A stretch of DNA of 64,000 bases from an uncultured Dehalococcoidia bacterium. GTDB lineage: Bacteria > Chloroflexota > Dehalococcoidia > Lucifugimonadales > UBA3495. Positions within the stretch are counted from its first letter, which is position 1, and every line of letters begins with the position of its first letter. Below the pieces are notes generated by a model, which did no database searches, was not told where the DNA came from, and saw only the letters and a list, made by a program, of their open reading frames with translations. Where the stretch lies: assembly GCA_951813535.1 (NCBI GenBank), contig OX638345.1, positions 1,129,029 through 1,193,028 on the forward strand. Direction: 5' to 3'. Position numbers and translations under genes: made by a program. Shown piece by piece: positions 1 to 64,000 of this stretch.

Positions 1-1038
1 GCCACGCGCGAAATTCCACGGATCATCGACGCCATAGCCGGCCTGATTGACCGCGGCCACGCCTATCCCGCCGCCGGCGACGTCTACTTCCGCGTGACCA
101 GCAAGGACGATTACGGCAAGCTCAGCCACCGCACTCTGGACAGCATGATTGCCGGGGCGCGCATCCAGGTGGACGAGAACAAAGAGCACCCCATGGATTT
201 CGTCCTGTGGAAGGGCGCCAAACCCGGCGAGCCTTCGTGGGAGAGCCCATGGGGACCCGGCCGGCCCGGCTGGCACATAGAGTGCACGGCCATGTCGCTC
301 GAGTACCTTGGCGAACAGCTCGACATCCACGGCGGCGGACAGGACCTCGTGTTCCCCCACCACGAAAATGAGATCGCCCAGAGCGAATGTTACACCGGCG
401 CCAGGCCCTTCTCCCGCTACTGGATGCACAACGGACTCCTGCAATTGGGATCCGACAAGATGAGCAAGTCGCTGGGCAACCTGGTGTCCGTGGTGGAGGC
501 CCTGGAACGCTTCAGTCCCGACGCCATCCGGCTTTATTTCCTGAGCAGCCACTATCGCAGTCCCCTGGCCTACAGTGACGAAGGCGCCGCCGCAGTGGAG
601 CGGAGCCTGGAGCGGGTGCGGCGCGCGCTCATACCGGGCAACGGAACCGGACCCCAAGTTGAAGCCGACTCCCATCGTTCCAGGTTCACCACGGCCATGG
701 ATGACGACCTCAACACTCCCCAGGCAGTGGCCGCGCTCTTCGACCTGGCCCGCGACATCAATCGCGGCCGGGATGCCGGCCAGCGTATCGACTCCGGTCA
801 GGCCGCCTTGCAGGAGTTGGGAGGCGTGCTGGGCCTGACTTTCGAGGATCGTCCGTCCCCGGAGGCCGACCTGGCTGCGGCCCCATTCATCGACCTGCTG
901 GTGTCAGTACGTACCGAACTGCGAGCCGCCCGCCAGTTCGCCCTGGCCGACCAGATCCGGGATGGCCTCGCCGAGCAGGGCGTGACCCTGGAAGACGGCG
1001 CCCAGGGTACCCAGTGGCAGCGGCAGACGACGGAATAG
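1..1038 (+). CDS. cysS: cysteinyl-tRNA synthetase, C-terminal part (5' end outside window)
   Basis: Charges tRNA-Cys with cysteine in the cytoplasm. The frame is open from base 1, so the N-terminal HIGH-motif part lies outside the window. The zinc-site region reads [20 protein letters not shown], and the class I signature KMSKS is at about 456-470, followed by the helical anticodon-binding and DALR-type C-terminus. The last residues ([13 protein letters not shown]) are typical of CysS, so the 3' end is intact. It stops with TAG just before a small coiled-coil gene. A GTG at 94 is internal and not the real start. Family assignment is very secure. Confidence 0.97.
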
Positions 1039-1065
1039 ACCCCGCCACGCAGCAGACGGGTCTGG

Positions 1066-1419
1066 ATGGCGGTGTTTCAAATGCTTGATGCAACGATAAT
1101 TGGTGCAGGAGCGTTGCTGCTGTCAATCCTTGCGTTGGTAGGAGGCAGTCTGTTCCGCCTGGGTCGGCTCACCGCGCAAGTCGACCAACTGGACAAGCGG
1201 GTTGAAAGGTTGGAAGGGCGCGTTGAACAAGTTGCCCAGGAGGTGCGCGCCGTTCGCGACGAGTTGCTCGGGGAGATGCGTGAGATGCGTGAGGAAATGC
1301 GCGGGGAGATGCGTGAGATGCGGGAGGAAATGCGACGCAATCATGAGCAGTTGCTGGCGGTCCTGGCCAGCCACCGCCACGATGAAACGGGCGAAGCCAC
1401 GTTCCGTAACCCGCTGTGA
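1066..1419 (+). CDS. small membrane-anchored coiled-coil protein with H-x-H tail
   Basis: 117 aa of unknown function. Residues about 8-30 form one hydrophobic segment (IIGAGALLLSILALVGGSLF). A long charged coiled coil follows, containing a near-perfect internal repeat GEMREMREEMR. The last about 28 residues are RRNHEQLLAVLASHRHDETG followed by EATFRNPL. The same architecture and tail occur in the minus-strand gene at 10195-10653 (RRSHQQLILALVNHTHNANG then QAVF), so the two are paralogues. It starts 27 bases after cysS and may be co-transcribed. Inferred: an inner-membrane protein with a cytoplasmic rod. No enzyme motif is visible. Confidence 0.7.
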   Translation: MAVFQMLDATIIGAGALLLSILALVGGSLFRLGRLTAQVDQLDKRVERLEGRVEQVAQEVRAVRDELLGEMREMREEMRGEMREMREEMRRNHEQLLAVLASHRHDETGEATFRNPL

Positions 1420-1492
1420 TCCCCACTTTCCATTCCATCATCATTCCGTTTTCACTCCCGCCGCTTCCGCACCCCACCGGGACGTTCCGACG

Positions 1493-2899
1493 TTGGGCGA
1501 CTTAGCCGCTAGTCTGGCCCAAATCGTTGGGCCAGAACACGTTCTCGCTGAACCGGCCGAGCTGGACCGCTATTCGGCGGACGCGCTCACGCCGTATCGA
1601 GCCTATTACGCCGACGCCGCGTTTGATCGCCTGGCCGACGTCGTCGTGCGGCCGGCGGACACCGCACAGGTGTCCCAGGTTGTTGCCTTTGCCCAGCGGA
1701 ACTCGATACCGGTGATCCCCTACGGCGGAGGCACCGGCGTGATGGGCGGGATATTGCCCGTTCAAGGCGGCATCATCCTCGACCTGGGTCGGCTCAACCG
1801 GGTGCTGCGCGTCGACACCGTATCGCAGACTGCGGAGGTCGAGGCTGGGTTGATCCTGCAAGACCTGTACGACGCGCTCGAACCCCACGGGCTGATGCCG
1901 GGGCACGACCCGTACAGCGTGCCCATCGCCAGCGTGGCCGGCACCATTTCGACCAACGGCGTGGGCTACCGCGCCGCCGCTTTCGGCCCCATGGGTGACC
2001 AGGTGGTGGCGCTGGAAGTGGTCCTTCCCGACGGTCGCGTCATCGAAACCCGGCCCGTACCCAAGCAGTCCTCCGGCCCCAACTTGAACCACCTGTTCAT
2101 CGGCAGCGAGGGCGTCTTCGGCGTAATCACCAGGGCGACCCTTCGGGTATTCCGACAGCCCGAGGCCGCCGAGTACGCGACCATGGAATTTGCCGACTTC
2201 GACGCCGGTTTCAGGGCGGTGTCGGAGATGGCGGCCCTGGGTATCCGCCCTACTCTCCTGGACCTGACCGAGGACAGCGAGGGCGTGCTGCTGCATCTGC
2301 TCTTTGAAGGTTACCGGGAAGGCGTGGATGCCGCGCTGCGCCGCACCATGTCGGTGTGCGACGAGGCCGGCGGTTGGAATGTGGGCCCGGAGCCGACCCT
2401 GTCCTATTGGAAACACCGCCATGACTCGGCGTTGAACTATCGCCAGACGGCCCTGGGACGCCCTCGTGAAGAACGCTGGCAGCGGCAGTGGGGGCGCACG
2501 TTCGACTATCTGCACATGAGCCTGCCCGCCGACCGGGTGCTGGAGTACCGGCGCCGCGCGGACCGTATGCTGGAGGCCCGTCAGATCGGGGTGGTGGAAT
2601 ATTGCCTGTGGAGCCGCCCGGAGTTCTTCTCGATGCTGGTGGTGCCCGACGGCGACCGGCGGGTGGTGGGCCGGGATGGCTACGATCCCGAGGTGCGGGC
2701 CAACCTGGCGGCCGGCGTGGACGAGGTGCTGACGCTGGCCCAGGATATGGGCGGGATCATGGAATACTGCCATGGCGTGGGCATCAAGTTGCACCATTTG
2801 TTGGGCCGCGAGTTGGGCGTCAGCCGGGATGCCATGCTGGATATCAAGCGGGCGCTGGACCCGGCCGGCATCATGAATCCGGGGAAATTGACGTTGTAG
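1493..2899 (+). CDS. FAD-linked oxidase (GlcD / PCMH-type family)
   Basis: About 468 aa flavoprotein of the glycolate oxidase/D-lactate dehydrogenase/alkyl-DHAP synthase superfamily. The N-terminal FAD-binding PCMH domain shows VVVRPADTAQVSQVVAFAQR and the glycine-rich PYGGGTGVMGG. The C-terminal FAD-oxidase domain ends in the signature DIKRALDPAGIMNPGKL. The frame is open far upstream into the previous gene, but similarity begins near 1490 and no ATG or GTG lies between that gene and the domain, so I chose TTG at 1493; the start is uncertain. The substrate (a 2-hydroxyacid or related compound) cannot be read from the sequence. Confidence 0.88.
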   Translation: MGDLAASLAQIVGPEHVLAEPAELDRYSADALTPYRAYYADAAFDRLADVVVRPADTAQVSQVVAFAQRNSIPVIPYGGGTGVMGGILPVQGGIILDLGRLNRVLRVDTVSQTAEVEAGLILQDLYDALEPHGLMPGHDPYSVPIASVAGTISTNGVGYRAAAFGPMGDQVVALEVVLPDGRVIETRPVPKQSSGPNLNHLFIGSEGVFGVITRATLRVFRQPEAAEYATMEFADFDAGFRAVSEMAALGIRPTLLDLTEDSEGVLLHLLFEGYREGVDAALRRTMSVCDEAGGWNVGPEPTLSYWKHRHDSALNYRQTALGRPREERWQRQWGRTFDYLHMSLPADRVLEYRRRADRMLEARQIGVVEYCLWSRPEFFSMLVVPDGDRRVVGRDGYDPEVRANLAAGVDEVLTLAQDMGGIMEYCHGVGIKLHHLLGRELGVSRDAMLDIKRALDPAGIMNPGKLTL

Positions 2900-2931
2900 C
2901 GCGCTTGACGCCGGTTCCGAGGCGATTGTGG

Positions 2932-2952
2932 GGGCGGGTTCACAACCCGCCC
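2932..2952. terminator. palindromic hairpin after FAD oxidase gene
   Basis: A 9-bp perfect stem (gggcgggtt / aacccgccc) with a 3-base loop lies 33 bases after the oxidase stop. No T-run follows, so a terminator role is inferred from position. The same core recurs at 9892-9922. Confidence 0.5.
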
Positions 2953-2996
2953 TCTAAATATTCACAACATCTATACAACCTATCGTTCAATATCTA

Positions 2997-3025
2997 TTGA
3001 CGGAATACCGCAGGTTCGGTATCAT
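2997..3025 (+). promoter_or_regulatory. sigma70-type promoter of the small acidic protein gene
   Basis: TTGACG (2997-3002), a 17-base spacer and TATCAT (3020-3025). The spacer and -10 edge carry a short inverted repeat, ATACCG...CGGTAT, that could serve as an operator. The start codon is 50 bases downstream, with AGGAG just before it. Confidence 0.65.
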
Positions 3026-3074
3026 GTTTACAAATGAACACCGGCTATGATTATTAGCCAATAGGAGCAAGCAA

Positions 3075-3365
3075 ATGGTTACCGCAATCAATCCCGAAAC
3101 CGAAGTCAAGTCCGCGGTTGCCGAAACTGCCGAGGCGCCCGCTGAGCTCGCCGCCGTCGACGTTTCCGCGATCCCGGAAACCCCGGCCGAATTGCTCGAG
3201 CAGTGGGAAACCACCCGCAAGCCGTCCGTCCAGGAGACCATCGTCGCGAGTTTCGTCGCCCTCTGGAACGTCGTGGCCGGCCCGGCGATGAGCGATCGCG
3301 CCCGTCTGGAGCGCGAGATTGCCGAGACCCGCGGTTACCGCGACGGATACACCAAACTGGCTTAG
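3075..3365 (+). CDS. small acidic protein of unknown function
   Basis: 96 aa, not recognised. The first about 50 residues are rich in Ala, Glu, Val and Pro (a low-complexity acidic lead). The rest is a more ordered segment, ETIVASFVALWNVVAGPAMS, followed by a charged helix, RARLEREIAETRGYRDGYTK. There is no signal peptide. The gene is a complete single unit: promoter at 2997-3025, ribosome site AGGAG at about 3062-3066, and a strong rho-independent terminator at 3427-3456. Such isolated transcription suggests an abundant or independently regulated small protein. Function is unknown. Confidence 0.7.
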   Translation: MVTAINPETEVKSAVAETAEAPAELAAVDVSAIPETPAELLEQWETTRKPSVQETIVASFVALWNVVAGPAMSDRARLEREIAETRGYRDGYTKLA

Positions 3366-3426
3366 TCAGCCGCCATTTACCATAGGACGACGCTGCCCTC
3401 CCCGGCGTCGCCCGACCGTTGGCAGG

Positions 3427-3456
3427 GTCGCCGCAGTAATGCGGCGGCCTCTTTTT
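3427..3456 (+). terminator. rho-independent terminator
   Basis: The stem cgccgca/tgcggcg, extended by one G-C and one wobble pair, has loop gtaa and is followed by ctcttttt. It lies 62 bases after the small acidic protein gene. Confidence 0.8.
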
Positions 3457-3579
3457 GTTGCCGCAACATCCGGCCAAACGCTCGGCACGTAACACTGGCA
3501 ACGGACACTTCCCGACACTACAATCGGTGATACGGCGTCCGATTTCAGGCGTCGCTACTACATTGGGCGGTGAGTTGCC

Positions 3580-4560
3580 ATGTCGTCCCCTCGCGCGTTC
3601 GTAACCCGTACCCTGCTTCCCGAGGCGTTGGACATCATCCGGGAGGTTGCCGACGTGACGGTTTGGCCGGAGGAAACGCCGCCGTCCGTGGAGGAACTGC
3701 ACCGGCAATCCGCGGATGTCGACGGTATCCTCACCACCATCATGGACAGGGTGGACGCCGACCTGCTGGACGCGGCGCCCAACTTGCGGGCGATCAGCCA
3801 GTTGGCGGTGGGTCTGGACAACGTCGACGTAACCGAGGCGACGCGGCGCGGCATTCCCGTGGGCTACACGCCCGGAGTGCTGGCCAAGTCCACCGCCGAC
3901 CTGGCGATGGCTTTGCTGCTGGGCGCGGCCCGGCGTACATCGGCGAGCGAAAGCTGGTTGCGCGGCGGCGGTTGGCAGATCCAGTTTCACCCCACCCACT
4001 GGCTGGGGCAGGACGTGCACGAAGCCTGCCTGGGCATCGTCGGATTGGGCCAGATCGGCCGGGAGATCGCCAAGCGCGCTCGCGGGTTCGACATGGACAT
4101 CGTTTACCATTCGCGGACCCGCTATCCCGATGCGGAGGCCGAGTATGGTTTGCGCTACGCCGAGTTTCCTGACCTCCTGGCCCAGGCGGATTTCGTCGTG
4201 CTCAGCGTGCCCCTGACCCCGCAAACGCATCACCTGATCAGCGACCCGCAACTGGTGATGATGAAATCCTCGGCCATACTCATCAACGTGTCGCGCGGGC
4301 CGGTGGTCGATCCGGCGGCCCTGTACATGGCGCTGCGCGACGGTCAGATCGCGCGAGCCGCGCTGGACGTGACTTCGCCGGAACCCATCTCGCTGGACGA
4401 CCCGTTGCTGACGCTGGACAACCTGGTCATCACGCCGCACATCGGCAGCGCCGCGCTGCCCACCCGGCTGAACACCATGAAGCTGGCCGCGCGCAACCTG
4501 GTGGCCGGCCTCAAGGGCGAACCCATGGAAGCCTGCGCCAACGCGGAGGCGCTGGGGTAG
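3580..4560 (+). CDS. D-isomer specific 2-hydroxyacid dehydrogenase
   Basis: 326 aa NAD(P)-dependent oxidoreductase of the glyoxylate/hydroxypyruvate reductase and 3-phosphoglycerate dehydrogenase family, with the usual length for the short form. The Rossmann motif is GIVGLGQIGREIAKRARGF. The catalytic triad is visible: Arg in INVSRGPVVD, Glu in SPEPISLDDP and His in VITPHIGSAA. There is no ACT or other C-terminal regulatory domain, which argues against a SerA-type regulated enzyme. ATG at 3580 gives a full N-terminus. It is the only gene between the terminator at 3456 and the EEP gene. The exact substrate is unknown. Confidence 0.9.
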   Translation: MSSPRAFVTRTLLPEALDIIREVADVTVWPEETPPSVEELHRQSADVDGILTTIMDRVDADLLDAAPNLRAISQLAVGLDNVDVTEATRRGIPVGYTPGVLAKSTADLAMALLLGAARRTSASESWLRGGGWQIQFHPTHWLGQDVHEACLGIVGLGQIGREIAKRARGFDMDIVYHSRTRYPDAEAEYGLRYAEFPDLLAQADFVVLSVPLTPQTHHLISDPQLVMMKSSAILINVSRGPVVDPAALYMALRDGQIARAALDVTSPEPISLDDPLLTLDNLVITPHIGSAALPTRLNTMKLAARNLVAGLKGEPMEACANAEALG

Positions 4561-4596
4561 TCGGGGCCGGTGGCGTTCGCGCCCGGAGGAATCAGC

Positions 4597-5448
4597 ATGA
4601 TAAAGGTGGTTTGCTGGAACATCGCCAAAAGGCATCAGGCGACGCAGGAATTGCTGGCGATGGGCGCAGACGTAGCATTGCTGCAAGAAGTCGGCCCCGG
4701 TGCGCGCGATTTGCTGGGCGCCGCCGGCGGCAATGTCGCAATCAGTCCACATGATCCCTGGGAACCGTCGCCACAAGATGACTATGATCGCTGGCCGTTG
4801 GTAGTGAAACTGTCGGACAGAGTGGAGGTGGAATGGTTCAAGCAAGTCCGAGCCACTATTCCGAAGGAGCAGAATGACGAAATTGCAGTCAGCTGTGGAG
4901 GATCCATCGCCGCAGCCAGGGTTATTCCCCTAGATGGGGGAGAACCGTTTATCGCTGTGTCAATGTACGCACGCTGGTTCAGCCCGCATCCGACAGTCGG
5001 AGGTTGGATTTACTCGGACGCCGCAGCGCATCACATCATCTCAGACCTGTCCGCATTTATCCCGAATTACGAAGCTGGCAATCCGGCACATCGTATATTG
5101 GCCGCCGGCGACCTCAACATGGACTTTGACTTTGGGCTTGGGAAAGACCTTTTTGCTCCGCGGGCAAACACCGTCTTCGCCCGCATGAACTCGCTTGGTT
5201 TGGAGTACATGGGGCCGCAACACCCGAATGGCCGACGCGCCGACCCTACGCCGGATCACCTGCCCGAGGATACCGAAAACGTAGTCACCTACTATCCAGG
5301 AAACTCACCCGCGACCGCGAGACTGCAACTGGACCACGTATTCGCCTCGCGGGGTTTCCACAGTGTCATCCACACTCGCGCCTTGAACGAAGTGGACGAA
5401 TGGGGTTCCAGCGACCATTGTCGGATACAGATTGAAGTGGGGGAATGA
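4597..5448 (+). CDS. endonuclease/exonuclease/phosphatase (EEP) family hydrolase
   Basis: 283 aa metal-dependent phosphodiesterase/nuclease-like protein. EEP landmarks appear in order: CWNIAKR near the N-terminus, LLQEVG (metal-binding Glu), AAGDLNMDFDF (Asp/Asn of the catalytic core) and SSDHCRIQIEV (terminal Asp-His). I chose ATG 4597 because GGAGGA (about 4585-4590) sits at the right distance; the GTG at 4570 lacks this. There is no signal peptide. It follows the 2-hydroxyacid dehydrogenase by 36 bases and could share its transcript. Whether it acts on nucleic acid, phospholipid or another ester cannot be told. It ends with an ordinary TGA stop. Confidence 0.85.
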   Translation: MIKVVCWNIAKRHQATQELLAMGADVALLQEVGPGARDLLGAAGGNVAISPHDPWEPSPQDDYDRWPLVVKLSDRVEVEWFKQVRATIPKEQNDEIAVSCGGSIAAARVIPLDGGEPFIAVSMYARWFSPHPTVGGWIYSDAAAHHIISDLSAFIPNYEAGNPAHRILAAGDLNMDFDFGLGKDLFAPRANTVFARMNSLGLEYMGPQHPNGRRADPTPDHLPEDTENVVTYYPGNSPATARLQLDHVFASRGFHSVIHTRALNEVDEWGSSDHCRIQIEVGE

Positions 5449-5479
5449 GAGCTAAACATCGTTGCTCACAATCTTTTCA

Positions 5480-5776
5480 TCAGGGGATGACGTCGGTCCC
5501 CGCCTCAATCAGGTCGTAATAGACGTCTAACTGGGAGCGTTCCTCAACATCCGCCAAAAGCGCTACCGCCTCGGAAATGCGGACGGCATAGGCGTCGGAC
5601 TGCTCACGCAGCGGTGCCAGGACCTGCTGGCGTTGCCCATTGTGAGCGTTGGACCATACTAAAATCCGGTCGCGCCAGGTCTCTTCGTGAACCCACCCGC
5701 GAGTTTTGAGATAAGCGCACAGCATGGCCGGCGATATCCGACGCAAAGCCTCGGCGTCATTAATTTGCACGTGCAT
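5480..5776 (-). CDS. small conserved-looking protein, function unknown
   Basis: 98 aa. The N-terminal half (RISPAMLCAYLKTRGWVHEE) and the following QVLAPLREQSDAYAVRISEAVALLADVEERSQLDVYYDLI resemble the N-terminal part of a family of hypothetical proteins I have seen in actinobacteria and Chloroflexota, usually with the same Y-L-R-x-x-G-W and S-Q-L-x-V-x-x-D signatures. That is recollection, not a search. It is convergent with the EEP gene and divergent from rplY. A 15-bp palindrome in the divergent region (5805-5819) is a possible operator. Ribosome site GGAGA precedes ATG 5776. Confidence 0.6.
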   Translation of the reverse strand: MHVQINDAEALRRISPAMLCAYLKTRGWVHEETWRDRILVWSNAHNGQRQQVLAPLREQSDAYAVRISEAVALLADVEERSQLDVYYDLIEAGTDVIP

Positions 5777-5804
5777 ATGACTCTCCGCCCTAATTGGATA
5801 GCAT

Positions 5805-5819
5805 AAATGTTCAACATTT
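5805..5819. promoter_or_regulatory. 15-bp palindrome in a divergent intergenic region
   Basis: AAATGTT-C-AACATTT is a perfect 7-1-7 palindrome in an AT-rich stretch between the divergent genes 5480-5776 (-) and rplY (+). The position suits an operator. The regulator is unknown. Confidence 0.4.
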
Positions 5820-5899
5820 TGTCAGCTTCACCATATGCTATGATATGCGCTCTGATCGGGGTTGTCCCCGCCACACGTTCTCCAGGAGCTCCGCTTACG

Positions 5900-6208
5900 A
5901 TGACCACCTCGACGGTTTCCCTCCAACTCGAACCCCGCGACACCCTGGGCAAGAAGGTCAAAGCACTGCGCCGTGAGGGTATCGTGCCCGTTCACCTCTA
6001 TGGTCGCGGCCTCGAATCCCGCTCGCTCCAGTGCCAGGCTCGTCCGTTGCTGCAGGCCATCAGCCGCGCCGGAGGAGAGTATGGTCAGCCGCTCCGCGTG
6101 ACCATTGCTGGCGAATCCGGCGAGTACACCGCCGTCGCTTCGGAGATTCAGTGGCAACCCCGCACCGGCGACGTGGTGCACGTTGACTTTCGCACCGTCG
6201 CTCAATAG
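5900..6208 (+). CDS. rplY: 50S ribosomal protein L25 (bL25), short form
   Basis: 102 aa 5S rRNA-binding protein of the large subunit. The N-terminal signature is clear: LEPRDTLGKKVKALRREGIVP then VHLYGRG, which is the L25/TL5/Ctc fold start. The C-terminus VHVDFRTVAQ matches the end of the core domain. The C-terminal extension found in long Ctc-type proteins is absent. An upstream in-frame ATG at 5807 exists, but AGGAG at 5884-5888 and family alignment place the start at 5900. It is transcribed away from the 98-aa gene across the intergenic region holding the palindrome. Confidence 0.9.
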   Translation: MTTSTVSLQLEPRDTLGKKVKALRREGIVPVHLYGRGLESRSLQCQARPLLQAISRAGGEYGQPLRVTIAGESGEYTAVASEIQWQPRTGDVVHVDFRTVAQ

Positions 6209-6301
6209 GGGTCCCCATTCCCTGAGGCCGGCTGTTGCCGGCATCGCCGCCAACCCCAGTCAGGGTAGATAGAGCCCGCCGCGCCAGCCTGGGAGGCTAC
6301 C

Positions 6302-7072
6302 ATGTACCTGGTTTTCCTCAGTGAATCCGGCCAAACCGGCCTCAGCGCCGACGATCCCAACCAGCCGCACCACGTCCATGCCGGACTGCTGGTGCAGGAG
6401 AGCCAGTACATCTCCATGTCCGGGGAGTACGACGCCCTGGTTCGCCGTCACTTTGGCGGCCCTGCCGGCTCTGATGGCGTGCCCAACGCGCTGCGCCCCG
6501 GCGACCTGTACCAGGGCACAGGGTATTTCCGCTCGTGGCGGCCGGAGCGTCGCGGCGAGCTTATCCAGGACTGCCTGAGCATCCTGGTCCGCCGCGAGAT
6601 CCCGCTGCTGGTGTCGTACATCGACAAGGCGCGGTTCCTGAGCGCCAGCAAGACAGAGGGAAACTCTATCTACGGCAGTTCAGACCCGTCGCAGTTGGCG
6701 TTCAGTCGTTTCCTGTTGGCCCTGACGATGTTCCTCGACGAAAACGTGATGTCGCAGATGAACCCCGACGACATCATGGAGTCGGTGTGGAGCGTCAATG
6801 ATTACGCGATGCTGATGGCAGGATCACAGTCCTCGTCCATCTCGCTGGCCATGACCGATTTTCTGAGCGACGAGAACGATTCCGTCAACCCGTCGATGTA
6901 TGACGACCTGATGATAGCGCCGGCCGCCACCAGCGTCGGCGGGCAACTGGCGTCGCTCTGCGCCTATATCATCCGCCGGTGGCTGCAGCAACCCGACGCG
7001 ATCCACGGGTACTTTGACGCCCTGCGGGAAGGACGGGTTCTCCAGGTCGTTTACCCCTACCAGTTCGACTAG
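6302..7072 (+). CDS. DUF3800-like protein
   Basis: 256 aa. The N-terminus MYLVFLSESGQTGLSADDPN with the following HHVHAGLLVQESQY matches the start of DUF3800 proteins, which normally read (Y/F)-x-D-E-S-G. Here the Asp is replaced by Ser. DUF3800 proteins have an RNase-H-like fold and often occur in phage or defence settings; no such neighbours are seen here. A helical middle (FSRFLLALTMFLDENVM) and a C-terminal ASLCAYIIRRWLQQPD follow. GGGAGG precedes ATG 6302. A strong terminator follows at 7111-7139. Function is not established. Confidence 0.65.
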   Translation: MYLVFLSESGQTGLSADDPNQPHHVHAGLLVQESQYISMSGEYDALVRRHFGGPAGSDGVPNALRPGDLYQGTGYFRSWRPERRGELIQDCLSILVRREIPLLVSYIDKARFLSASKTEGNSIYGSSDPSQLAFSRFLLALTMFLDENVMSQMNPDDIMESVWSVNDYAMLMAGSQSSSISLAMTDFLSDENDSVNPSMYDDLMIAPAATSVGGQLASLCAYIIRRWLQQPDAIHGYFDALREGRVLQVVYPYQFD

Positions 7073-7110
7073 ATGGGGTCTGGGCCCCGGTTGCCCATGA
7101 TTGGATCGGT

Positions 7111-7139
7111 CCCCGGTCGGCAATCCGGCCGGGGCTTTT
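7111..7139 (+). terminator. rho-independent terminator
   Basis: The 10-bp stem ccccggtcgg/ccggccgggg (one wobble pair) with loop caat is followed by c-TTTT. It closes the DUF3800-like gene and insulates secA. Confidence 0.8.
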
Positions 7140-7219
7140 CTGCGTACCCGGGGGCATCCTTGCTATACTGCTTGTCAGGCACCCCCGTAGCGGGGAGAGC
7201 ATAGGGGTGAGGGATTCCC

Positions 7220-9868
7220 ATGGTTACATTGTTGAAAAAGATAGTCGGCGACACGCCGGAGCGCGCCGCTGAAAAATTGCGCGGTCAACTGGTGCCACAG
7301 GTCAACCGTCTGGAAGATTCCGTGCGGAATTTGACCGACGAGGCGCTGAGCGCGAAGACCGACGAGTTCCGGCGGCGGCTGAATGACGGCGCATCTTTGG
7401 ACACCCTTCTGCCGGAGGCGTTTGCGGTGGTCCGCGAGGCGGCGCGCCGCACCCTGGGTCAGCGACACTACGACGTCCAACTCATCGGCGGCGCCGTTTT
7501 GCACCAGGGCAAGATCTCGGAGATGAAAACGGGCGAGGGCAAGACCCTGGTCGCAACGCTTCCGGCCTTTCTGAACGCCATCACCGGCAATGGCGTCCAC
7601 ATCGTCACCGTGAACGACTATCTCGCCCGGCGCGACCCGGTGTGGATGGGGCCGATCTACAACCTGCTCGGCCTCACTGTGGGCTGCCTGCAGCACGACG
7701 CCGCGTACCTCTACGACCCCGAACTGACCGATGTCGGCCGTGGCGGTTACCCCAACCTGACCCCCGTGTCCCGCGCCGAGGCGTACCGCGCCGACATACT
7801 CTATGGCACCAACAACGAGTTCGGCTTCGACTACCTCAGGGACAACATGGCGGTGGACGCCGATCTCCAAGTCCAGGCGCGCGGTGAGGGCCGGCCAACT
7901 CATCACTTCGCCATTGTGGACGAGGTTGACAACATCCTGATCGACGAGGCCCGTACTCCTCTGATCATCAGCGGGCCCGCCCAACAACCGGTGGAGCACT
8001 ATTCCAACTGCGCCCGCCTGGCTCCCCGGCTCCGCGAATACGAGGACTACACCGTCGACGAGCGCACCCAGGCCATCTCGCTCACCGAGCAGGGCATCGG
8101 CAAGGCCGAGCGCCACATGCGCGTCGACAACCTGTACGATCCCGAGAATTTCCACCTCGTTCAGTACGTGGAAAACGCGGTGGTGGCCCAGGTCCAGAAG
8201 GTCAAAGACAAGGATTACGTGATCAACAACGGCGAGGTCGTCATCGTCGACGAGTTCACCGGCCGGCTGCAATACGGCCGTCGCTGGTCCGATGGCCTGC
8301 ATCAGGCCGTTGAGGCCAAAGAGGGCGTCAAGGTCCAGCGCGAAAGCGTAACCTACGCCACGATCACGCTGCAGAACTACTTCCGGATGTACCGCAAGCT
8401 GGCCGGAATGACCGGTACCGCCGTCACCGAGGCCGACGAGTTCTACAAGATCTACGGCCTTGAGGTGGTAGCGGTTCCGACCAACCTGCTCATGGTCCGG
8501 GACGATGCCAGCGACCTGATATTCCCCACGGAGGAAGGCAAGTGGCACGCCGTGATCGAAAACATCGTGCAGCGGTCGGACTCGGGCCAACCGGTCCTGG
8601 TGGGCACGACCTCCGTCGAGACATCTGAAGCGCTCAGCGACCGTCTCCGCCGTCGCGGCGTGCAGCACCAGGTGCTCAACGCCCGCAATCACGAGCAGGA
8701 GGCGTCCATCGTTGCCCAGGCTGGCCGCGCCGGCGCGGTCACGGTGTCCACCAACATGGCCGGCCGCGGCACTGACATCGTGCTCGGCGGCGCCGACACT
8801 GACCGGGAAGGCTGGCGGGAGGAACACGATCGCGTCATCGCCATGGGCGGCCTTCACGTCATCGGGACGGAGCACCACGAAGCGCGCCGCGTCGACAACC
8901 AGCTACGGGGACGCGCCGGGCGCCAGGGCGACCCGGGCAGCAGCCAGTTTTTCGTCGCCCTGGAGGACGAGTTGATGCAGCGCTTCGGCGGCGACCGCAT
9001 CAAGAACGTGATGAACTGGACCGGCCTCAACGACGATGAGCCGCTGGAGAACAAGCTCATCACCAAGTCCATCTCCAGCGCGCAGGTCAAGGTCGAAGGC
9101 CACCACTTCGACATGCGCAAGCACCTGCTCAACTTCGACGACGTACTCAATCAGCAACGCACCGTCATCTACGAGCAGCGTTCCCGCATCCTGGCCAGTC
9201 AGGGCCTACGGGAACGCATCCTGGACATGCTGGGCTCTGAGTTTGACCGCTTGGTGTCGACCCATCTTCAGGCCCGCCATGCCGACGACTGGGATGCGGA
9301 CGGCTTTGTGGGCGCCCTGCGGCAAATCTGTCCGCCGCCGGCGGAGATCGATTCCCCGGAGAAAGTCCTGGCGCTGCGACGGGATCATATCGCGGACATC
9401 CTGGACGAATACACGGAGACCCTTTACGAGGTCAAGGAGCGCAGCCTGGGTCCCGACAACATGGAGACCCTGGTACGCCTGCTGCTGCTCAAATCCATCG
9501 ATACGCATTGGGTCAATCACCTGACCCACATGGAAAACCTGCGAACCGGCGTGGGGCTCCAGGCAGTGGGCCAGCGGGACCCGCTCACGGTCTATCGTTC
9601 GGAGGGCCAGCGCGCCTTTACCGAGTTGACCCGGCAGATGCAGCGTGAGGTCACCCACACGCTCTTCCACGTCACCCTGGCTCCCGAAGTGCCCACCACG
9701 CGGGCTCCGGCAAATAGCGACACCCGCGCACCGGTGAGCCCCATGGCCGCGGTTGCGCCGGGCCGGTCCAATCCCGCTCCGCGCGCGGGTCGCAAGATCG
9801 GGCGCAACTCAAAGTGCCCCTGCGGCAGCGGCAAGAAGTACAAGCGCTGCTGCGGCGCCGCGGTCTGA
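7220..9868 (+). CDS. secA: preprotein translocase ATPase SecA
   Basis: 882 aa motor ATPase that drives Sec-dependent protein export at the membrane. Walker A is MKTGEGKTLV near residue 100, and the Walker B region is DEVDNILIDEARTPLIISG. The helicase-like second domain has MAGRGTDIVLGG and the GRAGRQGDPGSS motif. The C-terminus carries the SecB/ribosome-binding zinc finger CPCGSGKKYKRCCG, preceded by a Pro/Ala linker. The length is at the compact end for SecA. ATG 7220 follows a GTGAGGG ribosome site, and a TATACT -10-like box lies at 7164-7169. It ends in TGA, showing that TGA is a normal stop in this genome. Confidence 0.98.
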   Translation: MVTLLKKIVGDTPERAAEKLRGQLVPQVNRLEDSVRNLTDEALSAKTDEFRRRLNDGASLDTLLPEAFAVVREAARRTLGQRHYDVQLIGGAVLHQGKISEMKTGEGKTLVATLPAFLNAITGNGVHIVTVNDYLARRDPVWMGPIYNLLGLTVGCLQHDAAYLYDPELTDVGRGGYPNLTPVSRAEAYRADILYGTNNEFGFDYLRDNMAVDADLQVQARGEGRPTHHFAIVDEVDNILIDEARTPLIISGPAQQPVEHYSNCARLAPRLREYEDYTVDERTQAISLTEQGIGKAERHMRVDNLYDPENFHLVQYVENAVVAQVQKVKDKDYVINNGEVVIVDEFTGRLQYGRRWSDGLHQAVEAKEGVKVQRESVTYATITLQNYFRMYRKLAGMTGTAVTEADEFYKIYGLEVVAVPTNLLMVRDDASDLIFPTEEGKWHAVIENIVQRSDSGQPVLVGTTSVETSEALSDRLRRRGVQHQVLNARNHEQEASIVAQAGRAGAVTVSTNMAGRGTDIVLGGADTDREGWREEHDRVIAMGGLHVIGTEHHEARRVDNQLRGRAGRQGDPGSSQFFVALEDELMQRFGGDRIKNVMNWTGLNDDEPLENKLITKSISSAQVKVEGHHFDMRKHLLNFDDVLNQQRTVIYEQRSRILASQGLRERILDMLGSEFDRLVSTHLQARHADDWDADGFVGALRQICPPPAEIDSPEKVLALRRDHIADILDEYTETLYEVKERSLGPDNMETLVRLLLLKSIDTHWVNHLTHMENLRTGVGLQAVGQRDPLTVYRSEGQRAFTELTRQMQREVTHTLFHVTLAPEVPTTRAPANSDTRAPVSPMAAVAPGRSNPAPRAGRKIGRNSKCPCGSGKKYKRCCGAAV

Positions 9869-9891
9869 CCAATACCATTCTGGACCGAACA

Positions 9892-9922
9892 AAGCGGGGC
9901 GGGTTTCAAACCCGCCCCGCTT
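9892..9922. terminator. bidirectional hairpin between convergent genes
   Basis: A perfect 15-bp inverted repeat (aagcggggcgggttt ... aaacccgccccgctt) around a single base lies between the ends of secA and the YHS gene. Symmetry and position suggest it terminates both transcripts. Confidence 0.65.
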
Positions 9923-9944
9923 GCTGGTCCGGTGATGACTCCGC

Positions 9945-10178
9945 CTAATGTCCGCGGCGGAACAGGCGCCGCACGAAAGTAACGGGCTGCGGTTGCGGCT
10001 CCTCCATTGTGACGGGCTTGTTGCGGCCCGAGGCCCATCCCTCGGGGTCGCGCTCGAAGGCGATGCGGCATCCTGGGGCGCAGAAGTAGTAGGTCTGCCC
10101 CTCGTGTTCGCTGGATCCGCCGTTGGGATTGTCGGTATCCACCTGCATCAGGCAAATGGGGTCGGTTGCGGTAGCCAT
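9945..10178 (-). CDS. YHS-domain metal-binding protein
   Basis: 77 aa soluble protein. Residues about 6-48 form a YHS/TRASH-like domain: DPICLMQVD (Cys9), then YYFCAPGCRIAFERDPEGW (Cys33 and Cys37). These three Cys are the likely metal ligands. A proline-rich tail ends in RRLFRRGH. YHS domains commonly accompany copper P-type ATPases, and here the gene is the last of a minus-strand run after copA and a coiled-coil gene. A role in copper or other soft-metal handling is inferred from context. It is convergent with secA and separated from it by the palindrome at 9892-9922. Confidence 0.85.
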   Translation of the reverse strand: MATATDPICLMQVDTDNPNGGSSEHEGQTYYFCAPGCRIAFERDPEGWASGRNKPVTMEEPQPQPVTFVRRLFRRGH

Positions 10179-10194
10179 ATTGAGTGCCTGCCTG

Positions 10195-10653
10195 TTAATC
10201 GTCCGCTGGCGCAGGAACGGGTTCAGTCTCCGGCGGGAGCGTGAACACGGCTTGGCCGTTGGCGTTGTGCGTGTGATTGACCAAGGCCAGTATCAGTTGC
10301 TGATGGCTGCGGCGAATTTCCTGCAAAACTTCAGACTTGGCGGCGTCAATTTTCGCTTCCAGTTCCATTTTGGTGTTGGCGATTTCCTGCCGAAGCTCGG
10401 CTTTCGCCGCAACGATTTCCTGCCGGAGCTCAGCTTTGGTGTCAGCGATTTCCTGTTTGAGCTCGGCCTTGGTGCTGACGATTTCTTGCTTGTTGTCGCT
10501 TACATCACCGCGCAGGTCATTATACTCCTTGCGCGTTGGAAGCCCTCCGAGACGCAGTGCGATACCGACCAGCACTACGGCCAATAGGCCATGACTACCA
10601 ATAACCGTCGCAATGATCGGTATGATGCTGCTGGTTCCGGCCGTTTCCATCAT
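10195..10653 (-). CDS. membrane-anchored coiled-coil protein with H-x-H tail (paralogue of 1066-1419)
   Basis: 152 aa. An N-terminal hydrophobic segment (IIPIIATVIGSHGLLAVVLVG) is followed by about 80 residues of heptad-like coiled coil built from repeats of the type (A/T)KAELRQEIA. The C-terminal module is RRSHQQLILALVNHTHNANG then QAVFTLPPETEPVPAPADD. The tail matches the gene at 1066-1419 in the order RRxHxQL...L...H-x-H...G-x-A-x-F, so this is a genuine small family. It sits between copA (74 bases upstream) and the YHS gene (16 bases downstream) on the same strand, so an operon is likely. Function is unknown; the H-x-H could bind metal. Confidence 0.75.
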   Translation of the reverse strand: MMETAGTSSIIPIIATVIGSHGLLAVVLVGIALRLGGLPTRKEYNDLRGDVSDNKQEIVSTKAELKQEIADTKAELRQEIVAAKAELRQEIANTKMELEAKIDAAKSEVLQEIRRSHQQLILALVNHTHNANGQAVFTLPPETEPVPAPADD

Positions 10654-10727
10654 GTGTACCCTGGTCCTGATCTTGGCAGGTGGGCCTCAGGCCAATTTTA
10701 TCAGTATTCCGATATTCTGCGTACCCA

Positions 10728-13052
10728 TCAAATTGGAGCGCGCCGCAGCCGTAGAGAGTTGCTCACTACACTGACCGAGCTGAACGCCATGGCCAGCGCA
10801 GCCAGGATTGGGTTCAAGAATCCGGCTTCGCCGAAGAAAAACGCCAGCCCGGCCGGCACGCCGCCGAGCGCGGCGAACACCGGATACAGCGCTCCCGCGG
10901 CAACCGGGATCAGCAGCGTGTTGTAGAAGAAGGCCCAGAAGAGGTTCTGCCGGATGGTGCGCATGGTGTTGCGAGACATTCGCAGCGCGGTGGCCACGCC
11001 CATGAGGTCATCCCGCATCAGCGTGACGTCCGCAGTTTCGCGGGCGATGTCGGTTCCGCCGCCCATGGCTATCCCGACGTTGGCCCGAGCCAGCGCGGGG
11101 GCGTCGTTGATCCCGTCGCCGGCCATGGCGACCGTGTGGCCCTCAGCCTGCATCCTGGCGACGGCTTCCGCCTTGTCGGCCGGCAGCATCCCCGCGTGGT
11201 ATTCGTCGATGCCGCACTGGGCAGCCACCGCCGCTGCCACCTCCGGGCGGTCGCCGGAGAGCATGACTGTCCGCACTCCCATTTCATGCAAGGCCGCCAC
11301 GGCGTCGGGAGCGCCGGGTTTCACCGTGTCGGCGACTGCGATCACACCGACGACACGCCCTCCCTGGGCCACGAACATGGGAGTAGCGCCGGCTTCGGCG
11401 AGCCGCGTCGACGCCGCGACAATCTCGGCGTCGGGCGATGCGCCCACCTGCTGCATGAGCGCGGCGTTGCCGACCGCTACCCCTTGCTGGGCCACCACGG
11501 CGGTCACGCCGGCGCCGGCGTGGGCAGCGAAATCGGTGGATGGGGCGACCGCCAATCCGTCGGCTTGCGCCCGGCGCAGCACGGCCCGACCAATGGGGTG
11601 CTCCGACAGGGTTTCAACCGACGCCGCGGAACGCAGCACGTCGGTCGCGCGGCCACCCGGGGCGGGCACGACGTCGGTGACCGCCGGTTGCCCAGTGGTA
11701 AGGGTTCCGGTTTTATCCAGGGCAACGACGTCCACACGATGTGCGGTTTCCAGCGCGGCCGCGCTGCGGATCAGGATGCCTCGTTCCGCGCTCCTGCCCA
11801 CACCGACGATGATCGCGGTGGGAGTCGCCAACCCCAGCGCGCACGGGCAGGCGATGATGAAAACCGCGACGAGGGTCAGCATCGCGTAGCGCACCGACGG
11901 TTCCGGGCCGAGGAACAGCCACAGCACCGCCGCCGCCAGCGCGATCAGCCCCACCGCCGGCACGAACCAGGCCGCGACCCGGTCGGCCAATCGCTGTACC
12001 GGCGCCGCTGAGCCCTGGGCTTCTTCCACCAGCCTGATCACCTGCGCCAGCGTCGTATCCAGGCCGACGCGGGTGGCCCGCACGAGTATCGCGCCGGTAC
12101 CGTTCAGAGTTCCAGCAAACACCGGATCGCCGGCTGATTTCTCGGCCGGCATGCTCTCTCCGGTCAGGGCTGACTGGTCGATGGTGGTGGCTCCGCTGGC
12201 GACCTCGCCGTCAACCGGGATCTGCTCGCCCGGGCGCACGGCCAGGGTGTGACCCGGCTCGACTTGTTCGACGGGCACCTCGGTTATGGAGCCGTCGGCC
12301 GACATCAGGTGCGCCGTTTGTGGCCGCAGATCCAGCAGCCTTTCGATAGCGCCCGAAGTGCGGGACAGGGCGCGTGCTTCAAGCCAGCGTCCCAGCAGGA
12401 TCAGCGCGACGATAATGGCCGCCATGTCGAAGTGGAGTTGATGTGCCCCCGGCGAACCCAACGCGCCCGGCGCGATCAGGGTAGCGAGCACGACCACGAC
12501 GCTGTATCCGTATGCCACCGATGTTCCCAGGGCGATCAGCGTGTGCATGTTGGGCTGCAGCCGTCGCAGTCCGGCCCATCCGGCGGTGTAGAACGACCAG
12601 CCGGCCCATAGCTGCACCGGGGTAGCAACCACCCAGAGCAGCAGCGGATACCACCACAGGGCCAGCAACCCGGGCGTCCAGGGCAGCGCCGGGAAACTGC
12701 CCAGCAGCAGCGCGGCTCCGCCCACCGCCGCCACGATCAAGCGGACTCGAAGGCGTTTTTCCTCACGCGCCCGCGGTCCCTGGTCTCGACCGCCGCCCGC
12801 GCCGACTGGCTGCGGATTGGTATCAAGACGGTATCCGGCGTCGGCAACGGCCTTGGCCAGGGTCTCCAGGTCAGGCGGCTCTGCGCCACCGGCGTCATCC
12901 AGGCTGATCGTCGCTCGCTCGGTCGCCAGGTTGACGCTGACCTCGGTCACGCCGTCCACCGAGCGGAGCGCCTCGCCGACGTGGTACACGCACGCCGCGC
13001 ACGTCATCCCGGCTACGGGGAGGATGAGGGTGTTTTCTGACGATTGAGGCAT
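10728..13052 (-). CDS. copA: copper-translocating P1B-type ATPase
   Basis: 774 aa heavy-metal exporter. One N-terminal HMA domain carries GMTCAACVYHV (Cys18, Cys21). Eight membrane helices are expected. The motifs are complete and in order: TGES (ALTGESMPAEK), the transmembrane metal site CPC in ACPCALGLATPTA, the phosphorylation site DKTGTLTTG, the HP motif (SEHPIGRA) and GDGINDAPALA. The CPC motif indicates Cu+ or Ag+ export. It is the first gene of a minus-strand run with the coiled-coil and YHS genes. A TACAAT box about 52 bases upstream of the start (13104-13109) may be its -10. Copper-responsive control is expected but no known operator is recognised. Confidence 0.96.
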   Translation of the reverse strand: MPQSSENTLILPVAGMTCAACVYHVGEALRSVDGVTEVSVNLATERATISLDDAGGAEPPDLETLAKAVADAGYRLDTNPQPVGAGGGRDQGPRAREEKRLRVRLIVAAVGGAALLLGSFPALPWTPGLLALWWYPLLLWVVATPVQLWAGWSFYTAGWAGLRRLQPNMHTLIALGTSVAYGYSVVVVLATLIAPGALGSPGAHQLHFDMAAIIVALILLGRWLEARALSRTSGAIERLLDLRPQTAHLMSADGSITEVPVEQVEPGHTLAVRPGEQIPVDGEVASGATTIDQSALTGESMPAEKSAGDPVFAGTLNGTGAILVRATRVGLDTTLAQVIRLVEEAQGSAAPVQRLADRVAAWFVPAVGLIALAAAVLWLFLGPEPSVRYAMLTLVAVFIIACPCALGLATPTAIIVGVGRSAERGILIRSAAALETAHRVDVVALDKTGTLTTGQPAVTDVVPAPGGRATDVLRSAASVETLSEHPIGRAVLRRAQADGLAVAPSTDFAAHAGAGVTAVVAQQGVAVGNAALMQQVGASPDAEIVAASTRLAEAGATPMFVAQGGRVVGVIAVADTVKPGAPDAVAALHEMGVRTVMLSGDRPEVAAAVAAQCGIDEYHAGMLPADKAEAVARMQAEGHTVAMAGDGINDAPALARANVGIAMGGGTDIARETADVTLMRDDLMGVATALRMSRNTMRTIRQNLFWAFFYNTLLIPVAAGALYPVFAALGGVPAGLAFFFGEAGFLNPILAALAMAFSSVSVVSNSLRLRRAPI

Positions 13053-13390
13053 GGCGTCGAGTCGTCGGTGCGCGCAAGGGTTGTTGGGAGGTTGCCGTCT
13101 TCATTGTAGCAGCGGCGGTGTTTCCGGGGCGAGGACGTCTGCTCTCGCCTGGAGCAGGGCGGCAATAGGTGCAATAGGCGTCATCCTTGTTGACGGTGTT
13201 CAGGCAGCGTGGGGCCTCGGCCCATTCGTCGCGCTGTTCAGCCAGCACCGCGCCCACCAAACGGCGGGTTGCCGCTCGGTTGGGGAAGATGCCCACCACA
13301 TCGGATGGTCGCCAGGACCGCCTCGAAGTGAGCGTGCAGTCCGCCAGTGGCGCTTACCTGCACGCACAACAACGGGTTTTCACCAGTAGC

Positions 13391-13663
13391 GTGGACTCAG
13401 ACGCCAATACGAGGCCGATCGTGGAGTTGGCCTCAGGAGTCATGGGCGATGGATATCCGCAGATCGCTGACCGGGCGCTCTCTCTGGAAGAAGCGGGCAT
13501 CGTCAAACGCGGGTCCAACTCGTGGATGTGGGCAACTATCGCCCTGGCGGCAGCGATTGTGGCGGTGGCAGTTGTGGTCGGGCTCGTCGCTTGCCAGAAG
13601 AATCGAGTGAGAGCCTCAATCGCCGGGGAGTACCTGTACGATCTGACCGGCGACGCGTCCTGA
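13391..13663 (+). CDS. possible small single-pass membrane protein
   Basis: About 90 aa if it starts at GTG 13391, or 73 aa from ATG 13442. It contains one clear transmembrane segment (WMWATIALAAAIVAVAVVVG) preceded by about 40 hydrophilic residues and followed by the positively charged QKNRVRAS. There is no recognised domain and neither start has a good ribosome site. It lies in an otherwise empty 950-base interval between copA and the dehydrogenase gene. The surrounding bases (13053-13390 and 13664-13960) show nothing else I can support. It may be a real orphan gene or chance. Confidence 0.3.
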   Translation: MDSDANTRPIVELASGVMGDGYPQIADRALSLEEAGIVKRGSNSWMWATIALAAAIVAVAVVVGLVACQKNRVRASIAGEYLYDLTGDAS

Positions 13664-13963
13664 TTGCGGGCGCGCAAAGCACGGTTGGCGGCGGGAAGGT
13701 CATCACAATCCCCGGCGCTCATGTTCTACGAGATCGGCGGCGTGCTCGTGGTCCGTTTGCGACTCGGGTGTTCGGTGGGCCAACCGGTTGGGCACTTGTC
13801 ATAAACTGTTGGAATAGTGCACGCGGACCAAATAGGAGACCACGCTTCGCCAACGCTCCGATGCCCTACCTCTCGCTATAAATTTGACATAACATTCGCC
13901 GCACATGGCTTGCGTTCATCGTTTCTGTGCCATCCGCAGGCCATCCCTGGGTGACCGGTGGCT

Positions 13964-13969
13964 TATAAT
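13964..13969 (+). promoter_or_regulatory. consensus -10 box of the dehydrogenase gene
   Basis: TATAAT lies 37 bases before ATG 14006. No good -35 is seen at 17 bases (ccatcc). Confidence 0.45.
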
Positions 13970-14005
13970 TAATTTAGCGGAGGATATTGGCAGGAGGTGG
14001 AAGCT

Positions 14006-15073
14006 ATGGACGTACTGAATACGATGGTTAGCCGCGGTCACGAGCAGGTGACGATGTACAGCGACCCCGAGTCCGGCCTGCGGGGTATCATCGCCATCCA
14101 CGACACCACCCTGGGGCCGTCCTGCGGGGGCACGCGCATGTGGCCCTACGCCACCGAGCAGGAAGCCCTGGCCGACGCGTTGAATCTCTCGCGGGCCATG
14201 ACCTACAAGTCGGCGGCGGCCGGCCTGCATCTTGGCGGCGGCAAGGGCGTCATCATCGGCGATCCTCGCACCGACAAGACGGAGGCCCTGCTGCGGGCCT
14301 GGGGTCGGTTCGTGGATACGCTGGGCGGCCGCTACCTGACCACCACCGATGTGGGAACCACTGGCCGGGACCTGGAAGCGATCCGACAGGAAACGGAGCA
14401 CGTGGTGGGCCTCGATGTGACCCTGGGCGGCAGCGGCGACACGTCCGTCATGACCGGCCTGGGGATCTACATGGGCATGAAGGCCTGTGCCTCCGACGCC
14501 TGGGGCACGGACGACCTGCGTGGGCGCACCGTCGCGATGCAGGGGTTCGGCAAGGTGGCGACGCATACCGCTGGTCATCTGATCGAGGACGACGTTCGCA
14601 TCGTCGTCACCGATATCAACGAGTCGGCGCTTGACCGCGCCCGTCAGATGGGCGTCAAGGTCGTCGGACCCGACGATATCTACGACGTTGACTGTGACAT
14701 CTTTGCTCCCTGCGCGCTGGGAGGAGTCATCAACCCGGCCACCATTGACCGCCTGCGCTGTCGCATCGTGGCCGGGGGCGCCAACAACCAGCTGATGACG
14801 GCCGAAGACGGCGAGGAACTGCACCGACGCGGAATCGTCTACGCGCCTGATTTCCTGATCAACGCCGGCGGGGTCATCAACGCTGCCGCTGAGATCGGCC
14901 AGCCGTACAACCCGGAGCGTTCGCGGCAGCAAACGGAGCGGATCTACGAGCAGATGTCGGCGGTGCTGACCACGTCCCGCAAGCAGGAGATATCCACCGC
15001 CCGGGCGGCGGATATCCTGGCGGAATCGCGCCTGGACTCGGTGCGCCGGATGCGCCGGATCTGGCGGGGATAG
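14006..15073 (+). CDS. Leu/Glu/Phe/Val-type amino acid dehydrogenase
   Basis: 355 aa NAD(P)-dependent oxidative deaminase. The N-terminal domain has the glycine-rich substrate site GPSCGGTRMWPY, then MTYKSAAAGLHLGGGKGVI with the two conserved lysines. The Rossmann domain shows MQGFGKVATHTAGHL. The short length and sequence style fit leucine/branched-chain dehydrogenase (about 350 aa) rather than the 420-450 aa GDH form. AGGAGG at 13992-13997, 8 bases before ATG 14006, decides the start over the in-frame GTG 13997. It likely feeds amino acids, perhaps from the adjacent peptide importers, into 2-oxoacid metabolism (inference). Confidence 0.9.
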   Translation: MDVLNTMVSRGHEQVTMYSDPESGLRGIIAIHDTTLGPSCGGTRMWPYATEQEALADALNLSRAMTYKSAAAGLHLGGGKGVIIGDPRTDKTEALLRAWGRFVDTLGGRYLTTTDVGTTGRDLEAIRQETEHVVGLDVTLGGSGDTSVMTGLGIYMGMKACASDAWGTDDLRGRTVAMQGFGKVATHTAGHLIEDDVRIVVTDINESALDRARQMGVKVVGPDDIYDVDCDIFAPCALGGVINPATIDRLRCRIVAGGANNQLMTAEDGEELHRRGIVYAPDFLINAGGVINAAAEIGQPYNPERSRQQTERIYEQMSAVLTTSRKQEISTARAADILAESRLDSVRRMRRIWRG

Positions 15074-15097
15074 CCGGCCTCAAGGCCCGGTGATCGG

Positions 15098-15132
15098 CGG
15101 AGCCCCACGGGCATCAGAACCGTAGGGCTCCG
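15098..15132. terminator. bidirectional terminator hairpin
   Basis: A 13-bp stem with one mismatch, CGGAGCCCCACGG / CCGTAGGGCTCCG, with a 9-base loop sits between the convergent ends of the dehydrogenase and TlpA-like genes. Confidence 0.65.
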
Positions 15133-15174
15133 TCACTCTGTCAGCGTTCGGACGACGATGCGGCCGGTGGCACG

Positions 15175-16026
15175 CTATTCCATCTGAAGGCCCTCGATCA
15201 AATCCCTGATCGTAGTCACATCAGCCGGCGCCCCCGGGATCGTGTGGGCGATCCGACCGGCTTTGTCGATGAAGATGTAAAAGGGCACGCCGGAGACGCC
15301 GTATACGCTCGAGAGTTGCCCGGCCGGGTCATAGGCTATGGGAAAACTCAGGTTCTGCTTGTCGATCAGCGCACGGACCTCGGGCTCGGGGGCGCTGATG
15401 GCGACGCCTACGATGTCGGCGCCGGCGCCGTCGAACTCATCGTGAAAACCCTGTACAGACGGCAACTGCCGTTGGCAATGTGGTCACCAGGGAGCCCAGA
15501 ACATCAACAACGTCGGAGTGCCCACGGTGTCCTCGAGGCGATAGTCGTTGCCATCCATGAAGGTTCCCGCGAACATAGGAGCCGGCGCACGCTGGTCGGC
15601 CCCGGCAGGGGTCGGGGTTGGGGATTCGGCGGTTGTCCTCACCATCTCCGCCGTCGGCGTGATCTCCACGGTTGGCGGCGCTGTGGGCGAGGGTGTGAGT
15701 ATCGCCGCAGTCGTGGCGGCCAGTCGAGGGTTCGACGCCTGGGTTGGATCCGGCGGTGGGCTGGGAGAAGGCGCGTTTGTAGGGACGGCGGCGGGCGCGT
15801 CCGGCTGCGCGGCTACGGAGGTTGGACCGGCACTTTCGGCGGTGGCCTCAGGCTTCCTCTCTTCCAACGAGCGCAGCGCAACCGCCACGGTTGCCTCGAT
15901 GTTGGGCGAATCGGGTTGAGCGCCGCCGTTAGCCGCGTCGTCGGTTTGAAGGCGGCAGCCTGATATGGTCAGGCAAAGGGCTACCACGACGGCGGCGGCC
16001 ATGATTAGCGCGGTGCGCCGAGGCAT
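15175..16026 (-). CDS. TlpA/thioredoxin-like lipoprotein, predicted selenoprotein (in-frame TGA at codon 181)
   Basis: A 283-aa product is predicted if TGA at 15486-15484 is read as selenocysteine. Residues 1-24 are a lipoprotein signal with lipobox ISGC (Cys24). A Pro/Thr/Ala/Ser-rich linker runs to about 145, then a TlpA/AhpC-type thioredoxin domain. The active-site stretch is TLLMFWAPW-[TGA]-PHCQRQLPSVQGF, so TGA sits exactly at the first Cys of the W-C-P-H-C motif. The frame stays open for about 100 further codons with normal features (GVSGVPFYIFIDKAGRI, including the cis-Pro loop). A hairpin follows the TGA (15459-15472). It starts 10 bases after the DUF3179 gene and is co-directional. 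The alternative is a nonsense mutation or sequence error, less likely given the identical situation next door. Confidence 0.85.
15459..15472 (-). promoter_or_regulatory. candidate bacterial SECIS hairpin of the TlpA-like gene
   Basis: In the mRNA, ACGGCAGUUGCCGU begins 11 bases after the UGA. It can form stem ACGG/CCGU with apical loop CAGUUG, putting the loop G about 18 bases from the UGA. That is at the short end of the spacing known for bacterial SECIS elements. Confidence 0.5.
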
Positions 16027-16036
16027 ACCGGGACAC

Positions 16037-17425
16037 TCAGCCGGTGGCTGGATACACGACGGTATCGGGACGATACACCGCCCACGAGAACCAGAGTTGA
16101 CCGATGCGGCCCGGCACCGGGGTCAAATTTGCGCCCTCCAGCGGCCCGCTGACGGCGCGCCCGAATATATCCCACTGGCTGCCGGTCTGCGCGTCCACGA
16201 TGCGGCCGTCCGGGTCCACCGCGAAGGTCAGCGTGTTGTCATCGGGGCCCTGCGGAGAAAATATCCCGGCGGTGCCTACGTCCCGTCCCCTGGCTATCGA
16301 TCCGGAATCCAGCGCGGACGCGGTTCCCGGCGCCCAGAACACCACAATGTCCTCGCCGGCCACGGATGTGGCGACCACGCGTTCCTCGGCCAGCGTGGTG
16401 AAGGATACTGCCCACGCCTCGTTGCCGCGCTCCACGGCCACGACCCGCTCGACAGCCGGCAGCCGGGGATCTTTCTCGCCCCTGAACAGGAACGGATCGC
16501 TCCCGGGCCTATCGTAGCCGGCGTATGGGTTCTCTCCGTATGCGCGGCGCGAGTCAGGCCGTGACAGTACCCGTCCGTCGGGGTGCGCCGCCTTGTAGTC
16601 GGCCCACGACACGATGGACAGGTAAAGCTGCTCCAGTTTGCGGCCGGCGAAGTGCCCGATGACTCCCTCGCCGCCCACTTCCTGCCACCACGTCTCGGTT
16701 TGGCGGTCGTACATCAGCAGGTTGCTGTTGCGCAGTGCGCCGGTGGTCCCGAAGTCGAGGAGCCTTCCGTCAACCGTCCGCCTGTACACGAAGGCGGTAT
16801 TGCAAAGCGGTCAAAACGTGATGACCACCGGTTCCCCGCCGACGGTGTCGTTGACCAGTTCGTGCCAGACCATCACCTGGACCGGATAGGCGCGAACGTC
16901 GCCGTTGAGGTCGACAACCTGCACGGGCTCAAGATCGTCGAGCCAGAAGTCAGCATCCTCAATCGACTCGAACTGCGGGTCGTCGATTGACGGGATACCG
17001 TCCTTGGGCGGCCCGCCGGTCATGATCTCGTCGAAGGAGATTGTCGTCCGCGTGAAGTCCGTGTCCCAGGTCGCTCGAAGGAGACGCTGGTAGCGCGTGC
17101 GTGCTTCTTCGGCTTCGTCTTCGGTGATTGTCTGGACGCGGACCTCGGTAGAGACGGGGAGAGAAGTGGCCGCCGGCAGCGCGGTGGCTGGCGATGCCAG
17201 GGCGGCGGTGGGCAGCGGCGTGGCGGCATCGGCCAATGACGCGGTGGGCAGGTGCGCGGCCGGCTCCAGGGTTGGGAACGCCGCGGTTGTGGGAGCGAGC
17301 GGAGCCGCCCATGGCTCACTGCTGGAGGTATCTTCCGAAGGAGCGCAGGACGCAGCCGTCAGTACCATCAGAAATATGCCGGCCAACGTGAACAGTTGGC
17401 CGGCATATTTCGTTGTCCGTGCCAT
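16037..17425 (-). CDS. DUF3179 lipoprotein, predicted selenoprotein (in-frame TGA at codon 205)
   Basis: A 462-aa product is predicted if TGA at 16813-16811 is read as selenocysteine. Residues 1-27 form a lipoprotein-like signal ending in AASC (Cys27). A Pro/Thr/Ala-rich linker follows to about 105, then a complete DUF3179 domain: VQVMVWHELVNDTVGGEPVV then ITF-[TGA]-PLCNTAFVYRRTVDG and DFGTTGALRNSNLLMYDRQT, ending in LWFSWAVYRPDTVVY. Other DUF3179 proteins have F-C-P-L-C-N here, so TGA replaces the first Cys of CxxC. A hairpin lies downstream (16778-16797). It begins 20 bases after the ABC permease stop without a clear ribosome site, so translational coupling is possible. The gene ends with a normal TGA. 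The biochemical role of DUF3179 is unknown. Confidence 0.88.
16778..16797 (-). promoter_or_regulatory. candidate bacterial SECIS hairpin of the DUF3179 gene
   Basis: In the mRNA the stem CCGCCU/AGGCGG (6 perfect pairs) encloses the 8-base loop UCGUGUAC. The stem begins 13 bases after the UGA and the loop about 20 bases after it, within the accepted bacterial SECIS window. The loop contains the GU typical of SelB-binding loops. Confidence 0.6.
17372..17410 (-). repeat. perfect 16-bp hairpin inside the start of the DUF3179 gene
   Basis: Arms 17372-17387 and 17395-17410 are exact inverted complements with a 7-base loop. The hairpin lies 36 bases after the permease stop and encodes residues 6-18 of the DUF3179 signal peptide. 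A short T-rich stretch follows the 3' arm on the minus strand. It could be the ABC operon terminator, an attenuator, or a translation-blocking structure. Confidence 0.7.
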
Positions 17426-17445
17426 GTGGACGAAAACAGTCAAGG

Positions 17446-18375
17446 TTAGCGTCCGCGCAGTCGCGGGTCCAGAACATCGCGAAGGGCGTCGCCCAGGATG
17501 TTGAAGCCCATCACAACCGCGAAAATCGCCACGCCCGGGAAGATGCCGACCCAGGGAGCGGTCAGCACGTGTTCCTGGGCGGCTCGCGTGAGCATTCCGC
17601 CCCAACTGGGCTGGTCAGGGGGCGCGCCGACTCCAAGGAAGGACAAAGACGCTTCGATGATGATGGCGAAGCCTAGGTAATAGGTGGCCAACACCAGGTA
17701 GATCGCAAAACAGTTCGGGATGATGTGCCGGAACACAATGCGCCACGGCGGCGCCCCGATGGCGGTGGCGGCGGTGACGTAGTCCAGCTCTTTGAGCGAC
17801 AGCACCTGTGATCTCACCGTCCGTATTACGGGGGCGATCATGCCGATGACGATCGCCAGGATGACATTGTTCAGTGACGAACCGAGCACCGCGACGATTG
17901 CCAGCGCGATTATCAGTCCGGGCAAGGCCATGAGCGCGTCAACGACGCGCTGGGCCGCCATGTCGATGATCCCGCCGGCATAAGCCAGGGCCACTCCGAT
18001 GATGAAACTGGCGGTGATCCCGATGAGGACGCTGCCGAGGCCGACGTACAGGCTGATGCGCGCGCCATAGATCAATCTGCTGAGAACGTCGCGTCCCACG
18101 TGGTCGGTGCCCAGCAGGAATTGGGAATTGGGCGGGATGTAAACGGTGGAACCGCCCTCGTGACGGTCGGGTAGTTCCCGAGCGCCATAGGGAGCAAGCA
18201 CCGGCGCCATCAAGGCTACGATCACCAGCACCAGCACCAGGAGGCCGCCGATGGCTCCCAGTGGTTTGCGACGCGTAAAGCGTTTGACTTCCCGGATGCC
18301 GGTTGCGGCCGGCTGGAACATCCCCGCTCTCGGCGGGACGGCTACCTCGGCGCGCTGATTGGTTTGATTCGCCAT
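17446..18375 (-). CDS. peptide/nickel-type ABC transporter permease (DppC/OppC family), operon 1
   Basis: About 309 aa inner-membrane subunit. The N-terminal cytoplasmic tail leads into TM1 (PLGAIGGLLVLVLVIVALMAP). The OppC signature FLLGTDHVGRDVLSRLIYGARISL is present, then the BPD permease domain with a binding loop around DYVTAATAIGAPPWRIVFRHI and a C-terminal SFLGVGAPPDQPSWGGML. It is the third gene of SBP-permease-permease, 64 bases after the DppB gene. I chose ATG 18375 over GTG 18387 because GAGGAG lies upstream. No ATP-binding subunit gene is near, so a shared ATPase elsewhere is required. Confidence 0.93.
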   Translation of the reverse strand: MANQTNQRAEVAVPPRAGMFQPAATGIREVKRFTRRKPLGAIGGLLVLVLVIVALMAPVLAPYGARELPDRHEGGSTVYIPPNSQFLLGTDHVGRDVLSRLIYGARISLYVGLGSVLIGITASFIIGVALAYAGGIIDMAAQRVVDALMALPGLIIALAIVAVLGSSLNNVILAIVIGMIAPVIRTVRSQVLSLKELDYVTAATAIGAPPWRIVFRHIIPNCFAIYLVLATYYLGFAIIIEASLSFLGVGAPPDQPSWGGMLTRAAQEHVLTAPWVGIFPGVAIFAVVMGFNILGDALRDVLDPRLRGR

Positions 18376-18439
18376 GAGTACGAACACTCCTCACGGAACA
18401 CTGGCCAGCGAGCGCAGGATGTTCCGATACACCCGCAAC

Positions 18440-19402
18440 CTACGAGTATCTGATCCTGGGATCCAGTATTCCATAAAGGATGTCGACGACCAGGTTCAAC
18501 AACAGCACCACGGCGGCAGCAAGCAGGACAACACCCTGCACCACGACAAAGTCGCGGTGGATGATGGCGTCGATCAGGTACCGGCCCACACCGGGTATCA
18601 CGAAGACGGATTCGATGATAATGGTGCCGCCCAGCAGCCGGCCGAACTGATAACCGGACACGGTGATGACCGGCAGCAGGGCGTTTTTCAACGCGTGCCG
18701 CCCCACCACCATCCACTCGTTCAGGCCCTTGGACCGGGCGGTTCTCATGTAGTCTTCCCGCATCACTTCCAACATGGCGGAACGGGCCACCCTGGCCGTG
18801 AACGCCATGTCATGGAAGGCGAGGACCAGGGCCGGGAAGATCAATTGCTGCAGGTTGGTGAACGGATCACCCCATAATGTGGCATAGCCCAACGGAGGCA
18901 ACCAACCGGCGAAATAGGTCAATCCATAGATCACCAGTATTCCCAGCCAGAAGGTCGGCAAAGCGATGCCGACCAGGGCCAGAAGCCGGCTGATGTGGTC
19001 CAGGAATGAATCCTGCTTGACCGCGGACAGCACTCCCAAGGGCACGGCGGCGATGAATGCCAGCACAATAGCCAGCATCGCCAGTTCAAGGGTTATGAAA
19101 AACCGGTCTTTCAGGTCATCCAGGATCGGCGTTCCATACCATACTGAATCGCCGAAGTCGCCCTGGAGAATTTTCCAAAGCCAATCGCCATACTGGATGT
19201 ACACCGGGCGGTCAAGGCCCAGTTCTTTCTGAACGCGCTTGATGTCCTCTTCTGTGACCTTGCCGCCGTCACCCTCTTCCCCCGTCAGGATCATCATGGC
19301 AGCGTCCCCTGGCACGATCCAGAAGAGGCCAAACACCAGGATTGTGGTGAGCAGGATAGTGGGTATGAACAGCAGGCCCCTACGGGCTATGTATGCGTAC
19401 AC
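18440..19402 (-). CDS. peptide/nickel-type ABC transporter permease (DppB/OppB family), operon 1
   Basis: 320 aa. TM1 is at the extreme N-terminus (RRGLLFIPTILLTTILVFGL), followed by an extracytoplasmic segment containing the family signature LGLDRPVYIQYGDWLWKILQ and GDFGDSVW. The permease domain has SRLLALVGIALPTFWLGI and the loop YMRTARSKGLNEWMVVGRHA. The C-terminal end DILYGILDPRIRYS is the standard DppB ending. It pairs with the DppC protein to form the channel. It is 85 bases after the binding-protein gene and very similar in plan to 22573-23541. Confidence 0.94.
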   Translation of the reverse strand: MYAYIARRGLLFIPTILLTTILVFGLFWIVPGDAAMMILTGEEGDGGKVTEEDIKRVQKELGLDRPVYIQYGDWLWKILQGDFGDSVWYGTPILDDLKDRFFITLELAMLAIVLAFIAAVPLGVLSAVKQDSFLDHISRLLALVGIALPTFWLGILVIYGLTYFAGWLPPLGYATLWGDPFTNLQQLIFPALVLAFHDMAFTARVARSAMLEVMREDYMRTARSKGLNEWMVVGRHALKNALLPVITVSGYQFGRLLGGTIIIESVFVIPGVGRYLIDAIIHRDFVVVQGVVLLAAAVVLLLNLVVDILYGILDPRIRYS

Positions 19403-19487
19403 CTTCCACCTTCAGTCTGTGAGGCACCGACCGCAAAAGTTTTGAGCGATGCGTCCCAAGTGAAATGGACGCATCGCTCATTGAACT

Positions 19488-21338
19488 CTAGGGTTGATAA
19501 CCCGTTTCGGTGGGTTGCTCACGGTCCGGATCGAACCAGACGTGGTCCCATTTGTGAATCTGCTGGACGGTGGGCGGCAGGTGGAAGTTCCGGATGCGAT
19601 AATCCAGCGCGCCGCCGGCTCCACCCCAGAAATACACCACGAGGTGACTGCTACCGGTGTGCAGGATGCTGGCGATTTCTTCCAGGTGGCCCTGCCGGAC
19701 ACGCTGGTCGATCGCCCGGTTTTGAAGGTCGATCAACTCATCGACCCGGTCGTCCTGCCAGTTTTGCGGATTGCGCAGAACATCCTGCAGGTAGAACTGA
19801 TTGAGAATGTCCGCCGGGTCGGTCAGGATGATGCCAGTGCCGACGGTGGAGATTTCGTGCGTCCCGTCCCGCATCACAGCGTAGGTGGTGGCCAGGTCGT
19901 TGGGTACGATTTCGATGTCGATACCAATGTCTCGCCGCAGCTGCTCTCCGGCGACTTCAGCCGCCGGCAGAGTGGGGATGGCGTTCCGAGTGTTCATCTT
20001 GACCGAAAGACCATCGGGGTAGCCGGCTTCGGCGAGCAACTGCTTGGCTTCTGCGATCGCGGCGGTACGGTCTTCGGCGAACGCGGGGTTGTTGGCGCGC
20101 AGATCGGCCAGATCCTCGACCACCCCTGGTGAGAAGAAAGTGCCGGGTTGACCGAACCCCCTGACCGCGCGCTCGATGCCCAGATCGCGGTCCAGACCCA
20201 GGTAGAACGCCCGCCGTACCCTCTCGTCGTCGAACGGGGGTTTGGCGTTATTGAGGAAGTACGCCTCGAAACCGGCGCTGGGAAGGATCAGGGCACGCAC
20301 CTGGCCGTCGGTTTCCTCCTCCAGTACCGCCATTGCTTCGGGTCGGTTCACGCCGGTAAAGGGATTGAAGGTTCCCAGTACCTGGCCGGCCTGCAGAGCG
20401 GCAATACGGCGGGCGGTATCCGGGATGAGGTGCACGATGATGCCATCAAAGAACGGGCGACCTTCCTTGAAATACGTGGTATTTCGCTCAAAGGTGTAGC
20501 TTACGTCCTTCTGCCAGCCGCCCAGGAGCCAGGGTCCGGAACCGATCAGGTTTTCCGGCTGGTTGGCTTCCTCCTGCGTCAGATCCTCGGCGATGTGTTT
20601 CGGGTACATCTTCATGTAGTCCGATGCGAGGTTCGGCATGAAGGTGGGCGCCTGGTACTTCAGGGGCACGCGCACGGTCTGGGTGTCAATTACCTCGGCG
20701 GTCTGATGCTCATAGAACGCACGGAGGAAACCGGTGCGCGCCCGCTGGGCTCCCGGCAAGGTGATGCGGTCCAGGCTGAAGACCACGTCTTCCGCCGTGA
20801 CCGGCGCGCCGTCCGACCAGGTGGCGTCCTTCAGGTGAAAGACGTACTCGGTGCCGTCGTCGCTCACTTCCCACGTCGAGGCCAGGTCGCCGATGATTTC
20901 GCTGGGCTTGACGGGGTTATATTCGACCAGCTGATTGAACCGTGGGCTTGAGGGCATCAGCGTGGTGTTGAGGGAGCCCCCGTAATGGACGTCCCAGAAC
21001 CCCGGGTTGCTGTTGCCAACCATGGGGAACGTGCCCCGGTAATGCTTGCCTTCGCCTTCCTGCCACCAGTCCGGGCGTTCGTCTATGGATACCGGTGTCG
21101 GCACCGGTATAGCGGTGGGCGTCGCGTCGAGAACCCGCGTCGGCATGGGCGTGAACGTGGGTGTAGGGGCTGCCTCGGCAGAGCTACCGGACGCCGCCGG
21201 TTGGGACTGCTGAGCCTGGCTTGGCGCGGTGCTGGGCTCGGGGGTAGTGGTTCCGCCACAGGCCAGCCCGACTACCAACAGGGCTGCGCAGCTCACAAGC
21301 AACAACCATTGGGGTCTCCCGATTCGTCGGAACTTCAT
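19488..21338 (-). CDS. peptide-type ABC transporter substrate-binding lipoprotein (SBP family 5), operon 1
   Basis: 616 aa. A lipoprotein signal ends in GLAC (Cys27), then a Ser/Gln/Pro/Thr-rich linker to about 90 and an SBP_bac_5 domain: WEVSDDGTEYVFHLKDATWS, SDGAPVTAEDVVFSLDRIT and the later RRAFYLGLDRDLGIERAV. It binds peptides or related ligands outside the membrane for the two permeases downstream. GGGAGGG before ATG 21338 decides the start over an ATG 21 bases upstream. It is strongly similar along its length to 23603-25516 (for example PGFWDVHYG, PRFNQLVEYNPV and NLASDYMKMYP), so the two operons are duplicates. The promoter is at 21439-21467. Confidence 0.94.
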   Translation of the reverse strand: MKFRRIGRPQWLLLVSCAALLVVGLACGGTTTPEPSTAPSQAQQSQPAASGSSAEAAPTPTFTPMPTRVLDATPTAIPVPTPVSIDERPDWWQEGEGKHYRGTFPMVGNSNPGFWDVHYGGSLNTTLMPSSPRFNQLVEYNPVKPSEIIGDLASTWEVSDDGTEYVFHLKDATWSDGAPVTAEDVVFSLDRITLPGAQRARTGFLRAFYEHQTAEVIDTQTVRVPLKYQAPTFMPNLASDYMKMYPKHIAEDLTQEEANQPENLIGSGPWLLGGWQKDVSYTFERNTTYFKEGRPFFDGIIVHLIPDTARRIAALQAGQVLGTFNPFTGVNRPEAMAVLEEETDGQVRALILPSAGFEAYFLNNAKPPFDDERVRRAFYLGLDRDLGIERAVRGFGQPGTFFSPGVVEDLADLRANNPAFAEDRTAAIAEAKQLLAEAGYPDGLSVKMNTRNAIPTLPAAEVAGEQLRRDIGIDIEIVPNDLATTYAVMRDGTHEISTVGTGIILTDPADILNQFYLQDVLRNPQNWQDDRVDELIDLQNRAIDQRVRQGHLEEIASILHTGSSHLVVYFWGGAGGALDYRIRNFHLPPTVQQIHKWDHVWFDPDREQPTETGYQP

Positions 21339-21438
21339 TGGCGAACCCTCCCGTTTCACATCATTTGAACGCAGGTGAACGGACGACCGTCAGCCGTCCT
21401 GACGATGCTGGCCGCGCTGGGGTGGCCAGTGTGGGGGG

Positions 21439-21467
21439 ATGCTACTCACAAGGTTGCCGCTTGTCAA
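21439..21467 (-). promoter_or_regulatory. sigma70-type promoter of ABC operon 1
   Basis: On the minus strand, consensus TTGACA (21467-21462), a 17-base spacer and TAGCAT (21444-21439). The start codon is about 100 bases downstream. Confidence 0.7.
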
Positions 21468-21558
21468 TTGGTTATTGTCCATATCTTGGCGGCGCAAACA
21501 GCGGTGGCGAGGGCTCCTTAATCGGCCACATCATCGTATCGATGAGCGACCAAGAAAT

Positions 21559-21591
21559 GCCGCCCGGACGCAAGATAAGCGTCCGGGCGGC
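21559..21591 (-). terminator. terminator of ABC operon 2
   Basis: A perfect 13-bp stem (gccgcccggacgc / gcgtccgggcggc) with a 7-base loop lies 44 bases after the last gene of operon 2, just upstream of the operon 1 promoter. No long T-run follows. Confidence 0.7.
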
Positions 21592-21634
21592 TGACTGTAG
21601 GCGTTGACGAAATTGTGGAATGTTCAGCGTGCGA

Positions 21635-22546
21635 CTACCGCCCGCGCAGCCTCGGGTCGAGCACATCGCGCAGGGCGTCGCCCAGGACGTTGAAGGCCAG
21701 CACGGCGATGAAGATGAAGATGCCGGGGAACACCAGCAGCCAGATGCCCGTCTCCGGCGCTTCCCGGCTGGCCACGGTCAGGATGCCGCCCCAGCTGGGT
21801 TCGTCGGGAGGAGCGCCCACGCCGAGGAAGCTCAGCGACGCCTCGATGATGATGGCGAACCCAAGGTAGTAGGTCGCCATGATGATGTAGATGGCGAGGC
21901 AGTTGGGCATGATGTGCCGGAACACAATGCGCTGGGGACGCGCGCCGATGGCTCGTGCGGCGGTCACGTAGTCCATTTCCTTGAGCGTGAGCACCTGGGA
22001 ACGGACGGTGCGAATCACGGGGGCGAGCATACCGATGACGATGGCCAGGATGACGTTGTTCAGAGAGGAGCCTAGGACCGCCATGATGGACAGGGCCAGG
22101 ATCAGGCCGGGTATGGACATCAGGGCATCCACCACCCGCTGGAAAGCGAGGTCAACGAAGCCGCCCGCGTAGGTGCTGGTGATGCCCAGCACGAAGCCCG
22201 CGGTTATCCCGATCAGGACGCTGCCCAGGCCGACATACAGGGATATCCAGGTGCCGTACAGGACGCGCGACAGAATGTCCCTTCCGATGACGTCCGTCCC
22301 CATGGGGTATTCCGGGCTGGGAGCGAGGAATATGTCGCCGACGGAGGCGTATGGGTCCGGGACCGGCAGGATGGCCAACCGGGATGCAATGGCGACAAAA
22401 ATGAGGATGAGGGCGGTGGCGCCGCCGACCGCGCCGAGGGGTTTCCGGCGAACGAGGTCCACGGTGGACCGGTACGCAGCGGGGATACCCAACAACGCAT
22501 TGCGAACCTGGGAGCCGCCCTCTGCGGTGATGTCGCGAGTAGCCAT
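21635..22546 (-). CDS. peptide/nickel-type ABC transporter permease (DppC/OppC family), operon 2
   Basis: 303 aa. It has the same plan as 17446-18375: TM1 in GAVGGATALILIFVAIASRL, the signature YPMGTDVIGRDILSRVLYGT, the permease loop DYVTAARAIGARPQRIVFRH and the ending DALRDVLDPRLRGR, identical to the operon 1 copy. It forms the transmembrane channel with the DppB protein encoded 26 bases upstream. The long stretches of identity with the operon 1 permease (for example LGSSLNNVILAIVIGM) indicate recent duplication. No ATPase gene follows; the operon ends at the hairpin 21559-21591. Confidence 0.94.
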   Translation of the reverse strand: MATRDITAEGGSQVRNALLGIPAAYRSTVDLVRRKPLGAVGGATALILIFVAIASRLAILPVPDPYASVGDIFLAPSPEYPMGTDVIGRDILSRVLYGTWISLYVGLGSVLIGITAGFVLGITSTYAGGFVDLAFQRVVDALMSIPGLILALSIMAVLGSSLNNVILAIVIGMLAPVIRTVRSQVLTLKEMDYVTAARAIGARPQRIVFRHIMPNCLAIYIIMATYYLGFAIIIEASLSFLGVGAPPDEPSWGGILTVASREAPETGIWLLVFPGIFIFIAVLAFNVLGDALRDVLDPRLRGR

Positions 22547-22572
22547 GGTCTGCTCCGTTGATATGCGGTGCG

Positions 22573-23541
22573 CTACTGATAGCGGATTCTCGGGTCGAGC
22601 ACTCCGTAGATAAGGTCGATAACCAGGTTCAGGAACATGACCACCGCCGCCACCAGCACCACGACCGCCTGGATCACTACGAAATCACGGTGGATGATTG
22701 CGTCGATCAGCATGTTCCCGATGCCGGGGACGAGGAAGATCACCTCGACGATCACGACGCCGCCCAAGAGCCGGCCGAACTGGTAACCTGACACCGTGAT
22801 GATGGGCAACAGGGCGTTTTTCAGGGCGTGTCGACCGATTACGCCCATCTCCGTGAGTCCTTTGGCCCGAGCCGTGCGGACGTAGTCGTCCCGCATCGTT
22901 TCCAGCATGGACGAGCGGGTGACCCGTGCGGTGAACGCAAGATCATGGAACGCGATGGCCAGCGCCGGGAAAATCATCTGCTGCAGGTTCGTTAGCGGCT
23001 GCTCCCACAGGTTGGCGTAGTCCAGCGGCGGCAGCCAGTCGAATACGTAGGCCAGCACGTACGTTACGACGATCGCGATGAGGAAGGTCGGCATGGCGAT
23101 GCCCAGGAGGGCAAACAGCCGGCTCATGTAGTCCAGTTTGGTGTCCTGCTTGACCGCGGATACGATACCTAGCGGAACCGCGACGATGAAGGCCAGCCCC
23201 ATGCCCATCACCGCCAGTTGCACGGTGGTGATGAACCGTCCTCCAAGCTCGTCGATCACCGGAGTCTGGTACCAGAGCGACTCGCCCAGGTCGCCGCGGA
23301 GCATGTCCCACAGCCAGTCGCCGTACTGGATGTGGACAGGCCGGTCCAGTCCCAGCTTGGCGCGCAGCCGTTCGACGTCCTCCAGGCTGACCCGCCCGCC
23401 CTCATTCGGGTCGTTACCCGTGAGGATGAGCATGGCCGTGTCGCCGGGCACGATCCACATCAGCAGGAAGATGATGATGGTCACTATGAGGATGGTGGGT
23501 ATGAAGAGGAGCAGCCTCCTCACGATATAAGTGGTCATCAT
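22573..23541 (-). CDS. peptide/nickel-type ABC transporter permease (DppB/OppB family), operon 2
   Basis: 322 aa. N-terminal TM (RRLLLFIPTILIVTIIIFLL), then LGLDRPVHIQYGDWLWDMLR and GDLGESLWYQTPVID, then the permease domain (SRLFALLGIAMPTFLIAI; DYVRTARAKGLTEMGVIGRH) and the ending DLIYGVLDPRIRYQ. It is colinear with 18440-19402 throughout. It lies 61 bases downstream of the binding-protein gene and 26 bases upstream of the DppC gene, so it is the middle gene of the operon. Confidence 0.94.
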   Translation of the reverse strand: MMTTYIVRRLLLFIPTILIVTIIIFLLMWIVPGDTAMLILTGNDPNEGGRVSLEDVERLRAKLGLDRPVHIQYGDWLWDMLRGDLGESLWYQTPVIDELGGRFITTVQLAVMGMGLAFIVAVPLGIVSAVKQDTKLDYMSRLFALLGIAMPTFLIAIVVTYVLAYVFDWLPPLDYANLWEQPLTNLQQMIFPALAIAFHDLAFTARVTRSSMLETMRDDYVRTARAKGLTEMGVIGRHALKNALLPIITVSGYQFGRLLGGVVIVEVIFLVPGIGNMLIDAIIHRDFVVIQAVVVLVAAVVMFLNLVIDLIYGVLDPRIRYQ

Positions 23542-23602
23542 TCCTCCCGGGATCGGGCCTGGCGAACGTCGAAATCGTCTCTAGACATCGAGGCGCACGA
23601 GC

Positions 23603-25516
23603 CTACGGCTGGTATCCCGTCCCGATCGGCGGCTTCTCGGCATCCTCGTCCCACCACATGTGGTCCAGCTTGTGGATCATCTGAATGGTCCTCGGGACGT
23701 GGTAGTTCCGCACGCGGTAGTCCAGGGTCCCACCGGCGTGCATCCAACCCGTGGGCAGGTAGTGGGGCACCTCGTCGCGCAACAATTCGACCATCTGGGC
23801 AAAGAGTTCCTTGCGCTTTTCGGGATCAAGTTCCTTGGCCTGCTCGGTCTTGAGCCTCTCAAACTCGGTGGTGGTCCAGTTGCCCGAGTTGCGCATGGTG
23901 TCAATGCCGTACCACTGGTTCAGGATGTCGGACGGGTCCGGGAGGATGATGCCGCTACCGCAGCCGACGATGACCCCGTAGTCGTTGCTGCGCCACTTGG
24001 CGTACAGGGTCGCGACGTCGCTGGACTGGATCGTCATGTCCAGGTTGAGCTCGCGCTTCCAGATGTCTTTGACCAGCTGGGCGGAGGTGGCAGTGCAGCC
24101 CGTCAGGATGGAGGTGATGGTTCCGCTGAAGCCGTCAGGGTAGCCGGCTTCGGCAAGCAACCTGCGAGCCTCGTCCAGGTCCGCCTGGGCCTTGGCGCCG
24201 TCCGCGTCCCGGCGGTAACCGGGCAGCTCGTACAGCGCTTCGACGCTTTCGTTGGGGGCGAACCCGACGTGGAAGTGGGTCCCCACGGTGCCGTTGCCGC
24301 GGAGGATCTTCTCGACGATTTCCTCCTGGTCGATCACCATCCAGAGAGCGGTCCGCACCCGGGGGTCGTCGTATGGTTCGACCAGCCAGTTGAAGTTGAG
24401 GCCGGCGCGCTGCACGTTTTGCATGAACAGGGCGCGCATGCGTCCGTCAGTGTCCTCCTCCAGTTGCTCGACGAATTCGGTGTAGGTGGACAGCACCGGG
24501 TAGTAGGTTCCGTCGGCCTGCCCGACCTTGAGGGTGGCGATGGCCCGGGCCACGTCCTGGATCAGGAAGACCTTGAACCCGTCAAAGTAGGGACGCGGAG
24601 CCTTGAAGTAGTCGTCGTTGCGGACGTACTCATAGGCCTCCTGCTTCTGCCAGCTGCCATCCTTGAAGATGAAGGGGCCGGAGCCGATCATGTTCTCCGG
24701 GCAACAGTTGGCGTCTTCCTGGGTCAGTTTGCCGACCACGTGCTCCGGGTACATCTTCATGTAGTCGGAGGCGAGGTTGACCATGAAGGTGGCCGCGGGG
24801 AACTTGATGGGCATCCGCACCGTCCGCTCGTCGATCACCTCGGCCGTCTTGTGCTCGTAGAAATTGCGCATGCTGTTGGTGCGGCCGCGGAATGCGTCAG
24901 GAAGGGTGATGCGATCCAGGCTGTAGACGATGTCACTGGCCTTAACCGGCTGGCCGTCGGACCAGTTCGCTTCGGCAAGGTAGAAGGTGTACACCGTGCC
25001 GTCCTCGCTGACGTCCCAACTCTCGGCCAAGTCTCCGATGATCTCCTCCGGGTTGACCGGGTTGTACTCAACCAGTTGGTTGAACCGGGGGCCGGAGGGT
25101 GTGAGGGTGGTGGTCAGGCTGGCGCCGTAGTGCACGTCCCAGAAGCCGGGGTTATTCCGGGCCACCCACTTCATGGTCCGACCATGCTTGCCACGGGTGA
25201 CCCAGTCGGTTTCAGGGGCCTGGACCTCCACCGGCTGGACCGTGGGCGTGGGATCCGCGGCGGCCGCGGAGCTGCCGGACGATGCGGCCGGCTGGGCCGG
25301 CGCGGCGGCGGCGGTGGGTTGAGCCGCCTGGGACGAACTGCCGGAAGGCGCGGCGGTGGGCACGGCTTGCGCGCCTGCGGCCGCGCTGGCCGGAGCCGAC
25401 GAGGCATCCGATTCCGGAGCGGTTGCCGCTCCACCGCAGGCGATCACGAATATCAGTGTTAGCGAGATTGTGATCAGAATCAGGGCGCTCGGGGTCGTTT
25501 TGCGGCGTCTTGTCAT
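23603..25516 (-). CDS. peptide-type ABC transporter substrate-binding lipoprotein (SBP family 5), operon 2
   Basis: 637 aa. Signal peptide with Cys27 (FVIAC), a long Ala/Ser/Pro/Thr linker, then SBP_bac_5: RFNQLVEYNPVNPEEIIGDL, WSDGQPVKASDIVYSLDRIT, NLASDYMKMYPEHV. The C-terminal lobe includes LAEAGYPDGFSGTIT. It has a Cys pair (DANCC) in the ligand domain that the operon 1 paralogue replaces with NQ. GGAGG sits upstream of the ATG. It is transcribed from a promoter at 25613-25641 with about 95 bases of leader. The ligand is inferred only as a peptide or similar oligomer. Confidence 0.94.
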   Translation of the reverse strand: MTRRRKTTPSALILITISLTLIFVIACGGAATAPESDASSAPASAAAGAQAVPTAAPSGSSSQAAQPTAAAAPAQPAASSGSSAAAADPTPTVQPVEVQAPETDWVTRGKHGRTMKWVARNNPGFWDVHYGASLTTTLTPSGPRFNQLVEYNPVNPEEIIGDLAESWDVSEDGTVYTFYLAEANWSDGQPVKASDIVYSLDRITLPDAFRGRTNSMRNFYEHKTAEVIDERTVRMPIKFPAATFMVNLASDYMKMYPEHVVGKLTQEDANCCPENMIGSGPFIFKDGSWQKQEAYEYVRNDDYFKAPRPYFDGFKVFLIQDVARAIATLKVGQADGTYYPVLSTYTEFVEQLEEDTDGRMRALFMQNVQRAGLNFNWLVEPYDDPRVRTALWMVIDQEEIVEKILRGNGTVGTHFHVGFAPNESVEALYELPGYRRDADGAKAQADLDEARRLLAEAGYPDGFSGTITSILTGCTATSAQLVKDIWKRELNLDMTIQSSDVATLYAKWRSNDYGVIVGCGSGIILPDPSDILNQWYGIDTMRNSGNWTTTEFERLKTEQAKELDPEKRKELFAQMVELLRDEVPHYLPTGWMHAGGTLDYRVRNYHVPRTIQMIHKLDHMWWDEDAEKPPIGTGYQP

Positions 25517-25612
25517 GATGCTAACCTCCGTGTGCGCTGCGACAGGCAGCCATTTGGGTGGACAATCTGATCATCACCAGTCATGGCGTTTACAGATATG
25601 TGGTCTTGTCGT

Positions 25613-25641
25613 GGGATATTCGAACTGATTCTCGATGTCAA
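25613..25641 (-). promoter_or_regulatory. promoter of ABC operon 2
   Basis: On the minus strand, consensus TTGACA (25641-25636) is followed after 17 bases by TATCCC (25618-25613). The -35 is perfect and the -10 weak. It lies in an AT-rich island (about 25600-25770), unusual for this window, with no gene. Confidence 0.5.
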
Positions 25642-25808
25642 GATTTATTCGGCAAGCCTAATACGCTGCAAACTGCCGTGTAAAGACGAATATCGTTATG
25701 TTATTGGCACCCCAGTATCAACTATAGAAATAAGTTTTATCATTACGATGTCGAATACTCCTGCGCGGCGGCGTGGGCGCCACGGGCGCAGTGGTCATCA
25801 ACATGCGA

Positions 25809-25834
25809 AGGGGCGCTCACCGGTGAGCGCCCCT
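25809..25834 (-). terminator. palindromic terminator of the PQQ-propeller gene
   Basis: A perfect 26-base palindrome (13 bp per arm, aggggcgctcacc and complement) lies 26 bases after the stop of the PQQ gene. Confidence 0.6.
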
Positions 25835-25859
25835 GCACGAGGTCAAGCTTGTCGCCTGG

Positions 25860-27335
25860 TCAATTGCGATTCGCCGCCAACGCGACCAGGGTTCCGCCGT
25901 CCGCCGCAGTGGGGACCAGGACCAAGCCACCGGCTGCGATGGGGGACGCCGTGATCGGACCGTCGAGAGTCGCTGTCCATGCGGTGGAACCATCTGCGAC
26001 CGCGAGGGCAATCACCCGCCCGCGATCATCACCCACCAACGCAATGGGTCCCGCGGTGGTGGCGGGGGCGGTGATGTCCGCGCCCACGTCGATCTCCCAC
26101 AGGATCGTGCCGTCGACAGAGTCCAGCGCCGTCACCGGCCCCACCGAGTCCGCTACGACCAGGGTCGTACCCGACAGCGCCGGCTGGTAGGGCTGGTCGT
26201 CCACGCTCCATGCGGACCAGGCGAGTCCCTGCTGGATCGGGCCCTGTTGCACGAAACCCCACACCCAAAGCAACGTCCTGAAGTACAGGATCTGCCGCTC
26301 CAACGGATACCGGTGTCCCTGGTAGTCGATGCCCCAGATCCGCCCGTTGAAGCTGCTGAAGTGGAGCAGATCTTCGGTTGCCATGGGGCCGCCGCGCACC
26401 CAGCGAGACCGGCCGGCGTCGTAGATCATGCGCCGGCGCCCGGTTTCGGCGTCGATAACGTGCACGTTGGCGTCGTTGGAGGTGGCGATCACTTTGCCGT
26501 CGATTATGGCCGGTGGCGCGATCACCCAGTCGCTGAGCCGGTACTGCCACAACCTTTCGCCGTCGGCGGCGTCCAGCGCGAGCAGGCGGTTCTTGTCGCT
26601 TTCGGCCACATACAGCCGGCCGTCCGCGATGGTTGGCGACGGCAGCGAGGCGGTACGCAAGCGACGCGACCACACCACTGCTCCCGTTTCCGCCTCCAGG
26701 GCCGATACGAGGCCGGGTCGAAACACGACGAAGACCAGACCATCCGCCACCGCCGGGGTCACGCCGGCGGTCAGCCGGGACTCGTACTGCCACACGACGT
26801 GTCCGGTGTCGCGATCGAGCGTGGTGACGTTGCCTGACTCGTCGGTCAGGTAAACCCGGTTGCCCACCACCGCCGGCGGGGCGACTATTGGCGAGCCGGC
26901 GACGTAACTCCAAGCGGGCTCGGGAGTCGTTCCGGGTGGAAAATCCAGGGCTCCGGCGGAGGCCAGGTTGGTCACGCTCCGGCGCGCCTGTGGCCAATCG
27001 GTCGCTGCGGTGGCCAGGGTGGTATCGCCGATCCGGGTCGACGGAGCAGGCGGGTCCGGCGGCAGGCCGGTGTATTGCCACAATACCCAGATGGCGAGGC
27101 CCAGCAGGGGCAGGACGACGATGGCGAGCCGCAGCAATCGGCTGCGCAGGAAGTCCAGCCGGAGGCGGCGGGAGCGTTGACGGGCTTCCGATTCGGCGAC
27201 CGTCTCCAGACCCGAGTACGCGCCACAGCGGGCGCACCGGGCGCTGGCGCGTCCCGCAGCGTCGAGTTCCGGTGCCGGGTTGAGGTGACCGCAGAACCGG
27301 CAGAATAGAACGTTGTCCTGTGTGTCGTTTACCAC
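25860..27335 (-). CDS. PQQ-like beta-propeller protein with N-terminal zinc ribbon and one TM segment
   Basis: 491 aa. Residues 12-37 form a CxxC...CxxC zinc ribbon (CRFCG and CARCG). One transmembrane helix is at about 67-90 (LLRLAIVVLPLLGLAIWVLW). The rest is a propeller of PQQ/pyrrolo-quinoline-type blades, with repeated cores such as VYLTDESGNVTTLDRDTGHV, LYVAESDKNRLLALDAADGE and VVADSVGPVTALDSVDGTIL. The fold resembles BamB and alcohol dehydrogenase propellers but lacks their catalytic features, so an outward-facing binding or scaffold role is inferred. The start is GTG 27335, since there is no ATG before the zinc ribbon. It lies 66 bases after the hydantoinase-like gene and may be co-transcribed. 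Confidence 0.85.
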   Translation of the reverse strand: MVNDTQDNVLFCRFCGHLNPAPELDAAGRASARCARCGAYSGLETVAESEARQRSRRLRLDFLRSRLLRLAIVVLPLLGLAIWVLWQYTGLPPDPPAPSTRIGDTTLATAATDWPQARRSVTNLASAGALDFPPGTTPEPAWSYVAGSPIVAPPAVVGNRVYLTDESGNVTTLDRDTGHVVWQYESRLTAGVTPAVADGLVFVVFRPGLVSALEAETGAVVWSRRLRTASLPSPTIADGRLYVAESDKNRLLALDAADGERLWQYRLSDWVIAPPAIIDGKVIATSNDANVHVIDAETGRRRMIYDAGRSRWVRGGPMATEDLLHFSSFNGRIWGIDYQGHRYPLERQILYFRTLLWVWGFVQQGPIQQGLAWSAWSVDDQPYQPALSGTTLVVADSVGPVTALDSVDGTILWEIDVGADITAPATTAGPIALVGDDRGRVIALAVADGSTAWTATLDGPITASPIAAGGLVLVPTAADGGTLVALAANRN

Positions 27336-27401
27336 GACGGCAGCGGCGCCCTCCGGTGGGCCGGGCTGAGCCGGCGGTGACGGCTTGCGATATGCGGCGG
27401 T

Positions 27402-28853
27402 CTAAAAGGCCGGGCGTTGCAGTACCGCCGGGTCGATCCGCCGGCGCACGCGCTGGCCGTCGTCGGGCGTGCCCAGCAGCTGGCCGTTGTCCACCATCAC
27501 CTTGCCGCGAAGGATCACCGTGGTCGGCCAGCCGAAGATTTCCCAATCTTCCCACGGACTGTAGTCGCGCAGGTGCAGGTCGTCCATGGTGAGCCGCTTG
27601 TGGATGGTGGGGTCGATGATGGCGAAGTCGGCGTCGCTGCCGGGGGCGATGACGCCCTTTTGCGGGTACATCCCGAGCAGACGGGCGGCGTTGGTGGCGG
27701 TGATGTTGGCGAACTGGGTCAGGGGCATCCCTCGCCGGACCACGGCTTCGGTGTAGTTGACGCCCATGCGGATTTCGATGCCGATGTTGCCGCCGCGCAT
27801 GTCCTGTACGTTGAGGCCGGCGGTTTTGTCCAGGTAGGTGGTGAAGCTGCTGTCGGTGGCGGTGAAGGTCAGGTTGTTGCCCATCAGGCCGGTCCACAGG
27901 TCACTGCCGTCTTCCGGATATTTGAGGGAGGGGTAGGTGTGATACTTCATGCCGTCGGGCTCGCGGTACTGGAAGGCGTTGAAGGACAGGGCCAGCGTCA
28001 GCACCTCGCCGTATACCGCTTGCCCACGGCTGCGGGCGGCGGCAACGGCGTTGACGCCGTCGCTGCCGGTGACGTGGACGAAGTACATTCCGGCGCCGTT
28101 ATGCTCCGCGATTCGTATCACGTCGCGGAAGGCCACGTCCTCCACCTCTTTCGAGTGAATGAGGTGAGCGTTGTACCAGTCCCACATGCCGCGCTGCTGC
28201 GCGAGCAGGTAGTTGTACATGACGATCTCATCGTCCTCGGCATGAACGGCCAACACGCCGTCGTGACGGGCCAGTTGGGCGGTCAGGTCGGTCAGACGTC
28301 CGTTGTCGATGCGTCCGGTGGGCGTGAGGCTGAGCGGCGGGTCCGACGGCGGGCGGATGTTGGTGGTGAAGATCTTCACGCTGGGGAAGTCGTTGTTGAT
28401 CAGTTCGCCCACGCGGGCGATGCTGTCAGCGGTGTTGCTGGTGCGGTAGATGACGTGCGCCGAATAGTCGGCGTAGGTGTTCCCCTGCCAAACCGACAGG
28501 AAGTCGAGGATGCCGCCGACCAGTTCCCCCTCGTTGGGAGCCGGCGCGAAGTCGACCACGGTGGTGGTGCCGCCCCAGATGGCGCCCAGGGAGTGGTCCA
28601 GGGGGCCGGCGTTGGGCACGCCCTCCACCTGCTGGTGGACGCCGGGTTGGACGTTGGCGGCGGCGTGGATATGAGGCTCGATGCCGCCGGGGGTGACGAT
28701 CCGGCCGGTTGCGTCGATGGTCTGCACCGCTTCATCAACCAGCGTGCCCGGCGCGCCGATGGCGACGATGCGCCCATCCTGCACGCCGACATCAACGGAG
28801 GCTGCCTCGGTGGGCAATACAACGGTTCCACCGGTGATCAGCAAATCAAACAT
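27402..28853 (-). CDS. dihydropyrimidinase/hydantoinase-like amidohydrolase
   Basis: 483 aa metal-dependent cyclic-amide hydrolase family protein. N-terminal beta-sandwich start LLITGGTVVLPTEAASVDVG. The metal-binding HxH is in GGIEPHIHAA. The carbamylated-Lys position is likely in SVKIFTTN. Later His residues are in AVHAEDDE and YFVHVTGSDG. The C-terminal DADFAIIDP is typical of the family. The usual D-P-H-T-H is E-P-H-I-H here, so the substrate may differ from hydantoin or dihydropyrimidine. GGAGG precedes ATG 28853. It is first in a possible two-gene unit with the PQQ propeller. Confidence 0.9.
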   Translation of the reverse strand: MFDLLITGGTVVLPTEAASVDVGVQDGRIVAIGAPGTLVDEAVQTIDATGRIVTPGGIEPHIHAAANVQPGVHQQVEGVPNAGPLDHSLGAIWGGTTTVVDFAPAPNEGELVGGILDFLSVWQGNTYADYSAHVIYRTSNTADSIARVGELINNDFPSVKIFTTNIRPPSDPPLSLTPTGRIDNGRLTDLTAQLARHDGVLAVHAEDDEIVMYNYLLAQQRGMWDWYNAHLIHSKEVEDVAFRDVIRIAEHNGAGMYFVHVTGSDGVNAVAAARSRGQAVYGEVLTLALSFNAFQYREPDGMKYHTYPSLKYPEDGSDLWTGLMGNNLTFTATDSSFTTYLDKTAGLNVQDMRGGNIGIEIRMGVNYTEAVVRRGMPLTQFANITATNAARLLGMYPQKGVIAPGSDADFAIIDPTIHKRLTMDDLHLRDYSPWEDWEIFGWPTTVILRGKVMVDNGQLLGTPDDGQRVRRRIDPAVLQRPAF

Positions 28854-28914
28854 GGTCAGCCTCCTATTGGTGAGTGGTCCTACGACGCCCGGGAGAAATG
28901 GGAATGATCCGCGA

Positions 28915-30006
28915 CTACTGTTCGCGCATCATGGCATCGATCGCTTCCATGTCGAGCCCCAATGCCTGGGCGGTACCGAAATCCGCTTCGGCTTGGCCGG
29001 CATTTCCGAGATGCACATGGGCAGTGGCTCGTTGAAAATATGGAGTGGGGTTGCTCGGATCCAAGCGAATCGCGGTATTGAACTCCTCGATGGCCTGAGT
29101 GGAAGTTCCCTGCTCTATGTACGCGCAGCCTCGTCCCATGTACCCGGCGGGATTGTCCGGCTCCAGGGTTACGACAGTTTCGAAATCTGCGAGGGCTGCG
29201 GCGCTTTTGTCCTGGCTCAGAAGCACCTGGCCCCGGAGGAAATAGCCGAAAGCATAGTCGGGCGCCAGGCGTATCGCACGGTTGTAATCGCTGAGGGCCT
29301 GGCGCTGCTTGCCGGTCGCTTCGCGCACCCCGCCGCGGGCCAGGTACGCGTGAGCGTCATCAGGATTAATCTTGATGGCGCGGTTGAAATCGGTCAGGGC
29401 CTGGCGGAAGCTGCCATCATCGGCGTAGATAGCCCCCCGTCCCATATACGCGTCGAAATCACCAGGATCTAGCTGGATCACTGTGTCATAAGACCGCATT
29501 GCCTCGTTTAACAAACCGAGTTGGGAACAGAGTTCAGCGCGGTGGGAGTGGACCTGGGTATCGGAAGGATCGATCTCAACGGCGCGGTCGAAATCGTCCA
29601 TGGCAAGTTCCAGCTCGTCGGCATGAACATACACGACGCCGCGGGCCAGGTACGCTCCCGCCTTGTCCGGTTCGCTGGCGATGGCCCGGTTCATTTCTTC
29701 CAACGCCAGATTCGATTCGCCCCAGCCAGCATACATGGTGCCGCGTCCGAGACGGGCGGAAGCATTATCGGGATCCCACTCCAGCACTTGCGCATAGCAG
29801 TCCATGGCCGCTTCTTCGAAACCCATGCCCGCCAGGGCGATAGCGCGACAGCACCAAGCCTGCGCGTTCTCCGGGTCGTCGGAAATCACCGCGTCCAACT
29901 CTTCGATCGCTGCGTCGAAGTCGAGGGCGGCAATGTACGATATTCCCTGCTGGATCCTTGGGTCCGCGTCATCGGGCTTCTGTGGGGAGTTGTTGATTCG
30001 AGCCAT
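28915..30006 (-). CDS. TPR-repeat protein
   Basis: 363 aa made almost entirely of tetratricopeptide repeats, about ten units of 34 residues. Typical ends are AYLARGVVYVHADELELAMD, DFDRAVEIDPSD and DFNRAIKINPDDAHAYLARG. There is no signal peptide or TM, so it is probably a cytoplasmic protein-protein scaffold. GGGGGAAG 9 bases before ATG 30006 supports this start; an upstream in-frame start at 30060 would add a non-TPR tail (VLSGQSQPDG). It stands between the hydantoinase-like and trans-sulfuration genes, all on the minus strand, with no clear partner. Confidence 0.9.
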   Translation of the reverse strand: MARINNSPQKPDDADPRIQQGISYIAALDFDAAIEELDAVISDDPENAQAWCCRAIALAGMGFEEAAMDCYAQVLEWDPDNASARLGRGTMYAGWGESNLALEEMNRAIASEPDKAGAYLARGVVYVHADELELAMDDFDRAVEIDPSDTQVHSHRAELCSQLGLLNEAMRSYDTVIQLDPGDFDAYMGRGAIYADDGSFRQALTDFNRAIKINPDDAHAYLARGGVREATGKQRQALSDYNRAIRLAPDYAFGYFLRGQVLLSQDKSAAALADFETVVTLEPDNPAGYMGRGCAYIEQGTSTQAIEEFNTAIRLDPSNPTPYFQRATAHVHLGNAGQAEADFGTAQALGLDMEAIDAMMREQ

Positions 30007-30089
30007 ATTGTCGTCTTCCCCCGCTGTGCCGTCGGGCTGGGATTGGCCAGATAGTACCATAGGGCAACGCGGCCGGTGACTTTGGCCGA

Positions 30090-31220
30090 TCAGCCGAGCG
30101 CCTGCGCCAGGTCAGCTATCAGGTCGTCGGCATTTTCCAGGCCCACCGATACCCGCAACAGGTCATCAGGGGTTTGCGTGTCGGGTCCTTCGATAGACGC
30201 CCGGTGTTCGATGAGGCTCTGCGTGCCGCCCAGGCTGGTGGCGCGCACGAACAGCCGAACCCGGGCCGCCACGCCCATGGCAGCGTCCCGCCCGCCGGCA
30301 ACCTGGAAAGACAGCATCCCGCCGAAGTCGGACATCTGGAGCGCAGCGATGTCATGGCCGGGATGGTCGGGCAGTCCTGGATAGTGCACGGCCGACACTC
30401 TGGGGTTGTCCTGAAGAAAACGAGCCAACCGGCCGGCGTTGGCCGAATGAACCGGCATTCGCGCCGGCAGGGTGCGGATGCCGCGCAGCGTGAGCCAGCA
30501 GTCGAAGGGGGAGGGCACCGCTCCGCAGAGGTTCTGGATGAGCCGCACCCGCTGGAAACAGGCGGAGTCCTGGCGACCAACCACGGCGCCGCCGGTCACG
30601 TCCTCGTGTCCGCTGAGGTACTTGGTGGTCGAATGCACCACCAGGTCCGCGCCCATTTCTAAGGGCCGCTGCAGCATGGGGCTGGCCCAGGTGTTGTCGC
30701 AGGCGCACAGCGCTCCGGCGGATTTGGCGATTTCGGCCATCCCGGCGATGTCGGTGATCTTGAGCAGTGGGTTGGACGGGGTTTCGACCCAGATGAGGCG
30801 AGTGTTGGGCTGCACGGCACGGCGAACGGAATCCACGTCGGTCATGTCGACGAAACTGGTTTGCAGACCCCAGGGAGCGAAAATCTCCCGCAGCATCTTC
30901 GATGTGCCGTGGTAACAGTCGTCCGGCGCGATGACGTGGTCGCCCGGTGCCAGGGCCTGGAACACCGTCGCCGTCGCTGCCGAACCGGACCCGAAAGCCG
31001 CAGCCTCCGCGTTGCCCGCTTCCCCGCCCTCCAGCAACGCCAGGCAGTGCTCCAGGGCACGGCGGTTGGGGTTGTCCACGCGGGAGTAGACGAAGCCGCG
31101 CGAATACTCGCCGTCGGGGTCACGCTCGAAGGTGGTCGAGAGGTAGATGGGGGGCGCGACGGCGCCGGTCGCCGCGTCGATCTGGTGGGCCGCCTGGGCG
31201 GCGATGGTTTCGAATTGCAT
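30090..31220 (-). CDS. cystathionine gamma-synthase/lyase family PLP enzyme
   Basis: 376 aa fold-type I PLP enzyme of Cys/Met metabolism. Visible landmarks: PPIYLSTTFERDPDGEYSRG, the phosphate-cup region AFGSGSAATATVFQAL, LIWVETPSNPLLKITDI, the Asp that holds the pyridine N in CACDNTWASP, and the PLP Lys in VVHSTTKYLSGHEDVTGG. The C-terminus SVGLENADDLIADLAQAL is standard. ATG 31220 has AAGGCGG upstream and fits the family N-terminus; the longer frame to 31295 crosses a hairpin and is not used. Synthase, lyase and methionine gamma-lyase roles cannot be separated here. Confidence 0.93.
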   Translation of the reverse strand: MQFETIAAQAAHQIDAATGAVAPPIYLSTTFERDPDGEYSRGFVYSRVDNPNRRALEHCLALLEGGEAGNAEAAAFGSGSAATATVFQALAPGDHVIAPDDCYHGTSKMLREIFAPWGLQTSFVDMTDVDSVRRAVQPNTRLIWVETPSNPLLKITDIAGMAEIAKSAGALCACDNTWASPMLQRPLEMGADLVVHSTTKYLSGHEDVTGGAVVGRQDSACFQRVRLIQNLCGAVPSPFDCWLTLRGIRTLPARMPVHSANAGRLARFLQDNPRVSAVHYPGLPDHPGHDIAALQMSDFGGMLSFQVAGGRDAAMGVAARVRLFVRATSLGGTQSLIEHRASIEGPDTQTPDDLLRVSVGLENADDLIADLAQALG

Positions 31221-31254
31221 GAAAAGCCGCCTTGCTGGAGGGTCGCGAAACGCA

Positions 31255-31282
31255 GTAGGGGCGAATGAATATTCGCCCCTAC
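31255..31282. terminator. palindromic hairpin after GMC oxidoreductase gene
   Basis: A perfect 12-bp stem (gtaggggcgaat / attcgcccctac) with a 4-base loop lies 22 bases after the GMC gene stop and before the trans-sulfuration gene start. This looks like a common bacterial intergenic palindrome. Confidence 0.6.
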
Positions 31283-31304
31283 GGTTGGGAACCATCGGCC
31301 GAAG

Positions 31305-32858
31305 TTAAGCGTCCGCCTTGATGAACTCCGACACGCGCTCGCTGATCATGATCGTCGTGGCGTTGGTGTTGGCGCGGATCACGTCGGGCATGACGGAGGC
31401 GTCGGCGATGCGCAGGCCCTCGATGCCGTGGACCTGGCCGTGCTGGCTGACCACGGCCATGGGGTCGCTGGCGGGGCCCATCTTGCAGGTGCCGGCGATG
31501 TGGTGCTGGGTGTAGGCGTTGCGCAGGATCCAGTTGTCTAGGGCGTCGTCGTTGACCAGGTCGGCATCCACTGGGTTCAGCCGCTCGACGATGAACTCCT
31601 TGAACGGTGTTTCTTGGGCGATCTCAAGGGCCTTGCGGATGGCCTGACGCATGCGCTGGCGGTCGTAAGGATCGCTGAACAGCTGGTAATCCAGGTCCGG
31701 CTGCACTGCCGGGTCGGTTGATTGCAGCGAAAGACGGCCGGCTCCCAGCGCGTTCTGCAGCCCCACGCTCAGGCCGAAGTGGAAGCCGGAGCCGTCATAG
31801 CTGATGCTGGAGGGCCGGTGCTCGCTGGTCATCAGCGTGGGCGTGATCTGGAAATCGGATTTGGTTGGCGAGTCGTCGGCGCTCCAGCGCAGACCCACCT
31901 GGATGTTCGGCGCGAAGGTGTCGGGCTCCTCGCCCTCGCCGCGGAACAGGATGTAGGCCGCCGGATGGTCGCGGAAGTTCATGCCCACGCCGGGCAACTC
32001 GTGGTTCACGGGGATGCCCATCTCGCGCAGGTGATCGGCGGGGCCGATGCCGGAGAGGAGCAGCAACTGGGCGGAGCCGATGGTGCCGCTGCAGAGGACG
32101 ATCTCCCTGCCCTCCACGGTGAAAATCTCCCCGCCGCTCTCCACCTCGACGCCGACGGCCCTGTTGCCGTCCAGCACCACGCGGCGGGCGTGGATGTTGC
32201 CCCGCACCGTCAGGTTTAGACGGTGGCGGGCGGTGCTGAGGAAGGTCAGCGAGGTACTCATCCGCACGCCGTCGATGTTGTTCATCGGGCGCGGCGAGAC
32301 GGCGGTGTAGCAGTCCGGCGCGTTCTGGTCGGGGTGCTCGGGGATGCCGAGGCGAACGCAGGCGTCGTAGAAAGCGGTGTTGAAGGGGAGCCAGTCCTGC
32401 CGCTTGGGGCGGCGCACCGGCAGCGGGCCCTCGGAGCCGTGGAAGTCGTCGCCGCTGTAGTCCCAGTCGTTCTCCAGCTTGCGGAAGAAGGGCAGGCAGT
32501 CGGTGAACTTCCACTCGTCGTTGCCCCACTCGGCCCACTGGTCGTAGTCCTCGGGAATGCCGCGGAAGACCACCTGGCCGTTGATGGACGACGACCCGCC
32601 CATGGCCTTGCCGCGCGGGATGACCATGGGCTCGTCCTGCAACGGGGTGGCCCGCCCGCGCAGGTCCCAGCTGTGCGGTCCGTAGGCGGACAGCCAGGTG
32701 TTGTTGCCCTGTTTCAGGTCCTCGGGCAGATGCTCGAAGTCAGGATAGTCGGGGCCGGCCTCCAGCAGGATCACGGACTTGTCGGTCATTTCTGAGAGTC
32801 GGGTGGCCATGACGCAACCGGCGGAGCCGCCGCCAACCACGATGTAGTCGTACTGCAT
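31305..32858 (-). CDS. GMC-family FAD oxidoreductase (choline dehydrogenase-like)
   Basis: 517 aa flavoenzyme oxidising an alcohol. The FAD-binding Rossmann motif YDYIVVGGGSAGCVMATRLS is at the N-terminus. The GMC signature 1 region is GKAMGGSSSINGQVVFRG, and signature 2 contains GTIGSAQLLLLSGIGP. The catalytic His is in NAYTQHHIAGTCKMG and the Asn in ANTNATTIMI. Length and motifs fit BetA/PEG-dehydrogenase-like enzymes; choline as substrate is not shown. AAGGAG lies 12 bases before ATG 32858. An inverted repeat in the upstream region (32888-32905) could be an operator. Confidence 0.94.
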   Translation of the reverse strand: MQYDYIVVGGGSAGCVMATRLSEMTDKSVILLEAGPDYPDFEHLPEDLKQGNNTWLSAYGPHSWDLRGRATPLQDEPMVIPRGKAMGGSSSINGQVVFRGIPEDYDQWAEWGNDEWKFTDCLPFFRKLENDWDYSGDDFHGSEGPLPVRRPKRQDWLPFNTAFYDACVRLGIPEHPDQNAPDCYTAVSPRPMNNIDGVRMSTSLTFLSTARHRLNLTVRGNIHARRVVLDGNRAVGVEVESGGEIFTVEGREIVLCSGTIGSAQLLLLSGIGPADHLREMGIPVNHELPGVGMNFRDHPAAYILFRGEGEEPDTFAPNIQVGLRWSADDSPTKSDFQITPTLMTSEHRPSSISYDGSGFHFGLSVGLQNALGAGRLSLQSTDPAVQPDLDYQLFSDPYDRQRMRQAIRKALEIAQETPFKEFIVERLNPVDADLVNDDALDNWILRNAYTQHHIAGTCKMGPASDPMAVVSQHGQVHGIEGLRIADASVMPDVIRANTNATTIMISERVSEFIKADA

Positions 32859-32887
32859 ACTGGGTGTCGCTCCTTGAAGGGATGGGA

Positions 32888-32905
32888 GTTGCGGATGTGC
32901 GCAAC
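32888..32905. promoter_or_regulatory. inverted repeat upstream of the GMC gene
   Basis: GTTGCG-6-CGCAAC is a perfect 6-bp inverted repeat, 30 bases before the GMC start in the divergent region with the Uma2 gene. A possible operator. Confidence 0.35.
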
Positions 32906-32991
32906 CGGGCGGATTTTAGCATAGGGAATGGCATCAGCCCCGCGCCGGGCCTTGGGGCGACATATAGCTGCGGGCTCACAGCGGGGCAGTT

Positions 32992-32999
32992 GGTATAAT
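32992..32999 (+). promoter_or_regulatory. extended -10 promoter of the Uma2 gene
   Basis: TG(g)TATAAT is a perfect -10 with upstream TG, 50 bases before ATG 33049. There is no clear -35, as usual for extended -10 promoters. Confidence 0.55.
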
Positions 33000-33048
33000 C
33001 GCGCCATCCTCCGCAGGTACACCCGTTTCATTTTGAAGGGGCAAGGTT

Positions 33049-33606
33049 ATGACGACAACCAAACCACAACTGCTGACCGCCGACGACCTGCTGCGACTGC
33101 ACAGCGAAGGGGTGAAGGGCGAGTTGATTATGGGGGTGCTGCACAAGAAGGTGTCGAGCGGACTGGAACACGGCCAAATCGTGCTAAATTTGGGATCTCC
33201 GTTGCATCAGTTTGTCAGGGCCGGCCGCTTGGGTAGGGTGTTCGGTTCCGACACTGGCATCCAGCTGGAACACGACCCGGACACCGTGCGGGAGCCGGAC
33301 GTGGCGTTCATATCCGCCGAGCGGATGCCTCTGGATGTACGTGAGCGACGGTATGCTCAGGTGGTTCCCGACCTGGTGGTTGAGATAGTGTCCCCCAACG
33401 ACCGGCCGGTTCCCGTGTTCGATAAGGCGCAGATGTGGCTGCGCCATGGCGTCCGTCTGGTCTGGCTAACCGACCCGGAGGCGCGGACGATTACGGCGTT
33501 GCCTCAGTCCGGCCCGACGCGGACGTTCACGGAGGCCGACACGCTGGACGGCGGCGACGTGCTGCCGGGCTTCACCTGCGCGGTGCGGGATATTTTTGAG
33601 GTGTAA
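33049..33606 (+). CDS. Uma2 family protein (DUF820, restriction-endonuclease-like fold)
   Basis: 185 aa. N-terminal LLTADDLLRLHSEGVKGELI is the usual Uma2 opening. The PD-(D/E)xK-like core is EPDVAFIS ... VPDLVVEIVSPNDRPVPVFD then KAQMWLRHGVRLVWLTDPEA, ending in GDVLPGFTCAVRDIFEV. These proteins are abundant in Chloroflexota and cyanobacteria and their role is unsettled. It is the only plus-strand gene in a long minus-strand region and has its own extended -10 promoter. Full length, with no sign of decay. Confidence 0.92.
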   Translation: MTTTKPQLLTADDLLRLHSEGVKGELIMGVLHKKVSSGLEHGQIVLNLGSPLHQFVRAGRLGRVFGSDTGIQLEHDPDTVREPDVAFISAERMPLDVRERRYAQVVPDLVVEIVSPNDRPVPVFDKAQMWLRHGVRLVWLTDPEARTITALPQSGPTRTFTEADTLDGGDVLPGFTCAVRDIFEV

Positions 33607-33643
33607 GTGACCCGGCCCATAGAGCCGCAGCCCATACCGAAGC

Positions 33644-35131
33644 CTACTCTACGTTCGATTGCCGCGCCGCCCTTGCGATCCCGCGAATCATTCCCCGGAA
33701 CACGGCGGCGTGCACCGGCCACGCCACGTACCAGTAGACCAACCCGCCCAGCCCCACCGGGTCGAATTCGGCGGTTTGGTGTATCACCGACCCGCTGCCG
33801 TCTTCGTCCGGTGTGACCTCGAATTGCAGCCACGCCCGGCCGGGCAGTTTCATTTCCGCGCAGAACCGGACCATGCGGCCCGGTTCGTATTTTTCCACCC
33901 GCCACCAGTCGACGGCATCGCCCACGGCCAGGTCGGACGGGTCGCGTCGGCCCCGGCGCACGCCGACGCCTCCAACCAGAAGGTCGATAAAACCGCGCAT
34001 GCGCCACAGCCAATTGCCAAAATACCAGCCGGTATCGCCGCCGATGTGCTTGATCGGGCTAAACGCTTCCGGTGGCGCGGCAGGCACGGCTGTGGTGCGC
34101 CTGTCCACCAGACGCGCGCCGAAACGCACGCCGCCCCAACTCCGCGCCTTTCCCGAGGACGACAGCGCGTCGGACCAGCGCGTTTCGGCGATATCCTGGT
34201 CTTCGTTGCGCATCGCCGCCGCGATGGCCTCCCTGATGCCCATGGGCTGAACCGGGAAATCGTGTGACGCGGTCGGATCGCTCACCACGCTGGCGTTGCG
34301 CAGGCTGTCGATCAGCTTGCGTCCGACCCGCGCGTACAGGGGTGTCACCAGGCCCAGCCAGAGGCTCGACAGTTGAGGCGTGAGCACGGGCACCGGCAGC
34401 ATCATCCGGCGCAGGCCGCGCAACCGGGCGTACTCCCGCATCAACTCGCCGTAGGACACCACGTCCGCGCCGCCGATCTCGAATATCTGGTGGCCGTCCA
34501 CGGGAACCGAGACAGCGAGTCGCAGGTATTCCAGCAGGTCGTTGACGGCGATGGGCTGCGCGGCGACCGACACCCACTGAGGCGTGATCATGACCGGGAG
34601 CCTCTCCACCAGTGCTCGCACCATCTCGAAGGACGAACCGCCGGAACCGATGACGATGGACGCGCGGAACTCAATCACCGGCACCCCCGATTCCCGGAGG
34701 ATGTCGCCAACCTGCCGTCGGCTGCTCAGGTGGTCTGACGGGTTCGGCCCGTCGACGCCCAGGCCGCCCAGGTAGATGATGCGGCGGATTCTGGCTTCAC
34801 GGGCGGCGTCGGCAAAGTTCTGGGCGCACTGCCGCTCTTCCTCGGCGAAGTCTCCCGAGGATCCCATGGAGTGCACCAGGTAATAGGCCACGTCCTGGCC
34901 GCACATCGCTTTGGCCAGGGAAGCGCGGTCCAGCAGGTCTCCCCGCACCACCTCGGTGGTTTCGGATAGCCGGCTCCGCAGGTTCTCAGGGCGGCGCGCC
35001 ACGCACCGGACGCGGCAGCCGGCGCGTTGCAGGACGCCGAGCAGCCTGCCGCCGACGTAACCGGTGGCGCCGGTGAGGCAGATACGGGGGTTGTCCCCGA
35101 TGACCGTGGTGTCCATCATGACACCCGGCAT
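33644..35131 (-). CDS. NAD(P)-binding SDR-like protein with C-terminal DUF2867 domain
   Basis: 495 aa. The N-terminal atypical SDR/NmrA-like domain has ICLTGATGYVGGRLLGVLQR, DVAYYLVHSMGSSGDF and IIYLGGLGVDGPNPSDHLSS. The C-terminal about 150 residues are DUF2867 (a START/SRPBCC-like fold): GWYFGNWLWRMRGFIDLLVG, VGDAVDWWRVEKYEPGRMVR and WLQFEVTPDEDGS. This two-domain arrangement is a known family. The likely role is oxidoreduction of, or binding to, a hydrophobic compound; the substrate is unknown. The start is placed at 35131, though ATG 35116 is also possible. It follows the DinB-like gene by 33 bases. Confidence 0.88.
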   Translation of the reverse strand: MPGVMMDTTVIGDNPRICLTGATGYVGGRLLGVLQRAGCRVRCVARRPENLRSRLSETTEVVRGDLLDRASLAKAMCGQDVAYYLVHSMGSSGDFAEEERQCAQNFADAAREARIRRIIYLGGLGVDGPNPSDHLSSRRQVGDILRESGVPVIEFRASIVIGSGGSSFEMVRALVERLPVMITPQWVSVAAQPIAVNDLLEYLRLAVSVPVDGHQIFEIGGADVVSYGELMREYARLRGLRRMMLPVPVLTPQLSSLWLGLVTPLYARVGRKLIDSLRNASVVSDPTASHDFPVQPMGIREAIAAAMRNEDQDIAETRWSDALSSSGKARSWGGVRFGARLVDRRTTAVPAAPPEAFSPIKHIGGDTGWYFGNWLWRMRGFIDLLVGGVGVRRGRRDPSDLAVGDAVDWWRVEKYEPGRMVRFCAEMKLPGRAWLQFEVTPDEDGSGSVIHQTAEFDPVGLGGLVYWYVAWPVHAAVFRGMIRGIARAARQSNVE

Positions 35132-35164
35132 CGTCGGTCGCGATGATGATGCGGAGACGCGCTG

Positions 35165-36016
35165 CTAGAACCCCACCATCCACTGGGCGAAGCGCTCCAG
35201 CAGCCCTTCCTCGCCGATAGCGACCAGGTTGTTCGCGGCAGTATCGACGTCGATGCGTCCGTAGGCCAGCAACAGGTACGTGTTGGCGTTGCAGGCAACC
35301 AGCATGTCAATGTCGTCCGGATCGGGGTGGAGTCCCGCGCCGACCTGCACGCCCTCGGGCTGCACCAGCACGTCGATCGGATCGGCGTCCGATAGCGCAA
35401 ACAGGTATCGAATATCGCTGGCCGGAGGATCGTCGCCCGGGTTGTAGGCCGACCGGAGCCAGCGGGCGGACATGCCGAGCAGAACCGGGATGGCATCCGG
35501 GTGCAGGGCGGCCTGCGGATCGAACGCGCTGCGTATGTCCCAGTCGTGCACCGCCAATTCCTGGATGCGCTGGCTGACGTATTCGCGCGCCGTCATCGTA
35601 CCTCGGCGAGGATGCCAGCAGGCGCCGCGCCAGTCGTCGCCGGAGAAACTGTCCAGCAACAGGTGCAGGGCACGGTAGTTGCGCTCGAAAGTGGGCACCA
35701 GGTCGTCGCCCAGCGAAATGGAGTAGGCGATGTCGGCGTCGGCATTCTCGGCAGACATGGCCATGTTGTCCGTGGGCGCGACGAAACCCGGCGGCGGCGC
35801 CGAGTCGCCCTGGCGTCCGCGGGTCATGCTGGCTATCTGGCGTTCGGCGCGGTTCGTCAGATGGCCGGCCACATCGCGCACGGTCCAAGCGTCGCACGCC
35901 GAGTGGCGACGCAGGTCATTCGGTGACAATCCGTTCAGGAACTCGTTCAGCCCTCGGGCCAGCGTCCCGATGACTGCTACCTCCTGCTGAATTACAGCTT
36001 CATCATAGGAATTCAT
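35165..36016 (-). CDS. maleylpyruvate isomerase/mycothiol-dependent DinB-like family protein, copy A
   Basis: 283 aa. The N-terminal DinB/MDMPI four-helix domain shows LNEFLNGLSPNDLRRHSACD then AWTVRDVAGHLTNRAERQ (first metal His) and REYVSQRIQELAVHDWDIRS (second His). The C-terminal half is the SCP2-like part ending in TYLLLAYGRIDVDTAANN. Some members use mycothiol as cofactor, but that has not been shown for this branch. ATG 36016 is preferred over an upstream TTG. It is a clear paralogue of the neighbouring gene 36069-36929 (shared CWH-RRGTM and QEL-HDWD). Confidence 0.82.
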   Translation of the reverse strand: MNSYDEAVIQQEVAVIGTLARGLNEFLNGLSPNDLRRHSACDAWTVRDVAGHLTNRAERQIASMTRGRQGDSAPPPGFVAPTDNMAMSAENADADIAYSISLGDDLVPTFERNYRALHLLLDSFSGDDWRGACWHPRRGTMTAREYVSQRIQELAVHDWDIRSAFDPQAALHPDAIPVLLGMSARWLRSAYNPGDDPPASDIRYLFALSDADPIDVLVQPEGVQVGAGLHPDPDDIDMLVACNANTYLLLAYGRIDVDTAANNLVAIGEEGLLERFAQWMVGF

Positions 36017-36068
36017 CGTATCCCGCACCTGCAAATACCCTATCGGGTTCGTTCAATGGATGGTGTAT

Positions 36069-36929
36069 CTACAACCCGCCGAACCAACGGCCGAGGTTTC
36101 TTAAAGATACGTGCGCGATGGTGTCGGCGGTTTGGGAGACTCGCACCTGGCCGGCGCGCTTGGCCGTGTTCCAGTCCACCCGGTTGTAGAGGCACAGCAG
36201 GTAGGTGTTGGCGTCGGCGCGGATGGTCAGTTCGGGTTGGTTCTCGGGTGAGCAGTCGGACACAGTGTAGCTTTCACCCGTCACGACGACATCGTGCCGC
36301 AGGGTCGCCCCTTCCGTGCCGCCATCAATCTCGAATCGGTACACGGCCGGTGTCGTCAGCGGCGCGGTGGGCCGGAAGCAGAGCTGGTACCACATTTCCG
36401 ACGCGGGGAGCAGCGCGACGATACCTTCAGAGTCCAGGTCGCCTACGCCGGTGTTGCCGGCTCGCATGTCCCAGTCGTGGATCACCAGTTCCTGGATTCT
36501 GAGGTCGACATAACTCTCGGCGGACATGGTGCCGCGCCGACGGTGCCAGCAACCGATGGACCAGTCGCTCCAGCCCTGCAGCATCACGTCGAGGTCTTCG
36601 TAGTTCTGCTGGAAATTATCCAGCAGGTCCTCGCCCCAATCGTGCCGGATCTGCACGTTGCTCGTGGCGTTGGCGGCCTGAACCTGGTCCGGCGTCGCCA
36701 GCAGGGCCTCGCCTTCCGGTGGGCCGCCCTCGCCGGCCAGCCCCCGGCGCATGGCCTCCTGCTGGCGAACGGCGCCGCCGGCAAGGTGAGCGGCGACAGT
36801 TCCCACGTCCCACTCAGTGCAAGCAGATTGGGCATTCAGGTCTGCCGCGGAACTGGCGGACAGGCGGCCGTGGATGTCTCCGGCCAGCCGTTTGATCAGG
36901 GCAATTTTCGTAGCTACATCCATGGGCAT
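36069..36929 (-). CDS. maleylpyruvate isomerase/mycothiol-dependent DinB-like family protein, copy B
   Basis: 286 aa. It has the same two-domain plan as copy A: SACTEWDVGTVAAHLAGGAV (His ligand), SIGCWHRRRGTMSAESYVDL, RIQELVIHDWDMRAGNTGVG, then the SCP2-like C-terminus with ELTIRADANTYLLCLYNRVD WNTAKRAG. Divergence from copy A is considerable outside the motif blocks, so the duplication is old. It lies upstream of copy A with a 52-base gap and no terminator, so the pair plus the SDR-DUF2867 gene may form an operon. Confidence 0.82.
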   Translation of the reverse strand: MPMDVATKIALIKRLAGDIHGRLSASSAADLNAQSACTEWDVGTVAAHLAGGAVRQQEAMRRGLAGEGGPPEGEALLATPDQVQAANATSNVQIRHDWGEDLLDNFQQNYEDLDVMLQGWSDWSIGCWHRRRGTMSAESYVDLRIQELVIHDWDMRAGNTGVGDLDSEGIVALLPASEMWYQLCFRPTAPLTTPAVYRFEIDGGTEGATLRHDVVVTGESYTVSDCSPENQPELTIRADANTYLLCLYNRVDWNTAKRAGQVRVSQTADTIAHVSLRNLGRWFGGL

Positions 36930-37047
36930 CGTGCTTCCCCTCCATGCGTTGCTTGGGGCCTTTTCTCAGGCGATGTAAGTGTATCACGGAGGCGGATTCG
37001 CAATGCCGCCGGCCGGTTTGGGCCGGTTGCCGCGCTCGCCAAAGAAC

Positions 37048-37074
37048 GCGGGCCCGCAGAAATCGCGGACCCGC
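37048..37074 (-). terminator. hairpin after BNR-propeller gene
   Basis: A 10-bp GC-rich stem with one G-U pair and a 7-base loop lies 26 bases after the BNR gene stop. There is no T-run. Confidence 0.5.
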
Positions 37075-37100
37075 TAAACCACTCAGAATTCAGGCGCGGG

Positions 37101-38090
37101 TTAGTTGGGGAACCACGCCACCGAGGAGATCTCGCTGAACTCCCGGTTGAACTTGCTCCACGACGCGCCGGCGTCGTCCGACTGGTACAGGTAGCCGTAG
37201 CGGCTTCCGGCCAGCAGGAAGTCGGGGTTCTGCGCCTGTGAGTTCACCACCCACATCGCCGTGTTGGGCTCCACGGGCAACGACAGGCTGTTCCAGGTCG
37301 CCCCGGCGTCGGTGGAGCGCATCACCACTCCGGTGGAGCCGGGGGTGGTGTCGCCGAAGGTGGTGAAGATGGTCTGGGGGTCGTCGGCCTTCACCTTGAT
37401 GCCGCGCGGGTATCCCAGGGGGAAGTTCTGCCGCACGTCCAGGTTCCGCCACGAGCCGCCGTCGTCGTCGCTCAGGAACACGTCGTCGTTGACCATGACC
37501 ACCACGCGGTGGGGCGGGCCGGCCGTCACGGTGACGTTGTGGATGTCCATGTTGGGGATTTCCTGGTGTGGGACGGTCTCCCAGGTGTCGCCGCCATCGG
37601 AACTGTGGCGCAGGCCGTCCACCTCGATGCCCACCCAGATGCTGTTGCCGTTGGTCGGGTCGATGGCGATGCCGGTAACGCGCGGCACGCCCACGGCCGG
37701 ACACTCGGCGGCCACCTCGCAGGGACGATGCTCCCAGGAGGCGCCTCCATCCCTGGTGCGATAGATCTGGCAGGGGTTTGGTGTGCCGGTGCCGGCGAAA
37801 CCGACCTGCGGGTTGGAAGGATCGAAGGCGATCGCCCAGACGGCGGTGCCGTCCATGGGTGTGCTGACCGCGTGCCAGGTGTCGCCGTTGTCGTCGCTGC
37901 GGATGATGCCCTTGTCGCACCCGGCCAGGACGCTGGACGTGGTCCCGGGAACGGGAGTCAGGCAGCGCACGACGGCGTCCGAGTGAATGCCTTGGGTGAT
38001 GCCCACGCGTCGCCAGGACTCGCCGCTGTCGACGCTGCGCATGACGCCCTGCCCAGCGGTTCCTACGAGAATAGTGATTCCGTCTGCCAT
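37101..38090 (-). CDS. BNR/Asp-box beta-propeller protein (sialidase/VPS10-like fold)
   Basis: 329 aa. Seven Asp-box repeats are visible along the chain: SVDSGESWRRV, SDDNGDTWHAV, TRDGGASWEH, SSDGGDTWETV, SDDDGGSWRNL, STDAGATWNSL and SDDAGASWSKF, as expected for a six- to eight-bladed propeller. No signal peptide is seen and the protein begins directly with MADGITILVGTAGQGVM. Catalytic residues of true sialidases are not evident, so it is better called a BNR-repeat protein. AGGAGG precedes ATG 38090. Function is unknown; no operon partner is obvious. Confidence 0.85.
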   Translation of the reverse strand: MADGITILVGTAGQGVMRSVDSGESWRRVGITQGIHSDAVVRCLTPVPGTTSSVLAGCDKGIIRSDDNGDTWHAVSTPMDGTAVWAIAFDPSNPQVGFAGTGTPNPCQIYRTRDGGASWEHRPCEVAAECPAVGVPRVTGIAIDPTNGNSIWVGIEVDGLRHSSDGGDTWETVPHQEIPNMDIHNVTVTAGPPHRVVVMVNDDVFLSDDDGGSWRNLDVRQNFPLGYPRGIKVKADDPQTIFTTFGDTTPGSTGVVMRSTDAGATWNSLSLPVEPNTAMWVVNSQAQNPDFLLAGSRYGYLYQSDDAGASWSKFNREFSEISSVAWFPN

Positions 38091-38198
38091 GGTGATGCCT
38101 CCTTGTCGTCGATTACCTTGATGTGTTGTGGGTAAAGGATTGCGGATGCAGTCTATTTGGCGACATGATAACGCGGGAGAACGGCGTTTGCTATGCCG

Positions 38199-39017
38199 CT
38201 ACCGCTCGACGCCGTTCGCCGTTTCGGACTGATGCAACAGGGACTCCACCAGGTCGGCCAGAGCGTTGACCTCGCTGGCGATGTAGTGGCGGTCCATCGT
38301 GGGGTTCTCGATTTCCTCGTAGACATACTTGACGGCGTAGGGTGTCAGGGTGCCCAGGTGCGCGAACGGCTGCGCCTCGCCGACCCCAGCGCTCTCCAGA
38401 ATAGTCAGCAGGTCCGCGACGTTGTGCGTCCGCTCATATCGTAGCCCCAGCAACGTGATCCACGCTTTGAATGCCAGCTCAGCGGCCCGTTGAGCATGAA
38501 ACCCAAAGAGTTCCTCCGGGAACAGAGTCTCATCGTCCATATTGTTGATGCCCATGAGTTGCCTCTGGCACATGCGCATCAACTCGCGCGCGTTATCCAG
38601 TTCCGACACTATCTCCTCCCCCGGGAGGGTTTCGTGAACGCCATAAAGTATCAGTCCCTCTCGCCAGGCGCGGCCGGCAACGTGGTTGATGGACCGTTTC
38701 TTGGCCCGGTATTCGGCGTCGGTCCAGACGATGACGTCGATATGGTTGGTCAGTTCGGAGGCGGCGGAGAGGGCGGCGGCGCGGGCCCGTTCGCGCAGGT
38801 CGTGTCGCTGCTGGGCATCAAGTTCGGCCTCAGCGGCAACGATTGCCAGGTCAAGGTCGCTGTTGTGGCGATGGTCTCCCCTGGCTCGGGAGCCGAACAG
38901 GATGACGCAGCGGGCATTGACTGCGCTGCCTACCGCATGAGCCATTTGCCGGATCGATGCGACGTCGGTATCCGGATGAGCAGCGATGGCTTCGTTCGTC
39001 TGGGTTGGCAAGGTCAT
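38199..39017 (-). CDS. MNT nucleotidyltransferase fused to HEPN domain
   Basis: 272 aa. The N-terminal minimal nucleotidyltransferase domain has GSRARGDHRHNSDLDLAIV (Gly42-Ser43, Asp54 and Asp56) with a later Asp in NHIDVIVW. The C-terminal HEPN domain contains QRAAELAFKAWITLLGLRYE then RTHNVADLL, with the R-x4-H RNase-type motif (Arg-Tyr-Glu-Arg-Thr-His). In two-gene MntA/HepT (type VII) toxin-antitoxin systems these domains are separate and MNT AMPylates HEPN; here both are on one chain. The HxY tyrosine that is AMPylated in HepT is absent (H-N-V). It stands alone between terminators. Confidence 0.85.
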   Translation of the reverse strand: MTLPTQTNEAIAAHPDTDVASIRQMAHAVGSAVNARCVILFGSRARGDHRHNSDLDLAIVAAEAELDAQQRHDLRERARAAALSAASELTNHIDVIVWTDAEYRAKKRSINHVAGRAWREGLILYGVHETLPGEEIVSELDNARELMRMCQRQLMGINNMDDETLFPEELFGFHAQRAAELAFKAWITLLGLRYERTHNVADLLTILESAGVGEAQPFAHLGTLTPYAVKYVYEEIENPTMDRHYIASEVNALADLVESLLHQSETANGVER

Positions 39018-39060
39018 AACGGCCTCTGCCCGGATGATAGCACAGGGCTGTTAACCAGTA

Positions 39061-39086
39061 CCGGGGCGGTATAAACACCGCCCCGG
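39061..39086. terminator. terminator hairpin after MFS gene
   Basis: A perfect 10-bp stem (ccggggcggt / accgccccgg) with a 6-base loop lies 32 bases after the stop of the minus-strand MFS gene. Confidence 0.6.
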
Positions 39087-39117
39087 CAAGGTCGCGCTAT
39101 TGAAACTGGCTACCGCG

Positions 39118-40650
39118 TCAGTCGCCGTTGCCGGAAGTTGCCGGAGCCGGGGTTGCGCCCGCCGGCGTTGGGGCTGCCGGTTCTGCCGGAGCAGCTCCGG
39201 TGCGATACTCCGGAGGCAGTTCATCCTCCCAGTTGGGCACCTGGTGATGGTGCGTGTTGGGCAGGAACAGGATGGCGACCACGCCGCCCAGGCTCATGAT
39301 GAACGACAGCAGGATCGTCCAGCAGTAGGGGTTGTCCAGGATGGTGGGGAAGCCCAGGTCCCGCACGCCGATGAGCAACAGGCTCCCGAGTCCGGCGCCC
39401 GACGCCATGCCGGCGCCGGCTCCCATCATCTGGAACCCGTAGGCGCTGCCGATGGGCGCGTTGCCGTAATACTGGCGATTGATGATCGGGAACGCGGACA
39501 TCTCGCCGCCGAAGCCGATGCCGAACAGGATGGCGAACAGGTAGAACATCCAGGCGTCGTTGGCAAACAGCAGGATGAGCACCGGCAAGACCTGCAACGC
39601 AAAGCAGATTGCCATCACCCACTTGCTGCCGAACAGGTCGGCGGCGACCGGCACACCGAACCGGGTGACCGTGCTGACCAGGCTCATGGTTGCCGCCGCG
39701 CCGGCTCCGATGGCCGTTGCGCCGAGGAGCGCCGGGTCCTGGATGCCCTGGTAGCCGCCGGCGGGACGCAGGGCTTCCACCACCATGATGGGCAGGAAAA
39801 CGATCACAATGCTGTGGCCGGCGCAGCCCCAGTAGTGGATGCCGACCAGGTTCCAGAAAGCGGGTGTCTTGCGCACCTGCTGGAGGAACACGCGCGCGCG
39901 CTCCTTGGCGCCAGCCCCGGTGGTGGGCGCACGCCGGGGAGCTTCGGACGCGTCGGCTCCCAATTGGCGCACCCCCGCGTCTTCGGGGGAGTTGTAGAAA
40001 ATACGGGTCAGGAGCAGGAGGATTATTCCGCCCAGGATACCGGGGATCCAGAAGGCCATCCTGATCCCGATAGTGTCGGGTTCCAGCCACGGGAACAGAC
40101 CGGTCCAATGTTGTCCGGGCCCCACCGAGAAGAACACCACCAGTCCCAGCATGACGGGCGGCGCAATCACCGGGCCGAATCCCTGTGACGACTGCAAAAT
40201 GCCCATGCCGAGGCCGAGATGGCGGCGGAACCAGGACGTGACCGACACCGTGAGGGGGACCTGGAAGATGCCCATGGATGCGCTCAGCATCACGCCGAAG
40301 AACAGGTAGAGTTGCCAGATCTCCGTCATGAAGCCGGTGAGAATCATCCCGGCGATGTACAGGGACGCGCCCAGGGTCATGGTGAACCGCGCGCCGTAGC
40401 GATCGCCCAGCCAGCCGGACGGGGGGCCGAAAACGCCGGACACCACCCACTGCAAAGAGAATGCCAGCAGGATGACCCCTTCGCTCCAGCCGAACACCTC
40501 GGAAATGATGGGGACAATTGCCGGGAACGACATCCGGAACGACGATGACACCAGCCGCATCATCGCGGTGATGGCGACTATCGCCCAAGCGTAGTGGACG
40601 CGATAGCCGATCAGCGTGAACTGATCGGGGCGGAGGTTAACTATGGCCAT
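39118..40650 (-). CDS. MFS transporter, OFA (oxalate/formate antiporter-like) group
   Basis: 510 aa with about 12 TM helices. The start is HYAWAIVAITAMMRLVSSSF, with FGPPSGWLGDRYGARFTMTL matching the MFS motif between TM2 and TM3. A large central cytoplasmic loop carries the RVFLQQVRKTPAFWNLVGIH segment typical of OFA-like and monocarboxylate-type carriers. The C-terminus is a Pro/Ala-rich tail. Substrate is unknown; a small organic anion is inferred. A promoter, TTGACA-18-CATACT, lies at 40673-40702 and GGGAGAGG precedes the ATG. Terminator at 39061-39086. Confidence 0.88.
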   Translation of the reverse strand: MAIVNLRPDQFTLIGYRVHYAWAIVAITAMMRLVSSSFRMSFPAIVPIISEVFGWSEGVILLAFSLQWVVSGVFGPPSGWLGDRYGARFTMTLGASLYIAGMILTGFMTEIWQLYLFFGVMLSASMGIFQVPLTVSVTSWFRRHLGLGMGILQSSQGFGPVIAPPVMLGLVVFFSVGPGQHWTGLFPWLEPDTIGIRMAFWIPGILGGIILLLLTRIFYNSPEDAGVRQLGADASEAPRRAPTTGAGAKERARVFLQQVRKTPAFWNLVGIHYWGCAGHSIVIVFLPIMVVEALRPAGGYQGIQDPALLGATAIGAGAAATMSLVSTVTRFGVPVAADLFGSKWVMAICFALQVLPVLILLFANDAWMFYLFAILFGIGFGGEMSAFPIINRQYYGNAPIGSAYGFQMMGAGAGMASGAGLGSLLLIGVRDLGFPTILDNPYCWTILLSFIMSLGGVVAILFLPNTHHHQVPNWEDELPPEYRTGAAPAEPAAPTPAGATPAPATSGNGD

Positions 40651-40672
40651 AATCCTCTCCCTTAAGCGCCGC

Positions 40673-40702
40673 AGTATGCTCTTGCGTCCGATACTGTGTC
40701 AA
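40673..40702 (-). promoter_or_regulatory. promoter of the MFS gene
   Basis: On the minus strand, TTGACA (40702-40697), an 18-base spacer and CATACT (40678-40673), 22 bases before the start codon. Confidence 0.6.
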
Positions 40703-40777
40703 GGAAATTATTCGAGCCGATGCGGACAGCGCCGCCCGCGCCGTTGGGTTGCCCCGATCAAACCCATGATCCAGGCA

Positions 40778-41563
40778 TCAACGCGGACGCGCCGGCGCGG
40801 AACCGAGGTGGCTGCCCGCGTCCACCAGGATGGTCTCCCCGGTAACGTGCTCCGCGCCTTCCAGGAGCCAGACCACGGGCTCCGACACGGTTTCGGGCGT
40901 GCCGGCCGAACCCAGCGGGGCGGATGCGGCGTAGCGGTCGATGAACCCCTGGTAGTTCTCCTCACCGAGGCCTTCGCGCCACCAACGGGTCTGCATCACG
41001 CCGGGACAGACCGCGTTGACCCGGATCCCCGGCGCCAGGGCTCGGGCCAGCGAGTAGGTCATCACGTTCAGCGCCGCCTTGGACGCCGCATAGGCGATGG
41101 AACTGCCGGAGCCGCTGAAGCCCGACCCGGACGACACGTTGACGATGGCTCCCCGGCCCTGATCCTGCATCGCTGGCGTCACGGCTCGCACCATCTGGAA
41201 TGCGCCAATCACGTTCACGTCGAGGACACGCCGGAAGTCCTCTGAAGACAGGCCCTCCAGGTCGTAATGGGGAACGATCACCGACGTGGCCGCGTTGTTG
41301 ACCAGTCCGTCGATCCGTCCCCACTGTTCCAGCGCGGTCGCCGCCATGCGACGGCAGTCCTCGTCCACCGACACGTCCGCCTGGCACAGGATGGCGTCAC
41401 CTCCGACGCTGCGGCACGCCTCCGCGGCGGCCTGCGCCTCGGCCTCACTCTTGGTGTAGTTGATGACCACCTTGCCGCCCTTTGCCGCCAGGCGCTGTGC
41501 CACGGCCGCGCCCAGGCCGGTGGCCGATCCCGTCACGATGAATACGCCGTCCTTGATTTCCAT
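40778..41563 (-). CDS. short-chain dehydrogenase/reductase
   Basis: 261 aa classical SDR. The cofactor motif is VTGSATGLGAAVAQRLAAKG. NNAAT replaces the usual NNAG. The catalytic Ser is in NVSSGSGFSGSGSSI and Tyr/Lys in AYAASKAALN. The ending HVTGETILVDAGSHL is standard. GGGGTGA 7 bases before ATG 41563 decides the start over the in-frame GTG 41572. NADP preference and substrate are not determinable. It is divergent from the SDR at 41835, with a MITE-like element between them. Confidence 0.92.
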   Translation of the reverse strand: MEIKDGVFIVTGSATGLGAAVAQRLAAKGGKVVINYTKSEAEAQAAAEACRSVGGDAILCQADVSVDEDCRRMAATALEQWGRIDGLVNNAATSVIVPHYDLEGLSSEDFRRVLDVNVIGAFQMVRAVTPAMQDQGRGAIVNVSSGSGFSGSGSSIAYAASKAALNVMTYSLARALAPGIRVNAVCPGVMQTRWWREGLGEENYQGFIDRYAASAPLGSAGTPETVSEPVVWLLEGAEHVTGETILVDAGSHLGSAPARPR

Positions 41564-41624
41564 GTGGATCACCCCGATGTAGTGTCTTGCAGAGTGGGCC
41601 GATTATAGCGAACCGACTGTGCCT

Positions 41625-41760
41625 CTCACGCGTACCCAGTTTTACTCGAACTGTCGTTGCGAGCGCAGCGCGGCAATCTCGTCGGGGTAACGGCGGCTCT
41701 TTCAGTACGAGATCGCCGCGTCGCTGCGCTTCTCGCGATGACAAACTGGGTACGCGTGAG
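41625..41760. repeat. MITE-like element, copy 1 (136 bp, 18-bp perfect terminal inverted repeats)
   Basis: Ends: CTCACGCGTACCCAGTTT at 41625-41642 and its exact complement at 41743-41760. The interior carries the widespread type of bacterial repeat resembling gcgagcgcagcgcggcaatc. No ORF. It is inverted relative to copy 2 (44829-44964). Confidence 0.9.
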
Positions 41761-41774
41761 AACTGCGGCCTACC

Positions 41775-41802
41775 TTGACCCGCCCCACGGTGTGGCTACA
41801 AT
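41775..41802 (+). promoter_or_regulatory. promoter of the SDR gene at 41835
   Basis: TTGACC (41775-41780), a 16-base spacer and TACAAT (41797-41802). It begins 15 bases after the MITE-like element. Confidence 0.65.
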
Positions 41803-41834
41803 CGTTGCACCATTGAGTAGCAGGAGGCGGGAAC

Positions 41835-42587
41835 ATGCGGCTGGAAAACAAGGTCGCCATCATAAGCGGCGGAGCCAGGGGAATGGGCGCCCAGGAGGCC
41901 AGGCTGTTCGCCGCCGAGGGCGCGAGGGTGGTCATCGGCGACGTGCTGGACGACGTGGGACGGCAAACGGAAGCCGAGATCAACGAGACCGGCGCGGAGT
42001 GCCTCTTCGTTCATCTCGACGTCACCAGCGAGGAGGACTGGCGGAGCGCGGTGGCATCCGCGGTTTCGCGCTTCGGCAAGGTGGACATCCTGGTGAACAA
42101 CGCCGGCATCTCCACCCGGGGCGGTATAGAGGATATGACCGAAGAGCAATGGGAACGCACCATGGACATCAACGTGAAGGGCGTGTTCCTGGGCACCCGC
42201 GAGGTTATACCGGCGATGCGCGATGCCGGCGGCGGCTCCATCATTAATATCTCCTCCGGTGCCGGCATCGCGCCGGCCCCGGGCACTTCCGGAGCCTACG
42301 CCGCCAGCAAGGGGGCGGTGCGCCTCTTCACCAAGTCCACCGCCATCCAGTACGCCGGCGAAGGCATCCGGTGCAACTCGGTGCATCCCGGTCCCGTGCA
42401 GACGCCGATGCTGGGCATCACGCCGGACGACGAGGAAAGGGTTGCCGCCCAGGTGGGGCGGGTTCCGTTGGGCCGCGTGGGCCAGCCGATCGAGATCGCC
42501 TACGGCGTGTTGTACCTGGCCAGCGACGAGTCCTCGTTCGTCACCGGCTCAGAGGTGGTGATCGACGGCGGGCGTACGGCCCAGTAA
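41835..42587 (+). CDS. short-chain dehydrogenase/reductase (FabG-like)
   Basis: 250 aa classical SDR. Motifs: ISGGARGMGAQEARLFAAEG (cofactor), VNNAGISTRGG, INISSGAGIAPAPGTSGAYA ASKG (Ser-Tyr-Lys), and the C-terminal SSFVTGSEVVIDGG. The acidic residue after beta-2 (VIGDVLDD) suggests NAD(H). AGGAGG before ATG 41835 and the promoter at 41775-41802 give a well-defined transcription unit, probably shared with the MFS gene 64 bases downstream. Substrate unknown. Confidence 0.93.
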   Translation: MRLENKVAIISGGARGMGAQEARLFAAEGARVVIGDVLDDVGRQTEAEINETGAECLFVHLDVTSEEDWRSAVASAVSRFGKVDILVNNAGISTRGGIEDMTEEQWERTMDINVKGVFLGTREVIPAMRDAGGGSIINISSGAGIAPAPGTSGAYAASKGAVRLFTKSTAIQYAGEGIRCNSVHPGPVQTPMLGITPDDEERVAAQVGRVPLGRVGQPIEIAYGVLYLASDESSFVTGSEVVIDGGRTAQ

Positions 42588-42651
42588 TCGACCCTCCGCA
42601 CGGGGTTGCGGAGTCGATGCCTGACTCCGTCAATCAAAGGAGAGTAGCCGT

Positions 42652-43905
42652 ATCGATACAGAACCGGCACGGCAAGCGGCCACTGAGATAAACAAGGCCC
42701 TGTTTTTCGCCGGGCTGTCGCTTGCCGTTTTCGCCGCCATGAGCGCAGTCCTCATCGTTCCGCCCCTGCTGGTGGAGATCGGGACCGACTTGAAAGTCTC
42801 GGTGCCGGTGGCTGGGCAGTTGGCGACGGCGACCTTTGCGGCCTGGGCGGTCTCATTGCTATGCGTGGGGCCTCTCTCCGACTCGTTCGGACGACGCCCG
42901 GTTGCGCTGGCGGGGTTGGCAATCCTCGCCGTGTCCGCGCTGGCGTCGGCGTTCGCCCCCAACATCGAGATTCTGTTGGCGCTTCGCGCGTTGACCGGCC
43001 TGGCCGGCGGCACGCTCCCGCCAACTGCGGTCGGAGTGCTGTCTGATGTCATTTCTCCGGCCCGACGCGCCCGAGCGATTACTGCTATGTTGGCTATCCA
43101 GGGCGTGGTCGCCGGCGTGACGGTCCCAATGGTGGCGGTGTTGGCCGACCTTGGCGGGTGGAGGCTTCCCTTTGTGGTCGCCGGTGCGCTGCTGGTTTCG
43201 GCATTGTTGGTCAACTGGGTCTGGTTTCCGAGGGATAGACGGGAGCGGACGCGAAGCCTGGTGTTTTTCTCCCGGTACTACTCGCTGCTGTCGTTGCGCT
43301 ATTTCCGTGTGGCGATCGCGGTCGGCGCCACGCAGCGCATCGCTTTCTGGGCGACCCTCAGCTTTTTCCCGGCGCATCTGATACTCACTTACGATGTGCC
43401 CCTGGGACTGGTGGCCGTGCCGCTGATGATAACCGCCGCCGGTCAAATTGTCGGAAGTTATTCTGCCGCATATGTTGCCAAAAATAGATACCGGGCCGCT
43501 CTCATTGCCAGCACCTCAATCGTGGGCGGAGTCTGTTCGTTCCTGTTCTTTTCCGTCCATTTGGGACTCTGGACCGCGGTGGCTGTGGTCGCGGTGGCCG
43601 CCGCGTTTCTGAGCGTGGCGATACCGGCGATGGTCGCAGCCAGCACCGAATATTCGGGCGAATCCAAGTCCACCGGGGCCAGCCTCATGGGCTTGAGCAA
43701 TCAGTCCGGCGGGGCGCTGGGGGCAGCCATCGCCGGCGTTTTGCTGGCGAGCCTTGGCTACGCCGGGATCGGTTACCTGTGCCTCGCCGTAACGGTTGCA
43801 TGCGCGTTGATGACTCCACTCTTCGGCAGGCAATTCGGGGAATCAGCCGGTCGTTTCGCTGGGCCGGGGCCGAGTGTTCCGCAGCCTGAGCGCGGCGGCG
43901 ATTAG
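42652..43905 (+). CDS. MFS transporter with no canonical start codon
   Basis: About 418 aa, 12 TM helices. Motif A is VGPLSDSFGRRPVALAG after TM2, and TM4 includes ALRALTGLAGGTLPP. The first in-frame ATG (42739) falls inside TM1 (LFFAGLSLAVFAAMSAVLIV), which would cut the helix. The frame is open back to 42625 but holds no ATG, GTG or TTG. A strong ribosome site AAAGGAGA (42636-42643) sits 8 bases before ATC 42652, so I place the start there: a non-standard ATC start, or a sequence error. Drug or metabolite export is possible but unproved. Confidence 0.82.
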   Translation: MDTEPARQAATEINKALFFAGLSLAVFAAMSAVLIVPPLLVEIGTDLKVSVPVAGQLATATFAAWAVSLLCVGPLSDSFGRRPVALAGLAILAVSALASAFAPNIEILLALRALTGLAGGTLPPTAVGVLSDVISPARRARAITAMLAIQGVVAGVTVPMVAVLADLGGWRLPFVVAGALLVSALLVNWVWFPRDRRERTRSLVFFSRYYSLLSLRYFRVAIAVGATQRIAFWATLSFFPAHLILTYDVPLGLVAVPLMITAAGQIVGSYSAAYVAKNRYRAALIASTSIVGGVCSFLFFSVHLGLWTAVAVVAVAAAFLSVAIPAMVAASTEYSGESKSTGASLMGLSNQSGGALGAAIAGVLLASLGYAGIGYLCLAVTVACALMTPLFGRQFGESAGRFAGPGPSVPQPERGGD

Positions 43906-43916
43906 GAATAGCAAAA

Positions 43917-43943
43917 CCGCCCCGGCCGTTATTGCCGGGGCGG
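43917..43943. terminator. bidirectional hairpin between convergent genes
   Basis: A perfect 10-bp stem (ccgccccggc / gccggggcgg) with a 7-base loop sits between the ends of the MFS gene (+) and the hydrolase gene (-). Confidence 0.65.
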
Positions 43944-43975
43944 CTGAAAGGCTCGGTATACCGTGGACGCTGGAA

Positions 43976-44734
43976 CTAAACGCCAGCAGCCACCGGCGCA
44001 TGGGCCTTGAGGAATCCGCGCACCTGCTCGATGGTGGTGGCCTTGAGGTCAGGGTCTTCCTTCCAGGGCCACGCCGTCGTCTGGGCGTTGGGCGCCAGTG
44101 CGACCATGTCCATGGCGGCCTGCAGCGAGTGGGACGGCGTGTCGTCGGGCATCACCAGCAGCGGGGTCTGGCAGTTGCGAGCGAAGTCCCGGTCCACGCT
44201 GTAGAAAAAGTCCGGCTGCACTCGGTACAGGTTGTGTAAGTATTGCTGGATGGTATCCATCGAGATGTCCGGCCGGCTGGCGATCAGCGCCGGCGCCCAG
44301 GGGTCGATCCCAGAGTCGTACATGGCGTCCGGCGTCGCGTCGGCGTGGCCGACCGGCTGGCAGAGCACCGCGCCGCGAACGCGACCGGGCGCCTTCTTGA
44401 TCAGCGTCATGGCGAACGGGCCGCCGATGCAGAAGCCGATGAAAAGGAACTCGTCGATGCCCAGGTGGTCCATGAGCCCCAGCTGGTCATCGGCGAACGC
44501 GCCCCACGGGTCCTCTACCTGGACCGGCCCGGTGGACTGGCCGCCCTGGGCGTTGCGCTGGTCCATGGTGATGCAGCGGAAGTCGTTCTTGAACTCATCG
44601 AACGCGTTGATGACCTGCCTGGGCCAGCCGCTCATGATCGAGTTCAGGCCGCCGCCCGGCGTACACAGCAGGGGGAAACCGGAACCCTGTTCCTCGTAAT
44701 GGATGGTGACATCGCCTCTGGTGTAGAACGGCAT
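43976..44734 (-). CDS. alpha/beta hydrolase with apparent Cys nucleophile
   Basis: 252 aa alpha/beta-hydrolase fold. The oxyanion region is FPLLCTPGGGLNS. The nucleophile elbow reads IGFCIGGPFA, i.e. G-x-C-x-G instead of the usual G-x-S-x-G, as in dienelactone hydrolases. The acid is probably Asp in LLVMPDDTPSHS. The expected late His is not obvious in the C-terminal segment (AWPWKEDPDLKATTIEQ). It may therefore be an unusual hydrolase or a non-hydrolytic member. It starts 95 bases from MITE copy 2 and is convergent with the MFS gene. Confidence 0.85.
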   Translation of the reverse strand: MPFYTRGDVTIHYEEQGSGFPLLCTPGGGLNSIMSGWPRQVINAFDEFKNDFRCITMDQRNAQGGQSTGPVQVEDPWGAFADDQLGLMDHLGIDEFLFIGFCIGGPFAMTLIKKAPGRVRGAVLCQPVGHADATPDAMYDSGIDPWAPALIASRPDISMDTIQQYLHNLYRVQPDFFYSVDRDFARNCQTPLLVMPDDTPSHSLQAAMDMVALAPNAQTTAWPWKEDPDLKATTIEQVRGFLKAHAPVAAGV

Positions 44735-44828
44735 TGCAGTTTCTCCTTCTTGGCTTCAGTGCCGGTGTTGCCGGCGATTGTAACTTGGGCAAGCGCGATG
44801 TCAAGGCAACTTCAACCATCGACTATGG

Positions 44829-44964
44829 CTCACGCGTACCCAGTTTTTCAGCGCGAGAAGCGCAGCGACGGGGAGATCGCGCGCTGCAAGAGCCGCCGTT
44901 ACCCCGACGAGATTGCCGCGCTGAACTCGCAACGACAGTTCGCGTAAAGCCGGGTACGCGTGAG
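44829..44964. repeat. MITE-like element, copy 2 (136 bp)
   Basis: Same length and TIRs as copy 1 (left CTCACGCGTACCCAGTTT, right end with two base changes) but in opposite orientation. The interior matches the complement of copy 1 in most positions. The rest of 44735-45376 holds no gene I can support. Confidence 0.88.
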
Positions 44965-45441
44965 GGTAGCAGATGCGTTGCAAATGTGGCGGCGGCAGCA
45001 GACAGGCGATGGCCGCTGCCGCCGGAGAGGGTCCGGGTTGGTGTTGCTGAGGGTTTGCCTCCTGAAGTTCAGGGTGTGCAGGCGATGCTTTCGAGAGTGT
45101 TGACCAGGTTCCGAGCGGTATCAGCCCTACGGCCGGAGGTGTTGCGCTGGGGTTTTTTGCTCTCATTATCCATGCCCAAGGCATGGCGGGCTGTGGCGGG
45201 CCCGGCGGCCGGGGCGACTACTCCGATTAATGCGATCGGGGGCAGTCTCCCAAGCCGGCAGCGACTTGATGCTGAATGGCCGTGAACGCTCGGAACCTGG
45301 TCGATGGAACCGAATTATCGCCTGTGGGGATATTATAGAGCATACGTTCGTAATATGGCAAGAGGGGTGGAGGCGCCTCATGCGTACCCAGTTTGGTGGC
45401 GGGAAACGTCAGAATCAGCAACTGTCTGGAAGGTCAAGGGG

Positions 45442-46413
45442 TTAGGCGGCAGCGGCAACAGGGTTTTGCCAGGGGGTGTGGGATTTGATGATGGCGTTGC
45501 AGATGGCGAGCAACTTGCGCATACAGGCGGTGAGGGCGACCTTCTGGGCCTTGCCCGCGGCCAGCAGACGCTCATAACAGGCTCGGATGGCTGGGTTGCA
45601 TCGGGTGGCCGCCAGGGTTGCCATGTACAAGGCGGCGCGCAACTGGCGCCGGCCGCCCCACACGGAGCGTTTGCCGCGCCATTGCCCGCTGTCCCGGTTG
45701 TAGGGGGCAACGCCAGCCAGGGCGGCGATTGCCTTGGGGCTGGCGTGTCCCAGTTCGGGCAGTTGGGCGATCAGTGTGGAGACCAGGACCGGCCCCACGC
45801 CGGGGATGGAGCGCAGCAGTTGGGCTCGGGCTTGCCAGACGGCGTGGTCTTGCAGCAGTGCGGCGATGTCCTGGTCCAGTTGGGCCACTTGCCTTCCCAA
45901 CAGCGCCAGGTGGTCGTCAATCTGGGCGACCACCAGTTCCGACGACACCTGCCGCCGCCGGTTGCGTTCCTGGGTCTGCATGGCGACCAACTGACGGCGC
46001 CGGGACACCCGGGACTGCAACTCCCGCTGGGCCGCGTCGGGCAGGGGACGTAGCGGCGGACGCAGCGCGGCTCCGAACTGGGCCAGTGCCTGGGCGTCCA
46101 GCCGGTCGGTCTTGGCCAGCCGTCCCGTAGCCCGAGCGAACTCCCGCACCTGGCGGGGATTGACCACCACTGCGGGCAGTCCGGCGGCGGCCAACTCCGC
46201 CACCAGCCGGGTCTCCAATCCCCCAGTGGCCTCCACGATGACCCGCTGCGGCTCCAGCGGGATCAACTCCGCCACCAACTCGCTCAGGCTGGCGTCGGTG
46301 CACTCCACACTCCAGGACCGGTCTGCCGGAAACGCCCAACAATCCAGGCAAGCTTTGGACACGTCAATGCCGATGATTGTCATTGTCCCAGTGATCATTG
46401 TCCCAGTGGTCAT
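45442..46413 (-). CDS. IS110-family transposase (DEDD recombinase)
   Basis: 323 aa, apparently intact. The RuvC-like DEDD domain has TIIGIDVSKACLDCW (first Asp), VIVEATGGLETRL (Glu) and AKTDRLDAQALAQFG (two Asp). The C-terminal transposase_20 domain has LRSIPGVGPVLVSTLIAQLP and the Ser-containing AGVAPYNRDSGQWRGKRSVW plus GGRRQLRAALY. Three in-frame ATGs (46413, 46398, 46383) are spaced by a 15-base tandem repeat at the 5' end, so the true start is uncertain; conserved sequence begins at TIIGID. IS110 enzymes are guided by a bridge RNA encoded in the element's non-coding flank. Confidence 0.95.
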   Translation of the reverse strand: MTTGTMITGTMTIIGIDVSKACLDCWAFPADRSWSVECTDASLSELVAELIPLEPQRVIVEATGGLETRLVAELAAAGLPAVVVNPRQVREFARATGRLAKTDRLDAQALAQFGAALRPPLRPLPDAAQRELQSRVSRRRQLVAMQTQERNRRRQVSSELVVAQIDDHLALLGRQVAQLDQDIAALLQDHAVWQARAQLLRSIPGVGPVLVSTLIAQLPELGHASPKAIAALAGVAPYNRDSGQWRGKRSVWGGRRQLRAALYMATLAATRCNPAIRACYERLLAAGKAQKVALTACMRKLLAICNAIIKSHTPWQNPVAAAA

Positions 46414-46730
46414 GATGTTTTACACTCCCCGTACCTTTGGTTTGGCGTGGCCTGCCATTCCCGGACTACCCTGCCTTGCAATACGGGGTCTGGTCAGTCA
46501 GCCCCTCACAACTGTTCGGGTTAGCCAAGGGTGAACGACGCGGCGACCTTGCTGATTCACGGCTTCGCACAGCGAGCCCCAGGATTAACGGTCTGCCGCG
46601 TCGTTGGCTTCTTCAAGATACAAGGATTTGGCGGATTTATGGATTATCAGGATTGGGAACGCTCTGCCCCCAATGGTTTCAATCCGGCCAATCCCTGAAT
46701 CCTGATAATCCCGATTCTGACAAACTACGC
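46414..46730 (-). other. long 5' non-coding flank of IS110 element (possible bridge RNA locus)
   Basis: About 317 bases upstream of the transposase with no ORF. It contains the perfect 14-bp inverted repeat GGATTATCAGGATT (46641-46654 and 46698-46711) and further stem-loop potential. In IS110-group elements this flank encodes the bridge RNA; that is family knowledge, not shown here. Confidence 0.4.
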
Positions 46731-46765
46731 AAACTGGGTACGCATGAGGGTGGGCGCTCAGGCCG

Positions 46766-46925
46766 GGGCTATCGCATATGAAGTCACAACGGCGCGACTC
46801 TGGCGAAAGCCGGATTCCAGAACCTGTGGTTGGCTTGATATTCGCAAGGAAACAGCTGACTTCGGTCACTGGATACCGGCTTTCGCCGGTATGACGGTAC
46901 TAAAACCGTTCATATGCGATAGCCC
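46766..46925. repeat. second type of MITE-like element (160 bp, 17-bp perfect TIRs)
   Basis: GGGCTATCGCATATGAA at 46766-46782 and its exact complement at 46909-46925. The interior holds the common bacterial palindrome of the form accggctttcgccggtatga and its partner. No ORF. Confidence 0.85.
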
Positions 46926-46930
46926 TGGCG

Positions 46931-47078
46931 CTCAGGCGTACCGGGTTTGACATCGCGAGGAGCACAGCGGCGGGGCGATAGCGCGCTGAAAGAGCCGCCG
47001 TTACCCCGACGAGATTGCCGACCCCGCACTTGATGCGGGGTCGCAATGACAGTTCGAGTAAAACTGGGTACGCATGAG
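46931..47078. repeat. MITE-like element, copy 3 (148 bp)
   Basis: Left end CTCAGGCGTACCGGGTTT (46931-46948), right end AAACTGGGTACGCATGAG (47061-47078). Same orientation and interior as copy 2, with an extra small palindrome accccgcacttgatgcgggg accounting for the extra length. Confidence 0.85.
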
Positions 47079-47119
47079 TCGACTGTGGCCATTGACAGTG
47101 GGTTTCCGGTGAGGTCCTA

Positions 47120-47186
47120 CCGGGAAGCGTTTTCGTACGGGGCTATCGAGATTGCCGAGCTTCGCTCGCAATGATGCTTCCCTCGG
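47120..47186. repeat. short inverted-repeat remnant
   Basis: Arms gggaagc (47122-47128) and gcttccc (47176-47182) enclose gagattgccgagcttcgctc, the same kind of interior as the MITE copies. Probably a degraded relative. Confidence 0.45.
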
Positions 47187-47242
47187 AACTCTGAACAGTT
47201 ACGCGCGTCACCGCCTGGCAGTCATCAGCGCGCCGTCGGAGG

Positions 47243-48517
47243 CTACAGGTAATCGTCTCCAAGTCCGTTCAGGTCCACCTGCTTGCCATCTTTGATGACG
47301 ACGGAGAGGTGGCGTCCCTTCTGCAGCACGCTGATGTCGGCCAGAGGGTCCTGGTCCACGATCAGCATATCGGCCAGCCTGCCGGCTTCAATCGTCCCCA
47401 GCTCTCCCTCCAAGCCCACGGCAAAGGCGTTGTCCCTGGTGTTGGCGACGATGGCCTCCATGGGGGTGTAGCCGCCATTTTTGACCATGATCTCCATCTC
47501 GTTGGCGTGCAGTTCACCGTAGGGCATCAGCGGAGAATTGCCGCTGTCTGTCCCGCACAGCACCTTCACGCCCATGGCGCGGGCCTGTTGCAGCATGCCG
47601 TAGCCGCCGTCAAGGTTGTACTTGATCTGGTCGACTTCCCGGTCGCTCCTCCCAAAGTCTCGTCCAACCTCCACCGCGTGCTCGAGGAAAGTGATGGTCG
47701 GCATGATGCGCACGTCGTTTTCGGCCACGACCTCCAGATCGGCCTCCGTGGCCAGGTCGGCGTGCATGATCCAGTCCACACCGGCCTCGGCGGCGGCGCG
47801 GGTCGAGTCGGACCCCCTGGAATGGATGGCGATGCGGGCATTGCGGCGATGGGCCTCCCCGACCACGGCCTGAAGCTCTTCCCTGGAGATGGTCTGGAAG
47901 TCTCCCCAGGTGCTGTCGGCCATCTTGATGAAGTCGACCCCGTGCTTGCACTGGCGGCGCACCTCGGTGATCATCTCGGCCACCGAGTTGGCCAGCACTC
48001 CGTTGACATGCTCGGGCGTGCCCATCCATGACGGCTCGTTGTCGGCGATGCTGCCGTAGGTCACGATGAACCGTCCGGCGCAGTAGATGCGCGGGCCCTC
48101 GATCAGGCCGGCGTTGATCGCCTCCCGCAGCGCCACGTCGATGAACCACGTGCCGCCGGGAATGGAAAGGCTGGTAACCCCGGACCGGAGGACCTCCCGG
48201 GCGTTCCGGGCCGCCCGGATGGTGGAGAACTCGGAGCTGGTGGTGCCCCGGGCGATGTTCAACCCGGGCATGGCCGGTTGGCCGAAGGACAGGTGGCAGT
48301 GGCCTTCGATGAGGCCCGGCATGATCCACTTGCCGGTGGCGTCGATGGTTTCCACGTGCTCCCGGTCTTCCACATTGACCTGCGGAGGCACCGCCCCGAC
48401 GCTGAGGATGCGGTTGCCCTGCACCACCACCGCGTCGTTCTGGACCGCCGGTTGACCCGTTCCGTCAATGAGGGTGCCGTTTCGGATGATGGTGGTTTTT
48501 GCGCCGTTGCTGCTCAT
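47243..48517 (-). CDS. metal-dependent amidohydrolase (imidazolonepropionase/prolidase-like)
   Basis: 424 aa amidohydrolase-superfamily enzyme. N-terminal sandwich TTIIRNGTLIDGTGQPAVQN. Metal HxH in IMPGLIEGHCHLSFG. Further ligands: Lys in GVDFIKMADST, His in RIAIHSRGSDS, His in WIMHADLATEADL, and Asp in VLCGTDSGNS. C-terminal AGRLADMLIVDQDPLADISV is typical. It probably hydrolyses a cyclic amide or X-Pro-type bond; substrate unknown. It begins a minus-strand catabolic run after the mobile cluster. Confidence 0.92.
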   Translation of the reverse strand: MSSNGAKTTIIRNGTLIDGTGQPAVQNDAVVVQGNRILSVGAVPPQVNVEDREHVETIDATGKWIMPGLIEGHCHLSFGQPAMPGLNIARGTTSSEFSTIRAARNAREVLRSGVTSLSIPGGTWFIDVALREAINAGLIEGPRIYCAGRFIVTYGSIADNEPSWMGTPEHVNGVLANSVAEMITEVRRQCKHGVDFIKMADSTWGDFQTISREELQAVVGEAHRRNARIAIHSRGSDSTRAAAEAGVDWIMHADLATEADLEVVAENDVRIMPTITFLEHAVEVGRDFGRSDREVDQIKYNLDGGYGMLQQARAMGVKVLCGTDSGNSPLMPYGELHANEMEIMVKNGGYTPMEAIVANTRDNAFAVGLEGELGTIEAGRLADMLIVDQDPLADISVLQKGRHLSVVIKDGKQVDLNGLGDDYL

Positions 48518-48596
48518 CGTTTCCTCCTCTGGGGCCTGTCTCCCTTCTCGTTCGCGATTTGGTCGTGCGGATGCGACTGGCGTCCCTGAATGCGAT

Positions 48597-49379
48597 CTAG
48601 GCGCGGAGCCGTTCGTAGGCTGAAAGCCGCTCTATGCCCTGCTCTTCGTCATATTCGGCGGCGGAGACCAACTGGCCGGTCATGGTTTCGGGGGTCTGCA
48701 AGGCCATGTGTATGGCTACTTCGGCGATGTCGTCGGGCAGCCTCATGCGCTTGTGCACTTCGTCGTCATAGTCGTCGTTGGGCCTGGTCAGGTTCCACCC
48801 GGGGTCGAGGATGTTCACGGCGATGCCAAAGTCCTTGACCTCGTCCGCCAGCGACTCGCTGAGCCGCTCCACCGCCGCCTTGGCAGCGCCGTAGGACGCC
48901 TGCCCGGCCCGGCCCCGACGGGCCACGTTCCTGGAGGTCAGATTTACGATGACGCCGCTGCGACGCTCCATCATGTGGGGCAGGACCGCCTTGCAGGTCA
49001 TGAAGGTGGTGGTCAGGTTCGACTCCATCACCCGCCGCCACTCCTCTTCGGTAATGTCCAGGACCGTCACCGCGTGGGTGAGGTCGTTGGTGAAGAGACG
49101 GTAACCGCCGACGTTGTTGACCAGGATATCGATCTTGCCCAGTTCGCTGATGGTCTCCTGGGCCGCCCGGTTGGCGCCCTCGCTGGTGGTCAGCTCGGCG
49201 TTGACCGTGTGGGCACGGCGGCCCAGGGCGCGAATCTCCGAACCGACGGCGTCCAGCTCCGAAGGAGTGCGGGCCACAATGGCGACGTCCGCTCCCTCGC
49301 GAGCGTAGGCCAAAGCCATGGAACGGCCCAATCCGCGGGCTCCTCCGGTTACCAGGGCGACTCTGCCTTCCAGTTGCAT
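48597..49379 (-). CDS. short-chain dehydrogenase/reductase
   Basis: 260 aa classical SDR: ALVTGGARGLGRSMALAYAR, VNNVGGYRLF (variant of NNAG), NLTSRNVARRGRAGQASYGA AKAAVE (Ser-Tyr-Lys). The C-terminus is atypical, ending METMTGQLVSAAEYDEEQGI, without the usual V-D-G-G. ATG 49377-49379 is supported by GAGAGGTG upstream and by the family N-terminus; the frame is open further upstream without similarity. It is 79 bases upstream of the amidohydrolase gene on the same strand, possibly one unit. Confidence 0.9.
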   Translation of the reverse strand: MQLEGRVALVTGGARGLGRSMALAYAREGADVAIVARTPSELDAVGSEIRALGRRAHTVNAELTTSEGANRAAQETISELGKIDILVNNVGGYRLFTNDLTHAVTVLDITEEEWRRVMESNLTTTFMTCKAVLPHMMERRSGVIVNLTSRNVARRGRAGQASYGAAKAAVERLSESLADEVKDFGIAVNILDPGWNLTRPNDDYDDEVHKRMRLPDDIAEVAIHMALQTPETMTGQLVSAAEYDEEQGIERLSAYERLRA

Positions 49380-49568
49380 TTTCGTTTCACCTCTCGGCGT
49401 TGGTTTCGAGGCCCGGCTCCTCAATATGATCCATTGCCTGAAGTGCGGGCGTTTGGGTAATGTTGAAGAGATCCATAAATGCGTTTGCAAGGATAGTAGC
49501 CAATTCGTGCGAGAGACGGCGAGTCCGGCTAGCACCACATTATCCTTTCAGCAAAGGAGACGTGATTT

Positions 49569-49691
49569 ATGGCCAGGTGTCCACGAAGTAATTGCCGGCG
49601 TGAGGTTCATCCTGACGACATTTATTCATGCCAAATCTGCCGACTCCGCCACGGCGAGGCCTGCCGAGATTGTCCCGGCCCCCGTGATTAA
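49569..49691 (+). CDS. candidate 40-aa cysteine-rich zinc-ribbon-like protein
   Basis: The short frame MARCPRSNCRREVHPDDIYS continues to a TAA stop after CQIC and CRDC. Six cysteines fall in three pairs: Cys4/Cys9, Cys21/Cys24 and Cys32/Cys35, with His14 and His28 available, as in small zinc-binding proteins. AAAGGAGA lies 8 bases before the ATG. It is on + between two minus-strand genes, so it is a separate unit. I know no family for it. Chance is possible at this length, but a strong ribosome site together with regular Cys spacing argues for a real gene. The remaining bases 49380-49568 show nothing else. Confidence 0.5.
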   Translation: MARCPRSNCRREVHPDDIYSCQICRLRHGEACRDCPGPRD

Positions 49692-49791
49692 CAGCGTAGA
49701 GGCGACCTGGCTTAGCTCCGGCCAACGGCAGTCTCTATCGCCCAGGAGTCCTGATGGATTGCGCCTGATTTTCGAATTTGTCAGCCGGTAG

Positions 49792-50244
49792 TTACCCGTC
49801 CTGGGGCAGAAAGGCGTTGGGGACGACCGCACTGCCCTGGCCCACGCCGGTGGTATCGCCGCGCTGGTTCTCGACCTTGATGTCCACCGACACCCGGCTG
49901 CCGTTCACCTCACGACTCACGCCGGTGACGGTCCCCGTGAAAGTGATCGAGTCGCCGGGACGGACCGGCCGCAGGAATCTCAGATCAACCGTGCCGGTGT
50001 GGTTGAACACGCTGCTGCCGAAGTAACGGCGCAGGAGTTCCAGGGCGAATGACAACGACATCCTCCCTGAGGCCACCGTGCCCTCGGTTCCCAGGGTCTC
50101 GCGGGCGGTCTCTTCGTCGGTGAATTGGGAGGCTTCCAGATCCCCGGAACTGCCCTCAAAGAGGTTGATCGCCTCCTGGGTCATTTCCTTCACCAGCGGG
50201 GGCAGCTCATCCCCCGCCTCGTAGGTGCGGACTAGCCTCCCCAT
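49792..50244 (-). CDS. MaoC-like hot-dog dehydratase subunit (second gene)
   Basis: 150 aa. Hot-dog fold typical of MaoC/FAS1 dehydratase-like proteins: YEAGDELPPLVKEMTQEAIN at the start, SGRMSLSFALELLRRYFGSS in the helix region, then VDLRFLRPVRPGDSITFTGT (the common D-L-R-F-x-R-P-V-x-x-G-D core) and a final GQGSAVV. ATG 50244 overlaps the stop of the previous gene by 13 bases, so the two are translationally coupled. Together they probably form a heteromeric enoyl-CoA hydratase or thioester-binding enzyme (inference). Confidence 0.82.
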   Translation of the reverse strand: MGRLVRTYEAGDELPPLVKEMTQEAINLFEGSSGDLEASQFTDEETARETLGTEGTVASGRMSLSFALELLRRYFGSSVFNHTGTVDLRFLRPVRPGDSITFTGTVTGVSREVNGSRVSVDIKVENQRGDTTGVGQGSAVVPNAFLPQDG

Positions 50245-50651
50245 TTCTTGCCTACCTCGGTGGGCTGCTTGAGCTCGTGGGTAATCACCCGGTCGATGAG
50301 CCGCCCGTCTTCGTCTACCGAAACCGCCTCGGTCACGATGTAGTTCTTGCCCCGGCGCAGGTACTTGTCGGCGACCCACGCCCGCACGGTGATCGTCCTG
50401 CCGCCGACGGGAGGGTTGTAGCAGTAGAACGCGCAGCGGGCGTTGACGGAACCGGCGTCCCGGTATCTGGCGTTGTACTGCTTCACGTCCACCTTGTGAG
50501 AGATCGTCGGGAAGCTGGCCTCCGGGTCCATCACCCCCTGGCGATAGGTGTCGATCATCTCCTGGGTGAGGAGGTACTGGTACGTCTCGAAGGTCTCACC
50601 GACCTCCAGGGCATCCCAGTCCAGGAGTATTCGCGCATCCGCTTCTACCAT
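50232..50651 (-). CDS. MaoC-like hot-dog dehydratase subunit (first gene)
   Basis: 139 aa. It opens WDALEVGETFETYQYLLTQE MIDTY, the usual start of MaoC/FAS1-type dehydratase domains. PEASFPTISHKVDVKQYNAR and PPVGGRTITVRAWVADKYLR RGKNYIVTEA follow, close to the hot-dog strand pattern of the partner. No intact D-x-x-x-x-H catalytic pair stands out, so activity may require the partner. It is 51 bases downstream of the MBL hydrolase gene on the same strand and overlaps the second MaoC gene, giving a three-gene unit. Confidence 0.8.
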   Translation of the reverse strand: MVEADARILLDWDALEVGETFETYQYLLTQEMIDTYRQGVMDPEASFPTISHKVDVKQYNARYRDAGSVNARCAFYCYNPPVGGRTITVRAWVADKYLRRGKNYIVTEAVSVDEDGRLIDRVITHELKQPTEVGKKWGG

Positions 50652-50702
50652 ATCTGCACTTCCTTACTTATGGGTCAACGTGAAATTGGGACGCCAGACC
50701 AG

Positions 50703-51503
50703 CTAGATGCCCCGCCAGGAGCGCCGTCCCTCGACACGGACGAAATGGCCGAAGCCGGGGTCGGGAAAGTGCCCGGCGGAGACCAGGATCTGCTCGTTCT
50801 CCAGCATATCCAGGACGGAATGCCTGGTGCTACGGGAAACGTCAGGCTGGATGTCGAAAATGGGGCACCAGTCGGTGTAATGGGCCTGGGCCGGGTTGTG
50901 CGCCACGTCGCCAAGGATGTAACCACGTTCTCCGCCCGAGGCGATCATGATCGAGACGTGGCCCGGGGTATGCCCCGGCGTGGACACCGTGGTCAGCTCG
51001 TCTGTGATCTGGTGGTCGTCGTCGATCAGGTCGATGAACCCAAGATCCTGCAGGGGTACCACCTGGTCGCGCACGTGGGCAGCGCCAACGAGCACATCGG
51101 GCTGGGTCCAGTAGTCCCAGTCCCGTCTGGGCACGAGGTAGCGGGCGTTGGGGAAGTTGGGCTTGCCATCGGTCAGGTTCCAGCCCACGTGATCAGGGTG
51201 GAGGTGGGTGTGAACCACTACGTCGACGGCCTCCGGGTCAACGCCCTTGGCTCGCATGTCGGACATGAGCGTGCCATCGGGGGCCTGCAGTCCGGTATCG
51301 ACGATGATCAGCTTGCCCTGCGAGCGGACACCCGTGGTTCCATACCTGCTTCTGGTCTGGTCGTGTTCGTCCAGGAGTTCGGGGAACTCCCGCCATTGTT
51401 CGATGGTGGTATCCGGGAACGGGATCAAGGGAGACCGGACGGGCCCGCCGTCGTTTAGCGCCAATAATTGAACGTTGCCAATGCTCGTTGTGTAGCCGGG
51501 CAT
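50703..51503 (-). CDS. MBL-fold metallo-hydrolase
   Basis: 266 aa metallo-beta-lactamase-fold hydrolase. Zinc motif VVHTHLHPDHVGWNL (HxHxDH), then His in VSTPGHTPGHVSI, Asp in GYILGDVAHNP and a late His in VSAGHFPDPGFGHF. The plan resembles AHL-lactonase-like and related thioester or lactone hydrolases; substrate unknown. It leads the run MBL-MaoC-MaoC. The promoter TTTACC-17-TATGAT lies at 51556-51584. No signal peptide. Confidence 0.92.
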   Translation of the reverse strand: MPGYTTSIGNVQLLALNDGGPVRSPLIPFPDTTIEQWREFPELLDEHDQTRSRYGTTGVRSQGKLIIVDTGLQAPDGTLMSDMRAKGVDPEAVDVVVHTHLHPDHVGWNLTDGKPNFPNARYLVPRRDWDYWTQPDVLVGAAHVRDQVVPLQDLGFIDLIDDDHQITDELTTVSTPGHTPGHVSIMIASGGERGYILGDVAHNPAQAHYTDWCPIFDIQPDVSRSTRHSVLDMLENEQILVSAGHFPDPGFGHFVRVEGRRSWRGI

Positions 51504-51555
51504 TTTGGTATTGCCTCTCGATTACCTGGTCCGCTAGCGGTGTGTCGTTCCGAGC

Positions 51556-51584
51556 ATCATATTACTGTAGTCCACGGCGGTAAA
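51556..51584 (-). promoter_or_regulatory. promoter of the MBL-MaoC-MaoC unit
   Basis: On the minus strand, TTTACC (51584-51579), 17 bases and TATGAT (51561-51556), 52 bases before the start codon. Confidence 0.55.
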
Positions 51585-51741
51585 GTGGGCCGCGTTAGCG
51601 GCTTGATCGTCGGCTTGCGGCCGTCGACGTTCTCCCTGGCCAGAGCAGCCGGCGGGTTGCTGGCAAAATCGTTAGTGTCCACGACACTGAACTGGCCTTT
51701 TTGGGGAAAACTGAAAGGCCCGGCCCGCCGAGCATTCCCTA

Positions 51742-51770
51742 TTGACTCCCAGCGGATGGCAGTCTATTTT
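51742..51770 (+). promoter_or_regulatory. promoter of ABC operon 3
   Basis: TTGACT (51742-51747), 17 bases and TATTTT (51765-51770). The binding-protein ATG is about 170 bases downstream, so the leader would be long. No gene is supported in 51504-51940. Confidence 0.55.
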
Positions 51771-51940
51771 ACGTTGGCCTGTTCAGGGCAATCCAAATCC
51801 TGCGCGGAGCCACGCCGGCATAGAGCTAACTCTGATCAATGTCGATGGGCATACGACAGCGCAGGCTTGGGTCAAGACGGCACGAACTGCGGCATGGCAC
51901 AATGACCTGCCCTATTTTTTCGGAATTCGGAGGTTCTAAT

Positions 51941-53830
51941 ATGAAGCACCAGCGGCTCCCATCACCTCGACTACTCGCTTTCATTCCACTGGCTCTCGTC
52001 CTCATAGTGGCGGTAGCCTGCGGAACAGCACAGGAAGCGCCCGCCGCTGCGCCGGCGGCGGCAACCGCGGCAACCGCGGCGCCCGCGGAGGCCATGGCAG
52101 AAAACACTCCCGTCACCAGTTCAGGGGCGCCAGCGGCTGCGGCCACCGCCGTTCCCGCAGCGACGGCTATGCCGGAAGCCTCGGACGTGGTTGCGCCCAG
52201 AGGGACTTTGACCTTCGGGCTTCCTCTCGTCGCCCCGTTCCACGTTTTCCCGACGGTCACCGAAGGAGCCGGGTATCACCATAACGGCTACACCACCGCC
52301 GAGACTCTCCTTTATATGAACGAGGACAAGGAGATTGTTCCCTGGCTGTTCAGGGAATGGAGTGTTGCTCCTGACGGCGTGACCTGGACGTTCAAGCTGG
52401 TAGAAGGCGCCCAGTTCCACAAGGGCTACGGGGAACTGAATGCGGAAGGCGTCCTCTGGAGTTTGATGATCAGCGGCGGAGAAAGCTCCCGGGTGGCGTT
52501 CAACACCCATATCCGCAGGATCTGGGGGCTTGGCGGAGACGTCAAGGAAGGCAAGGTTGTTACCGGGATTATCGACGAAGGGCGGGCCAAGGCTATCGAC
52601 GATTACACGATCGAGCTGAACACCGGGACGCCGCAGTACGACACCCTGGGTCTGCTTGCTCGCCCCCACGTCAACATCATCAGCCAGGGCCAACTCGAAG
52701 AGGTGGGCGTAGACGAGGCGAGCCGGAACATCGCCGGAACCAGCCCGTGGGATTTCCAGGAGCACCAGAGCGACCAGTTCACCCGGTGGGCTGCGGTCGA
52801 AGACCACTGGCGCAAGACACCCGAGTTTGCCGAACTGGTATGGCAGCACATTCCGGAAGAGTCCACCCGCGTGGCCAACTTCCAGACCGGCAAACTCACG
52901 GCTATGGAGATGAACCTCGACTCCATCGCAGCGGTGGAGGACACCCCGGGCACCAGCTTCGTGAAGATAGCCGGCGGCAGCGGCGTGAGCATGGCCTTCT
53001 ACGGCAACTACTACGTGGGAGTGAACCCTGACGGTTCGCGCACGCCGGAACACGTGGAACGAGTCCCCGGCTTCGATCCTTCTCTGCCCTGGATTTCCGG
53101 CAACCCGGACCCCGAATCCGAGGAATGGCAGAACGCCGCCAAGGTGCGAACCGCCCTGTCCATCGCCATCGACCGCCAGACAATCTCGGATACGCTGCTG
53201 AGCGGCGAGGCAATCCCTGACTCCCTGCCGGCGTGGGCGTTCCACCTGGACAAGCTTCCGGCGGAGTACCGGCAGTGGGAGTTCAATCCGGAGAAATCCC
53301 GGCAACTGCTGGCCGAGGCGGGCTATCCCGAGGGGTTTGACATCACCCTCACGCCCCTGGGCGGCTCGAACTACCTGGAAGTAACTTCCGCCATCGCCCA
53401 GATGTGGGACCAGATCGGCGTCAAGGCTACCCAGCAGAACCTGCCCTACAAGACCTTCCGGCCGGGCATCGTGACCCGCACCTACAACCAGGCGTACCAG
53501 CACACCCACGTGGCGGTTGATCCCCTGGACCGGTGGTCCACCGCTTTCAACCACGAGAGCGCCTGGAACTTCGGCATGGACCACCCAATCCTTACGGATT
53601 TGATGAACGAAGCCCAGGGCACCGTCGATGACGCGGCGCGGTACGAGATCATGGTCGAAGCGGCGAAGTTCATGTACGACAACGCGCTGACCGTCGGCCT
53701 CTATGCCCAGAACCAGGTATTTGCCCTGAACGGGGACACGAACGTGGAACCGTGGATCAAGCACCTGAACTACGCCGAAACGCGGGACCTGACCGGGTTC
53801 GAGTACGCTCCCAACCTCACTACTCAGTAA
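51941..53830 (+). CDS. peptide-type ABC transporter substrate-binding lipoprotein (SBP family 5), operon 3
   Basis: 629 aa. Lipoprotein signal ending in VAVAC (Cys27), an Ala/Pro/Thr linker to about 85, then SBP_bac_5: REWSVAPDGVTWTFKLVEGA QFHKGYGELNAEGV, and the C-terminal lobe FNPEKSRQLLAEAGYPEGFD. It differs clearly from the two tandem paralogues at 19-25 kb and probably has a different ligand. GGAGG precedes ATG 51941; longer upstream frames lack support. It is followed by a small membrane protein and two permeases, with no ATPase. Confidence 0.94.
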   Translation: MKHQRLPSPRLLAFIPLALVLIVAVACGTAQEAPAAAPAAATAATAAPAEAMAENTPVTSSGAPAAAATAVPAATAMPEASDVVAPRGTLTFGLPLVAPFHVFPTVTEGAGYHHNGYTTAETLLYMNEDKEIVPWLFREWSVAPDGVTWTFKLVEGAQFHKGYGELNAEGVLWSLMISGGESSRVAFNTHIRRIWGLGGDVKEGKVVTGIIDEGRAKAIDDYTIELNTGTPQYDTLGLLARPHVNIISQGQLEEVGVDEASRNIAGTSPWDFQEHQSDQFTRWAAVEDHWRKTPEFAELVWQHIPEESTRVANFQTGKLTAMEMNLDSIAAVEDTPGTSFVKIAGGSGVSMAFYGNYYVGVNPDGSRTPEHVERVPGFDPSLPWISGNPDPESEEWQNAAKVRTALSIAIDRQTISDTLLSGEAIPDSLPAWAFHLDKLPAEYRQWEFNPEKSRQLLAEAGYPEGFDITLTPLGGSNYLEVTSAIAQMWDQIGVKATQQNLPYKTFRPGIVTRTYNQAYQHTHVAVDPLDRWSTAFNHESAWNFGMDHPILTDLMNEAQGTVDDAARYEIMVEAAKFMYDNALTVGLYAQNQVFALNGDTNVEPWIKHLNYAETRDLTGFEYAPNLTTQ

Positions 53831-53880
53831 GGTCGGTAAGGCGTCAGGGAGTATCCAGATGGCTCCGGCCGTAAGTTAGC

Positions 53881-54315
53881 TTGGCGACAAGCATCTTCAC
53901 AATCGCTGGGCGCGCAGGGCTTGGATTTCTGATAGCCCTCGTGCTCAGCTACGTGGGTGTATGGGTCGCATGGGGCCTGTATTATTTTTTTACCGACACC
54001 TCATCCAAGCTGCTCCGGGATGTAATGTTCCTGTCCGGCGCGGCGGTTGGGGCCGGACTGGGCGGCTCTTTGACGTGGCTGCGCCTGGATGGCAATTCGC
54101 TGCCGGTACTCTTGCTGATCGGATCTGCGGGTCTCGGAGGCGGGATTATCGGGTCCTGGTTGGGGTACGAATTCGCACTGAACCGAGAAATCAGGTGCTG
54201 CTCCGCTCCGCCCATCAGCGCCTTTTCCCACGCGGCGTTGGGCGCAACCGTGGCAGCCACCCTGGGAACCCTTCTGCTCGGCGTAGTGAGAGAAATCGTC
54301 ACCTTCAGGCGATAA
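53881..54315 (+). CDS. small four-TM membrane protein within ABC operon 3
   Basis: 144 aa, not recognised. Four hydrophobic segments: about 10-37 (GLGFLIALVLSYVGVWVAWG), 47-65, 74-94 (LPVLLLIGSAGLGGGIIGSW) and 112-136 (HAALGATVAATLGTLLLGVV). Gly-rich helix faces suggest tight packing. The start is TTG 53881; no ATG lies before residue 48, and the ribosome site is weak. It lies between the binding protein and the DppB gene, where the other two operons of this window have nothing. Perhaps an accessory subunit; function unknown. Confidence 0.65.
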   Translation: MATSIFTIAGRAGLGFLIALVLSYVGVWVAWGLYYFFTDTSSKLLRDVMFLSGAAVGAGLGGSLTWLRLDGNSLPVLLLIGSAGLGGGIIGSWLGYEFALNREIRCCSAPPISAFSHAALGATVAATLGTLLLGVVREIVTFRR

Positions 54316-54359
54316 GACCGGGTTGAACGCATCTGAACATCTGATGCTGGGACGTTGAC

Positions 54360-55280
54360 ATGCAACGGTTTTTGATACGCCGATTTTTCCTGATGATCAT
54401 CACGCTCCTCGCGGTGTCGATGATTATCTTCGTCATGGCGCGGGTGGGCGGAGACCCAAGATCACTGCTACTGGACGATCACGCCACCCAGGAGCAATGG
54501 GAGTTGCTGGGGGAGGAGCTGGGGTTGGATAAGCCCCTCTATCACCAGTACGCGATTTTCATGGCTGGGGTGCTGCAAGGTGATTTCGGCGAGTCGATCA
54601 GCCAGCGCCGGCCGGTGCTGGAGGTAGTCGCAGAGAAAATCCCGGCGACGCTCCAGCTTGGCGGGGCTGCCTTCCTGCTCGCGCTTCTCGTCGGGATACC
54701 CCTGGGCGTGATGTCGGCAGTGATGCGGGGCAGCGTTCTGGACCAGGTCGGAAGGGCCGTGGCCTTGATCGGACAGGCGGCGCCGTCTTTCTGGCTGGGC
54801 ATCATGTTCATTTTCTTCTTTGCCGTGTTCCTGGGGTGGGTGCCTCCTTCCGGAAGGCAGGACTGGAACAGCTTCGTGCTGCCAACAGTCACCCTGGCAT
54901 GGGGCGGGTTCCTGGCCGGCAGCCTGCGTTTGATGCGCTCGGCGATGCTGGACACGCTGGACACGGAATACATCAAACTGGCCCGGGCCAAAGGGTTGCC
55001 CGCCCGGGCGATCATCTGGAAGCATGCATTCCGCAATGCCCTGATACCGCCGTTGACCCTGGCGGGCGTATCGATGCCGGCAATCCTCACGGGCTCCATC
55101 ACCACCGAGTTGGTATTCGCGTGGCCCGGCATGGGCCAATTGGCAGTGCAGGCCCTCTGGTCGTCGGACTACCCGCTGATCCAGGGGCTGACCATCATGT
55201 TCACGTTGGGGTATGTATTCGTCGCGTTGACGGTTGACATACTCTACGCTTACATCGACCCCAGAATCCGATACCTGTAG
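54360..55280 (+). CDS. peptide/nickel-type ABC transporter permease (DppB/OppB family), operon 3
   Basis: 306 aa. N-terminal TM (RRFFLMIITLLAVSMIIFVM), LGLDKPLYHQYAIFMAGVLQ GDFGESI, permease loop EYIKLARAKGLPARAIIWKH, and ending DILYAYIDPRIRYL. Motifs and length are standard. It forms the channel with the following DppC protein. It lies 44 bases after the small membrane protein gene. Confidence 0.94.
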   Translation: MQRFLIRRFFLMIITLLAVSMIIFVMARVGGDPRSLLLDDHATQEQWELLGEELGLDKPLYHQYAIFMAGVLQGDFGESISQRRPVLEVVAEKIPATLQLGGAAFLLALLVGIPLGVMSAVMRGSVLDQVGRAVALIGQAAPSFWLGIMFIFFFAVFLGWVPPSGRQDWNSFVLPTVTLAWGGFLAGSLRLMRSAMLDTLDTEYIKLARAKGLPARAIIWKHAFRNALIPPLTLAGVSMPAILTGSITTELVFAWPGMGQLAVQALWSSDYPLIQGLTIMFTLGYVFVALTVDILYAYIDPRIRYL

Positions 55281-55365
55281 GAGATACGGATGCTCAACCA
55301 GTGAGGCGGCGCCCCCGCCGCGCCGAGGATCCACGTTTCCAGAAGAGAAGGCCCGGAGAAGTCAA

Positions 55366-56421
55366 ATGGCCAACGCTACAGTTCTTGCTCCCGCCCCACC
55401 CGTCATCGTGCGGGCGCTCCGGGCCATCTCGCGCTGGCGCCGCCCGGTCCTGATCATTCCAGTGTTTATCCTGACAATGGTCGTGGTGGCCGGAATCACC
55501 GCCGACTGGATATCCCCGTACGACCCGAATGTAGGGGACCCGAACCACCGCCTTCAACCGGGGTTCTGGGCGTACGAGCCCGTGCCGCCAGTGATAGTAA
55601 CCAAAGAGGTGGTGGCGGTAATCAGCCCCAGCGACATCGAAAAACAGAAAGTACAGATCACTGAATACAATGCCGTGCAGATCGACCCCAACGCGGTTAT
55701 CGGCGACAAACTGGACGTGGTCGTGCGGGAAGGCATCGATACGCTTTATATCCTGGGCACCGACCACCTGGGGCGCGATCTGTTTACCCGGATCATTCAT
55801 GGCGCGCGCGTTTCCCTAGTGATGGCCGGTCTGACGCTGCTGGTGGGCGGTACGATGGGCACAGTGCTCGGACTGACCGCCGGATGGCACGGCGGGTGGG
55901 TCGACGAGGTCGTAATGCGCATGGTGGACATCATACTTGCGCTCCCGCTAATCCTGGTCGCACTGGTATTGGTTGTCGCGCTCGGACCATCCTTCCAGCT
56001 GATCATCGTGATAATGGCAATAGCCATCTGGCCGCTCTTCACCCGCGTGACGCGGGGAGAGGTGCTGCGCGTCAAGACGGCGGACTACGTCGCATTGGCC
56101 CGCGTAGCCGGGGCCGGGACGATTCGCATCATGATAGTCCACATCCTGCCGGGGATAGCCAACAGCGTGATTGTGGTGGCAACCCTGCTGGTGGGAGTGG
56201 TCATCCTGCTGGAGGCCGCCCTTAGCTTCCTGGGAGCAGGCGTGCCGCCGCCGACGCCAGCGTGGGGGTCCATGCTCTCCGAGGGCCGGGATCGGATCGC
56301 AATCGCGTGGTGGATTTCGTCGCTGCCTGGACTGGCAATATTCCTGACGGTGCTGTCCCTGAACCTGTTCGGTGACTGGCTGAGGGATGCCCTGGACCCC
56401 AGGCTGCGGCAACTGGAGTAG
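55366..56421 (+). CDS. peptide/nickel-type ABC transporter permease (DppC/OppC family), operon 3
   Basis: 351 aa, longer than its two homologues here (about 303-309) because of an extended extracytoplasmic segment between TM1 and the permease domain (about residues 45-130, including AVISPSDIEKQKVQITEYNA). The OppC signature is LGTDHLGRDLFTRIIHGARV. The loop DYVALARVAGAGTIRIMIVH and the ending WLRDALDPRLRQLE are standard. ATG 55366 with GGAGAAG upstream is used; the longer frame to 55234 overlaps the DppB gene. Terminator at 56459-56509. Confidence 0.92.
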   Translation: MANATVLAPAPPVIVRALRAISRWRRPVLIIPVFILTMVVVAGITADWISPYDPNVGDPNHRLQPGFWAYEPVPPVIVTKEVVAVISPSDIEKQKVQITEYNAVQIDPNAVIGDKLDVVVREGIDTLYILGTDHLGRDLFTRIIHGARVSLVMAGLTLLVGGTMGTVLGLTAGWHGGWVDEVVMRMVDIILALPLILVALVLVVALGPSFQLIIVIMAIAIWPLFTRVTRGEVLRVKTADYVALARVAGAGTIRIMIVHILPGIANSVIVVATLLVGVVILLEAALSFLGAGVPPPTPAWGSMLSEGRDRIAIAWWISSLPGLAIFLTVLSLNLFGDWLRDALDPRLRQLE

Positions 56422-56458
56422 GCATAGTCCCACCTGCAATCGCCTTGAAACCAGCAAG

Positions 56459-56509
56459 GGCCGACGCTTATGGGAGGGTCTTAATCTGACCCAAGAGCGG
56501 CGGCCTTTT
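56459..56509 (+). terminator. two-stem terminator of ABC operon 3
   Basis: An outer stem ggccgacgct/agcggcggcc (9 of 10 pairs) encloses an inner hairpin gggtc-ttaatct-gaccc and is followed by TTTT. Confidence 0.65.
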
Positions 56510-56519
56510 CATTGACCCT

Positions 56520-57048
56520 TTGTGATGCCCGGTTGCGGTCTGCTGGCGTTGGTCACCCTGCTGTTATGGGTGGAATCATGTCTCTCAATACCCGACCTGA
56601 CCACCGAGAATCGGTCCAGGATCAATGCCAGGATCCTGGATAGAGTGGGGGATCAGATACGCTGGAGAGGAAGCACGGCGCCGAGGCCGCCCGTCGGATC
56701 GGAACATCGGGGCAGACCTTCTAACGCTGGCGGGCGGATTATGGCGCGCCTCAGAGTGGACGAGGCCGGCGCCTGGAGGAGCAGCCTGAGCAGGACCCGG
56801 GATGCCTCAAGGGGCTACCACGGCGCCCGGTTCGGCGGGTGATGGTAGCGGGCATAGTTGCGGCCGCTGCTGAGGACCGCAACGCGGAGCGCCGTTGTCA
56901 CCCTGCGCTGGCCGGGTGTTGGCACAACACTCGCCAGCAACGCCTGGGCTTTGCGCCAGGTCAGGTTTTGGAACAGCGTGGCGAAGGGGATGAGAGCGGA
57001 TGCAATGGCTTCCGGGAGGGTAAGCTCGGGTCGACCGACGGTGAGATG
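56520..57048 (-). pseudogene. decayed IS701-like (DDE_5) transposase fragment
   Basis: Reading the minus strand from about 57048 gives PELTLPEAIASALIPFATLF QNLTWRKAQALLASVVPTPG, then ALRVAVLSSGRNYARYHHPP NRAPW, the N-terminal region of IS701-type transposases (family usually ...YHRVLNRAVWSPLAASRVLL). A TAG at 56817-56815 replaces a sense codon right after NRAPW; the frame then continues as LEASRVLLRLLLQ, reaches another stop at 56655-56653, and the DDE catalytic region is gone. Clearly non-functional. I saw no terminal repeats. It lies between ABC operon 3 and the FMN oxidase gene. Confidence 0.65.
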
Positions 57049-57107
57049 CGGGGTCGACCCGGCTTACTCGGCCTATTGCATGTTTCCAGTTCTGTCCAAA
57101 GACCGGC

Positions 57108-58208
57108 TTAGAAGTCGGGTTGGGGCGCGGCTCCCCAGCCTTGGGGGATGTTGACCAGGTTGGGCTCCAGGTCCTCGACGGAGGTCTGGCCGCAGTAGGC
57201 CATGGCCCGGTCGATCTCTTCCCGGAGCAGTTCCAGTACGCCGTGGACGCCCTCGGCCCCGTCGATGGCCAGTCCCCAGAAGAGGGGACGCCCGATGCCA
57301 ACGGCCTTGGCACCCAGGGCCAGCGCCTTGACGACGTCGCTGCCGCGGCGGACGCCGGAGTCAACGTAGACTTCGCAATTGCCCTTCACCGCATCGACGA
57401 CCTCGGGCAGCATCTCGATGGCGCCCATGGTCATGTCCAGTTGGCGTCCACCGTGGGTCGATACCAGGACGCCGTCGACACCGCTCTCGGCGGCGATGTG
57501 GGCGTCCTCGGCGGTGCGGATTCCCTTGAGCACCAGGGGCAGGCCAGTGAGGCCGCGGAGCCATTCAAGCTCGTGCCAAGTGAGGGGAACGGTGCGGTTG
57601 ACGTTCCAGCCGACGGACTCGTCGGTGCCGCGCAGCACGTTCTCCGGCCGGTTGACGCCCCGGAAGTTGCCCTGCTCGAAGTTCCGGTTGTACCGGTTGC
57701 GCAGGTCCCGCTCCTTGGGGCTGGGGGTGGGAGTGTCCACCGTCAGGGTGATGGCCTTGAACCCGGCTTCTTCGGCGCGGCGGACCAGCATTTCGGTGAG
57801 GTCGTAACCCCGGTGGTAGAGCTGGAAGAAGAGGGGGCTGGTGGCCTCCTCGGCGACCTCCTCCATGCTGCAGTTGGAGCCGGTGCTGAGCATCATCAGG
57901 GTGTTGGACATGCTTGCGCCGCGGGCGGTGGCCACCTCTCCCTCGGGATGGGCGCGGTGATGGGAACCTGCGGGGCAGACGAACACCGGCATACTGAGTT
58001 CGTTGCCCAGCATGGTGGTCGAAAGGTCCCGCTCCCCGATGTCGCGGAGGAACCGGGGGCGCAGGGTCAGTTCCTCGAAGGCGGTGCGGTTGCGCCGGGT
58101 GGTGAACATGTCCATAGCCCCGGCGTCGATGGTGTCCCAATCGTCGTGGGGCAGGACCAGCCTGGCACGTTCCTCGTAGTCGTAGAGGTTGATGGGGTCG
58201 AGTCGCAT
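57108..58208 (-). CDS. FMN-dependent alpha-hydroxy-acid oxidase/dehydrogenase
   Basis: 366 aa TIM-barrel flavoprotein of the lactate/glycolate oxidase family. N-terminal INLYDYEERARLVLPHDDWD. FMN and substrate elements: VFVCPAGSHHRAHPEGEVAT, FFQLYHRGYDLTEMLVRRAE, LVLKGIRTAEDA (the Lys of the LVLKG motif), VSTHGGRQLDMTMGAIEMLP (catalytic His) and VYVDSGVRRGSDVVKALALG AKAVGIGRP. All catalytic residues expected for the family are present. The substrate is a 2-hydroxyacid, identity unknown. GGGAGG precedes ATG 58208. It is flanked on both sides by IS remnants. Confidence 0.94.
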   Translation of the reverse strand: MRLDPINLYDYEERARLVLPHDDWDTIDAGAMDMFTTRRNRTAFEELTLRPRFLRDIGERDLSTTMLGNELSMPVFVCPAGSHHRAHPEGEVATARGASMSNTLMMLSTGSNCSMEEVAEEATSPLFFQLYHRGYDLTEMLVRRAEEAGFKAITLTVDTPTPSPKERDLRNRYNRNFEQGNFRGVNRPENVLRGTDESVGWNVNRTVPLTWHELEWLRGLTGLPLVLKGIRTAEDAHIAAESGVDGVLVSTHGGRQLDMTMGAIEMLPEVVDAVKGNCEVYVDSGVRRGSDVVKALALGAKAVGIGRPLFWGLAIDGAEGVHGVLELLREEIDRAMAYCGQTSVEDLEPNLVNIPQGWGAAPQPDF

Positions 58209-58527
58209 CTGGTCCTCCCTTTGGAGACGGATCCTACCTGACGCTCCCCGCCCGGCATGCGGGTATAGGCAGCGTTCTCAGTGGGTAGAGTTGACGGTGT
58301 CCATACTCTACGGCCTGGAACGGCTGCGGGCAAGTCCCAGGGGAATGGCGAGAGCGTTTCGGTTGGAGTGGTGAAGGGTCGCCTGACCCTCAAAACCGAT
58401 CCGGGACCGATGTCGGGGTCCCAGACAAGATGGACGATAGGGCATGCATGAGAGGGTGTCTAACGAGGGTCCAATTGGGACATGGGCATCGGGGCGTAAG
58501 ACGGGGGGTTGGGCGGAGCCTGGGGGA

Positions 58528-58692
58528 GTGGAACGCCCCACCCATCCCAGTGACCGCAGCGACCGAGAATGGCGACTGCTGGAACCGCTGTTGCCACCGG
58601 CCAAAGGGGGCGGTCGGCCGATCACGTACGCTAAGCTGGAGATAGTCGACGCCATCCGCTGCGCCTTGCGCGCCGGCTGCTCCTGGCGGACA
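58528..58692 (+). pseudogene. IS5-like (DUF4096) transposase N-terminal fragment
   Basis: HPSDRSDREWRLLEPLLPPA KGGGRPITYAKLEIVDAIRC ALRAGCSWRT is the N-terminal DUF4096 domain of IS5-group transposases (family: D-x-x-W-x-x-L-x-P-L-L-P...GGRPR...N-A-I-x-Y-x-L-R-x-G-C-x-W-R). Similarity stops after GCSWRT at 58692, where a different sequence begins; the catalytic domain is missing. Confidence 0.7.
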
Positions 58693-58726
58693 GTGCGGAC
58701 CCAAAACGACCGTCTCCTACTTGATG

Positions 58727-58815
58727 TGAGTAGGAAACGGCCGATGTTGCCGGGGACTTACGGTGTGTAAATGGGGGAGAGGGCGTCCGTCTATCTATGG
58801 GCCTTTTCCTACTCA
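58727..58815. repeat. 89-bp inverted-repeat element
   Basis: Arms tgagtaggaaacggcc (58727-58742) and ggccttttcctactca (58800-58815) match at 15 of 16 positions. No ORF inside. It abuts the truncated IS5-like fragment, so it could be a MITE or IS-end remnant. The following 58816-59158 holds nothing I can support. Confidence 0.5.
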
Positions 58816-59158
58816 TATATGCGGTGAATCCGTGGTTTTACGCCGCAAATGCACCACTCCGTGTATCATTTGAACAGCGTTGCCCGTTTACTTGCTCGGA
58901 GCCAGCGTAGGCACCGAACCTATAGTGTCCGTCAGGACGTAGCCAATACCGTCGGCACAAGCACATAACCTGCTGCCATGGTGTACCACTAACCACGGTC
59001 CACTCGCTGGAGTCCGAGCCTTTTTCGTACCGTCTCTTTGCTGCGGATTTTCTTGACAAAGGACCGAAGCGCCAGTTGATCGGGACGCGCGCGGCGTTGC
59101 GCCGGGTCTCGTAGGCCGCGGTGGCGCGTTACAAGGTATCGGCGTCAGGGTTTATCCT

Positions 59159-59407
59159 TTGGTGAAGACTACTTGGTCTCACCCCTGGACGCGGATGGCC
59201 TCTGCTGATGGCTACCAGTTGATCCTCGAAGCGAACCATGTTCTTGCAACACTCGCGGTGGAGGCCATCAACGACGGAGTGGTCGACCCCTCCCAAACTG
59301 TCCTGGTGTCGGCCGAGTACGGACCGGACGGCGCTGAAATTCCGCCTTGGTTGGCCATCACCCTTGCCGAAAGCGCTGGTCCGTCCAACGGTGACCACGA
59401 GCCGTGA
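59159..59407 (+). CDS. small hypothetical protein (uncertain)
   Basis: 82 aa from TTG 59159, or about 70 aa from ATG 59195 (MASADGYQLILEANHVLATL). The segment AVEAINDGVVDPSQTVLVSA EYGPDGAEIPPWLAITLAES looks protein-like and ordered, but I recognise no family. No good ribosome site is seen. It lies in a region of IS debris and may itself be a fragment. Confidence 0.3.
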   Translation: MVKTTWSHPWTRMASADGYQLILEANHVLATLAVEAINDGVVDPSQTVLVSAEYGPDGAEIPPWLAITLAESAGPSNGDHEP

Positions 59408-59415
59408 GCGGGCCT

Positions 59416-59458
<43 letters not shown>

Positions 59459-59576
59459 AGAGGGGTATAACTCTCGAAACTGGCAGCGTGTCCGCGAAAC
59501 ACGGTTTGCCGAAGCGTTCGGCGGTAAGATGGTCCGAGCGTGAAACCGGCGTAGACCTACGATCAGGACGACCTGC

Positions 59577-59666
59577 CGTCCCTATGATCCAGACCAGCAA
59601 CTGCTGCTGCCCCGGGCCTTGCCGGATTGGCTGCCTGAAGATCACCTGGCCGCAGTCCACTTCGCG
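59577..59666 (+). pseudogene. IS1182-like transposase N-terminal fragment
   Basis: The frame RPYDPDQQLLLPRALPDWLP EDHLAAVHFA is the typical N-terminus of IS1182-type transposases (family: R-P-Y-D-P-D-Q-x-L-L-L-P...D-W-L-P-E-D-H-L-A). No start codon precedes it and similarity ends after about 30 codons. Its last 22 bases overlap the hairpin at 59645-59692. Confidence 0.65.
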
Positions 59667-59692
59667 TTGTGGGGAAGTGGACTGCGGCCAGG
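59645..59692. terminator. 19-bp perfect hairpin next to the giant gene's stop
   Basis: Arms 59645-59663 and 59674-59692 are exact inverted complements with a 10-base loop, 7 bases after the stop of the giant minus-strand gene. No T-run. One arm is made of IS1182-like fragment sequence. Confidence 0.55.
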
Positions 59693-59699
59693 ACAGGCG

Positions 59700-62600
59700 T
59701 CACTGGGTCGTTATGTTGTTGATGTCCACGATGTGCCATTCAACTGAGTAGGTACCAGTATCGTTGCCCACTGCGCCGATGCGGGCTCTGATCTGGCGGC
59801 CGGTTGTGGTCAGATCGTCGTCGTCAACGGTGTAGTTTACGGTGGCGCTGTCGTCATCTGCCCCGAACTCCGCCGCCAGGATCCTTATGTCATTCTCGCC
59901 GGGGCCACGTATCTCCACCAGGACTGAGCTCTCCCCGTCGTTTCGATTGGTGCGCCTCACGGTGATGGTGAAGGATTCGTCTTCGTCGGCGGAGCTGGGC
60001 GCGGACAGAGTGTAGTGGGGGCCCGGGTAGTCTGGTGTCGTGATCTGGACTGACGTAGGCATCCCGGCGGTGCCGTTGCTGGCCTGCGCCGCCACTTCCA
60101 GTGTGTACTGGGTGCTGGTCTTCAGCCGGGGCACCACGACCTCCAGTTCGTCGCTGGTGTCGTGGCTCGTGGCGAACAGCCATGGCTCGGATGACAGCAC
60201 GCTGGTGCCCTCCGCGAAGCGGTACACGTAGCGGATCACGGCGTTGCCGTGGTCGACGGCGGGTTCCCATTCCAGGGTGACGTCCACCAACGACACTCTG
60301 GCGGGCAGGGTACGATCGGTGAACGCGTCGTCAACGCTGACTAATTCCGTGTCCGGTGTTCCCGGTGTGGCGGTGAGGGATCTCGGGGCGCTGGGCGGGC
60401 TGGTGGTGGGCGTGGCGCTGGTGGTGGCCTGCGTGCGGGTTGCCGGTCCGGGCTTGTTGTTCCCATTCACGGCCCGCACCTCGAAGGTGTAGAGCGTGTC
60501 GCCCGTAAGGCCCGTGATGTTTATGGTCCTGCTTGACACCTGGGCCGGCGTCGCGGTTTCCCACTCGGTGGTTTCAGGGACCGTGTCGCTGTCGGCGTAG
60601 CGGTACTCGAAACCGCTGATGGCGGCGTCGCCCGACCGCTCCGGCGCTCGGAAGTACAGCTCGATGCGGAAGTTGCTGTGGATCACGGCCCTGAGTTCGC
60701 GCACTGCGGATGGACTGGTGGTGTCTCCCAGGGTCGTTCCTTCGGCTTGGGTAGATGGGCCAGCCGTGCTGCCGCGCATCGCGCGCACCTCGAAGGTGTA
60801 GAGCACGGCCCATTGCAGGCCGGACAAGGTGTGTGACGTGGTGCCAGCATGGCTTCCCGGCACATCGGTCCAGTCCCGGCTCCAGTCGGTATCGGAGGGG
60901 GTTCGGTAGCGGTACTGGTATCCAGTGATGGTGATGTCGCTTGGGTCGTTCCAGGTCAGGGTTATCTGCCCTGTGCCGGCTTGCGTGGCGCTCAGTCCGG
61001 TGGGGGCCGACAGTGCGCCCCGCGGGGTGGACTTGACCGATCCTTCATCGCCGGATTGTTCCTGGGCGTTTACGGTGTAAACGGGCCGTACCTGGAAGGT
61101 GTACTCGACGCCGTTGGTCAGGCCCGTCGCCCTGAAGGACGTGGTGCTGGCGTTGCTTCCCGGGATGTTGGTCCAGTCGGGGTTCCACCTCGTGTCCGTG
61201 GCGTTCATGTAGCGGTACTGGTACCGGGTCAGGGTGTTGTCGGCGAGTTGGTCCCATTCCAGGAGAACCTGCCGGTCGCCCGGTGTGGCCCGGAAGTTGA
61301 CCAGGTCGCTGGCTTGGTTCACCGTCATGTTGCTGAAGGAGTCGGCTTCCTTGCCGCTCAGGTCCTGGAGGGGGTTCGAGCTTTGGCCTGGCTTGGTGTA
61401 GGACAGCGTTGCGCTCTGGTTCTGACCGACCGCGGCCGTCAGGGTGAGCGTCACGATGTTGCCGTTGATGGCGACGTTGGTCGGGTTGGCGCCTGGGGCT
61501 CCGTCCACGCTAATTGAGAAGGCGCTGGTGGGCGGTGCGCTGGTCTTCAGGTCCTCGGTGTAGCCGAGCATCAGTGCAGAGCCGTCCACCTCGGCGTACT
61601 CGAGTGCCGGCTTCCGGGTGTCCACTTTGTGGTCGGTCAGGGGCGCCTGGGCGTCGTGGGTCAAGCTGGCGGTCACCTGCTTGGTCGCGTCCAGGTGCGT
61701 GAAATGGATGGTGCCACCGTTCGGGTTGAGGGAGTTGGCGGGCCACGATATGCCGTCGTGATCGTCGTGGTCGGCGGTGGTGACTCTGTAGTCGAAGATC
61801 AGGTCCGAGGTGTCCATTCTGCTGAGGTAGGTAGCTTGCCGCGTGTTGCCGGCCAGTTCGATGGCGAACTCAGGCGTCCCGCCGGAGGTGTCCACCGTCA
61901 CGTTCCCGTTGAACGTCACCTTGATGCGGATGTTGTCTCCGGCGGCGTAGTAGTTGTCGATGGGCGTCGAGGTCGGCTCGATGTCCAGCACCTGTAGTGG
62001 ATTGAGGCTGGTTATACTGATCGTCGCCTCGCCGTCGGCGTCGTTCCGGTCCGGGATTACCAGTTTGTCGGATACTCCCTGGCTGGCGTGCAGATACGCT
62101 ACGAAGGTCTCGGCGTCAGGCTCGTAGAGCCCGTCGTCTATGATCGTGATGTCCTGTTGGCTCGTGTAGGTGTATCCACCGGCGTTCGTTGCGCTCCAGT
62201 CTGCGGGCGTGACGGGGATGTTTGTCGAAATAGGTGTGTAGTCCTCGTTGACTGTGGCCGTTCCGGCATCGTCAGTGCGTAACGCGGCGGAGAAGCTTTC
62301 CCTGGGCTGGGCCACGCCTTCGCCGGCGGTGAAGACCACGCCGATGCTGAGGGGTTGGCCCTCGGTCGACGAGTAGGTGAGTTGCTGGTGCGACACTTGG
62401 ACGGATGGTCCGGTGGGCGGCAGTTTCGCCGCCACGGTGGCCGAGTTGTTGGGCGCGAGAGCCGGCAGGTGGTCGTCGCCGCCCACTACGGTGACGGTCG
62501 CCGTGCCGTCCGTGTTGATCGAGTTGATGGCGCTGACGAAGCTCAGGGTTTGAGCATCGACGGTTGTGTTCTGCGCGTCGATTGTTGGCGCGCTGATCTC

Positions 62601-64000
62601 GAAGTGCTCTGTCGCCTGGTCCAGTTTGAGGTTCAACTCAAGGTCCGCGCTGGGCGCGTTGGAGGCGGTGAATCTGAAACTTGGTGGCGCGATCACGGGT
62701 GTTGCGTCGTTGTGAAGCGCCTGGACGCTGATCCGCGGTATGGCGCTGTTGTTGGTCACCGACTGGTCCGTGAAGGATGCCAGGTCGTTACCGGCCCGGT
62801 CCTGGAGTTTCCCGCCGGTGGAGGGAGCCGCGTAGCTGACCTTGACGTTCGTGTCGTTGTGAGCGATGGGCGTGTTCAGGTGCAGCATCACGGTGCTCCC
62901 CGACACCGTCACTGGGGTCGTGGCATCAAGGGCCACGGTACTCTCTGATCCGCCGGCCGGAGTCGCTTCTATCGTGAATGCCGTTGCGGCCGGGAGGGAT
63001 GAGGTCTTCATCGACTCGTTCATCGTCAGGGTGAGGGTCTTGCCGTCCGCGGCCAGTACGGCCGGGTTGGACTGCGCCAGCGTGGGGGCAGTGGAGTCGG
63101 CGGCCAGGTTGGTGACTGGCAGGTCGGTGAAGTTGGCTGCTCTGTTGCCTGTCAGGTCGGTCAATTGCTGGCCGCGTGGGGCTGATGTCGACGGATTGGT
63201 GAAGTCGAGTAGTATGTTTGTGTCGGACGCGGTGATGGCTGATGCCAGTGTGAGTGTGAGCTCGTTGCCCGACGAGTATGGTCTCGGTGAGTTGGAGACT
63301 GAGACTCTGGTGTTGCTGGATCCTTTTGTGACTGTGAAGTTGCCGGTTCCGTGTGTGGTTGATGCGAACAGTTTTTCGCTGAAGGTGATCACTACGGATG
63401 TTCCGTTAACGGTTGCGTCCACGACGGTTGGGACGACGAGGTCCTCGGTGATGTAGAACGTGCGCTCCGCGTGGGCGGACCAGTCCTGCGATGATGTGAT
63501 GTAGTACGGATTTCCGGCGCCGGTGCCTGCTCTGAAGTCGTTGAGTGGGTAGAGGTCTCCGCAGACATGCAGCGCAAGTGCCTGTTTGTCGGCTGCGGCG
63601 ATGGTGGAGTCTAGGTTGAACCACATCCTTCCCAGTTGGCTTTCATATTCGATGGCTTGAATGGTGTATCCCGCCGGGGTTTCGGTGGTGCTGAACGTAT
63701 CGTCGTCCAGCGTCCCTTCTGTGGTGAAGGTATTGTAGCCGTGGTATGTCCTACTGCCGAATTGGTAGCTTGCGATGCCGATGCGTCGTGGCCCTTCGAT
63801 GAGGGTGGCGCCGCCTTGAAGCTCGGGCTCCGGACACTGCTCGATGGCGGTGATTGCTGCTGTGGCGTCGCTGGTGAATGGACCTTCAGGGAAGCCGCTG
63901 TCGTCCTCAAAGGATACCGACACCTTGATGGTCTTGCCCGCGTCGGCGTCGGTCAGGGTGTAGGTCGCGTCGGCTCCGATGTTGTCCTGCTCCAAGGTGG
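59700..64000 (-). CDS. giant surface protein with SwmB-like, Calx-beta-like and FN3 repeats (N-terminus outside window)
   Basis: At least 1433 aa, open at the window edge, so the true start is upstream on the minus strand. Order from the N-terminal side: a DADAGKTIKVSVSFEDDSGF-type module; a domain around SQLGRMWFNLDSTIAAADKQ; several SwmB-like repeats with endings such as ATVNGTSVVITFSEKLFAST and GKTLTLTMNESMKTSSLPAA; a Calx-beta-like block (TLSYSSTEG-like start, VNEDYTPISTNIPVTPADWS); another SwmB-like unit; at least four fibronectin III domains (ALSAPTGLSATQAGTGQITL TW; YTFEVRAVNGNNKPGP); and a final Calx-like domain (SSADEDESFTITVRRTN). Probably exported and adhesive or structural. No C-terminal sorting motif is seen. 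Confidence 0.9.
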   Translation of the reverse strand, partial: TLEQDNIGADATYTLTDADAGKTIKVSVSFEDDSGFPEGPFTSDATAAITAIEQCPEPELQGGATLIEGPRRIGIASYQFGSRTYHGYNTFTTEGTLDDDTFSTTETPAGYTIQAIEYESQLGRMWFNLDSTIAAADKQALALHVCGDLYPLNDFRAGTGAGNPYYITSSQDWSAHAERTFYITEDLVVPTVVDATVNGTSVVITFSEKLFASTTHGTGNFTVTKGSSNTRVSVSNSPRPYSSGNELTLTLASAITASDTNILLDFTNPSTSAPRGQQLTDLTGNRAANFTDLPVTNLAADSTAPTLAQSNPAVLAADGKTLTLTMNESMKTSSLPAATAFTIEATPAGGSESTVALDATTPVTVSGSTVMLHLNTPIAHNDTNVKVSYAAPSTGGKLQDRAGNDLASFTDQSVTNNSAIPRISVQALHNDATPVIAPPSFRFTASNAPSADLELNLKLDQATEHFEISAPTIDAQNTTVDAQTLSFVSAINSINTDGTATVTVVGGDDHLPALAPNNSATVAAKLPPTGPSVQVSHQQLTYSSTEGQPLSIGVVFTAGEGVAQPRESFSAALRTDDAGTATVNEDYTPISTNIPVTPADWSATNAGGYTYTSQQDITIIDDGLYEPDAETFVAYLHASQGVSDKLVIPDRNDADGEATISITSLNPLQVLDIEPTSTPIDNYYAAGDNIRIKVTFNGNVTVDTSGGTPEFAIELAGNTRQATYLSRMDTSDLIFDYRVTTADHDDHDGISWPANSLNPNGGTIHFTHLDATKQVTASLTHDAQAPLTDHKVDTRKPALEYAEVDGSALMLGYTEDLKTSAPPTSAFSISVDGAPGANPTNVAINGNIVTLTLTAAVGQNQSATLSYTKPGQSSNPLQDLSGKEADSFSNMTVNQASDLVNFRATPGDRQVLLEWDQLADNTLTRYQYRYMNATDTRWNPDWTNIPGSNASTTSFRATGLTNGVEYTFQVRPVYTVNAQEQSGDEGSVKSTPRGALSAPTGLSATQAGTGQITLTWNDPSDITITGYQYRYRTPSDTDWSRDWTDVPGSHAGTTSHTLSGLQWAVLYTFEVRAMRGSTAGPSTQAEGTTLGDTTSPSAVRELRAVIHSNFRIELYFRAPERSGDAAISGFEYRYADSDTVPETTEWETATPAQVSSRTINITGLTGDTLYTFEVRAVNGNNKPGPATRTQATTSATPTTSPPSAPRSLTATPGTPDTELVSVDDAFTDRTLPARVSLVDVTLEWEPAVDHGNAVIRYVYRFAEGTSVLSSEPWLFATSHDTSDELEVVVPRLKTSTQYTLEVAAQASNGTAGMPTSVQITTPDYPGPHYTLSAPSSADEDESFTITVRRTNRNDGESSVLVEIRGPGENDIRILAAEFGADDDSATVNYTVDDDDLTTTGRQIRARIGAVGNDTGTYSVEWHIVDINNITTQ

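Follow-up and report, generated by a model that had tools for sequence, protein, structure and literature searches.

The window analysed here is a stretch of 64,000 nucleotides from a marine SAR202 bacterium, on whose minus strand a single frame running from 16026 to 15175 encodes 283 residues and ends in a TAG, when its sole TGA (15486-15484) is read as selenocysteine (Sec, U) at residue 181. Under the standard code this lipoprotein frame is split into two ORFs, one of 180 aa (16026-15484) and another of 96 aa (15465-15175), and the selenoprotein gene would be misannotated as two fragments. Translation thus confirmed what an earlier note on this DNA had claimed, namely that the frame is broken by this TGA alone and that gene callers would report a truncated lipoprotein and a headless thioredoxin. 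The encoded protein starts with a predicted lipoprotein signal peptide carrying a lipobox-like ISGC, assigned by eye (15955-16026), which is followed by a low-complexity linker rich in Ser, Pro, Thr and Ala and by a thioredoxin-fold domain (15178-15609 as modelled). The TGA falls in the active-site motif FWAPW-U-PHCQRQLP, at the position of the nucleophile in the ResA/TlpA-type thioredoxin motif, and the Pfam AhpC-TSA profile spans it unbroken (residues 148-261, 3.1e-23).

The upstream gene on the same strand (16037-17425), which ends 10 bases before the Sec lipoprotein gene and likely belongs to the same transcript, encodes a DUF3179 lipoprotein that also contains an in-frame TGA (16813-16811, TF-U-PLC), with a CCGCC/GGCGG hairpin downstream. 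DUF3179 genes with one TGA are common across the genus and the order. The host has a second one (G000:C1:4071638-4072561; VY-U-TLCG) and a third DUF3179 copy (C1:3148724) that contains no TGA. The adjacent arrangement of DUF3179 and TlpA genes was seen in the host and in one other genome (G001) only, and the two genes lie far apart in G003, for example; the pairing was accordingly rejected as a general rule for the genus. Directly upstream, at 17446-21359 on the minus strand, profiles identified genes for an oligopeptide-type ABC transporter (SBP_bac_5 and two permeases), whose synteny is kept in a congener, the SAR202 bin87, and the block is syntenic with that genome at about 80-86% DNA identity. 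Two such transporter sets, each with SBP_bac_5 and two permeases and similar to each other, follow one another at 17446-25516 (minus strand), likely as the result of a duplication.

The conservation of the TGA was examined in 99 relatives. In each of the 14 genomes sampled from the genus, one or more close homologues had a single TGA, and in the 21 distinct loci read it was always at the same residue, as U in WAPW-U-xxC or FAPW-U-xxC, so a chance TGA is excluded. As expected of a bacterial selenoprotein, the in-frame UGA aligns with the conserved Cys of homologues, those read outside the genus having Cys at the Sec position. Compared with the congener, dN was 0.045 and dS 0.30 for the stretch of the domain before the TGA, and 0.11 and 0.62 after it, showing purifying selection on both sides. 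This congener is an independent metagenome-assembled genome (MAG) with 331x coverage, whose source was the sponge Aplysina aerophoba (PMC5649159). A pseudogene or a sequencing error, in which a Cys codon TGC or TGT had mutated or been miscalled to TGA, would require a change of one base; set against it are the same TGA in 21 loci from 14 genomes, the selection downstream of it, a frame otherwise undamaged and the conserved hairpin described below, and we rejected it as having a negligible probability.

Wider searches covered two overlapping samples, with 250 genomes from the order and 393 from the class, and showed a sharp gap in scores, with 156-228 bits for the complete Sec copies of the genus and at most 106 bits for all other matches; a fragment of a Sec copy at a contig end in G005 scored 102 bits. 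Among the matches listed from outside the genus none had a stop codon, and the searched genomes of the order and class revealed no close TGA-bearing relative beyond the genus. A maximum-likelihood tree grouped 20 Sec sequences of the genus together (support 95/77). One TGA-bearing match outside it (G063, C1:1483727-1484035) was discarded as being of a different type, with the motif WASW-U-GC and a place on the tree apart from the genus sequences; this TlpA-like protein resembles known UGC-type TlpA selenoproteins. The host itself encodes a second Sec-containing ResA-like lipoprotein (C1:2632862-2633275), which is followed by a methyltransferase-like ORF and whose flanks, as far as they were read, lack a DUF3179 gene, and also a distant Cys paralogue. 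In another genome (G008, contig C144) two Sec ResA-like genes are found in tandem, with the altered motifs U-GYC and U-ERC.

Downstream of the UGA, at 15472-15459 (minus strand), a SECIS-like hairpin can be formed (ACGGC-AGUU-GCCGU), with five base pairs, the loop AGUU and a G at the second position of the loop, at +18 after the UGA, as the earlier note had proposed. The published bacterial SECIS model calls for a loop of 3-9 nt, a stem of 4-16 bp, a G in the first two positions of the loop, a distance of 16-37 nt from the UGA and a folding energy of -7.5 or lower (PMC13188914). The hairpin of the window agrees with this model, in that 16 nt separate the UGA from its apical loop, the minimum of the model, and the 36 nt after the UGA fold with an energy of -10.7 (-6.7 for the 14-nt core alone). 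Taken by itself it has weak significance, its energy being reached by a fraction of 0.054 of the shuffles, and the per-sequence z-scores of energy for the 36-nt stretch are also weak (mean -0.88) because the encoded motif itself favours a stem. The constraint on the hairpin is carried by the position-constrained shuffle test and by covariation. Over the 21 loci the best qualifying hairpin averaged -9.9 kcal/mol, a value never attained in 500 synonymous shuffles, whose mean was -3.65 (s.d. 0.77), in statistics that compare related sequences and leave their kinship uncorrected; the best hairpin of the Cys homologues averaged -3.6. In the larger subgroup, made of 16 sequences with the loop AGUUG, changes on both sides were found in three of seven pairs, one of which occurs as GC, AU, CG and UA, and the covariation was 0.258, against 0.080 when shuffled (0/500) and at most 0.108 when slid. 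The subgroup of the window keeps the hairpin with its register shifted by one base. One locus of the 21, the second site of the tandem pair, had no qualifying hairpin, two more had one that is weak by the strict measure, and an Rfam search of the 64-kb window gave no match.

The host genome, a single contig of 4.38 Mb and 99.8% complete, contains the complete set of Sec genes (selC, SelA, SelB and SelD) expected of a bacterium that makes selenoproteins. The tRNA-Sec, with anticodon TCA (UCA in the RNA), scored 66.4 bits, and SelB (354.8 bits), SelA (542 bits) and SelD (370 bits) were each above the curated cut-off. These calls are specific, since few matches over the cut-offs were found in 14 control genomes (two for selB, one for selA, two for selD and five for tRNA-Sec). 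The SelD gene of the host has its own in-frame TGA at the Sec/Cys site (LSHCAG-U-AAK). Reading of the TGA as some other amino acid, through a change in the genetic code or suppression, would also fit a lone in-frame TGA, as under translation table 4. This was rejected as very improbable, given that in unrelated families (TlpA and DUF3179) and in SelD the TGA coincides exactly with the column of the catalytic Cys, that the tRNA-Sec, SelA, SelB and SelD are present, and that ordinary genes of the host stop at TGA, as DUF3179 does at 16039-16037.

The TGA almost certainly encodes Sec at the reactive position, and the selenoprotein reading of the earlier note is favoured by the Sec machinery, by the conserved TGA with conservation of the protein continuing downstream, and by the covarying hairpin. 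We are highly confident that the gene encodes an extracytoplasmic, lipid-anchored thiol-disulfide oxidoreductase of the ResA/TlpA-type thioredoxin fold, with Sec as the attacking residue (UPHC); the incorporation of Sec and the secretion and activity of the protein are what we infer from these data. In the proposed mechanism, the UGA would be decoded by SelB and Sec-tRNA(UCA), steered by the hairpin just downstream, and the mature domain would act on partners outside the membrane by exchanging selenenylsulfide and disulfide bonds, with Sec and the resolving Cys, three residues further along, forming the Se-S bond. Bacteria normally decode UGA only in part, and this would suit a gene with two products, a UGA-terminated lipoprotein regulated by selenium supply together with the full selenoprotein. 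The shorter product would keep its lipid anchor and linker, but it would lose the active site along with most of the fold and shows no sign of function, and we consider such a dual output unlikely.

The AlphaFold model of the thioredoxin-fold domain, built from a three-sequence alignment, had a pLDDT of 72 and a pTM of 0.65, and ResA was the nearest solved relative both by profile and by this model (TM about 0.8). In this model the first active-site helix has Sec at its N-end, and an invariant Pro stands before a late strand, the usual position of the cis-Pro, in agreement with a ResA/TlpA-type thioredoxin fold having UxxC in the place of CxxC. The best match by structure was 3c71, a variant of ResA whose motif is a DsbA-like CPHC, the Cys version of UPHC. 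Because of this ResA-like fold, the placement of Sec and cis-Pro and the CPHC match, the predicted chemistry is very likely an extracytoplasmic exchange between thiol/selenol and disulfide. The extracytoplasmic Sec thiol oxidoreductase of the earlier note is supported to that extent, and it may act as an oxidase or as a reductase. A DsbA-like oxidase would be in line with the dipeptide PH, which is that of DsbA, and with the match to 3c71. Redox potentials tend to be lower with Sec, and a family search of the host genome gave no match to DsbB or VKOR for reoxidation, nor to DsbD/CcdA for the reductive route. We regard an oxidase as somewhat less probable than a ResA-like reductase. The host encodes several extracytoplasmic thioredoxin-fold proteins despite the lack of matches to these families.

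As a guess, the ResA-like protein might act jointly with the co-encoded Sec DUF3179 lipoprotein. The two adjacent genes, both with UxxC, could encode a dedicated pair of lipid-anchored selenoproteins exchanging electrons outside the membrane in a host without recognisable DsbB, VKOR or CcdA/DsbD, a proposal that we regard as rather doubtful and that, if true, would provide a first function for DUF3179. The neighbour is in any case a lead on this domain of unknown function. With these data a SAR202 genus that has a sponge-derived MAG among its members gains a genus-wide, duplicated lineage of extracytoplasmic selenoproteins, which points to selenium use in the redox chemistry of its cell envelope; in the literature searched we found no paper joining "SAR202" and "selenoprotein".

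Compared with known systems, the protein shares with B. subtilis ResA (PDB 1st9; CPHC variant 3c71) and other ResA/TlpA-like proteins the modelled fold, the membrane-anchored extracytoplasmic location predicted here, and the positions of the cis-Pro and of the motif, and differs from them in Sec instead of the first Cys, the PH dipeptide and the long Ser/Pro/Thr linker. No named subfamily is claimed, since the NCBIfam models for ResA (81, cut-off 170), StoA, DsbE and TlpA all scored below their curated cut-offs. The UGC-containing TlpA proteins (NF041054, WAxxUGC) also have a ResA-like domain with Sec in the equivalent position, but their motif is UGC and not UPHC, and the score of 56.5 bits against a cut-off of 300 places our protein outside that family. 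By domain and motif it is comparable to the UxxC selenoproteins of the Prx-like thiol:disulfide oxidoreductase (PF00578), Redoxin (PF08534) and Trx-like 1 (COG0526) types, reported from the Global Ocean Sampling (PMC2398784) and abundant in marine metagenomes (PMC2398784, PMC9312934, PMC13188914), whereas the clade described here is restricted to a genus. Reviews list these types along with the DUF3179 selenoproteins (PF11376, UxxC/T) (PMC9312934, PMC13188914), the latter being the family of the upstream neighbour and not of the ResA-like gene. Since UxxC selenoproteins of the Redoxin/AhpC-TSA fold and the DUF3179 UxxC/T proteins were already catalogued, what is new here is a genus-restricted branch and not a new type.

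Follow-up and report, generated by a model that had tools for sequence, protein, structure and literature searches.

A bacterium of the Dehalococcoidia (Chloroflexota) carries, within a 64,000-nucleotide stretch of contig OX638345.1 (the window), two adjoining genes which each contain an in-frame TGA codon at the first position of a CxxC-type motif. One encodes a DUF3179 protein and the other a thioredoxin-like protein of the TlpA/ResA type. The initial annotation proposed that the two are surface-anchored selenoproteins which together form a possible undescribed redox module, in which one protein would recycle the other. The locus therefore raises the question of whether both TGA codons specify selenocysteine (Sec), and whether the two genes belong to a conserved double-Sec module, to a looser partnership or to no partnership at all.

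Two adjoining genes with in-frame TGA codons

The genes and their elements are all located on the reverse strand:
16037 to 17425, reverse strand: DUF3179 selenoprotein gene of the lipoprotein type, 462 amino acids including Sec, with a full PF11376 domain
17345 to 17425, reverse strand: lipoprotein-type signal of the DUF3179 protein, MARTTKYAGQLFTLAGIFLMVLTAASC, read off the sequence
16811 to 16813, reverse strand: Sec codon TGA of DUF3179, in the context VITF-U-PLC, position 1 of the CPLC motif
16778 to 16797, reverse strand: SECIS-like hairpin 3' of the DUF3179 UGA, a 6-bp stem (CCGCCU/AGGCGG) with an 8-nt loop, UCGUGUAC
15175 to 16026, reverse strand: TlpA/ResA-like selenoprotein gene of the lipoprotein type, 283 amino acids including Sec
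15955 to 16026, reverse strand: lipoprotein-type signal of the TlpA protein, MPRRTALIMAAAVVVALCLTISGC, read off the sequence
15484 to 15486, reverse strand: Sec codon TGA of TlpA, in the context WAPW-U-PHC, position 1 of the thioredoxin CxxC
15459 to 15472, reverse strand: SECIS-like inner hairpin 3' of the TlpA UGA, ACGGC-AGUU-GCCGU

The two genes are co-directional and separated by 10 bases (16027 to 16036), as first described. Each contains exactly one in-frame TGA ahead of its own stop codon, which is TGA (16037 to 16039) in the case of DUF3179 and TAG in the case of TlpA. The Pfam DUF3179 match spans the TGA and covers the entire profile (positions 1-292 of 292, E=6e-97, 325 bits against a cut-off of 27), and the AhpC-TSA match spans the TGA of the second gene in the same manner (positions 4-123 of 124, E=3e-23; Redoxin, 1.5e-20). 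The TlpA protein is an AhpC-TSA/Redoxin domain with a WxxWCxxC motif in which Sec replaces the first Cys. Its best NCBIfam matches are ResA and StoA, both under cut-off, and with 80.8 bits against a ResA (NF002854 / PRK03147) cut-off of 170 it is ResA-like rather than ResA; a phmmer search for relatives of solved structure returned none at E<=0.001. The N-termini of both proteins are of the lipoprotein type (..LTAASC and ..LTISGC) and are followed by Pro/Thr/Ala-rich linkers, in agreement with the initial annotation. Linkers of this kind are also present on the substrate-binding lipoprotein and on a 506-residue lipoprotein of congeners, and thus reflect a habit of the lineage and are no hallmark of this pair. 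UxxC is found in both proteins, but the claim that it sits at the same place holds only loosely: in DUF3179 Sec occupies position 205 of 462, about 65 residues into the domain, and in TlpA position 181 of 283, about 34 residues into the domain.

On sequence evidence, both genes are genuine selenoprotein genes. The host genome, a single contig of 4.38 Mb which is 99.8% complete, encodes tRNA-Sec (66 bits, tca anticodon), SelB (355 bits) and SelD (370 bits), the gene of the latter itself bearing an in-frame TGA. The argument that the two codons did not arise by chance is upheld by their conservation, as the TGA of DUF3179 is kept at the same site in all 14 congeners and also in many relatives, and that of TlpA in one ortholog and in paralogs. 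An explanation of the TGA codons as sequencing errors, pseudogene stops or global recoding is hence rejected as highly improbable in view of the conserved TGA, the Sec machinery and the conserved hairpins; global recoding had already been discounted, and DUF3179 does itself terminate with TGA.

The case for the hairpins is built on comparison, since single-sequence folding yields weak z-scores (-0.47 for the DUF3179 hairpin and -1.09 for that of TlpA). Across many lineages, 44 Sec-form DUF3179 genes have a stem of 6-8 bp downstream of the UGA, mostly at an offset of +16 to +34/35 and with a loop of the CGUGU type. The 94 Cys-form genes compared with them, which have the same GC, form shorter stems (p=2e-13) and fold with weaker energy (MFE, p=3e-12), values which overstate independence because many of the 44 genes are related. 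Ten Sec-TlpA paralogs possess a common stem with an AGUUG cap in which six of seven pairs are formed in all ten, and compensatory changes have altered several pairs on both sides. The TlpA gene of the window has an equivalent hairpin whose register is off by one base relative to these paralogs.

The expectation that the TGA state follows the Sec machinery is borne out in part. In genomes of the class that are at least 90% complete and encode DUF3179, SelB is present in 16/16 of those among the TGA forms listed, as opposed to 49/61 without a listed TGA form (p=0.047); once incomplete genomes are counted as well, the association among the TGA forms listed is not significant (p=0.29). The cross-genome association was computed for SelB, and selD was examined in the bacterium's own genome. 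This genome is rich in Sec: TGA codons are found in 7/12 AhpC-TSA/redoxin-type matches and in 2/3 DUF3179 copies, so that under independence roughly 0.4 of its DUF3179-TlpA neighbours are expected to be Sec/Sec and the presence of Sec in both genes is by itself no surprise. The second Sec-form DUF3179 (L018/L050, G000:C1:4071638-4072561) is a UTLC variant without an adjoining TlpA gene, and has TGA-bearing relatives throughout the genus and family.

A fixed gene and an optional gene behind an oligopeptide importer

The pair was said to lie behind a peptide importer operon, and this is the case. The relevant neighbours are:
17446 to 18387, reverse strand: OppC-type ABC permease (NCBIfam), directly upstream of DUF3179
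18440 to 19402, reverse strand: OppB-type ABC permease (NCBIfam and gene order in congeners)
19488 to 21359, reverse strand: oligopeptide-type substrate-binding lipoprotein (NCBIfam and gene order in congeners)
13997 to 15073, forward strand: amino-acid dehydrogenase which bounds the variable tlpA slot; the best NCBIfam match is ScyB tryptophan dehydrogenase, below cut-off

Two successive sets of OppB, OppC and substrate-binding protein genes are located upstream of DUF3179 between positions 17446 and 25516, and no importer ATPase gene was identified in the examined part of this interval. A Sec-form DUF3179 ortholog was found in 13/13 congeners searched, and the order substrate-binding protein, OppB, OppC, DUF3179(Sec) is kept in each congener whose contig extends that far. 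Across the genus, the Opp-type importer cluster consistently ends in Sec-form DUF3179.

The same does not apply to tlpA. Downstream of DUF3179 the congeners carry the opposite-strand amino-acid dehydrogenase gene, and the slot between the two genes varies in length: six congeners have 41-166 bp there, two have about 620 bp and four have 1.2-1.7 kb. It contains tlpA in 2/14 congeners only, namely in the window and in G294, whose Sec-form ortholog is 81% identical and is the sole ortholog in the slot among congeners. A conserved double-Sec module, as originally envisaged, is rejected on these grounds, and in genomes outside the genus Sec and Cys forms of the two proteins mix freely. Among relatives in which the whole region is visible, the one closest in OppB (98%) has nothing in the slot. 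In two of the four congeners with a slot of 1.2-1.7 kb, those that were read, it is occupied by the 506-residue lipoprotein, which has no Pfam match (L222:5057-6577 and L104:7042-8562); this protein has a Pro/Thr-rich linker and a HEYAH motif of the HExxH type, and is possibly an anchored metallopeptidase. Other congeners encode Sec-TlpA paralogs at other sites, 45-52% identical and with the TGA kept, and close relatives of the TlpA of the window have been seen so far in one genus only. Given the patchy contents of the slot and the paralogs elsewhere, the simplest history is one in which tlpA was gained or lost within a variable slot. The tlpA(Sec) gene is an optional gene of this slot, and its pairing with DUF3179 at the window is a recent, optional arrangement.

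The DUF3179 domain and its thioredoxin-like neighbours

DUF3179 proteins are widespread in bacteria and are also found in archaea. In an alignment of 24 homologs the CxLC pair and His48-Glu49 are among the invariant positions, and the column of the Sec codon is invariantly Cys or Sec. The two halves of the domain are homologous (hhalign 99.9%, E=1.6e-31) and thus represent a tandem duplication, of which only the N-terminal half has the CxLC motif. No close relative of solved structure was found by sequence search, the best match being to fibronectin with E=0.055. The AlphaFold2 model (pLDDT 93.5, pTM 0.91) has no Foldseek match at E<=0.001; its similarity to Rieske domains has a probability of 0.94 with E 0.07. 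Nearly all of the best 50 VIA matches are Rieske domains, with Z values up to 8.5 over about 92 residues (model residues 34-134), which is near the level of a common arrangement, and in a few the C-terminal half, too, is matched to Rieske domains. The likeness to Rieske [2Fe-2S] proteins (e.g. 2qpz, 3gce) is one of predicted fold. Comparison with Rieske sequence profiles gives an hhalign probability below 5%, and sequence homology between the two groups finds no support. Since the conserved columns of the alignment do not show the CxH...CxxH ligands, DUF3179 is not expected to bind a cluster. The Rieske-like fold of the model is a lead and does not amount to membership of that family.

The proposed search for neighbouring DUF3179 and TlpA genes in other genomes shows that such pairs recur. 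In a survey of 108 DUF3179 loci, from which obvious congeners had been taken out and in which the window was counted, 17 have a TlpA-type gene within 1 kb, in 14 cases on the same strand; the 17 include the window itself and one locus (L120) whose neighbour is peroxiredoxin-like and not TlpA. The density of TlpA-type genes falls from 0.083/kb within 1 kb to about 0.016/kb between 1 and 5 kb (binomial p=2.3e-5), and the enrichment relative to positions further out amounts to 3-8 times. At about 84% of the loci, no TlpA-type gene lies within that first kb. The TlpA-adjacent loci come from records of Chloroflexota, Nitrospira, Actinomycetota, Bacteroidetes and Gemmatimonadetes, and the neighbouring TlpA genes fall into at least three clades which comprise WAGLCPPC proteins (40-59% mutual identity), CPTC/CSSC proteins and others including that of the window, which is only 25-30% identical to the clade most common beside DUF3179. 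Within the class, WAGLCPPC proteins are mostly encoded away from DUF3179, which means that the partnership is not exclusive. In the tally of neighbouring families AhpC-TSA/Redoxin is among the commonest, though still rare, and the top families include none involved in metal transport or cytochrome oxidase.

The combinations of Sec and Cys forms vary from locus to locus. Sec DUF3179 is found with Cys TlpA at L051, L052, L053 and L106, and Cys forms of both are found at L077, L085, L086, L109 and others. Sec/Sec pairs are found in the window and G294 and, at a distance of 1-3.4 kb, at L064 and L065. These latter two (genus g24) constitute a second Sec/Sec neighbourhood, in which Sec DUF3179 is accompanied on the opposite strand by two tandem Sec-TlpA genes (UPSC, and UPSC or UPIC) of a clade that differs from that of the window. 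Peroxiredoxin-like TGA frames with UPAC, UPYC or ULPC motifs (L107:541-915, L120:6388-6678, L151:2351-2740 and L166:4505-4801) are located 0.1-3.2 kb from Cys-form or unclassified DUF3179 genes. In several Chloroflexota/Anaerolineae genomes DUF3179 itself is present in two or three tandem copies (L160, L176, L178, L179 and L181).

At one locus the two domains are joined in a single protein. A Thermoflexales bacterium (Chloroflexota) encodes a fusion of 576 amino acids (L123, SKQX01000049.1, 310-2037) which consists of a lipoprotein signal, DUF3179 (CPLC), a linker and TlpA (WAGLCPIC), and whose reading frame is preceded by a GGGGAGG Shine-Dalgarno sequence and has no internal stop. The evidence for fusion comes from this one instance, on a MAG contig of 3.9 kb, and a scan of 400 genomes of the phylum yielded no other.

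Readings of the pairing

Both selenoprotein families have been catalogued before, and in this respect the locus is not new: DUF3179 (PF11376, UxxC/T) selenoproteins and UxxC selenoproteins of the TlpA, thiol-disulfide isomerase-like, redoxin and thioredoxin_8 types are all listed in two reviews (PMC9312934, PMC13188914). Both reviews credit the DUF3179 selenoprotein to Zhang and Gladyshev 2007 (Olavius symbiont), and their tables, as far as available, describe neither a structure nor a partner nor a comparison of SECIS elements for DUF3179. The DUF3179 gene of the window shares with the known examples the Pfam family and Sec at position 1 of a CxxC-type motif, and differs from them in its occurrence in a Chloroflexota genus and its fixed position behind an Opp importer. 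Similarly, the TlpA protein has the AhpC-TSA/Redoxin thioredoxin fold, Sec at CxxC position 1 and the membrane anchor of TlpA/redoxin selenoproteins, of which ResA and StoA are characterised Cys homologs, but it scores below the NCBIfam ResA, StoA and WAxxUGC cut-offs and has a long Pro/Thr/Ala-rich tether. Operons of at least two selenoprotein genes are a described phenomenon and include grdA-grdB, prdB-prdC, Prx with a SELENOW-like gene and Prx-like with an AhpD-like gene (PMC13188914). The window resembles these in that adjacent Sec genes of different families presumably have a common redox role; DUF3179 with TlpA is absent from that list (PMC13188914), and the association is facultative with the Sec states uncoupled. 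The open-licence literature on DUF3179, as far as its text is available, makes no mention of a pairing with TlpA. The new element, which tends to tie DUF3179 to a thioredoxin-like partner, consists of the adjacency statistics from other genomes and the one fusion.

The favoured reading, with a probability of about 0.55, is that DUF3179 takes part in a recurrent, facultative extracytoplasmic redox partnership with interchangeable TlpA-type thioredoxins. Both products would be lipid-anchored at the outer face of the membrane, where DUF3179 would engage in thiol/selenol redox chemistry: the first of its two Rieske-like domains holds the CxLC (UxLC) pair, which would alternate between reduced and (selenenyl)disulfide states. 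A TlpA/ResA-like thioredoxin, supplied as a separate gene of varied clades or as a fused domain, would be its frequent and interchangeable exchange partner, and Sec may serve reactivity in whichever partner a Sec-rich host favours without being needed in both. A juxtaposition devoid of functional meaning, in which the variable slot happened to receive a Sec-TlpA paralog and the two became Sec neighbours by chance, is a less probable though serious competitor. It draws on the frequency of TGA in the AhpC-TSA and DUF3179 genes of this genome, on a slot which in other congeners is empty or filled with unrelated DNA or genes, and on the distance of this TlpA from the clade commonest beside DUF3179; such an account leaves the enrichment of TlpA genes of several clades next to DUF3179, the natural fusion and the 10-base gap between co-directional genes without a cause.

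Two further proposals concern DUF3179 itself. The more ambitious, and put forward tentatively, is that the family may represent a previously unrecognised class of thiol/selenol oxidoreductases. Its fold would be Rieske-like, duplicated in tandem and devoid of a cluster, with CxLC/UxLC in place of the iron-sulphur site, and exchangeable thioredoxins of the TlpA type would serve it outside the membrane. TlpA is known to keep the thiols of Sco and CuA sites reduced for metal loading, and together with the CxLC motif, the invariant His48-Glu49 and the predicted Rieske-like fold this precedent would suit a metal handler, for instance of copper or another soft metal, with CxLC/UxLC and the conserved His as ligands on a scaffold that lacks a cluster, and with TlpA keeping the thiols reduced. 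That role is rather unlikely, as the free exchange of Sec and Cys at the first position is typical of redox sites rather than structural metal sites, and the families expected of a metal pathway do not figure prominently near DUF3179.

For the redox partnership favoured here, the link by adjacency and fusion combined with the predicted fold renders a redox role of DUF3179 testable. For the uncharacterised DUF3179 family this amounts to a concrete biochemical hypothesis, built on the fold prediction, on a probable redox pair in which Sec and Cys exchange and on a thioredoxin-like neighbour that recurs and is once fused to it, and the window serves as an example of a Sec-rich lineage which places Sec in adjoining genes without strict coupling between them.
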